Assembly (NCBI GenBank): GCA_900299035.1
Contig: OMIG01000185.1
Coordinates: 1-34,137 of the forward strand
DNA from: Pseudomonadota bacterium
GTDB taxonomy: Bacteria; Bdellovibrionota_C; UBA2361; OMII01
Direction of reading: 5' to 3'
DNA: 34,137 nucleotides
The notes beneath the pieces are model-generated. The model was not told the DNA's origin. It saw nothing but the letters and a program-made list of their open reading frames with translations, and searched no databases. The position numbers and the translations under genes were made by a program. Positions 1 through 34,137 of this stretch are shown one piece after another; the stretch's first letter is position 1, and each line of letters opens with the position of its first letter.

Positions 1-258
1 CCGGGTAGGGGCGCGGCTGACTATATATATAGTGCACCACTCCAACTGCTTCCGCCTCGGGCGATGCAGGCCGTCAAAAATCTGTCAGTGCGCCCCTTTT
101 TTCTCCAGAGGCCTGATTATGCTGGCAAACCGCCGGTCATGGCGCCTGACGGCCGAATGCTTCCTGCCCCCTGAAACGGCTCTCGTGCCTAGCTATCTCT
201 TGCCCCACAAGACCGGCGTTCAGCACTTAACGTAAGGCCAGCTCACGCCGGAACGTGG
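1..258. other. Region without a recognised gene at the window start
   Basis: I see no convincing gene here. A 67-codon open frame at 32-235 lacks a good ribosome binding site and its product has no recognisable pattern. A perfect 14-base AT-rich palindrome (ACTATATATATAGT) lies at 20-33 and could be a promoter element or an operator, but nothing nearby confirms that. Confidence 0.4.
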
Positions 259-287
259 TTGAAAGAAGCAGGACCGGTGCTTATTAA
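259..287 (+). promoter_or_regulatory. Putative sigma70-type promoter of the hsp20 gene
   Basis: TTGAAA at 259-264 and TATTAA at 282-287 are separated by 17 bases, close to the housekeeping consensus. The pair sits about 90 bases before the hsp20 start. I found no CIRCE inverted repeat and no clear heat-shock sigma motif. Confidence 0.4.
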
Positions 288-373
288 AAAAGAGAGCAAG
301 CGATGTGGCCATATCGCTCCCGTAACAAATGTGTGCGCTCCGCCTCGCGGGCGCCTGTTAGGAGATTGAGCGT

Positions 374-874
374 ATGAACGTAAGAGAGATTGTGCCCTGG
401 TTTTCTGAGTCTGGTGCGCGGAGCGTTGACCCGTTCTGGGTGTTGCACGAGCGCATGAGCCGCATGTTCGACGAGACTTTCGCTGCTCAGCTCGCAGCTG
501 ACGCGCCGCAGAAGGCTCGAAAGGAAAAACACTCAAGCTTTGCGCCGAAGCTAAGCATGTCAGAGAGTGCAGATGCTTTCTCTGTCTCTGTAGAGCTTCC
601 TGGAGTTAGCGAGAAGGATCTCTCAGTAACGGTAAAGGATCGCATCTTGACGGTCAGCGGTGAGCGCAAGAGCTGCCATGAAAGCTGCGATGGAGCGAGA
701 GGCCACTACTGCGAGTCCTCTTTCGGATCATTCAGTCGCTCTATCAAGCTCGGTGACGACATTCGCGAGAGCCAGATCGAAGCAGTCTTAAAAAATGGTG
801 TGCTCACTGTGACGCTTCCGAAGTGCCCTGAAGCGGAGAGAGCCGGACGCTCGATCGCTGTTCGCGCTGAGTAG
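374..874 (+). CDS. Small heat-shock protein, Hsp20/alpha-crystallin family
   Basis: This 166-residue protein is predicted to be a cytoplasmic ATP-independent holdase that binds unfolding proteins. The alpha-crystallin domain covers about residues 55-160, with the characteristic ELPGVSEKDLSV stretch near 74 and the GVLTVTLPK signature near the C-terminus. The variable N-terminal arm carries the usual DPFWVLHERM-type segment. An insert rich in Cys, His and Gly (CHESCDGARGHYC) sits in the middle of the domain, where many family members have a charged loop. The start follows a TAGGAGA ribosome binding site. The gene looks monocistronic, with a promoter-like sequence upstream and a terminator-like hairpin downstream. 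Family assignment is secure; the exact client range is unknown. Confidence 0.93.
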   Translation: MNVREIVPWFSESGARSVDPFWVLHERMSRMFDETFAAQLAADAPQKARKEKHSSFAPKLSMSESADAFSVSVELPGVSEKDLSVTVKDRILTVSGERKSCHESCDGARGHYCESSFGSFSRSIKLGDDIRESQIEAVLKNGVLTVTLPKCPEAERAGRSIAVRAE

Positions 875-894
875 CGCTTGCGGCGGCACGAGAA

Positions 895-927
895 CGACGA
901 GTGGGGCTAGCTTTCGCCCCCTCGTCG
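895..927 (+). terminator. Terminator-like hairpin after hsp20
   Basis: CGACGAG and GGGGC at 895-907 (one bulged T) pair with GCCCC and CTCGTCG at 916-927 around an 8-base loop. The stem is strong, but there is no T-tract after it. It may be a weak or Rho-assisted terminator, or a messenger-stabilising structure. Confidence 0.5.
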
Positions 928-1107
928 CCGCCCTGATCCCTGTCATACGCCAGAAAACACTCTTAGACATGCCAGTAGGTTAAGGTTTAACTCCGCGCTG
1001 GTATCCCGTACTATGCGACCCCTGACCCCGGGACACGTTCCGGCAAAGGCACTTGAGATTGACGGCTCGCAGGTCTAGCGTGGCCTGCAGCGGGAGAGAG
1101 GAGATAG

Positions 1108-2244
1108 ATGGCTACTAAGGTGATGATCGTTGAAGACGAGGCAGTTGTAGCGCTTGACATAACCCATGAGCTTGAGTCGGCGGGCTACTCCGTCATCTCG
1201 CACGTCACCAGCGGAGAGGAGGCCGTCACTAAGGCCATGGAACTCAGGCCTGACGTCATCCTGATGGACATCACCGTGCAGGGGCCGATTGACGGCATTA
1301 CCGCCGCGCAGCAGATCGGCGAGCGCTCCCGTATCCCGATCGTGTTCGTCACCGCCCACGCGGACGAGGCGACCCTGCAGCGTGCCAAGCTCACGCGGCC
1401 ATGCGGCTACGTTCTTAAGCCCTTCGAGCCAAACGAGCTGCGCGCAAACATCGAGATTGCGCTCCACAACGCCCAGGTTCGCCAAGCTCAGCCCGTGGAG
1501 GAGCTGGAGGAAGAGCTTCAAGAGGTTGAAGAGGCGACTCTCGCCGCCGGCGGCGTCGACGCCTACAAGTACGAAGCTATTAAGGCGATCAACCTTTTCG
1601 ACGGGATGTCGCTCAAGGATCTACAGGATCTCGCAAACTGCGCCGCGGTGCGGGACGTTAACGCCGGCGAGTTCGTGTCAATGGACGGCGAACGGCCGGA
1701 GTTTAGCTTTATGGTTATCTCTGGGCGATTGGCGGTTATTAAGTCTACCCCTCAGGGCAAAGAGCTTACGCTTGAGCTGCTGATTCCGGGCGACTGCACG
1801 GGAATCCTTCGGGCGCTTGAGCCCACCGAGATGGACACTTCGATTCGCGGCCAGGTGGACGCAAAAGTTCTCGCCATACCGACTCCAAACCTGCGCGCAA
1901 TTGTCGAGAAGAACCCGATTATTTACCGCCGCATCGCCGTTGAGCTGATGCAGCGATCGCGGCGCGCCAACAATCTCGCGCTCGGCCTGGCTCATTCACG
2001 TGTTGAGAGCAGGATCGTTGCGGCGCTTCTCGCGCTCGCACCGCGCTTCGGGCGTCCGTCGACATCTGACGACCAGACGCGCATCTTCCTCACTCGCAAG
2101 GAGCTCGCGGATCTGACTGGCACAACGCCTGAGACCGCCATCCGTGTCACCAAGAACCTGGAGCGTGAAGGGCTGCTCGACCTTACCAAGCCCGGCGTCA
2201 TCAAGATCCTGTCATTGCAGCAGCTCAAGGAAGCTGTTGAGTAG
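1108..2244 (+). CDS. Response-regulator receiver fused to a CRP/FNR-type transcription factor
   Basis: The 378-residue protein joins three modules. Residues 1-125 are a CheY-like receiver with acidic D10, phosphoacceptor D54 in ILMD, T82 and K104 in LKPFEP. An acidic coiled linker (about 128-150) leads to a cyclic-nucleotide-binding fold (about 155-265). The C-terminal winged helix-turn-helix (about 280-378) contains the TRKELADLTGTTPETAIR recognition segment typical of CRP/FNR proteins. It should be a DNA-binding regulator controlled by phosphorelay, possibly with a second ligand input. No FNR-type cysteine cluster is evident. The start follows a GAGAGGAG ribosome binding site. No histidine kinase lies nearby, so the phosphodonor is unknown. 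Module order and key residues are seen directly; target genes are unknown. Confidence 0.9.
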   Translation: MATKVMIVEDEAVVALDITHELESAGYSVISHVTSGEEAVTKAMELRPDVILMDITVQGPIDGITAAQQIGERSRIPIVFVTAHADEATLQRAKLTRPCGYVLKPFEPNELRANIEIALHNAQVRQAQPVEELEEELQEVEEATLAAGGVDAYKYEAIKAINLFDGMSLKDLQDLANCAAVRDVNAGEFVSMDGERPEFSFMVISGRLAVIKSTPQGKELTLELLIPGDCTGILRALEPTEMDTSIRGQVDAKVLAIPTPNLRAIVEKNPIIYRRIAVELMQRSRRANNLALGLAHSRVESRIVAALLALAPRFGRPSTSDDQTRIFLTRKELADLTGTTPETAIRVTKNLEREGLLDLTKPGVIKILSLQQLKEAVE

Positions 2245-2341
2245 CTCGCCTGACGCTGCTCACGGGCCACACTGTGCACCCCTCGTGCGCTGCAGTGGGC
2301 AGTGTCACTATCACTTTCAACCCTATCAGGAGAGGGGGCGT

Positions 2342-2578
2342 ATGCAGAGCAACCCATTCATCGAGAGAGCAATAAGAGACTTTAACAGCCGGCATCCCGA
2401 CTTTATTGGAGCGCATGACGCCCGGCTCAGCTCAATCCTAGAGCAGATTCAGGAGCTGCCGTCGCCGCTCAAAGAGGAGCGTCTCGTGGAGCTGATCGTC
2501 AGCCCCACTGAAGAGGCGCTAGAGCCCGCTCAGCGAACCGAGGCCAGAGAGCGCGGCGAGGCCTCTCCTCGCCCGTAG
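2342..2578 (+). CDS. Small hypothetical protein
   Basis: This 78-residue acidic protein has no signal peptide or membrane segment. Its middle (about residues 20-62) is predicted to be helical, with pieces such as LSSILEQIQEL and KEERLVELIV. The start has a strong AGGAGAGGG ribosome binding site and lies about 100 bases after the REC-CRP regulator in the same direction, so co-transcription is possible. I do not recognise the family. Coding status is supported by the ribosome binding site and gene-like codon use. Confidence 0.6.
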   Translation: MQSNPFIERAIRDFNSRHPDFIGAHDARLSSILEQIQELPSPLKEERLVELIVSPTEEALEPAQRTEARERGEASPRP

Positions 2579-2606
2579 CGATCGGGCGAAGGTCTCGGCA
2601 CTTTTT
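2569..2606 (+). terminator. Possible terminator after the small hypothetical gene
   Basis: TCGCCCG at 2569-2575 pairs with CGGGCGA at 2583-2589 around a 7-base loop that contains the stop codon. Five T residues follow at 2602-2606, about 12 bases beyond the stem, which is farther than in a classic intrinsic terminator. Confidence 0.4.
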
Positions 2607-2644
2607 GAAGCTAGGGCTGCCTCCGAGGGGCGCGTTCGGCTTCA

Positions 2645-3094
2645 CTACTCATCATCGTCAGGACGCACGCGGCGTCTGGCTGTCTTCTTCTCTCCGAGAG
2701 CTTTCTTTGACGTTACTCTTCGGCGCTGACTCGCGGCGGTCTTCTTCGTGGGAACTCGTTTCTTTGGCTGCCGCATCGCTAGCCTTAAGAGCTCGTGCAG
2801 CTTCTGAAGGGCATCGTCGCGGTTGAGCGCCTGGCTACGGTGACGCTGCGAAGTAACCGATACGCAGCCTTGCGCGTCGAGGCTGCCCTGAACGGCGGGA
2901 TGTTTGCCGATTCGTCCCTTTTCTTCCCACGACAGCGCTCGAGAGTTTAGGTAGTCGAAGGTGACGGTGACTTTTGTCTCGACCTTGTTGACGTTCTGCC
3001 CCCCGGGGCCACCGGAGCGCGCGGCTGAAAAGTTGAGCTCGGAATCCGGAATGGAGAGCTGTCGAGGTTTGGGCTTAGCTGGGTTTTGGGACAT
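2645..3094 (-). CDS. arfB: Alternative ribosome-rescue factor ArfB (RF-1 domain peptidyl-tRNA hydrolase)
   Basis: The 149-residue protein is a codon-independent release factor that frees stalled ribosomes by hydrolysing peptidyl-tRNA. The RF-1 domain shows the catalytic GGQ motif at about residues 31-33 in SGGPGGQNVNKV. The C-terminal tail (about 105-149) is rich in Lys and Arg, as expected for the part that enters the empty mRNA channel. Full release factors are much longer and carry stop-codon recognition domains, which are absent here. The chosen ATG begins MSQNPAKPKP; an upstream in-frame extension would add 15 residues unlike the family. The gene stands alone, opposite in direction to both neighbours. 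Confidence 0.9.
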   Translation of the reverse strand: MSQNPAKPKPRQLSIPDSELNFSAARSGGPGGQNVNKVETKVTVTFDYLNSRALSWEEKGRIGKHPAVQGSLDAQGCVSVTSQRHRSQALNRDDALQKLHELLRLAMRQPKKRVPTKKTAASQRRRVTSKKALGEKKTARRRVRPDDDE

Positions 3095-3347
3095 GTCGCA
3101 CCATGGTACCACCTGAGCCTCAAAAGGGGACTGACACATTTAGGGAGGCGAGGTCGGCACACTAAGGCGCCGGGTGCCTCCCGTTTTGGGGCTCAAGGGC
3201 ACTCTGCGGCAACCGGCAAATGGGCGACAAAACTGGTGTTTGCTAGTGTTTACGAAGTGAAGTATGTAACCTTCCACAGAGGCTTGGAGCACGGCTCATT
3301 TGGCCCCGTTCTCGTAGTTCAAACATCTAGGAGCATTCGTAATTACT

Positions 3348-4744
3348 ATGGCGAGTCAGTCAAAGGATCTCATCGTTCTCGGCTCAGGACCCGGCGGCTA
3401 CGTTGCTGCTATTCGCGCTGCGCAGCTCGGCCGCACCGTATCGATCGTAGAGCGCGAGGCGCTCGGCGGCGTTTGCCTCAACTGGGGATGCATCCCATCG
3501 AAGGCGCTGCTGCGTTCGGCGCAGCTCTACAACGACATGAAGCACGCCAAGGACTTCGGCTTTGAGACCGGCAAGATTACCGTCGACTTCCCGCGCATCA
3601 TTGAGCGCTCCCGCGAAGTGGCTGGCAAGCTCTCCGGCGGCGTTAACTACCTCATGCGCAAGGGAAAGATTGAGGTGATCTCGGGCAACGGCGTGCTTGA
3701 GAAGGGCAACAAGCTAGTCGTCACCGACAGCGCAAAGAAGAGCACTACGTACGACTTTAAGGACATCATCATCGCTACCGGCGCTCGTCCGCGCCCCTTC
3801 CCGGGCGTCGACGTGGACGGTGAGGTGATCCACACCTCCCGAACGATCCTTGAGAACAAGCGGCTGCCGCAGAAGATGCTCATCATCGGCGCCGGCGCGA
3901 TCGGAATTGAGTTCGCGTACTTTTTAGCTCTCTCGGGACCCAGGTCACCGTTGTGGAGATGGCTGACCAGATCCTGCCAGTCGAGGACACCGAGGTGGCA
4001 CAGGCGCTCGAGAAGATCTTCGTCAAGAACGGCATGACGATTCGAACCTCCACTGGAGTGCACGACCTCAAGCGCTCTGGCAAGTCTGTGACTGCCACGC
4101 TCAAGGGCAAAACTGGTGAAGAGAAGTGGAGCGGAGATGCCTGCCTCGTGGCGATCGGAATCATGCCGAACACGGAGAACATCGGTCTGGAGAAGGCTGG
4201 CATCGAGGCGAATCGCGGCTTCATCAAGGTCGACGAGCTGATGCGCACCAACGTGCCGCACCACTACGCCATCGGCGATGTCGCTGGAGGCCCGGCCCTC
4301 GCGCACAAGGCGAGCCACGAGGCGATCGTTGCCGCAGAGATGGCTGCCGGCAAGTCTAAGCACCCCATGAAGTACGACAACATTCCGGGCTGCACCTACT
4401 GTCAGCCGCAAGTCGCCTCTGTCGGACTCACTGAGCGCGCCTGCAAGGAGAAGGGCATCAAGTACCGCGTCGGGAAGATGCCGTTCCAGGCGGTCGGCAA
4501 GGCGATCGCTATCGGCGAGCAGGACGGCTTCGTGAAGGTCATTATCGATGACCAGGTGGGCGAGGTTCTCGGCGTGCACATAATCCACGCTGAGGCCACA
4601 GAGCTGATCTCGGAAGCCGCCATCATCCGCTCGCACGAGGGTATCGCAGCTAGCGTTGTTGACACGATCCACCCGCATCCGACCCTGTCGGAGGCAACGA
4701 TGGAGGCTATGGCGATCGCTCTTGGACGGCCGATCAACTTCTAG
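3348..4744 (+). CDS. lpdA: Dihydrolipoyl dehydrogenase (E3), apparently interrupted by a one-base frameshift
   Basis: E3 reoxidises dihydrolipoyl groups on E2 using FAD and NAD+. The first reading frame (3348 to about 3923) carries the FAD-binding GSGPGGY motif, the redox disulfide in GVCLNWGCIPSK, and the NAD-binding GAGAIGIEFA motif. The second frame (from about 3923 to 4744) resumes with TQVTVVEMADQILP, then YAIGDVAGG, and ends with the HPHPTLSEA active-site motif. Together they give a normal full-length E3 of about 465 residues. The frames join at a run of five T (3921-3925); six T would restore one continuous protein reading YFFSSLGTQ. All motifs are intact, so a sequencing or assembly error is likeliest; a programmed frameshift or true mutation cannot be excluded. 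lipB starts 4 bases after the stop, suggesting one operon. Confidence 0.9.
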
Positions 4745-4748
4745 CACC

Positions 4749-5420
4749 GTGGATGTGAAGGACGCCGCTCCCGAAAAGCAGCTCCTAGAGGTCTACGACC
4801 TCGGGGTAATCGACTACCAAAAAGCGCTGGAGCTTCAGCGCCACTACCACAAGAAGCTGATCGAAGGCACGCAAGATGACCTGCTGCTCATCTGCTCGCA
4901 TCCGCCGGTGTTTACCTGCGGAACCTCGACGGCGGAGGAGCACATCTACCAGCCAGCGGATGAGCTTGCACAGCAGGGCTCGCCTGTCGTTAAGGTCGAG
5001 CGCGGAGGAAGCGTCACGTACCACGGCCCGGAGCAGTCGATCTTCTACCCCATCGTCAACCTGCACAACCACAAGACGGACGTGGGGTGGTACATGCGCT
5101 CGCTGGAAGAGGTGATCATCCGCTCGCTGGCCGACTTCGGAGTCTCTGGAGTGCGCGTGCCAGGAAAGACCGGTGTGTGGCTCGACGAATCGAGCAAGAT
5201 CGCATTCAGCGGAGTGCGGATCTCGCGCTGGTGCACGCTGCACGGCTTTTCAGTCAACGTGCTTCCCTGTGCTGCGCGCTTCAAGGCCATAAACCCGTGC
5301 GGTCTCGGAGACATTACGGTGTCCTCACTCGCAGAGGCTTCGTCTAAGCCTGTCACCGTGGCCCAGGCGAACCAGAGCCTACTGCGGCACTTCCTTGAGA
5401 TTTTTAGCTACAAAACCTAG
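4749..5420 (+). CDS. lipB: Octanoyl-[ACP]:protein N-octanoyltransferase LipB
   Basis: LipB transfers octanoate from acyl carrier protein to lipoyl-domain lysines, the first step of lipoate synthesis. The 223-residue product shows the family hallmarks in order: LGVIDYQKAL near the start, RGGSVTYHGPEQ (about 85-96), catalytic K150 in SSKIAFSGVR, the LHGFSVNV segment, and nucleophile C184 in NPCGLG. A GTG at 4749 is the best start. An in-frame ATG at 4656 lies inside lpdA and would add residues unrelated to LipB; a second GTG at 4755 is also possible. Placement directly after lpdA fits a role in lipoylating the E2 encoded about 4 kb downstream. No lipA is visible in the window. Confidence 0.92.
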   Translation: MDVKDAAPEKQLLEVYDLGVIDYQKALELQRHYHKKLIEGTQDDLLLICSHPPVFTCGTSTAEEHIYQPADELAQQGSPVVKVERGGSVTYHGPEQSIFYPIVNLHNHKTDVGWYMRSLEEVIIRSLADFGVSGVRVPGKTGVWLDESSKIAFSGVRISRWCTLHGFSVNVLPCAARFKAINPCGLGDITVSSLAEASSKPVTVAQANQSLLRHFLEIFSYKT

Positions 5421-5504
5421 TCTTTTAGAGCACTTGCGGCGCCGTTTTTTGACTAGCTGTGTCGCTACTCTTACAAGGCACGGGTCTTCTCAAGACGCAT
5501 CCGA

Positions 5505-5901
5505 ATGACCCACATTCCTCTCCACGAACTACCGCGAAGAAGGGCTCTCGGCCTGGCGCCGCCGGGCGACAAGATGCAGGACGAGAGGCTTCTTGAGATC
5601 TCGATGCCACCGACCGCGGACATCGGGCCGCGCCTTGAGCGGCTCGATCAACTTCTTGGCGCGCTGTGGAATCACCCGCAAGACGGCAGGGTTATCGGAG
5701 CCGTAGTGGAGCTAGTGGTAGGGCCTCAGACTTCAGCCAATCCTGTCGACTTGCGCTTTGCTGCCGACCACGTCCACAACCGCGAACAATGAAAAGTCGA
5801 GGCTTCGCCTGAGCGGCTTGAACAGCAGCGCCAAGCCTAGGAGAAGCTGCGAGCGCTCGCCGCCGAAAAAGCCTCGGCTTGAGGCCGGCAAGATATTGAA
5901 T
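5505..5901 (+). pseudogene. Decayed or interrupted hypothetical gene with several in-frame stops
   Basis: An open frame of 95 codons (5505-5792) has gene-like codon use. It contains a plausible helical segment, PRLERLDQLLGALW. The same frame keeps looking coding after the TGA at 5790: it reads KVEASPERLEQQRQA, then TAG at 5838, then EKLRALAAEKASA, then TGA at 5880. The resulting Glu/Leu/Ala-rich, coiled-coil-like character across three stops suggests a gene that has decayed. The intact part could still be translated as a short protein. I do not recognise the family. Recoded stops are unlikely because neighbouring genes use TGA and TAG normally as terminators. Confidence 0.4.
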
Positions 5902-6076
5902 AAGCTCAACACTCGCTTCTCCCAAGAGCTTAGCGGTGCTGCCCGCTAGAGCGTGGCGGCGTGGCAGGTGGTGACGCGGGTCGTTTGGTGCTATAGCCCT
6001 GGGGCATACGCTCGTTGCGTAGGCTTTTTGTGCCTCTTCGTCACTGTCTTTTGAGCCGCTTCGTTGGCTCGGTATC

Positions 6077-8152
6077 GTGGACTCAAACATGCAGAAAGTG
6101 AGCAAGACATCGTCAGCAAAAACTCGCCCGGCAGCCACAGGCGCCCATAAGGTTGAGATGAGTAAGGCAGAGGCCCTCAAGGCCTACACGTTGATGCTTA
6201 CGGCTCGCATCGCTGACGAGAAGACGATCACCCTCTACCAGCAGAACAAGTGCCCCTTCCAGATTAGCTGCGCTGGCCACGAAGGGGTGCAGGTTGCGAC
6301 CGCGCAGGTCTTCCGCCCGGGACAGGACTGGTTCTACCCGTACTACCGCGACATGGCGCTCGTGGTCGGACTCGGGATGACGGTCGAGCAGCTCATGATG
6401 AACGCCATGAACAAGGCCCAGGATCCGAACTCGCACGGGCGCATGATGCCGATGCACTACACCGACGTCGGCCTGCGGATCCCGCCGCAGAGCTCCCCTA
6501 CGGGCAGCCAGTTCTTGCAGGCCGTCGGCTGTGCCCTCGGCGCCAAGATGAAGCACCTCGACGAGGTCGTGTACGTCTCAGCCGGAGAAGGAACCTGCTC
6601 GCAGGGAGACTTCCATGAGGCGCTCAACTGGGCTGCCCGCGAGAAGCTCCCCGTTGTGTTCGTCATCCAGAACAACGACTTCGCGATCTCAGTTCCGATC
6701 CACGAGCAGCTCGCTAGCTCAAGCGTGGCGAAGCTCGTTGAGGGGTACGAGAACCTCGCCTCTGTGCAGGTCAACGGCTCTGACGTCGAAGCATCTCTCG
6801 CGGCGCTGCAAGCCGCTCACGACAGGGCTCGCCGCGGCGACGGACCGACACTCGTAGAGGCTCACGTCCCGCGCTTGCAGAGCCACTCGATCTCTGACAA
6901 TCACCTCAAGTACCGAACGCCAGAGGAGCTGGCTAAGGAGCAGCTACGCTGCCCGATCAGGCTCACCCGCGCCCTGATTCTAGACCGAAAGTACGCCACG
7001 CAAGCCGAGATAGAGAAGATTCACGCTGACGTTAAGAAGATGGTCGACGAGGCTGCGGAGTCGGCCGAGGCAACACCAGACCCAGATCCGAGCACGGCTT
7101 GTGACCACACGCTCAAGAACCCGCGCCCGTGGGAGGGTGTCGAGGAGCGCCAGGCCGAGGGCGACGAGGTGTTCATCGTTGACGCCCTCAATCACGCCCT
7201 AGACGAGGAGCTCGCGCGCAATCCTGACATGTGCATCTTCGGCGAGGACGTTGCGCACGGGAAAGGCGGCGTCTTCACGGTAACCGCAGGCCTGACCGCA
7301 AAGTACGGCGTCACCAGGGTCTTCAACAGCCAGCTCGCAGAGAGCGCCATCGTCGGAGCTGCCGTAGGGCTTGCGACCCGAGGGCTCAAGCCCGTTGCTG
7401 AGATCCAGTTCGGTGACTACGTCTGGACCGGCGTCAACCAGCTCCGCAACGAGCTCGCGATGCTTCACTACCGCTGCGCCGGAGATTTTAGCTGCCCTGC
7501 AGTGCTGCGCATCCCGGTCGGCGGCTACATCCGCGGAGGGGCCTACCACTCGCAGAACATCGAGGCGACGTTCGCGCACTTCCCGGGCCTGCTGGTGCTG
7601 TACCCATCGAATGCCACAGACGCAAAGGGGCTGCTGAAGGCGGCTATCCGCGCCCAAGACCCGGTGCTCTTCCTTGAGCACAAAGGCCTGTACCGCCAGG
7701 TGTACGCGAAAGGCCCCGAGGGAGACGCAGACTTCCTGGTGCCAATCGGAAAGGCCAAGACCGTGCGCGAGGGCACAGACGCCACAATCGTCACCTGGGG
7801 AGCCCTCGTCCAGAAGAGCCTCCTCGCCGCTCACGCGCTTGAGTCGAAGGGGTGCTCGATTGAGGTCATCGACATCCGCTCGATAGTGCCTCTGGACATC
7901 GAGCACATCTTCGCCAGCGTTCGGAAAACTGGCCGCGTGCTCGTCGCGCACGAGGACGTTCTCTTCGGCGGCTTCGGCGCCGAGATAGCCGCCCAGATAG
8001 CAGAGAGCTGCTTCGGCTCGCTCGATGCGCCGGTCAAGCGGCTTGGAATGAAATACGTGTCTGCCGTTCCCCACGCGCCGCTCCTAGAGGACGTCGTGCT
8101 CCCGCAGACTGAGGACGTAACAGCAGCTCTTGAGGAGCTTTTGGCGTTTTAG
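6077..8152 (+). CDS. 2-oxoacid dehydrogenase E1, fused alpha and beta subunits
   Basis: This thiamine-diphosphate enzyme decarboxylates a 2-oxoacid and passes the acyl group to lipoyl-E2. The alpha part (residues about 30-325) includes the cofactor motif starting GEG at 170-172 and ending at the NN of residues 199-200. A Pro/Asp-rich linker lies at about 330-360. The beta part (about 362-691) contains IFGEDVAHGKGGVF, the QFGDYVW segment and the C-terminal transketolase-like domain. At 691 residues it matches fused E1 proteins known from Chlamydiae and Bacteroidetes rather than separate subunits or the long homodimeric AceE. I start at GTG 6077; ATG 6089 is an alternative. Pyruvate is the likely substrate given the lpdA, lipB and E2 context, but branched-chain oxoacids are possible. 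Confidence 0.93.
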   Translation: MDSNMQKVSKTSSAKTRPAATGAHKVEMSKAEALKAYTLMLTARIADEKTITLYQQNKCPFQISCAGHEGVQVATAQVFRPGQDWFYPYYRDMALVVGLGMTVEQLMMNAMNKAQDPNSHGRMMPMHYTDVGLRIPPQSSPTGSQFLQAVGCALGAKMKHLDEVVYVSAGEGTCSQGDFHEALNWAAREKLPVVFVIQNNDFAISVPIHEQLASSSVAKLVEGYENLASVQVNGSDVEASLAALQAAHDRARRGDGPTLVEAHVPRLQSHSISDNHLKYRTPEELAKEQLRCPIRLTRALILDRKYATQAEIEKIHADVKKMVDEAAESAEATPDPDPSTACDHTLKNPRPWEGVEERQAEGDEVFIVDALNHALDEELARNPDMCIFGEDVAHGKGGVFTVTAGLTAKYGVTRVFNSQLAESAIVGAAVGLATRGLKPVAEIQFGDYVWTGVNQLRNELAMLHYRCAGDFSCPAVLRIPVGGYIRGGAYHSQNIEATFAHFPGLLVLYPSNATDAKGLLKAAIRAQDPVLFLEHKGLYRQVYAKGPEGDADFLVPIGKAKTVREGTDATIVTWGALVQKSLLAAHALESKGCSIEVIDIRSIVPLDIEHIFASVRKTGRVLVAHEDVLFGGFGAEIAAQIAESCFGSLDAPVKRLGMKYVSAVPHAPLLEDVVLPQTEDVTAALEELLAF

Positions 8153-8171
8153 CTTTCACGGAAGGCTAAAA
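8147..8171 (+). terminator. Hairpin overlapping the E1 stop codon
   Basis: An 11-base-pair stem with a 3-base loop is formed by TTTTAGCTTTC (8147-8157) and GAAGGCTAAAA (8161-8171), with one G-T wobble. It overlaps the TAG stop of the E1 gene. No T-tract follows on the plus strand, so it is only terminator-like. It may protect the E1 transcript end or separate E1 from tdk. Confidence 0.4.
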
Positions 8172-8212
8172 CGCTGGAATTCAGGGCCGCAGCGTGCTGT
8201 AATCCCGCCGCG

Positions 8213-8776
8213 ATGGCGAAACTCTACTTTAGATACGGCACGGTAGGCAGCGCAAAGACCCTCAACTTGCTTGCGGTCGCGCACGCCTACAACCAGCAGA
8301 ACAAGCGCGTTCTGGTTATCAAGCCCGCTCTCGACGACCGATTCGGGAGGGAGACGGTGAAGTCTCGGGCCGGCCTTGAGCGTGACGCGGACCTGCTCGT
8401 CGAGCCGGACTCGACGCTCAACAGCGACGACTTCAAAGGCATCAACTGCGCGCTGGTAGACGAGGCGCAGTTCCTGAGCCCCAACATGGTCGACCAGCTC
8501 AGGCGAATCTCAAACGAGCTCGACCTGCCGGTCATCTGCTACGGGCTGCGCACCGACTTCAGGACCGACCTGTTCCCCGGCTCAAAGCGCCTGCTCGAGA
8601 TCGCTGACGAGATCTCCGAGGTGAAGACGACCTGCTTCTTCTGCGACAGCCGCGCGCTGTTTAACTTAAAGTTCGCCAACGGGAAGCCGACTCGAGAGGG
8701 TCCTGCAATCGATCTCGGGGCCGAGGAGAAGTACCTCCCCGCGTGCTCACGCTGCTACTCGCGGCACTTTTCGTAA
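8213..8776 (+). CDS. tdk: Thymidine kinase (TK1 family)
   Basis: The 187-residue protein phosphorylates thymidine with ATP for dTTP salvage. The P-loop is YGTVGSAKT (about residues 8-16), with Ala in place of the usual Gly before Lys; this appears to be a family variant rather than a disabled loop. The DDRFG segment follows at about 41-45. The Walker B-like VDEAQF at about 82-87 includes the catalytic Glu (E84). The zinc-binding lasso domain keeps all four cysteines: C141 and C144 (CFFC), C178 and C181. The length is normal for type II thymidine kinases. It lies 60 bases after the E1 gene in the same direction. Confidence 0.93.
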   Translation: MAKLYFRYGTVGSAKTLNLLAVAHAYNQQNKRVLVIKPALDDRFGRETVKSRAGLERDADLLVEPDSTLNSDDFKGINCALVDEAQFLSPNMVDQLRRISNELDLPVICYGLRTDFRTDLFPGSKRLLEIADEISEVKTTCFFCDSRALFNLKFANGKPTREGPAIDLGAEEKYLPACSRCYSRHFS

Positions 8777-9352
8777 CAAAGCGCGCCTCGCTTCTCATGA
8801 GCCATCAGCGCTCTGTCAGAGCGGGACGCCTTGCTCAAGCCTGAACATCACGTGAACGTGCTCCTGCTCGTAAACGTGAACGCACCCGACGAGGTAGCTA
8901 TCTCTCAGCCCAACTCCTTCAAAGCCGCACGACCGTGTCCGAGTCGAGGCCGAAAGCGCGAGACAGTCTGAGCACTCTGCGTCGCGCAGCAGAAACCAAG
9001 TCGTGAAAGCTGACTGCTCACCGGACAGCCTCCTCCCCGCTCTTTCTCCGCACGCTGTCGTAAAAAGATGTGCCGCACCGATGCCCTCTTTTTGCAAAGA
9101 CCCGGGCCACCGAGGCTCATCGTTGCACAGGTACCTCACTGATCTTACTGGCGAAACAGCTCCGCCCTGGCGATACTAGCGGCTTCGACCCTCTGCCGGC
9201 TCAAGCTAGCTAACAGCGTTCTACTGCGGTCACCCTGATTCCTGCCAACGACCCGCGGCAAAGATCATCTAACCTCTGCCTCAATCTTTATAAAAGCGTC
9301 GTATGGGGCTATAACCACTGTCGAATTTCTGGGCAACAAGGAGCCGTAGAAC
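8777..9352. other. Intergenic stretch between tdk and the E2 gene
   Basis: No convincing gene is present; open frames on the minus strand lack family-like patterns. A 6-base-pair hairpin at 8809-8823 (CGCTCT/AGAGCG, 3-base loop) may end the tdk transcript. A copy of the GTGAAC-rich repeat lies at 8850-8888. The AAGGAG ribosome binding site of the E2 gene is at its end. Confidence 0.6.
8850..8888 (-). repeat. Dispersed GTGAAC-rich repeat, single arm
   Basis: By eye, these 39 bases match the reverse complement of 15222-15260 at 36 positions. The element is built from overlapping ACGTGA/GTGAAC hexamers, starting ACGTGAACGTGCTCCTG. The downstream GCTATCTCTCAG resembles the GGCATCTCT sequence that follows the arm at 15111. 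So this is a partial, diverged relative of the elements at 15.1-15.5 kb. Confidence 0.75.
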
Positions 9353-10690
9353 ATGAAAGTCGAGATGATCATGCCGCAGATGGGTGAGTCGATTGCAGAG
9401 GCTACCATCTCAAAGTGGCGCAAGAAGGCTGGCGAGTCTGTCCAGAAGGACGAAGTCATCCTCGAGATCTCAACCGACAAGGTAGATTCCGAGATCCCAG
9501 CTCCAGCCGCCGGCACCTTGGCCGAGATCCTTTTCAATGAAGGCGATGTCGTTCCCGTTAAGACGAAGATCGCAGTTATCGACACAGCCGGCGGTGCCGC
9601 TGCGGCGCCATCAACGAACGGCGCTGCTGCCAACGGAGCCGGCAAGGCTCACGCTGCGCCTCAAGCCGCTGCCGCTCCTGCTGCAAAGCGAGAGGCACCG
9701 ACGGCAGCTCCAGCAGCAGCCGAGGAAAGCGGCCGTTTCTTCTCACCCCTCGTAAAAGGCCTGGCAGAGAAGCACGGCGTTGCGCTCTCGGAGCTTGAGT
9801 CCGTCCCGGGCTCAGGCCAGGGCGGCCGTCTCACAAAAGAGGATTTCTTAAAGTACGTCGAGTCGCGCGGAAGTGCTGCGGCGGCGCCTGCTGCTGCCGC
9901 TCCGGCTCCGGCTCAGGCTGCCAAGCCAGCGCCCGTTGCAGCGCGCCCGTCAGCTCCAGCCCAGGATGTTCCGTCGGGCGACTGGGGCGCGGACGGCACT
10001 CGCGTTGTGATGATGGATGGCATGCGCCAGGCTATCGCAGACCACATGGTGCGCTCGAAGCACACCAGCCCGCACGTCTACTCGATCCAGGAAGTAGACG
10101 TCACGAACATCGCCAACTGGCGCGCAAAGAACAAAGGCGCCTTCGAGAAGAGCGAGGGCTTCAGCTTGAGCTTCACGCCGTTCTTCCTTGAGGCGACGGT
10201 TCGCGCCCTTGAGGCCTTCCCGTTTGTAAACGCATCCGTCGATGGCAAGAAGATCGTCCTCAAGAAGCATGTGAACCTCGGTTGTGCAGTGGCGCTTGGC
10301 AACACCGGACTCATTGTTCCAGTCATCAAGCGCGCTGAAGAGAAGAACCTGGTGGGGCTTGCCCGCTCTCTCAACGACCTCGCTCTGCGCGCGCGCAACA
10401 AGAAGCTCGTTCCCGACGATGTCGCTGGCGGCACTTTCACGGTGACCAACCCAGGGGTATTCGGGACGATCATCGGCACTCCGATCATCAACCAGCCACA
10501 GGTCGCAATTCTCTGCCTCGGCGCCATCAAGAAGCGCCCGGTAGTGATTGATGACATGATCGCAATTAGGCAGATCTGCTACCTCACGCTCTCGTACGAC
10601 CACCGCATCGTCGATGGATCGCTCGGCGGGCAGTTCCTGGCATTCATCAGGGACTACCTCGAGAACTGGGACATGAAGCGCTCACTGTAA
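9353..10690 (+). CDS. 2-oxoacid dehydrogenase E2, dihydrolipoyl acyltransferase
   Basis: E2 is the core of the dehydrogenase complex and moves the acyl group from lipoyl-lysine to CoA. The 445-residue protein has one N-terminal lipoyl domain (1-75, lipoylated K43 in STDKVDS), then an Ala/Pro-rich swinging linker. A peripheral subunit-binding domain (about 125-165) reads SPLVKGLAEKHG...GGRLTKEDFL. A second Ala/Pro linker precedes the catalytic domain (about 215-445). H417 and D421 of SYDHRIVDG are the expected catalytic pair. The start follows an AAGGAG ribosome binding site. With the fused E1, lpdA and lipB on the same strand, this completes a complex, most likely pyruvate dehydrogenase. Alternatives are branched-chain or oxoglutarate complexes. 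Confidence 0.93.
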   Translation: MKVEMIMPQMGESIAEATISKWRKKAGESVQKDEVILEISTDKVDSEIPAPAAGTLAEILFNEGDVVPVKTKIAVIDTAGGAAAAPSTNGAAANGAGKAHAAPQAAAAPAAKREAPTAAPAAAEESGRFFSPLVKGLAEKHGVALSELESVPGSGQGGRLTKEDFLKYVESRGSAAAAPAAAAPAPAQAAKPAPVAARPSAPAQDVPSGDWGADGTRVVMMDGMRQAIADHMVRSKHTSPHVYSIQEVDVTNIANWRAKNKGAFEKSEGFSLSFTPFFLEATVRALEAFPFVNASVDGKKIVLKKHVNLGCAVALGNTGLIVPVIKRAEEKNLVGLARSLNDLALRARNKKLVPDDVAGGTFTVTNPGVFGTIIGTPIINQPQVAILCLGAIKKRPVVIDDMIAIRQICYLTLSYDHRIVDGSLGGQFLAFIRDYLENWDMKRSL

Positions 10691-10715
10691 GCCCCACTCA
10701 ACGGACTGCGGCTCC

Positions 10716-11276
10716 ATGCGCGTTATCGGCGGCACAGCAAAGGGGCGCGCGCTCAAGGCGGTTCCGGGCGACACGACTCGGCCGATACTCGACCGCGTCA
10801 AGGTGCCGCTCTTCGACATTTTGCGCCCTTCCCTGCCTGGCATCTCGGTGTTGGATCTCTTTGGCGGCACAGGCAGCGTGGGCATCGAGGCCCTGAGCCA
10901 GGGAGCTGCACACTGTGTGTTTCTCGACACGAGCGCGAAAGCCGTAGCGACGATCAAGCACAACCTCGAGACGACGGGGCTCGCCGACAGGGCCGAGGTG
11001 CGACACACCGACGCCTTTCTGTACCTGAAGAACTCGTCTCGCAGCTTCGACCTGATCTACGTTGCGCCCCCTCAGTACAAGGGGATCTGGATAGAGGCGA
11101 TGCGCCTCATCGCCGAGCGCCCTCACCTGCTCAACGCGAGCGGCCAGATTATCGTGCAGATCGACCCCAAGGAGTACGAGCAGCTAAGCCTTTCAGCCTT
11201 CACGGAAACGCAGCAGCGAAAGTACGGAAGCACGATCTTGGTGTTCTACTCGGCTGCCAGTCCGGACACGCCCTGA
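10716..11276 (+). CDS. rsmD: 16S rRNA (guanine-N2)-methyltransferase RsmD
   Basis: RsmD uses S-adenosylmethionine to methylate G966 of 16S rRNA (E. coli numbering) during 30S assembly. The 186-residue protein begins MRVIGGTAKGR, has the TRPILDRVK segment, and has the S-adenosylmethionine motif VLDLFGGTGSVGIEAL at about 45-60. The catalytic loop reads APPQ at residues 117-120 instead of the more common (D/N)PPY; from memory, similar APPQ forms occur in cyanobacterial-type RsmD, so the gene is probably functional. It begins 25 bases after the E2 gene and is probably co-transcribed. Other N6/N2 methyltransferases are possible but less likely given the N-terminus. Confidence 0.85.
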   Translation: MRVIGGTAKGRALKAVPGDTTRPILDRVKVPLFDILRPSLPGISVLDLFGGTGSVGIEALSQGAAHCVFLDTSAKAVATIKHNLETTGLADRAEVRHTDAFLYLKNSSRSFDLIYVAPPQYKGIWIEAMRLIAERPHLLNASGQIIVQIDPKEYEQLSLSAFTETQQRKYGSTILVFYSAASPDTP

Positions 11277-11293
11277 CGCTGAACGCGAGGCTG

Positions 11294-11331
11294 TGTAGCC
11301 CACGTAGCCGCTACCGGAACTCGGGGCTACA
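11294..11331. terminator. Bidirectional terminator-like hairpin between rsmD and dciA
   Basis: TGTAGCCC at 11294-11301 pairs with GGGCTACA at 11324-11331, and a smaller GTAG/CTAC hairpin sits inside the loop. The structure lies between convergent genes and overlaps the dciA stop. It lacks T-tracts, so function is inferred mainly from position. Confidence 0.45.
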
Positions 11332-11779
11332 GCGGGCCAACTCGGAACACAATGTCGGTTACGATGTCGCCCTTCTTGAGGTAGCGCGCCAGCTTCTGGA
11401 GAAGGACTTGCTTCTGGAACGTCAGTTCCTGGGCCCACGCCGAGTGCTTGACTGTGACGAGCAGCGCGCGGCGCGAGATGTACTCTGGCTTTGTCACATC
11501 AGCGATCTTGTCGCCGACGATCTCTCGCCAGTGGAGGATGAACTCGTACCGCTCGACCTTCTTGTCGAGCCCCTTGAAGGCGAGCGCTTTAGCCAGAATT
11601 CCTTTCACGAGCGTCAGGTCAGAGCGCACCCCTGCCCTGCGCCGGCGCGGAAACTCTCTTCTGGGCTCTTCGGAGTTCTCAGCCTTTCGCTCGGGCGAGC
11701 TTGCGCGCACTCCGCTGCCGGAGCTGCCGCCCTGCGGAGCCTCAAAGTCGGACGCGCTGTTGTTACCGGCTCTTTTCAT
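11327..11779 (-). CDS. DUF721 domain protein, DciA-like helicase loader candidate
   Basis: The 150-residue protein has a basic, low-complexity N-terminal arm (1-50) and a DUF721 domain (about 55-150). The domain includes HWREIVGDKIADVTKPEYI and VTVKHSAWAQELTFQK, both typical of the family. DciA, the best-studied member, interacts with the DnaB helicase and helps replication initiation in bacteria that lack DnaC/DnaI loaders; this role is inferred from family knowledge. DciA proteins often carry the domain N-terminally, whereas here it is C-terminal, so subfamily is uncertain. Its start lies 17 bases inside the end of the ftsB-like gene, indicating one minus-strand operon. Confidence 0.75.
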   Translation of the reverse strand: MKRAGNNSASDFEAPQGGSSGSGVRASSPERKAENSEEPRREFPRRRRAGVRSDLTLVKGILAKALAFKGLDKKVERYEFILHWREIVGDKIADVTKPEYISRRALLVTVKHSAWAQELTFQKQVLLQKLARYLKKGDIVTDIVFRVGPL

Positions 11780-12062
11780 CCGACGGGTCCTTCTTTTCGA
11801 AGATGACTACCATCTCATCAGAGCGTGCCATCCCGAGTTCGCTTCGTGCCGCCTTCTCTACTGTGCGGGCATCGGCTTGCAGGCCAGCGACCTGGCGCTT
11901 GAGTGAGTCGACTGACTCCTGAAGCCTCTCGTTGGCACGATGCTGCTGCTCTAGGCTGCGGGTCAGCGACCCTAGCTTTGTGAAGCCATCATCAGCCAGG
12001 AACGAGAAAAGGGCTGCCGCAACGGCGCACACGATCAGGACATTGGTTAGGGTAAGTCGCAT
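11763..12062 (-). CDS. FtsB/DivIC-like septum formation initiator
   Basis: This 99-residue membrane protein has a single N-terminal transmembrane helix (about 5-24). A coiled coil follows (about 28-75, including LEQQHRANERLQESVDSLK). The C-terminal motif VEKAARSELGMARSDEMV is characteristic of FtsB/DivIC proteins. It should join FtsL and FtsQ in the divisome. It overlaps the downstream dciA-like gene by 17 bases and diverges from eno. In many proteobacteria ftsB is adjacent to eno, which supports the assignment. Such small coiled-coil proteins diverge quickly, so I leave the symbol blank. Confidence 0.82.
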   Translation of the reverse strand: MRLTLTNVLIVCAVAAALFSFLADDGFTKLGSLTRSLEQQHRANERLQESVDSLKRQVAGLQADARTVEKAARSELGMARSDEMVVIFEKKDPSDEKSR

Positions 12063-12146
12063 GTGCTTCAGAGTACCGAAACAGGCCGACGGTAACCAGC
12101 GTTCTTAGCTCACTTCGCCTACCTTGGGCCCCATTTACTTCTGCTC

Positions 12147-12189
12147 GGCAAGGGGGGTAGACTCGAACCGCGCCCACGCGGGCTTTGCC
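12147..12189 (+). promoter_or_regulatory. Possible structured leader upstream of eno
   Basis: GGCAA (12147-12151) pairs with TTGCC (12185-12189) around an inner hairpin CCGCG-CCCA-CGCGG (12168-12181). It sits about 40 bases before the eno start, in the divergent ftsB/eno intergenic region. It might be a 5' leader structure or a protein-binding site. I see no known riboswitch pattern. Confidence 0.25.
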
Positions 12190-12218
12190 ATATCCAGGCT
12201 ATTTTATTGCAGATTTAG

Positions 12219-13513
<1,295 letters not shown>

Positions 13514-13514
<1 letters not shown>

Positions 13515-15025
13515 TGGGCTGGCTGCTCTCCCTCGCAGCAGCGGCGACGCTCGTTGCCGCCTGGTGGATGCCGGGAACGGCTGAGTGCGCAGCGCTCGGC
13601 TGGACCTCGGCAACCCTCTTCGCCGTTTCGTTCCTCAATCCGCAGCGGCGCATCTTGCGCAGCTTCGTTGCGGGACTTCTGACCTATACCGGAGGGTTCT
13701 ACTGGCTGTACGGAACTATCAGCGATTTCGGAGGATTCCCATTCGCAGCAGCGGCGCTCATATTTGCGCTGTTCGTCGTGGGAAGCTCCGTTCAGTTCAT
13801 CTTCTGGGCGTTCGCATGGGAGCGTCTCCCTGCCTGGGCCGCTCGGTTCGGCCTCCGCACGGCGCTGGCCTGGCTCGTCGCTTACCACTTCTGGATAAAG
13901 ATATTCCCGTGGGACTTCGGGCACACGCAGATCGGCTTCCTGCCGCTCGCGCAGATCGCTGATATCGGCGGAGTGACTGTCGTGACTTTCCTCATGCTGT
14001 GGGTCACGGAGTGTTTTGCCGCTCGGCGCACGGTGTCCCTCGCCTGCCGGACAGGCTCGTGCGCTGCCCTGGCAGCGGCGCTCTTCTACGGCGTCGCCGC
14101 CGAGCAGCGCTACGCCAATCCATCAGGGGTGCGCCTCAAGACTGCGATGGTGCAGGGCAACGTCTCTCTCCAGCGCAAGCACGACATGTCGTACTTCACA
14201 GTCAACCAGGAGCAGTACCTAAAGACGAGCGCGCACGTTGCAGAGAGAGACCTGCTCATCATCTGGCCCGAGTCGACCATCACCAAATTCATCCCGGCGG
14301 ACACTTCAGTCGCTTACCACGCGGTCGACCGAGAGACTGGCGAGCCGCTCCTTCCGTTTCTCAACGACGGCTCTGCGTTCCTCGTCGGAGGCCTAACGTA
14401 CCGGTCGCGCTCTGAGTACTTCAACAGCTCAATTTTGATCAGGCCTGACGGCAGCCTCGACACTCCCTACAACAAGATAATCCTGATGCCCTTTGGCGAG
14501 TACACGCCAATGAGCTCGTGGCTGCCTTGGCTTGAAGAGATCAACTCAACCGCAGGCCAGTTCACCCCTGGTGAGTCGCCATCCGTGCTCTCCTTCCCTC
14601 TCTCCTCAGGCGCTCAGGCCAAGCTTTCGCCGCTGATCTGCTACGAGGACGTGATCCCAGACATCGCGCGCAAAGCGACGCAGCTAGGCGCCGAGCTGCT
14701 AGTCAACCAAACGAATGACGCCTGGTTCGGGAAGAGCGTTGCTCCTTACCAACACCACATGATTGCGAGCTTCCGCGCGATTGAGAACCGTCGCTATCTG
14801 CTGCGGTCCACAAACACCGGGCTCACCGCCGTCGTCGACCCTCTCGGCCGCACCGCAGCATCGCTGCTTCCTTTCACCGAGGGAGTTTTGCCGATGGAGA
14901 TTGAGCTGCTCTCAGCGCAAACTATTTTTACCTCGTTCCCCGTCTATGCACTGTGGCTGCTGCTGGCTGTTATCAGCGCTTTGCTCGTGTGTCTTCCCCT
15001 GAAAGGGCGGGGCAATCGCTCGTAG
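13514..15025 (+). CDS. lnt: Apolipoprotein N-acyltransferase
   Basis: Lnt adds the third acyl chain to bacterial lipoproteins in the inner membrane. The 503-residue protein has an N-terminal block of about six hydrophobic helices (to about 195), a periplasmic nitrilase-like domain (about 208-470) and a final membrane helix. The catalytic triad is visible: E253 in WPEST, K321 in YNKIILMPFGEY and C376 in LICYEDVI. The NQTNDAWFG segment is also typical. The ATG overlaps the eno stop, so translation is probably coupled, although there is no obvious functional link to enolase. Its presence implies fully triacylated lipoproteins and fits the predicted lipoproteins elsewhere in the window. Confidence 0.95.
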
Positions 15026-15110
15026 CCTTGGGCTTTGTCGCTGCGCGTTTGCTGCCGCGATTTCTTAATCCCTATTTCCGCCATTCATGTAAGACGCATT
15101 CTGAGATACT

Positions 15111-15263
15111 CGTGAACGTGCTCGTAAACGTGAACGTGAACGTTCACGCAAACCGGCTGGCATCTCTCGCAGAGCGCCAAAGGCCTGACTTGGGAACAAA
15201 CTCGCAAGACTTCCGTATTTGCGGGTACGTTCACGTTCACGTGCAGGAGCACGTTCACGTAAA
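15111..15263. repeat. Long-armed inverted repeat, copy 1
   Basis: The left arm (15111-15152, starting CGTGAACGTGCTCGTAAACG) is an imperfect reverse complement of the right arm (15218-15263), with about 65 bases between. The arms consist of GTGAAC/GTTCAC hexamers. Inside the loop a small hairpin (CTCT-CGC-AGAG within GGCATCTCTCGCAGAGC) is conserved in copy 2. The right arm is identical over 46 bases to that of copy 2. Confidence 0.85.
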
Positions 15264-15269
15264 GGCAAT

Positions 15270-15301
15270 GGAGAGTGGACGAGCAACTTCCATCCCTCTC
15301 C
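15270..15301 (+). repeat. Spacer hairpin after inverted repeat copy 1
   Basis: GGAGAG (15270-15275) pairs with CTCTCC (15296-15301). The equivalent place after copy 2 has a different sequence that still pairs (15476-15498, GGAGGGAG with CTCCCTTC, 7-base loop). The conserved pairing despite sequence change hints at a structured RNA. Confidence 0.5.
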
Positions 15302-15305
15302 GCCA

Positions 15306-15460
15306 CGTGAACGTGCACGTAGCCGTAAACGTGAACGTACACGCCACCCGGCTGGCATCTCTAACAGAGCACCGGGGGCCTCGCTTCGCCTAACGAATTA
15401 GTAGACGTCCCTGTTTTGCGGGTACGTTCACGTTCACGTGCAGGAGCACGTTCACGTAAA
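15306..15460. repeat. Long-armed inverted repeat, copy 2
   Basis: This is a tandem second copy, about 196 bases downstream of copy 1 and in the same orientation. The left arm is 15306-15347 and the right arm 15415-15460. The loop keeps GGCTGGCATCTCT and AGAGCACC with AAC as the small hairpin loop. Sequence between the arms has diverged from copy 1 while the arms stay similar, which suggests the fold is under selection or is maintained by gene conversion. Confidence 0.85.
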
Positions 15461-15760
15461 TGCTATCGAGAACAAGGAGGGAGCACGTATCTCCCTTCCA
15501 CACGTTCACGATTCCATGGCGTAGGACAACAAACCTCAGACATAGAACATAGTTTCACGAGAGGCCCCTATAAAAATCAGGAATTTACGCATCAGCTGGT
15601 CACACCTCTCCTCACGGCAAAAAATGCCTACGGTCCCCCCCACCCCCTGCCGATAACTCCCTTGCGGGGAGCGGATCCTCGCGCCCTTCCGGCGAGGCTT
15701 GTAGCGCTCACGGGTGGAAGTAGCACTTGGGCTGTTTTTACTCAGTAGAGAGGTATGTGT

Positions 15761-16495
15761 ATGAAGTTCTCGTTGTGCCGTTGTGCAGTGTCTCGTTCAC
15801 TTTCTAGAGCTGTATCGTTCGCCGCTCTCGGGGCGTGCATTCTCTCGGCCGGCTGCCACTCGCCGCAGCCGGGGCCAGACAAGACTATTGCCGGCACTAT
15901 TCTCGGCGCGGGCTGGGGCGCGGGAGCAGGCGCCGTCGTTGGAAACCAAGTTGACGCCACCGGAGGCGGTGTTGCGGTCGGCGCGGGAATCGGAGCCGCA
16001 GGAGGAATGATGATGGGCGCTGGTTGGGACGTGCAGGAAGGCACGCAGCTTGTGCTCGCGCGTCAGCTGGCAGCGCTCAAGGTTCAAGGGCAGGCTAACC
16101 AGATTGAGCTTGAGAAGATCCAGGCTCGGCTCGACAGCACAACCGGAGCTGACCCTGTCGGCGGCGTCTACCAGGTCTTTTTTGACGAAGACCAGACCAA
16201 CTTGCGCATGGGCGGCCTTGAGGGGCTCGAAAAGCTGGCTGAATCAATTAAGGCAAACCCGTCGCTAGCCTTCATCACCGTGGCAGGCCACACAGATGAC
16301 ACCGGCAACGCCGAGTACAACGAGAAGCTGGCTAAGTCTCGCGCCGAAACGGTAGGAAGCTACCTGGCGTCACGAGGCATCTCGTCGGCACAGCTCAAGG
16401 TTAATGGCTACTCAGCGAGCAAGCCGATCGCGACGAACCGGACAGCTGCCGGACGCCAGCTCAACCGCAGAGTTGAGGTGTACGTTTCTCGGTAG
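15761..16495 (+). CDS. OmpA/Pal-like outer-membrane lipoprotein with glycine-zipper segment
   Basis: The 244-residue precursor has a signal peptide ending in the lipobox LSAGC (lipidated C32). A Gly-rich segment follows (about 43-88, AGTILGAGWGAGAGAVVGN and later GAGIGAAGGMMMGAG) resembling glycine-zipper domains. A short helix precedes a C-terminal OmpA domain (about 136-244). The peptidoglycan-binding signature is clear: VAGHTDDTGN...YN..L...RA and RQLNRRVEV. It should tether the outer membrane to the cell wall. ATG 15761 is chosen because the GAGAGG site is 7 bases upstream; ATG 15755 is too close to it. The combined zipper and OmpA layout resembles YiaD-type proteins. A strong terminator follows. 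Confidence 0.9.
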   Translation: MKFSLCRCAVSRSLSRAVSFAALGACILSAGCHSPQPGPDKTIAGTILGAGWGAGAGAVVGNQVDATGGGVAVGAGIGAAGGMMMGAGWDVQEGTQLVLARQLAALKVQGQANQIELEKIQARLDSTTGADPVGGVYQVFFDEDQTNLRMGGLEGLEKLAESIKANPSLAFITVAGHTDDTGNAEYNEKLAKSRAETVGSYLASRGISSAQLKVNGYSASKPIATNRTAAGRQLNRRVEVYVSR

Positions 16496-16527
16496 CAAAG
16501 AGACGCCGTCGGCGTTAGCCTATACGG

Positions 16528-16564
16528 GAGCGCAGCGAGTCCAGCTCGCTGCGCTCGCGTTTTT
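16528..16564 (+). terminator. Rho-independent terminator after the OmpA-like gene
   Basis: A perfect 12-base-pair stem is formed by GAGCGCAGCGAG (16528-16539) and CTCGCTGCGCTC (16545-16556) around a 5-base loop. GCG and a run of five T follow. It ends only about 26 bases before the thiolase gene, so any thiolase promoter must lie within or very near it, or transcription reads through. Confidence 0.85.
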
Positions 16565-16590
16565 GCAGACTACTTCAAGCAAAGCTCTCC

Positions 16591-17739
16591 ATGAACACAG
16601 CCTACATCGTCGATGCCGTCAGAACCCCTAGAGCCAAAAAGAAGGGGAAGTTCGCCTCCGTCCACCCGGTCGACCTTATGACGTTCCCCCTCAACGCCCT
16701 GGTCAAGCGGGCACACCTGCCGCCTGAGCTTGTTGAGGACGTGCTGGTCGGCTGCGTCACGCAGACCTCAGAGCAGGGCTGGTGCGTTGGTCGTGCCGCT
16801 GTGCTCGCCGCTGGCTGGCCGATCACGGTCCCAGCAACCACGATTAACCGGCTGTGCGCTTCCGGCCAGCAAGCATTCAACTTCGCCGCTCAAGGAGTGC
16901 AGTGCGGCCAGTACCAGCTCGTCGTTGCCGGCGGCCTTGAGCACATGACCCGCGTTCCCATGTTCAGCGACGGCGGCGGAGAGGCAAGCCCGTTGCTCCT
17001 CAAGCACCACCCGGACCTCGTTCAGCAAGGCGAGGCTGCTGAGATTCTCTGCGAGCAGTTTAAGATTACGCGCGCTGACGCAGACTCGTTTGCGCTCCGC
17101 TCTCAAGCAAACGCAAAGCGCGCACTCGACGAGGGCCGCTTCGCCAAGAGCATCTGCCCCGTGCCGTACCGGGACGAGAGTGGCGCAGAGAAGGTGCTCG
17201 ATCGCGACGACAATCCTCGGCCTGAAACTACGCTGGAAGCGCTTTCAGCTCTCAAGACAGTCTTCAGGGAAAACGGAGTTATCACGGCAGGAAACGCCTC
17301 TGCTATCGTAGACGGCGCCGCGGCGATCCTGGTGTCGGGAGAATCAGCCCTCAAGCAGCACAACCTAAAGCCGCGCGCCCGCGTTGGGTCTCAAGCCTCG
17401 ATCGGCTCGCCGCCGCGAGTCATGCTCACGGGGCCAGTAGAGGCCTCGCGGCAGGCGCTCAAGCGCGGCGGACTCTCAGTGAAAGATATCGACGTGTGGG
17501 AGATCAACGAAGCTTTCGCTCCGGTGCCTGTGATGACCATGCGCGAGCTAAACATCGATCCAAACAAGGTGAACGTGAATGGCGGCGGCGTCTCTCTGGG
17601 CCATCCGCTCGGCGCCACCGGCGCTATGCTGCTGGGCATGGCGGTCGATGAGCTGGAGCGCTCTGGTGGACGGTACGCGTTGGTGACGATGTGCATCGGC
17701 CTCGGGATGGGAACGGCCACCGTGTTAGAGCGGGTCTAA
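16591..17739 (+). CDS. Acetyl-CoA acetyltransferase (thiolase)
   Basis: The 382-residue thiolase either condenses two acetyl-CoA or cleaves 3-ketoacyl-CoA. The nucleophile is C89 in NRLCASGQQA. The EINEAFAPVP segment is present at about 300. The catalytic His is about H338 in GHPLGATGA, and the second Cys about C368 in TMCIGLGMGTA. The CIGLGMG loop has Leu where many relatives have Gly. The N-terminus (YIVDAVRTPRAKKKGKF) is typical of the FadA/FadI/AcaB group. No other beta-oxidation or polyhydroxyalkanoate genes are adjacent, so biosynthetic or degradative use cannot be decided. Confidence 0.9.
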   Translation: MNTAYIVDAVRTPRAKKKGKFASVHPVDLMTFPLNALVKRAHLPPELVEDVLVGCVTQTSEQGWCVGRAAVLAAGWPITVPATTINRLCASGQQAFNFAAQGVQCGQYQLVVAGGLEHMTRVPMFSDGGGEASPLLLKHHPDLVQQGEAAEILCEQFKITRADADSFALRSQANAKRALDEGRFAKSICPVPYRDESGAEKVLDRDDNPRPETTLEALSALKTVFRENGVITAGNASAIVDGAAAILVSGESALKQHNLKPRARVGSQASIGSPPRVMLTGPVEASRQALKRGGLSVKDIDVWEINEAFAPVPVMTMRELNIDPNKVNVNGGGVSLGHPLGATGAMLLGMAVDELERSGGRYALVTMCIGLGMGTATVLERV

Positions 17740-17945
17740 GATCTCGCCGAGGGGCCCCTGTCTGTAGAGCCGTTCACTTGGCTGTGCAGCAAGGAGACCC
17801 ATCACGCGAGATGAGTAAATTCAACCCCTTGTGCGGTTCGCTGATCTAATGGGCTCCATACCCTAAGCCCGTGAAACTGCGTTGCCGATTCCTCTCGTGA
17901 GGTCATGAGATGAAGTGAGTTCCTGGGGTGGTCCGATCCGCGCCC
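17740..17945. other. Intergenic sequence between the thiolase and coupling-protein genes
   Basis: No gene-like open frame is visible. A GGGCT/AGCCC pairing flanks CCATACCCTA at about 17850-17870, and AGGGGCCCCT is a short palindrome just after the thiolase stop. Neither is convincing as a terminator. The promoter and operator-like palindrome of the next gene follow. Confidence 0.4.
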
Positions 17946-17975
17946 TTGGATATATCGTAACTGCTCGAATATACT
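17946..17975 (+). promoter_or_regulatory. Putative promoter of the coupling-protein gene
   Basis: TTGGAT (17946-17951) and TATACT (17970-17975) are separated by 18 bases. The -10 matches the consensus at five of six positions; the -35 is weaker. A transcript would start near 17982, placing the palindrome at 18013-18047 in its leader. Confidence 0.45.
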
Positions 17976-18012
17976 TCCTCTCTAGCCGCTAGGTTATGCT
18001 TCGCCGAGAAAG

Positions 18013-18047
18013 CTACGTCGGACTAAAAATGTCCATAACCGACGTAG
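18013..18047. promoter_or_regulatory. Nested palindrome upstream of the coupling-protein gene
   Basis: CTACGTCGG (18013-18021) is perfectly repeated in inverted form as CCGACGTAG (18039-18047). Inside it, GGAC and GTCC form a smaller inverted repeat around TAAAAAT. The element lies 26 bases before the ATG at 18073 and downstream of a promoter-like sequence. It could be an operator for a dimeric repressor or an RNA hairpin controlling translation. Confidence 0.6.
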
Positions 18048-18072
18048 AGGGATTTTGAGGGCTTTTTAAGGG

Positions 18073-20493
18073 ATGCTCCGCTTCATCGAAATTCAATTCC
18101 TGGGGTTCGTTGAGTGGTTCTACACCCTCGACGCAGTCGTCGGCCTGATGACCCTCGGAGTGTTGGCGGTCGGCCTGCTGATCGCTCAGTTCTTCATCAC
18201 CGGCAACACCACTCTCGGCAAAACTTTTATTCCGGGAGCGCTCGGGCTTCTGTTCTTCGTGGCCGAGATCTGTCACCTAACGGAAGAGAGAAATGGGCAA
18301 TTTCCCGGAAAAGTGAGCCAAGGAGCGCAGAATCTAGCTAAGCAGCTTCAAGAGGAACGCTCGCCTGCAGAGCGGCTCGCTCCTCTGCCCTTAGTAGAGC
18401 CAGGCGTTGAATTCTTTATCGCCCCGAGCACTCACCGCTTCGTGTGGGAAGAGAGCCTCTTCATCGTCCTGGCAGGGTACCTGCTTCTGGTGGGCCGCCA
18501 CAGCTGGCGCGAGTACAAGAAGACCGGAATCATCATCGGCGACCTGTCGGTTTCTTCGATCGTCAAAGAGAAGCACCGCAGGCCCAAGCGCTCGATGACG
18601 AACGAGCTTGGCTCGGGCGACCTTGCAAACACCGAGCAGATTGCAAACTGGACAAAGCCCACCGGCAAGGCTGGTGACACATCGCTGTACGTGAAAGAGT
18701 TGCGAGGCTCCGAAGGGGTGGCTTTCAACCAAGCCAAGCTCGTTCTGCCGCGCGAAGAGCGAAACCGTCACGTCCTGATCGTCGCCAAGACCGGAGGAGG
18801 AAAGACGACCAAGTTCATCAAGCCGATCCTGTACAACGACTGCATGGATCCCGATCGGTCGTCTATCGTCATCGACTCTAAGCCTGAGATGTGGCGCACC
18901 CTAGCGGCGATGACGCGCAAGTACAACCCGAAGAAGAACATTCTGCTCTTCAACCCGCTCGACCGCGACCGATCCCTTAGCTGGAACATCCTTGCCAAGG
19001 TCGAAGACGACACTGACTGTAAGCTCATCGCCCAGACGGTCATATCTGCAACCGACCAGCCTCAGGCGAAGTCAGACAGCCCGTTCTTCCGCAACAACGC
19101 CCTCGCTGTCCTGAACTCAGTCATGGTGGGCCTGCTGCACGATCCGACGGAAGTGCTCTCGATGCCCCGCATCCACCAGCTAGTCCAGTCTGGAATGAAG
19201 GGGCTGTGCGACTGGATCGAGGTGCACCCGCACGCCATCCGAAATTCGCGCGCGTTCGTGGAGCTGGCACGGTCCGGCTCGCAGAACGCCGACACGATCA
19301 TGTCCGAGCTGAGCATGCGCCTGAGCGCTTGGGACCTCACGGCCATTCGCGCGACGACCTTTCACAACGAGCTGGACATCGAAGACCTGATCCAGAAGCC
19401 TACGCTGTTCATCGTCGAGCTGCGCGAGTCTGAGCTCGAAATGCTTCGCCCGATGGCAAACGTGATCGTGGTTGAGCTGCTGCGCTTCCTCACCAAGCGC
19501 GCTGAGCAGTGCCCCGGCAACGCCCTGCCTCGGCCCGTCGGGCTCGTCATCGACGAGTTCGCGAGCGCTCTCGGCCGGCTGCCTGACATTCACGTGAAGC
19601 TCAACACCTTGCGCTCACGCAACGTCAGCATCGTGGCTGCCATCCAGTCTACTGCGCAGATCAAAGCCAACTACAACGACGATTCAGACTCCGTGCTGGC
19701 GGGCTTCAGCACCAAGATCTTCATGCCGCCGCTTGACCTGGCTGACTCGGAGTGGGCATCGAAAGAGAGCGGCCAGATGACCATTCGGTTCCAAACGCAG
19801 TCAGTCGGCGCCAACCGCAAGATGATCGAGGTGTTCGCCAGCCGTAACGACAGCACTCAGGAGCAGGTCCAGCAGCGCGCTGTGCTGACGCCGGACGAGA
19901 TCGGGCGCCCTGCCGACAACATCTGCACATTCTTTATGCCGAGCACACCCGTGTTCCAAGGCCACCTCATCCCCTTCTACAAGCTGCCGGAGCTCCTCAA
20001 GCCTCTCACGGAGTTTGAGAAGGGCGACTACGAGCTTAAGCTCCGCACCACAGCTATAGACTACGACGAGAAGCCGATTGAGCTGCCGAATGGCACAGGC
20101 GGCGGTGGCGGTGGCGGAGCGCAGGGCAGCGCAGCTCCCGGATTGCCGCCCGGCATCACGAACACTAAGGGCTGGTCTGAGGATCAGCTCCTGGAGAAGC
20201 TCACTGAGGTCAAGAAAAACCTCGACTGGGACAACACCACCGGCAGCGCGCGCAAGTGGTGGGAAGCCTTCGAGAGCGAGAACAAGACCCGCACCGCCCT
20301 CGTGCTGCGCCTGGCAGAGGAGCTCCAGAACCGCAAGGCAACGATTACAGAGTTCTTCCTGGCGTACGTCTACAGCAACACTGACAACATCCAGGCGAAC
20401 CTGAGCTACCTTGACTACACGCGCCTCAAGAAGGAAGAAGAGCGCAAGAAGAAAGAAGCCGCCTCCAAGGCTCTAGGCGACGGCTCGACGTAG
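18073..20493 (+). CDS. VirD4/TraG/TraD-like type IV coupling ATPase
   Basis: The 806-residue protein resembles the inner-membrane ATPase that feeds DNA or proteins into type IV secretion systems. Hydrophobic helices lie at about 20-44, 50-66 and 128-141. The ATPase domain begins about 230 with Walker A AKTGGGKTT (238-246), then SSIVIDSKPE typical of VirD4, Walker B LVIDEF (491-496) and the AAIQSTAQIKANY segment with Q525. A Gly-rich linker at about 675-682 separates a helical C-terminal region (about 695-800) ending in a Lys/Glu-rich tail. This tail is unlike the acidic tail of TraD and may bind substrates. No relaxase, VirB or mating-pair gene is visible, so it looks orphan. DNA translocases such as FtsK are less likely because the VirD4 motifs match better. 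Confidence 0.88.
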   Translation: MLRFIEIQFLGFVEWFYTLDAVVGLMTLGVLAVGLLIAQFFITGNTTLGKTFIPGALGLLFFVAEICHLTEERNGQFPGKVSQGAQNLAKQLQEERSPAERLAPLPLVEPGVEFFIAPSTHRFVWEESLFIVLAGYLLLVGRHSWREYKKTGIIIGDLSVSSIVKEKHRRPKRSMTNELGSGDLANTEQIANWTKPTGKAGDTSLYVKELRGSEGVAFNQAKLVLPREERNRHVLIVAKTGGGKTTKFIKPILYNDCMDPDRSSIVIDSKPEMWRTLAAMTRKYNPKKNILLFNPLDRDRSLSWNILAKVEDDTDCKLIAQTVISATDQPQAKSDSPFFRNNALAVLNSVMVGLLHDPTEVLSMPRIHQLVQSGMKGLCDWIEVHPHAIRNSRAFVELARSGSQNADTIMSELSMRLSAWDLTAIRATTFHNELDIEDLIQKPTLFIVELRESELEMLRPMANVIVVELLRFLTKRAEQCPGNALPRPVGLVIDEFASALGRLPDIHVKLNTLRSRNVSIVAAIQSTAQIKANYNDDSDSVLAGFSTKIFMPPLDLADSEWASKESGQMTIRFQTQSVGANRKMIEVFASRNDSTQEQVQQRAVLTPDEIGRPADNICTFFMPSTPVFQGHLIPFYKLPELLKPLTEFEKGDYELKLRTTAIDYDEKPIELPNGTGGGGGGGAQGSAAPGLPPGITNTKGWSEDQLLEKLTEVKKNLDWDNTTGSARKWWEAFESENKTRTALVLRLAEELQNRKATITEFFLAYVYSNTDNIQANLSYLDYTRLKKEEERKKKEAASKALGDGST

Positions 20494-20577
20494 CTTCTCC
20501 GTCTCGGGTAAGCCTTCGGGCTATCTCCCAAGGCTCCCTGCTACCACTTGATGAACGTGAACGATTAGGCTCACACA

Positions 20578-21138
20578 CTAGGAGCGCGCCTGAGAGCCCG
20601 CCGGAAGCACTCGCTGAATAGCCCGGACGAGAGCGCCGCTCTGAGGGGTCACGTACGAGCGCCAGCGCCCAACCAGGTTTCCCTGTGGATCGACGAGAAA
20701 TTTCTCGAAGTTCCAGCGAACCGGCCCGCGAAGGTCTTTCGGTCCCCGCTCGGTGAGAGCCTTAAAAAGCGGCTGGATGTCGGGGCCTTTGACCGCCCCT
20801 TTTGCAAAGAGAGGAAAGGTAACTCCGTGGTTTAGGCGGCAGAACTCTTGAATCTCTTGGTCTGAGCCCGGCTCTTGTCCTGCGAAGTCGTTGCTTGGAA
20901 AGCCAAGCACCTCAAGCCCACTCGGGGCGAACTGCTGGTAGAGCGCCTCTAGGCCGTCGTACTGGCGCGTGAAACCGCACTTTGAGGCGGTGTTGACGAT
21001 CAGGAGAGCCTTGCCTCGGTACTGGGCAAGCTCCACCTCTTCTCCGCGCCCGCTGCGCACCGTCTGCGGGTACACAGCCTGCTCTGCGCTCCCGAGCCTT
21101 GAGCTTAGTCCACCGTATAGCTTATGCAGCAGCCCCAT
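20578..21138 (-). CDS. Glutathione/thioredoxin peroxidase family protein
   Basis: The 186-residue protein should reduce hydrogen peroxide or lipid hydroperoxides. The peroxidatic C54 lies in NTASKCGFT, with Q88 in GFPSNDFAGQEPG and W142-N143 in RWNFEKFLVD completing the catalytic tetrad. It uses Cys, not selenocysteine. The segment FPSNDF replaces the FPCNQF of many relatives, so the usual resolving Cys there is missing; C100 might substitute. A short N-terminal extension (1-20) has no clear signal sequence. It starts 3 bases after the CDF transporter stop, indicating an operon and possibly a shared metal or oxidative-stress role. Confidence 0.9.
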   Translation of the reverse strand: MGLLHKLYGGLSSRLGSAEQAVYPQTVRSGRGEEVELAQYRGKALLIVNTASKCGFTRQYDGLEALYQQFAPSGLEVLGFPSNDFAGQEPGSDQEIQEFCRLNHGVTFPLFAKGAVKGPDIQPLFKALTERGPKDLRGPVRWNFEKFLVDPQGNLVGRWRSYVTPQSGALVRAIQRVLPAGSQARS

Positions 21139-21141
21139 ACC

Positions 21142-22068
21142 TCACCCCTCTCTTGAGCGACGGCCGTAATCATCTGCCGGCTCTACGTGCACAAGCACTT
21201 TCGACACAAAGGGCAGAGCCGCATGAATTGCCTCCCCTACATCGTGGGCAACGTCATGGCCCTGACGAATGGTGGCATCTGGATCGCACAACACGTCCAG
21301 GTCAACAAAGTAGTCGAAGCCAACCTTCCGCACGTGGCACTTGTGGGTTCCTAGCACTCCAGCAACCGCTCCTGCCACCTCTCGCACTTTCTCGCCGATG
21401 GCTGGGTCAGGAGCCGTATCTATCAGCTCCGCAAGGGCTGGCTTGAGGATGAGGAAGGCGTTGAGAACGATGATTGCTGCCGCGATCAAGGCAGCGAAAT
21501 CATCAGCGCTCTCGTACCCGGGGCCACCGATGAGCGCTATGGAGATGCCGACGAAGGCAGCAAGGCTCGTCAACGCATCACTGCGGTGATGCCACGCGTC
21601 TGCTTTAACTGCCAAGCTCTCGACGCTTGCTCCAACGCCAGCTACGTAGCGGAAGAGCAGCTCCTTCGCCACCACCACGGCGAGAAGCACCACGAGCGTG
21701 AAGGGGGCTGGTGCGTGGTGCGGTGTCGCGATCTCTCGGACACTCTCCACAGCGATCAGGATTCCCGCGCCGACGAGGGCCAAGCCGACCACCGCTGCTG
21801 CGAGGGGCTCAAACTTTCCGTGACCGTAGGGGTGGTTCTTGTCGGCCGGCTTGCCGGCCATTTTAAGGCCAAGCAGGACTACCACCGACGCCAGTATGTC
21901 CGAAGCAGACTCAATCGCATCAGCGATGAGGGCATACGAGTTGCCCAGCACGCCAGCGACACCTTTGACCGCTGCAAGAGTCGCATTGAGCACTAGGCCG
22001 ACGAGGGTCGAACGGATGCCGGCTTGAGCCGGGTTTTTCTTCTGGAATTCGCTGCTTGTAGGCACCAT
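21142..22068 (-). CDS. Cation diffusion facilitator (CDF) metal efflux transporter
   Basis: This 308-residue inner-membrane antiporter is predicted to export divalent metals such as Zn, Fe or Mn. Hydrophobic helices fill about residues 18-210. The metal site carries E53 and D57 (AIESASD) with H160 and D164 (DAWHHRSD), equivalent to the DxxxD and HxxxD pairs of YiiP. The HPYGHGKFEPLAA loop is a family signature. The cytoplasmic C-terminal domain (about 215-300) is present, with HKCHVRKVG and VHVEP. Glu in place of the first Asp may shift metal preference. It is first in a two-gene operon with the peroxidase. Confidence 0.92.
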   Translation of the reverse strand: MVPTSSEFQKKNPAQAGIRSTLVGLVLNATLAAVKGVAGVLGNSYALIADAIESASDILASVVVLLGLKMAGKPADKNHPYGHGKFEPLAAAVVGLALVGAGILIAVESVREIATPHHAPAPFTLVVLLAVVVAKELLFRYVAGVGASVESLAVKADAWHHRSDALTSLAAFVGISIALIGGPGYESADDFAALIAAAIIVLNAFLILKPALAELIDTAPDPAIGEKVREVAGAVAGVLGTHKCHVRKVGFDYFVDLDVLCDPDATIRQGHDVAHDVGEAIHAALPFVSKVLVHVEPADDYGRRSREG

Positions 22069-22142
22069 ACGAGGCTGCCTGGATACTACTTGCTGAGGAG
22101 CTTCCGGGCAAATCCCTATGCTTGCCCAGCCGTGGGTGCCTG

Positions 22143-25100
22143 TCAGTGCAGGTCGACAGGCTTAGCAGCGGGCCGGCGGCGCTCGCTGCCTAGGCCTATG
22201 AGCATCGCCAGCATCTTCTTCTTGATGTTTATGTCCTTGAAGAACTTGGCGACGTCATCGACGAGGTGGCTAAAGCCGGGCATGTGGGCCCAGTGGGCGT
22301 TGTAGGCCCGCAGCAAGCGATCGCGGTGGCGCACTCCTCGGCTCTCCAGGTAGGCGCAGATGCGCTCCTCAGAGTAGTCGGGCGATGACTGCCCTTCCTT
22401 GTTGAGCTTCATGATGTTGTAGACGTCGCGCGCCGTCGAGCACACTTCGTGCCCAAAGAGGCGCGTGGTTAGCTCCTCCAGCATCTGCGCTGGGACGCCT
22501 GCCTTGCGGCACATCTCCACCATGTCGGTGCCGTATTCGCGCTGGAAGGAGAGCCCCACCTGGAACATCATCTCGTCTGACCAGTTGATGTCTTCAGGAA
22601 TACGCTTGTTGCGGCGGTTGCCCGACGGTGGCGCGAGGACATCGAGCACAGCCGCTCCAAGCTCATCGCCTTTCATGCACGCCACCAAGTCGTAGATCTC
22701 GCTTGCTACTTCCTTCGCCGAATGTCCCTCGAGGTGCAGCAGGGTTTCGTTGATCAGGTCGAGGTCGATTTTCATCTCCTTGATGCAGCGGCGGAGCTGT
22801 GCGTCCGGGAATAGCAGGTCAAACACCTCCTCAATTGTCCGCTGGTCATCCTTGTTCGAGCGCAGGATATCCTGGAGCATGTCGATGTTGACCGAATCGA
22901 AGCTCTCAAGGAGCCGAGCCACGATCTCTGGGTCAATGCCCTCAAAGTGCAGGATCGCATCGGCAAAGAGCTGCGGGGTAAGTGCCTGTCGTGCCGCCCC
23001 GTACTTGAGGTGCTGGCGGAGGCGCGGAAACTCCATGTCGAAGGCACGCTCGAGCGCAAGCAGGCGGAGCAGAGGCAGCCCTGTCCAGTGCTGCCGCACG
23101 TTCTCCATGTCAGAGGCCGCGTCCCGCCGCATTGAGCGGAGCGCCTTATGGAAGGCATGCGCCTCCGGAAGCAGCACAAGCGCCAACACCTCTATGAGCC
23201 CATCTTCATCCTGCAGGGCGCTGTAGCGCTGGAGCAGGTGCTCATCCAGCCCCACAAAGTGAAGCTTCTCGAAGAGATCCCGAACAGCAGCTATCTGGGA
23301 GTGCGGCAGCTCGCGCAGCAGCAACAAGGCCGCCGGGTCGTCGTAGGCGCGCTGCACGATGTCTGCGCCATCGACCCCTGCGAGGACTAGCTCAATCGAG
23401 CTTAGCGCCTCAACAGAGAGGCTCTCGTCCAGCGCGAGGCGCAGCGGGACTTTAGGATCGGTCAGCTCGTAAAATGCCCGCTCAAGGCGGTTGAGTTCGT
23501 CGTAAGACTTGTTCCACAGCATCTCACGAACCGGCCGGTCCAGCTCGCCTATGTCAGCCTCTCGGTCGAGCACGTGGGCGACGTCAATTGCCGCCTGCGC
23601 ATCGTCGTCAGACGGCTTAAAATCCGGCTCCCAAACCCCAGGGGGCGGCTCATCCCCGCGGAAGCGGGCTAGGAGGTCCAAATTGAGCGGCCAACGCCCA
23701 TGACCATCTACGTAGCGGTGGTACGCTTCCTGAAGTTCGCGCGCGGAGAGCTTGATCTTGGCGGCTGCCAACCTGGCTTCGATCGCTGCCTTCGCCTCAA
23801 TTCCGTACAGGCAGCGGTAGGCCTGCTGCACCGCCAGGCACTCGCGTGGCGAGAGAAACTCAAAGGGCCGCAACATCTGGCCCAAGTCGAATGCCGAGGC
23901 TATTGCGTCGTGCAGTACTGTTGCCCTGCGCCGCGCATCGAACAGACCGAGGAAGGGGAACTGTGTCGGATCTATTTCATACCCGTACAGCTCGTAGAGC
24001 GCATCGTTCGTCTTCAAGAAACGTTCGAGTGATAGCGCCTGGAGCCGCTCGGCGATGATTTCGTACGAGACCAGTACCCGATGCCGGACGCTGGTTTTGC
24101 CGCGCCACATTCTGCGCTTCTTGAAACGCCGCAGGAACCGCCCAATGCCCTGAGTGAAATCACGATCTACTGAGTCCCGAGGATCGCTCAGCGAGTCCTC
24201 AAGCTCCTCGGATAAGGTCGCTGGGTACAGTACCTTGTGAATCTCTTCAGCCTCGGTGTGCGGCTTCCAGCCCGAGAAGAGCGATCCAAGCTTGTCCAGC
24301 TCAATGGCTGAGAAGCTCTTGCGCAGGTGCGCATCGAGCCCAGCGTCTGCCTCATCTGCGTGGCCATCGCCACAGTCGAGGTAGAAGCGTCGAATCAGCG
24401 CCAGCTCCTCGGAGCTTCGCCCCAGCAGCAAGTACCTAATCGCCTGGAGCTGATCGCGTGACTTAACAGCACTGATGCGCTTCGTCTCATACACTTCGGT
24501 TTTGCCGATGGTGCGCCGTCCTGCGCTTGAGGCGTCCTGGGCTGGTGGGTGGATTATTGCAAAAAGCTGCCGCGCGAGGTCTTTGTACGGAATGAGCAGG
24601 AACTCTTCGCGCAGAGCCCGCACCTGCATCTCGGTGCAGTCGAGCAGCATCGCCGTGATGCGCGCAGCCTTGTCCGCGTGGTCGCCGTGGTAGATGTCCC
24701 AGATCGCCTTGGCTGTGCCCTCGACATCGAGGCCTTTGACTATCCTGCCGATCCGGTCAGAGGCTTCGTGCCCGACGCGCTTAATGATCTGGTGGAATAT
24801 TTCGGGGCGCTCTCCACGGTCACGAATCGGAGTGTAAAAGTGCTCAGTAAAAAAGTCGTTGGTTCTGTCGAGAATCTCCTTCATCTCGCGCGGAGACTTC
24901 TCGGCCAAGACCACGTTGAATGCGCTCAGGTAGACATCAATGTCAGTCTCGCGAGCTTTCTGGGCCAACGTGTACACCTGGTTCGCGAGAGCCTCAGCTA
25001 CCTCCTGACGCTCTCGTCCGAGCGCTTCGATAGTGTGGCGGTCCAGGCGAGGCTCTGGCGCCGGGGGCGCCAGCGGTTCGGCCGCTAACTCGGCTAGCTT

Positions 25101-25307
25101 CGCTTCGCCGCCCTCAATAGCCAGGGGCCGGTAGTACTGGTCGAAGATCTCGCCTTGGTAGTAGTAGTGGGAGTAGTCGACTTTCTCTTGCGCGTCTTCC
25201 TGAGGCGCTTCTTGCTGAGGAGCCTGGTCTTGGGATGGGAGGGACTGAGAAGCGAGGAGCCGCTTCTTGAAAACTATCTTTTTCTCCCCCTGCCCCGAGT
25301 TATCCAT
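22143..25307 (-). CDS. Large alpha-helical repeat protein with annexin-like repeats, partner of a tandem MoxR ATPase
   Basis: The 1054-residue protein has no signal peptide or membrane helix. A Gln/Glu/Pro-rich N-terminal region (1-90) includes a Tyr-rich patch (VDYSHYYYQ). From about 185 to 960 it shows recurring helical units of about 72 residues. Examples start near 185 (IVKGLDVEG), 277, 461, 570, 646, 716 and 791. Several end in a hydrophobic residue plus xxG: LFSG at 343-346, YVDG at 532-535, VLAG at 641-644, HFEG at 787-790 and HLEG at 858-861. The unit length, KGL opening and mid-repeat (F/Y)xxxY-type helix recall annexin repeats, but canonical GxGT calcium loops are not clear. The gene begins 21 bases after the double AAA+ gene, so the two should form one system. 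No family is firmly recognised. Confidence 0.7.
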   Translation of the reverse strand: MDNSGQGEKKIVFKKRLLASQSLPSQDQAPQQEAPQEDAQEKVDYSHYYYQGEIFDQYYRPLAIEGGEAKLAELAAEPLAPPAPEPRLDRHTIEALGRERQEVAEALANQVYTLAQKARETDIDVYLSAFNVVLAEKSPREMKEILDRTNDFFTEHFYTPIRDRGERPEIFHQIIKRVGHEASDRIGRIVKGLDVEGTAKAIWDIYHGDHADKAARITAMLLDCTEMQVRALREEFLLIPYKDLARQLFAIIHPPAQDASSAGRRTIGKTEVYETKRISAVKSRDQLQAIRYLLLGRSSEELALIRRFYLDCGDGHADEADAGLDAHLRKSFSAIELDKLGSLFSGWKPHTEAEEIHKVLYPATLSEELEDSLSDPRDSVDRDFTQGIGRFLRRFKKRRMWRGKTSVRHRVLVSYEIIAERLQALSLERFLKTNDALYELYGYEIDPTQFPFLGLFDARRRATVLHDAIASAFDLGQMLRPFEFLSPRECLAVQQAYRCLYGIEAKAAIEARLAAAKIKLSARELQEAYHRYVDGHGRWPLNLDLLARFRGDEPPPGVWEPDFKPSDDDAQAAIDVAHVLDREADIGELDRPVREMLWNKSYDELNRLERAFYELTDPKVPLRLALDESLSVEALSSIELVLAGVDGADIVQRAYDDPAALLLLRELPHSQIAAVRDLFEKLHFVGLDEHLLQRYSALQDEDGLIEVLALVLLPEAHAFHKALRSMRRDAASDMENVRQHWTGLPLLRLLALERAFDMEFPRLRQHLKYGAARQALTPQLFADAILHFEGIDPEIVARLLESFDSVNIDMLQDILRSNKDDQRTIEEVFDLLFPDAQLRRCIKEMKIDLDLINETLLHLEGHSAKEVASEIYDLVACMKGDELGAAVLDVLAPPSGNRRNKRIPEDINWSDEMMFQVGLSFQREYGTDMVEMCRKAGVPAQMLEELTTRLFGHEVCSTARDVYNIMKLNKEGQSSPDYSEERICAYLESRGVRHRDRLLRAYNAHWAHMPGFSHLVDDVAKFFKDINIKKKMLAMLIGLGSERRRPAAKPVDLH

Positions 25308-25328
25308 GTAGGCAGCCCCACTTGCGCC

Positions 25329-27518
25329 TTAGACGTACTCCATCTCCAGCCAAGCGCGCTCGCGCTTGTCACGGTCAGGATCTTCAACGATGTCCTGCAG
25401 TATTATTCGGCCAAGTCGGGCGTAAATTACATCAATCGTGGCGTTTTTTCCGTCCATGTGGAGCGGATCCAAGAAATCCGGATGGAAGCGCAGCATGTGC
25501 TCCATAACTGCCCGATCATGCTCAGACTTTGCGATCATGCACCACACGTTCTTCCCTACCCAGGCGAAGTCTGCTGCTCCCCAGTCGAGCATGCGCTGGA
25601 CGTAGTGGCCGATTGAGAGCAGCTCCTCAGGAGCCGGCGGACGCTCAAACTGGTAGGTGCCCTCGCTATTGCGCATGCGGTCAGCGACCCACACCAGGTT
25701 CGTCACGAGCTGCGGCATGCAGTGCTTTGAGAGCACACGGCGCTCGAGCGTAGAGTCGAGGTACGCCATCCGTATCGGGTGAATACGCCGCAGGAACGCG
25801 TCATCGAGCTTGCGATTAAAGTTCTTGGTAAAGATTACGAGCAGGTTGTCTACGTTGCAGTCAATCGGCGGCCGTGACTCAAGCCAGATACGGGCGTCCT
25901 GGATTGGCCCGAGGAAGAAGGTGTCGATGTGGCTCTCAACCTTGTCTATCTCGTCTATGAGCAGGATGACTGGCTGGCTCTGGGACTTGAGGAACGCCCG
26001 CGAGAGAATGCCAAGGTTCATGAGCTTGTCTTTCGCCTGGCTTTCCTGTCCTGCCATTGAGCTGGCGATGGCAAGCGCTGACGGGACCTCAATCAAGTGG
26101 GAGGTGTTCATGCCCTGGTAGCAGCTCAAGCACATGAAGTCTGCGCCAGTGACCTTTGCGAGACACTTGGCCAAAAAGCTCTTTCCGCAGCCTGATGGCC
26201 CTTCGAGCAGCACGGCTCGTGTGCGGTCTGAGGGGGTTGTGAGCAGGAGCGACATCTGCGTTGCGGTGAATCTTGCGCACTGGTACCCCACGGCCGCCAG
26301 ACGGCGCGCCATCTCTTCAGGGTCGTCAAACTTGGTGAGCCCTACCTTCTCGGGCCGGTACGCCTTGCCGCGCCGCTTAGCTTCTGGGTCATCGACAATC
26401 TCCTCCAGCAGCCAGCGACCAAGCCGCGCGTGAATCTGCTCGATCGGGGCGTTGCGGTTGTCTGGCACGAGCGGGTCCGCGAACATCGGGTGGTAGCGCA
26501 TCATCTGCTCAAAGACGGTGCGGTCGTGCTCTGACTTAGAGAGCATGTAGAACAGGTTTCGTCCCACGAACGCGAAATCTATCAAGTCCCAGGTGAGGAG
26601 GTGCTGCAGGTAGTGGGCGGCCTTGAGGAGCTCCTCAGGCGCCGGTGGGCGCTCGAAGGGGTAGCTGCCGTCGGAGGCTCGCATCAGGTCTGCGATGCGG
26701 ATGAGGTTCTCAGCCAAGCGCGGCTTACAGTGGGGCGCGAGCACGCGCCGCTCCAGCGCTGAGTCCATAAAGCGCATGCGCAGCGGATGAACACGGCGAA
26801 GGAGGGCCTCGCTGATCGGGCGCTCGAAGTTCTTTGTGAAGATGATGACGAGATTCTCGAGGTTGGCGTCTATCGGCGGCCGTGACTCAAGCCACACACG
26901 CGCGTCCTGAATCGGGCCGAGGAAGAACGTGTCGATAGCCACGTCTACCTTGTCGATTTCGTCGATGAGCAGGATGACCGGCTTCTTCTGCGAAGTAAGA
27001 AACGCCTTCGAGATAATGCCGAGGTTCATCAGCTTGTCTTGGTCGAGCTCACCCTTTCCAGCCATGGCGTTCACCATGCCCAGGGTCGACGGAATCTCAA
27101 GGAGGTGCTGCAAGTTCATGCCCTTGTAGCACGAGAGACACATCAGCTCAGCGCCTGTGATCTTGGCCAGCGACTTGGCCATGAAGCTCTTACCGCAGCC
27201 TGACGGGCCTTCTAGCAGGATACACTTGATGCTGTTGAGCTGCGTGTTGAGGAGCAGCGAGAGCTGCACGGCGTAAAACGGGAGACAGTGGTAGCCGACT
27301 TCTGCCAGCTTAAGCTCAAGCTGTTCAGGCGTGCCTACGTGCTGAAAGCCGAGAGCCTCCGGCTTGTAGTCAGAATGAAAGTTGGGGTTAACGATTCCAA
27401 GTTCGCTGCCGTCAGTCCTAGCCTTGCCGTCATCGACAAACTTGCCGAAGCGGAACTGGTAGTTCCGAGAGCTGGAGCCCGACTCGTTATTTCCGCCGTT
27501 ATTGCCGTCCTGTGTCAT
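25329..27518 (-). CDS. Tandem MoxR-like double AAA+ ATPase
   Basis: The 729-residue protein contains two closely similar halves of about 336 residues each. Walker A is GPSGCGKS at 104-111 and again at 440-447. Walker B is LLIDEIDK at 183-190 and 519-526. Each half also repeats CLSCY, DKLMNLGI, DTFFLGPIQDAR, WLESRPPID, an arginine-finger-like LRR(V/I)HP and FERPPAPEELL. The first 60 residues are polar. MoxR-type ATPases usually act as chaperones that remodel a partner, often a VWA-domain protein; here the next gene encodes a helical-repeat protein instead. ATG 27518 has a GGAGG site 11 bases upstream; a TTG at 27572 is an alternative. Both ATPase sites look intact. Cytoplasmic location is inferred. 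Confidence 0.85.
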   Translation of the reverse strand: MTQDGNNGGNNESGSSSRNYQFRFGKFVDDGKARTDGSELGIVNPNFHSDYKPEALGFQHVGTPEQLELKLAEVGYHCLPFYAVQLSLLLNTQLNSIKCILLEGPSGCGKSFMAKSLAKITGAELMCLSCYKGMNLQHLLEIPSTLGMVNAMAGKGELDQDKLMNLGIISKAFLTSQKKPVILLIDEIDKVDVAIDTFFLGPIQDARVWLESRPPIDANLENLVIIFTKNFERPISEALLRRVHPLRMRFMDSALERRVLAPHCKPRLAENLIRIADLMRASDGSYPFERPPAPEELLKAAHYLQHLLTWDLIDFAFVGRNLFYMLSKSEHDRTVFEQMMRYHPMFADPLVPDNRNAPIEQIHARLGRWLLEEIVDDPEAKRRGKAYRPEKVGLTKFDDPEEMARRLAAVGYQCARFTATQMSLLLTTPSDRTRAVLLEGPSGCGKSFLAKCLAKVTGADFMCLSCYQGMNTSHLIEVPSALAIASSMAGQESQAKDKLMNLGILSRAFLKSQSQPVILLIDEIDKVESHIDTFFLGPIQDARIWLESRPPIDCNVDNLLVIFTKNFNRKLDDAFLRRIHPIRMAYLDSTLERRVLSKHCMPQLVTNLVWVADRMRNSEGTYQFERPPAPEELLSIGHYVQRMLDWGAADFAWVGKNVWCMIAKSEHDRAVMEHMLRFHPDFLDPLHMDGKNATIDVIYARLGRIILQDIVEDPDRDKRERAWLEMEYV

Positions 27519-27780
27519 GCCGAGAGAAACCTCCGGAGAGCGCGCCTGAGAGAAAAACCCTTTTCCACTCAAGATAGTTATGGCGGTTTTGGGCCGCCGA
27601 GTAGCATTTGGGCTCTTCTAGTCCCTAAGAGATCGCTGATGAAGGGGCTTTTGCTTCTAAAAATCAGCTAACCTATTGATATTCCATGCCTTGTGAGTTT
27701 CTTCGGAGCAGCAAGATTTTTAGCGGTGGAGCCTCATGCTTTCCGCTGGGGAGCCGTTACGTTCGGTAGAGAGATTGAAC

Positions 27781-27816
27781 TGGTCCCAAGGACGAGGACC
27801 AAAAGGTAAGGACAAG
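27781..27816 (+). promoter_or_regulatory. Flagellin leader hairpin with two CsrA-like AAGGA motifs
   Basis: TGGTCC (27781-27786) pairs with GGACCA (27796-27801) around a 9-base loop that presents AAGGA (27788-27792). A second AAGGA (27808-27812) forms the ribosome binding site 4 bases before the start. This paired arrangement resembles CsrA-repressed leaders, including Bacillus hag. Confidence 0.5.
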
Positions 27817-28677
27817 ATGTCTGTTGTAGTCGCCGCCAACCTAGTCTCGCTGCGTCTCCAAACTCAGCTCAAGAAAACCACAGCCGCGCTCGGCACCGTG
27901 TACGAGCGGCTAGGCTCCGGCCTGCGAATTAACTCCGGCGCCGACGATCCAGCGGGCCTGGCGCTGGCTGACAAGCTGCGCTCTCAGAGCAAGATCTTCG
28001 CTGTTGCAATCCGAAACGCGAACGACGGCTTGTCGTTCACCACAAGTGCTGACTCAGGGCTCGCAGAGATTACGTCTCTGCTGCAGCGCATGTCAGAGCT
28101 GGCCAGCCAGGGAGCCAATTCGCTCTACTCCCTCACGCAACGCTCGGCCTTGCAGACTGAGTTTGCCGCCCTGGGCTCTGAGATCAACCGAATCGCGGAG
28201 GTCTCTCAGTTCAATGGGCTGGGCACCCTAAAGAACAGCAGCAACCAAGTCATTCAGGTAGGGCTATCATCCGATGCCTCATCGCGAATCGAGATACGAT
28301 CAGTCTCTGCCTCACTAGGAGAACTAGGGATCGGCTCTGGCAACACTCTCACCTACTCCCTCACAGGCACCTCAATAGACGCAGCCATGAGCGCCAGCAG
28401 GCTCGCCATAACTGCGCTCGCTGCCGCGGTTGACGAGGTGGCATTACAGAGAGGAACTATCGGAGCGGCATCCGAGCGCTTGAGGGCAGCCGTCAACACT
28501 CTCTCCGTCATGCGGGAGAACGCTCTGGCAGCCGAAAGCCAGGTACGAGACGCGGATATCGCGGAGGATGTCGCCAAACTCACTCGGCTTCAGGTTCTCT
28601 CGAAATCACAGGTCGCTCTCATGGCGCAGGCTAACCAGGAGCCTGCCCTGGCGCTGAAACTGTTGGGATCCAACTAA
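27817..28677 (+). CDS. Flagellin, short form
   Basis: The 286-residue protein is the filament subunit exported by the flagellar type III system. The N-terminal D0/D1 region (about 1-140) includes ERLGSGLRINSGADDPAGLA and the IRNANDGLSF segment. The C-terminal D1/D0 region (about 195-286) ends with RDADIAEDVAKLTRLQ and QANQEPALALKLL. There is little sequence between them, so surface D2/D3 domains are essentially absent. ATG 27817 is chosen because it follows an AAGGA ribosome binding site and begins the family-like MSVVVAANL; an upstream ATG at 27736 would add 27 unrelated residues. No other flagellar gene is in the window. The leader has hairpin and CsrA-like motifs. Confidence 0.93.
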   Translation: MSVVVAANLVSLRLQTQLKKTTAALGTVYERLGSGLRINSGADDPAGLALADKLRSQSKIFAVAIRNANDGLSFTTSADSGLAEITSLLQRMSELASQGANSLYSLTQRSALQTEFAALGSEINRIAEVSQFNGLGTLKNSSNQVIQVGLSSDASSRIEIRSVSASLGELGIGSGNTLTYSLTGTSIDAAMSASRLAITALAAAVDEVALQRGTIGAASERLRAAVNTLSVMRENALAAESQVRDADIAEDVAKLTRLQVLSKSQVALMAQANQEPALALKLLGSN

Positions 28678-28699
28678 AGCACGGGGATTAGGCAGGATA

Positions 28700-29401
28700 T
28701 TACCGGATGCACTCTGCCGCGAGCGCCCGAAGGTCAGATAGAGCATCAACGCCTCCGGCCCCTTCCGGATCGTAGAGCAGCCCTCGCATCCCTGCTTGCC
28801 TTGCGGCATCAACATCCAGCCGTCTGCTGTTGCCGACATGCAGCATCTCGTCCAGAGGCACAGCCACCATGCGCGCAATCGCTTCAAAGAATTTCGGAGA
28901 CGGCTTCTTCCACCCGATTTCGCCCGCAGTGACCACGCACGTGAGGCTCGAAGACAGTCCTAGCTCATCAAGGACCTGCTTCGTGCGGATGTCATTGTTG
29001 GTAGCAGCGATTACCTTAATCCCCGCTGCCGCCAACGCGCGGCACGTTTCGAGCGCTCCTGGAGCCACGCGCCGTGACGCGCCGCGGGCGAAGAACGAGT
29101 AGACCGCCGCGAGCAGCTCTCGGCGCTCTCCGAGCCCAGCCTCGCAGCTTTCGAGAGTTCTGCGCACAAATTCATGCCACAGGATTACCTCACGGGGGAC
29201 AGAAGTCGCATAATTCGCCTGCGAGTTCAGGTACTCAGTCTCAAAGCTCTGCCAGGCGCGTGCCAACGCAACATTCAGCACAGCGGGGCTAAGAGAGATT
29301 CCGCATCCCTGCAGCGCCTCGGAGTAAAGCTCTCCGACACTAGCCCGCAGAGTCACTAAGGTGCCGTCAACGTCCAGGGCAACTGCCTGAGCTCCGCTCA
29401 T
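28700..29401 (-). CDS. HAD-superfamily hydrolase
   Basis: This 233-residue cytoplasmic enzyme is likely a small-molecule phosphatase. Motif I is ALDVDGTLV with D10 and D12. A helical cap follows (about 20-100). Motif II is AATNND, motif III is the lysine in GWKKPSP, and motif IV reads HVGNSRRLDVDAA, with Asn where Asp is commonest. The cap and LHVGNS segment resemble HDHD3/YjjG-like C1-cap members, but the substrate cannot be told. ATG 29401 begins MSGAQAVALD; GTG 29407 would add two residues. It converges on the flagellin gene with a 22-base gap. Confidence 0.85.
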   Translation of the reverse strand: MSGAQAVALDVDGTLVTLRASVGELYSEALQGCGISLSPAVLNVALARAWQSFETEYLNSQANYATSVPREVILWHEFVRRTLESCEAGLGERRELLAAVYSFFARGASRRVAPGALETCRALAAAGIKVIAATNNDIRTKQVLDELGLSSSLTCVVTAGEIGWKKPSPKFFEAIARMVAVPLDEMLHVGNSRRLDVDAARQAGMRGLLYDPEGAGGVDALSDLRALAAECIR

Positions 29402-29707
29402 GTACACTCACGAAAAGCGCGTTTCAATCGGTACCCGTGCCGACAGGTTCCGACTCGTGCAGCCAGCCCATTCGGCTGGATTCCGAGCACGCAACCGCCA
29501 AATTTGCCTATTTGATTAGGCGGCAAGGCACGTTTACCATTATAGAGATCGGCGCCCAATCGCGCCAACGTGGGTTTGTAAAGGGCTTCCCCTCCTTGGG
29601 AAGTGAATCGGCTCTTCAGCCAGAGTCTTGCAGGTTGTATGACAGATTGAGAGGTGCCGCACCGCTTACGCAGTGGCTTCGCGGGCACAATCGGGAGACA
29701 GCCGGCT
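29402..29707. other. Intergenic stretch between the HAD and SH3b genes
   Basis: These 306 bases carry no gene-like frame that I trust. Promoters for the two divergent genes must lie here. TTGATT near 29511 and TATAGA near 29540 are suggestive, but their spacing is too wide to call. Confidence 0.35.
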
Positions 29708-30589
29708 ATGAAAAACAATCTTCGCAACACCACCACAGGAAAGGTCCTCACCCTTCTCGCCGTAGTGGCGACTACAGCTCGGTTCTCAATGGCTCAAGCT
29801 CCCGAGGGCACCGCATCACCCGTGGAACCTGACCGAGCAAGCATTAGTCAGCCGTCAGCGCCTGCCGCCGCCGAGCCCGCCGATCAGGAAGCCGCTCTCC
29901 GTCAGGCAGAGGATGATCTTCTCAAGAAGCTTTCAGGATCCCTGCCGCCATCGACAGGAGCAAGCTCCGAGGGCGTTTCAACGATAGTGGTCTCCGAGCC
30001 GCCGAAGCCCGCTGCGGTGGCGCAACCAGCCGGTGCCGTGCTCTCAGAGAGAGTTGGGGTGCCTACTCAGCCAGCCCCAGTCGGAGTGGCCCAAAATCAG
30101 CAAATCAAGCCAGAAGAATCTTCGGTTCCGCCGCTGGCTGTTTGCCCGCCATGTAGCGTGAAGCCAGCAGCCACAAACCGCGCATCAAAAGGCTCGGGCT
30201 CGGGCGTTGCAAGGAAGCCGTCTGTGGCCGTCGCTAGCGCCAAGACAACTCGCGATGAGTTTTCGTTTCATGGCCGATCAGGAAACTGCTCTGAGTCGAT
30301 CGACGATCCGTACGTTCCGACTTCGAAGCAGGCGCGGGTAGTTGCGTCACGGGCCCACTTGAGGCTTGCGCCAGGGCGCAGCGAAAGCTCGCTCTTTGTG
30401 ATGCCCAAGAATGCTATCGTCTCGATTGAGTTTCGGGACGGCCAGTGGTACCGCGTCGTCACCGCTACAGGTATCCGTGGCTGGCTAGCCACTAGCGACG
30501 TAATCTTTGACGTCGACGTGCCTGAGAGCAGCACCGTAAAAGTGGGCCCGTACAACGCCAGTTACGAGCCAACTGGCATCACTTTCTAG
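29708..30589 (+). CDS. Exported protein with C-terminal bacterial SH3 domain
   Basis: The 293-residue precursor has a signal peptide (about 1-29, GKVLTLLAVVATTARFSMA). A long Pro/Ala/Ser/Gln-rich, presumably disordered region follows (about 30-190) with a CPPC pair at 146-149. A bacterial SH3 (SH3b) domain occupies about 207-266, with RAHLRLAPG at its start and DGQWYRVVTATGIRGWLATSDV at its end. SH3b domains commonly bind cell-wall peptides or regulate partner enzymes, so a periplasmic wall-associated role is plausible. ATG 29708 is chosen because the signal peptide begins there; an upstream ATG adds an unlikely basic stretch. The next gene, also exported, begins 100 bases later. Confidence 0.8.
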   Translation: MKNNLRNTTTGKVLTLLAVVATTARFSMAQAPEGTASPVEPDRASISQPSAPAAAEPADQEAALRQAEDDLLKKLSGSLPPSTGASSEGVSTIVVSEPPKPAAVAQPAGAVLSERVGVPTQPAPVGVAQNQQIKPEESSVPPLAVCPPCSVKPAATNRASKGSGSGVARKPSVAVASAKTTRDEFSFHGRSGNCSESIDDPYVPTSKQARVVASRAHLRLAPGRSESSLFVMPKNAIVSIEFRDGQWYRVVTATGIRGWLATSDVIFDVDVPESSTVKVGPYNASYEPTGITF

Positions 30590-30689
30590 GACTGCTCGCC
30601 CTATTTAAGCTTCCTAGCCTAATGGGGCCACACACTTGAGCCGATCCCGCTAGATGAAGGGGTGTTTACCCCTGCAAACAGCGTGACTC

Positions 30690-32381
30690 ATGGGCTCCCG
30701 CTACCTTACATCCCCTCGAGCGCTCGCCCTGGCGGCCCTGATGCTATCCGCATGCGTAGCTGCCGTTTGTGAAGCGCAGGCGCACCCCAGGAGCGCCCAG
30801 AACGCCGTGGTGCGGGGCGACCTTCGCCGACTGATCGCCGACGCCGAAGCCTCGCTGGAGGCCGCCTGCCCTAATCCAGAGTGCCGTTTCGCGATAACGC
30901 CCGTTTCGCTGCTCCTGTGGAGCCCCAAGACAGGCAGAGTTCGCGTAACCGTCTCCTCAGTTACACGGCCAGCCTCGGAACGTAGCAGCGACTCCCCGCT
31001 TCTCCTGTACGGGCGCTCCAGCCAACGCCGGAAAGAAGATCCGTACGACGCGACTCTAGTCATCTACCGCGATGCAGGGGCGCACTCCTTAGAGGTATCC
31101 GTTGCACGGCACCGCTCCTCAAGACGGGCGCTCAGCCGCCCAATCCTATTTACGTTGCCTCTTGCGGCCGAGCTTGAGGGGACCAGCATCCTTCGTGGCC
31201 GAGCAGACATCCCTTCAACTTTCCACCGAAGGGATGCCATCTGCCGCCTCTCCCAGCCGCCCGCAGCCGAATCTACCAGGAGTTTTGGCTCTGGCGTGGG
31301 CACAAGACAGTCCTACGACATCCTTTTTCTGGCCACGGACTTTGACTCAAGCTTCGCAAGAGTCACTGGATGCGGCACTCGAGCGCGGTGCAACAGCAAG
31401 ATCGTAGGCCTAGTGCACCGCTCATCGCTTCTGTACGAAGAGCCCTTTGGCTTGGTCCTGCGTGTCGCACGGCAGTACGGCCCGTCCTCATTAGGACGGA
31501 CAAATGACGCCTCGACGATGCTCAGCAACTTTGTCGATCGCAACGCTGAGGAACGCCCAGGCGTCATCCACGACGGCAAGAGCTCGCTGCGGAATCAGGC
31601 TGACCTCTTTCAGTTCTTCACCGGCAAGTCTCTCAACGACGAGGTGTTTGGCTTGACGTACCTCTCTGTGGCATGCCGAAACCGATTCTCGGACGTTGCT
31701 GCGCTAGTCGTCCAGCACGTGTCTGACTCACTCGACCCGTCAATCATCGCCCACCACATCGGCCACACCTTGAGCGCCACGCACTCACCGGGAGGCATCA
31801 TGGCGCCAATTCTTGCAGAGCCAGCGCCCCAAGAATTTGAGCAGCAGAGCCGCGAAGAGATCGCGGCGTACCTCTCTGACAACTACGCTGCATGCCGAGG
31901 CGGCAAAGGCCAAGGTTCCCTCCCCAGCACCCCTACCCCAACACCCACTGCGACTCCCGACCCGTACGCCGGCGTGCCACAGACGCTCGCATTGAGGGCC
32001 TTCCGGCCGGACGCCGCCCACATGAGAATCATTGCGCGGGTCTCTGAGATTCGTCCTGGCTGCTCGGTCTTTGTGCGCGCCACAGGCACACGAGACGCTA
32101 TCAGGAACGGCGCTGTCATACTGGAGTTTGCTCCGACAACCCTCATGACGAGGGTGTCTCGACGCCTGCCTGCGGGGATTCAGCAAAGCGGCTCAGAGGA
32201 GTCGGCTGTGTATTTTCAGGCTGAACACGTCTGCCCAGGAGCGGAGACGATCGAGGTGTCGCGAGTCCTGCGCATGAACCCCAACGCCGGGGGCCTTGCA
32301 GGAAAGCTCGTGAGCAAACCGCGTTGGCTTAAGCTGCTCGAGGAGGCCTTTAGCCGAGCCGTCGTGGTGCCAGCGTCTTAG
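30690..32381 (+). CDS. Lipoprotein resembling an ADAM/reprolysin-type metalloprotease with a non-canonical active site
   Basis: The 563-residue precursor has a signal peptide with a lipobox-like LSAC (C22); cleavage after AQA at 31 is an alternative. Residues about 205-400 resemble the reprolysin/ADAM fold, starting YDILFLATDFDSSF. They include Cys residues and the zinc-site segment AHHIGHTLSATH at 354-365, followed by the Met-turn PGGIM (M371). The canonical site is HExxHxxGxxH. Here H355, H359 and H365 are kept, but the catalytic Glu is His (H356) and the Gly is Ser (S362). A TPTPTPTATPDP linker (about 414-425) leads to a 135-residue C-terminal domain of unknown type. The protein may bind zinc without normal catalysis. 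The preceding exported SH3b gene is in the same direction. Confidence 0.65.
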   Translation: MGSRYLTSPRALALAALMLSACVAAVCEAQAHPRSAQNAVVRGDLRRLIADAEASLEAACPNPECRFAITPVSLLLWSPKTGRVRVTVSSVTRPASERSSDSPLLLYGRSSQRRKEDPYDATLVIYRDAGAHSLEVSVARHRSSRRALSRPILFTLPLAAELEGTSILRGRADIPSTFHRRDAICRLSQPPAAESTRSFGSGVGTRQSYDILFLATDFDSSFARVTGCGTRARCNSKIVGLVHRSSLLYEEPFGLVLRVARQYGPSSLGRTNDASTMLSNFVDRNAEERPGVIHDGKSSLRNQADLFQFFTGKSLNDEVFGLTYLSVACRNRFSDVAALVVQHVSDSLDPSIIAHHIGHTLSATHSPGGIMAPILAEPAPQEFEQQSREEIAAYLSDNYAACRGGKGQGSLPSTPTPTPTATPDPYAGVPQTLALRAFRPDAAHMRIIARVSEIRPGCSVFVRATGTRDAIRNGAVILEFAPTTLMTRVSRRLPAGIQQSGSEESAVYFQAEHVCPGAETIEVSRVLRMNPNAGGLAGKLVSKPRWLKLLEEAFSRAVVVPAS

Positions 32382-32461
32382 GGCAGAGAGTGCGGCCCGG
32401 AATATCCCTGTGGCCGAGCCTCCGTATTTACGAGCCGGAGCTATTGTGCAAAGTTTGGCGC

Positions 32462-32893
32462 ATGACGACTGAGAAAACCCGCACCAATATCCTCTCTGGA
32501 TCTCCGCTCGAGCCGCTACGAGGCTACGCGCGCGCCGTCCAGGTTGGCAGCCACCTCTCGATCTCTGGCACCACCGCCATGAACTCAAAGGGCGAGGTAG
32601 TCAGCCCGGGTGAGCCGTACGAGCAGACGAAGTACATTCTCTCGATCGTTAAGACGATTCTGGCGAGCCGTGGCTTTCAGCCTGGTGACGTCATACGCAC
32701 TCGCCTGTTCGTTACCAACATCGCCCGCTGGGAGGACTACGCCAGGGCGCATCGTGAGGTCTTCGAGCCGATTCGCCCGGCGAGCAGCATGGTGCAGGTT
32801 TCAAAGCTGGTTGACCCCAGGCTAGTCGTTGAAATCGAGGTCGACGCCATCAAAGGCGTTCAAGAAGTTGAGAGCGTCTCGCTCGAGTACTAG
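32462..32893 (+). CDS. RidA/YjgF-family protein
   Basis: This 143-residue protein belongs to the Rid family, whose best-known members hydrolyse reactive enamine/imine intermediates released by PLP enzymes. R105 in FEPIRPASSM, the residue linked to deaminase activity, is present, and the C-terminal LVVEIEVDAI strand contains E124. The N-terminal GYARAVQVG and ISGTTAMNSKGEV are typical of a Rid subfamily other than E. coli RidA. Trimeric cytoplasmic assembly is expected. ATG 32462 is chosen by family length; an upstream in-frame ATG would add 24 unrelated residues. Confidence 0.9.
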   Translation: MTTEKTRTNILSGSPLEPLRGYARAVQVGSHLSISGTTAMNSKGEVVSPGEPYEQTKYILSIVKTILASRGFQPGDVIRTRLFVTNIARWEDYARAHREVFEPIRPASSMVQVSKLVDPRLVVEIEVDAIKGVQEVESVSLEY

Positions 32894-32984
32894 CGGACTT
32901 CTTCCGGCTATTGCTGCTCCGAATGTTGTGCTTAGGCGTGCGGGCCGATCGACAGCGGTCCGTCCGTCGCTGCAAAGAAGGCGC

Positions 32985-33007
32985 GTAGGGACCAGGCGCT
33001 AGCCTAC
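32985..33007 (-). terminator. Possible terminator after osmC
   Basis: GTAGG (32985-32989) and CCTAC (33003-33007) form a short hairpin that includes the osmC-like stop codon. On the minus strand it is followed by GCGCCTTCTTT, a poor T-tract. Weak support only. Confidence 0.25.
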
Positions 33008-33412
33008 ATCGTAAACGAACTCTATCTCCGCCTTCACCTCAGGGTGCAGAGACTTGTGCACAGGGCAAGCTCGCCCGGCACTTTCGGCCCGGCGCCGCTC
33101 GGCCTCACTGAGGCTGCGCGGCAGGTGCACGACCAAAGGAATGATACCTATCCGACGAGGCTCTTGCTGCATGTGCTTCTCTACGCGCATGTGCATCCCG
33201 TCAACACTGAAGCCCGCGCGCTCCGCGACGATCGCAATGGTCGTAAGCACACACGACCCAAACGCGGCAGCCACAAGGTCTGTCGGAGAAAAGCTCATTC
33301 CTTCGCCGCCGTTGTCGCGCGGCGCTTCCGTCACCATCTTCGAGCCTGACTGGGAGTGGGTAAGCTCAACTTTCTTGCTGCCTAGGTACCTGCCGGTGAT
33401 CTCGACGCTCAT
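32999..33412 (-). CDS. OsmC-family peroxidase-like protein
   Basis: The 137-residue protein belongs to the OsmC/Ohr superfamily, thiol-dependent reductases of organic hydroperoxides. The two cysteines are C54 in AAAFGSCVLTTIAI and C116 in GRACPVHKSL. The FSPTDLVAAAFGSC segment matches the OsmC/YhfA-type group rather than Ohr. Its ATG overlaps the stop of the upstream mlaA gene as ATGA, so the two are translationally coupled. A functional link between the lipid-transport lipoprotein and this peroxidase is not obvious; shared envelope or oxidative stress is a guess. Confidence 0.9.
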   Translation of the reverse strand: MSVEITGRYLGSKKVELTHSQSGSKMVTEAPRDNGGEGMSFSPTDLVAAAFGSCVLTTIAIVAERAGFSVDGMHMRVEKHMQQEPRRIGIIPLVVHLPRSLSEAERRRAESAGRACPVHKSLHPEVKAEIEFVYDVG

Positions 33413-34137
33413 TCCTGGGACTCCTTCTTCTTTTCGGCCTGAGCCTCCTCAAGGCGCTCCACGTCTGACTCGCTCGGATCGTACAGGTCGTCTGATTCTC
33501 CGCTGAGCGAGTCGTACTCGTCCGTCTCAGCTCCATCCGTCATCAGGCCGTAGCGGTGCTGGTAGTAGGCTCCCTGCATGAACCCGTAGTAGTCGAGAGA
33601 GCTCTCCTTGGCCGCATCAACAGCTTGCAGAAGGCCCGAGCGCGTATGGATCAGCTTCACTCCGAGGGCGCCTCCGGTGATAGCCCACTTGGTGCTCGAC
33701 GGGAGGTTCGAGTACGCGACCCACCCGATTGGGTCAAGGAAGGCGTCAACGATGCGGCCTACGCCGTCACGGACGTTGGATGGCCCAAGGACTGGCAGCA
33801 TGAGGTACGGGCCAGCCGGCACTCCGTGGTAGGCGAGCGTAATTCCGAAGTCCTCGTCGTGGTCAGGGAGCCCCATATCCTTGGCAAAATCGATAAAGCC
33901 GAGGACGCCGATCGTAGAGTTAATAAGGAAGCGGCCGGTATGATCGAGAGCTTGCTCGAACTTCCCCTGAAAGATGTCGCTCACAAGGTAAGACGGGTAC
34001 CGCAAGTTAAGAAAGAAATTGCCGATGCCGGTGCGAACTTCGTCGGGCGTTACGTCGCGGTAGCCACGCGCCACTGGCTCCAGGACGTACTCGTCGAGGT
34101 GGTTGTTGAACCAGAATATCCCCCGGTTCATGTCCTC
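33409..34137 (-). CDS. mlaA: MlaA-like outer-membrane lipid-asymmetry lipoprotein, 5' end cut by the window
   Basis: MlaA removes mislocalised phospholipids from the outer leaflet of the outer membrane. The visible 242 residues start inside the usual EDMNRGIFWFN region, so the signal peptide and lipobox lie beyond 34137. Conserved parts include LDEYVLEPVARGYRDV, the NLRYPSYLVSDIFQGK segment and HTGRFLINSTIGVLGF. GLPDHDEDFG, YLMLPVLGPSNVRDGVG and FLDPIGWVAY follow. The C-terminal 35 residues are acidic and low in complexity (SLSGESDDLYDPSESDVE). The stop overlaps the start of the osmC-like gene. No mlaBCDEF genes are in view. Confidence 0.92.
   Translation of the reverse strand, partial: EDMNRGIFWFNNHLDEYVLEPVARGYRDVTPDEVRTGIGNFFLNLRYPSYLVSDIFQGKFEQALDHTGRFLINSTIGVLGFIDFAKDMGLPDHDEDFGITLAYHGVPAGPYLMLPVLGPSNVRDGVGRIVDAFLDPIGWVAYSNLPSSTKWAITGGALGVKLIHTRSGLLQAVDAAKESSLDYYGFMQGAYYQHRYGLMTDGAETDEYDSLSGESDDLYDPSESDVERLEEAQAEKKKESQE

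Follow-up and report, generated by a model that had tools for sequence, protein, structure and literature searches.

Adjacent genes in an uncultured freshwater bacterium encode an AAA+ ATPase with two intact domains per chain and a 1054-residue repeat protein that profile searches and a predicted model justify calling an annexin in fold. At somewhat less than even confidence, comparative analysis leads us to regard this annexin-type scaffold as the dedicated partner of a two-domain AAA+ remodeller, filling the role that VWA proteins play in MoxR systems. Both genes lie on the minus strand of the window, the 34,137-nucleotide stretch analysed here, which is contig 185 of a 3.0 Mb draft genome, and a gap of 21 bases separates them (25308-25328), as originally predicted (Table 1). 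Comparisons were drawn within a sample of the phylum comprising 46 genomes of one class, 29 of them from a single order. Against the orthologues in genome G002, pN is 0.105 and pS 0.77 for the annexin-repeat protein, and the corresponding values for the ATPase are 0.037 and 0.60. With pN far below pS in both cases, the genes are under purifying selection and neither is a chance open reading frame; at nonsynonymous sites, the annexin-repeat protein evolves about three times faster than its paired ATPase.

Table 1. Gene pair, domains, motifs and repeat units in window coordinates, with loci of related giant proteins; each unit score is set against the maximum of its shuffled controls
Feature	Position	Strand	Details
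Double AAA+ ATPase gene	25329-27518	-	729 aa from ATG 27518; 747 aa if TTG 27572
AAA+ domain D1 and helical lid	26403-27392	-	residues 61-390 of 747-aa reading
D1 Walker A	27186-27209	-	
D1 Walker B	26952-26978	-	
AAA+ domain D2 and helical lid	25368-26372	-	residues 401-735 of 747-aa reading
D2 Walker A	26178-26201	-	
D2 Walker B	25944-25970	-	
Annexin-repeat protein gene	22143-25307	-	1054 aa
Basic motif EKKIVFKKRL	25257-25286	-	residues 8-17, disordered N-terminal tail of annexin protein
Unit R1	24729-25046	-	aa 88-193; moderate; P 44, score 22.7 vs 13.2; helices
Unit R2	24522-24728	-	aa 194-262; moderate; P 48, score 21.6 vs 13.9
Unit R3	24270-24512	-	aa 266-346; strong; P 94, E 1.6e-7, score 35.2 vs 14.2
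Unit R4	23940-24269	-	aa 347-456, disordered insert; moderate; P 55, score 24.0 vs 12.9
Unit R5	23697-23939	-	aa 457-537; strong, all five helices; P 96, E 5.7e-9, score 41.3 vs 13.0
Unit R6	23373-23621	-	aa 563-645; strong; P 93, E 3.5e-7, score 33.8 vs 16.4
Unit R7	23175-23372	-	aa 646-711; strong; P 94, E 1.2e-7, score 34.3 vs 12.5
Unit R8	22932-23174	-	aa 712-792; weak, predicted helices; P 13.5, score 17.6 vs 13.6
Unit R9	22725-22931	-	aa 793-861; weak, predicted helices; P 4.7, score 14.6 vs 13.5
Unit R10	22452-22724	-	aa 862-952; moderate; P 42, score 21.9 vs 14.4
Unit R11	22191-22451	-	aa 953-1039; strong; P 88.5, E 2.7e-6, score 30.4 vs 12.1
Giant annexin-repeat loci of the order	L083:6891-13193; L084:5265-17807; L092:2-9817; L096:1-13323; L099:101-10768; L097:4026-11216		

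As a single sequence, the large protein returns no match in Pfam and none in the PDB. A family profile (A1) built from 13 homologues and searched against all PDB sequences up to an E of 10 retrieves 38 matches, every one of them an annexin (one being a giardin, an annexin homologue), with a best E of 3.2e-6. The Pfam annexin model matches six of the 13 homologues (best 7.8e-6), and the orthologue in G026 exceeds its curated cut-off. The AlphaFold model of the window protein is all helical (pLDDT 81.8, pTM 0.74), and the 50 PDB matches listed for it by Foldseek are all annexins or annexin fusions, led by annexin VI (PDB 1m9i; E 1.4e-7 over 666 aligned columns, with an rmsd of 29 Å). An annexin likeness had originally been guessed at from unit length and motif rhythm; profile search, Pfam matches to the homologues and the fold of the predicted model all bear it out, and the profile and fold comparisons retrieved only annexins rather than some unrelated, characterised family. 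The overall architecture is another matter. The predicted model holds about 11 units in place of a compact four-repeat annexin core, its global TM-score to annexins is low, and the large rmsd to annexin VI indicates that the repeats are arranged otherwise than in the compact annexin disc. Pfam recognises no catalytic domain in the protein.

Eleven units were drawn from the helices of the predicted model, and each was aligned by hhalign with an annexin profile built solely from other annexin proteins of the order, alongside 40 column-shuffled controls per unit. Support is strong for R3, R5, R6, R7 and R11 (P 88-96), moderate for R1, R2, R4 and R10 (P 42-55) and weak for R8 and R9; nine of the 11 units are thus supported by sequence, and R8 and R9 come from the predicted model alone. 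The prediction had described units of about 72 residues, several closing on a hydrophobic residue followed by xxG. The repeats exist and such endings are real (LFSG, LVLAG, HFEG, HLEG, RLFG), whereas the stated length proved only approximate, the helix-defined units spanning about 66 to 110 residues because some contain insertions.

The annexin fold binds membranes in animals and plants, and annexins are regarded as eukaryotic calcium-dependent membrane proteins whose bacterial relatives are few and patchy. The core of the type II calcium motif GxGT-(38)-D/E, searched for as GxG[T/V][D/N/S/Y], occurs in none of the 13 homologues of the large protein; other annexins encoded in the order possess it. 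Without calcium sites the customary route to membrane binding is gone, and this loss, judged from the sequences, argues against ordinary annexin-type membrane binding by this protein, for which the label of a calcium-dependent membrane annexin is not justified. Its disordered N-terminal tail carries a basic motif at residues 8-17, where column conservation within the genus averages 86%, against 55% in the linker that follows (residues 18-62); the motif is a possible recognition tail.

The ATPase contains the two intact cores that had been predicted, each with Walker A GPSGCGKS, Walker B VILLIDEID, sensor-1 FTKN and an LRR arginine motif, and the two domains are 60% identical over 329 residues. 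The G001 homologue starts at the methionine encoded by the window's ATG at 27518. The original description of the protein as MoxR-like holds in the broad sense, its best Pfam family being AAA_5, and fails for MoxR proper: AAA_3 is absent from the best 25 Pfam families, all of which score at E ≤ 2.2e-4. The predicted secondary structure places short strands ahead of sensor 1 and within the helix-2 region (residues 159-161 and 182-184), which may reflect the pre-sensor-1 hairpin and helix-2 insert expected of the helix-2-insert clade. Searching folds with the complete ATPase model does not discriminate, the top matches being Cdc48, dynein and other multi-domain AAA+ proteins, and the nearest named records are metagenome assemblies labelled delta proteobacterium, Proteobacteria bacterium or bacterium. 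The best-scoring NCBIfam model is the MadB family AAA ATPase (NF047784), and membership of that family was rejected at 125 bits, far under the curated cut-off of 475 bits. Orthologues of the ATPase occur throughout the order and mostly have one AAA+ domain outside the window's genus. One genome, G016, encodes both the double and the single form, and the single-domain ATPases cluster together in the tree with class outgroups among them, so that the double form looks like a duplicated paralogue that may have replaced the single form in some lineages.

Ten of the 12 genomes in the genus carry homologues of the annexin-repeat protein (the other two are 60% and 70% complete), and outside the genus homologues occur in G017, G021, G022, G026 and G028 of the same order; they are absent from the remaining genomes of the 46-genome phylum sample. 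Absence of the gene pairing from close relatives would have refuted the original reading and was not observed: the pairing is kept in every genus genome in which the junction lies on one contig. At these nine junctions (G000, G001, G002, G004, G006, G008, G009, G010 and G011) the annexin gene follows the ATPase gene on the same strand, either no more than about 100 bases away or overlapping it slightly. This genus is the only one with direct adjacency. The two genes share a contig in G026, about 8 kb apart with four genes between them, and in G021 the annexin gene lies away from the ATPase gene with a different upstream neighbour.

The form of the ATPase follows the annexin gene more widely than adjacency does. 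Annexin-positive genomes with a readable ATPase carry the double form (the window's genus, G021, G026 and G028; genera g1, g11 and g13), and in G017 the ATPase fragment most resembles D2 of the double ATPase in G021 (70%). A single AAA+ domain was seen, and no annexin orthologue found, in G012-G015, G018, G019, G024, G025 and G027, representing nine genera. As an exception, no annexin orthologue was detected in G016 with its double and single ATPases, and G022 (88% complete) has the annexin protein with no ATPase found. In raw counts, uncorrected for descent and drawn in part from incomplete genomes, the double ATPase and the annexin protein tend to co-occur across the order. G023 retains the genes that in G026 flank the annexin gene and the ATPase gene, with no annexin gene between them. 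The double ATPase of this genome (L048:4976-7093) has an altered D1 Walker B, IEDID for IDEID, in which the DE order is lost, and its D1 is extremely divergent, on a branch of 8.7 changes per column in the tree, while D2 is normal. Decay of D1 where the annexin gene is gone suggests that D1 serves the annexin protein.

Some neighborhoods outside the genus deserve mention. In G016, the frame of a 611-residue protein of no known family (L046:10391-12226) shares 4 bases with the beginning of the double ATPase gene, and this protein may be a different partner. This frame and a 2204-residue frame, both upstream of that gene, were considered as annexin analogues and set aside when the family profile matched neither; the longer one presumably encodes a cyclic glucan synthase-like protein. 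In G017 (L026:6591-8276) and G021 (L030:4767-6440), a permease gene of an ABC transporter (ABC_tran_2), from the same cluster in both, is found close to the annexin orthologue.

Around the pair itself, a Pfam scan identified flagellin, cation efflux and glutathione peroxidase genes, and no VWA partner gene among the neighbours scanned. The flagellin gene (27736-28677) is divergent from and upstream of the ATPase gene, and its cluster (c2) recurs at each of the eight genus loci long enough to include it, with no further flagellar genes seen beside it. Also near the pair, at 18073-20493, lies a gene for an 806-residue type IV secretion coupling protein of the TraD/VirD4 kind, conserved there in several members of the genus. 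A plasmid origin of the pair was discarded when a tblastn search of plasmids gave no matches, as was a defence system, since PADLOC matched the ATPase to generic AAA models only and the large protein to nothing.

Annexin repeats are a common building block in this bacterial order. Some of the proteins built from them are giants, ranging in length from about 2,100 to over 4,400 residues and with Pfam annexin scores of up to 84 bits; they are related to each other over long stretches, several have intact GxGTD calcium motifs, and those scanned show no further Pfam domains over the cut-off. They were rejected as partners of the ATPase because no ATPase homologue was found beside them. Contig 237 of the genome that contains the window bears a giant frame (L107:2-6229, at least 2,075 residues), which shares a C-terminal domain (LLISLGISEKEYRELVAKIGEMEA) with a 2,396-residue annexin-type protein of G001. 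A C-terminal motif, K..MLxxLIxLGxSE, was considered as a link between the window's annexin protein and the giants and dropped, the pattern being found within the family solely in the window protein and its closest orthologue.

If the gene pair is one functional module, its upstream gene would provide a broadly MoxR-like, helix-2-insert AAA+ protein with two active domains per chain, for which a two-tier ring is expected, and its downstream gene a soluble, elongated scaffold of about 11 annexin-type repeats that has lost its calcium sites. The ring would engage the scaffold, possibly by the disordered but conserved tail at the N-terminus of the latter (GKKIVFKKR); hydrolysis of ATP would then remodel the scaffold, or a complex or membrane surface that the scaffold holds. 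We infer physical contact, ring formation, membrane or cargo binding and the direction of remodelling, with the scaffold acting as adaptor or substrate of the two-tier remodeller. More tentatively still, a two-tier AAA+ machine may have adopted a calcium-independent annexin scaffold, giving rise to a bacterial module for remodelling membranes or complexes that parallels MoxR-VWA systems. In favor of a module, profile and predicted model agree on an annexin fold, both ATPase domains keep their motifs, the genes are adjacent in the genus, and they tend to co-occur across the order. Adjacency in one genus only, the cases of G021, G026, G016 and G022 and the faster evolution of the annexin protein count against it.

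Alternatively, the annexin protein could be what the ATPase acts upon: it would self-assemble, whether membrane-bound or cytosolic, and the ATPase would dismantle the assembly by threading the disordered tail, as Vps4 does with ESCRT-III. A tail in which a conserved basic motif precedes a variable linker, intact motifs in both AAA+ domains of each chain, and many repeats without a recognised catalytic domain are consistent with such a relationship, which we nonetheless hold to be rather unlikely, as the ATPase family includes single-domain members in genomes that lack the annexin protein and therefore has other work. We are similarly doubtful that the genes are mere neighbours in one transcription unit whose products act separately, a frozen accident of one genus. 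The restriction of adjacency to that genus fits this explanation, as do the ABC transporter permease gene near the annexin gene in G017 and G021 and the flagellin, cation-efflux and glutathione peroxidase genes nearby with no evident functional link; the joint occurrence of double form and annexin gene in several genera, the synteny within 8 kb in G026 and the decayed D1 of G023, whose annexin gene has gone, do not. That the large protein is some other alpha-helical repeat that came to resemble annexins by convergence is highly improbable. The lack of single-sequence matches in Pfam and the PDB, the two of 11 units that barely exceed their shuffled controls, and the low global TM-score with its different repeat arrangement could be read that way, but all 38 PDB sequence matches of the profile are annexins, the 50 fold matches listed are annexins or annexin fusions, the G026 orthologue stands above the curated Pfam cut-off, and five units far exceed the column-shuffled nulls.

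Understood as a dedicated scaffold and its remodeller, the pair offers a concrete partner and context for a bacterial annexin, ties a conserved orthologous annexin protein without calcium sites to a putative ATP-driven remodeller, and bears on the original use of the annexin repeat. The literature searched, a partial coverage that is no proof of novelty, contained no paper on a MoxR-annexin pair. In eukaryotes, annexin VI forms two compact four-repeat discs with calcium sites. The window protein is predicted to share the five-helix repeat of this eight-repeat protein (PDB 1m9i), and unlike it has a different overall arrangement (rmsd 29 Å) and no GxGT-D motif. Among bacteria, the available portion of a survey of annexins counts at most five recognised domains per protein and describes annexin-annexin neighbours and fusions with toxins, lipases or proteases (Kodavali et al., 2014; PMC3894181). 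Our protein resembles those surveyed in having annexin-type repeats, found there in bacteria including deltaproteobacterial ones and very divergent from eukaryotic annexins, and in that repeats between the recognised ones may have diverged beyond recognition (PMC3894181). It differs in its AAA+ partner, a kind that the same portion of the survey does not describe (PMC3894181), and goes beyond it in having about 11 units and in belonging to a conserved orthologous family from which the calcium motif is wholly absent. MoxR proteins, for their part, typically accompany VWA partners (PMC12657314). Like RavA-ViaA, NorQ-NorD, CbbQ-CbbO and MSMEG_0748-0751, the present pair sets an AAA+ gene beside a larger partner gene in which no enzyme domain is recognised; unlike those systems, it has an annexin-repeat partner, two AAA+ domains per chain and a place outside AAA_3 (PMC12657314), and it widens the possible partners of MoxR-like ATPases past the VWA proteins.
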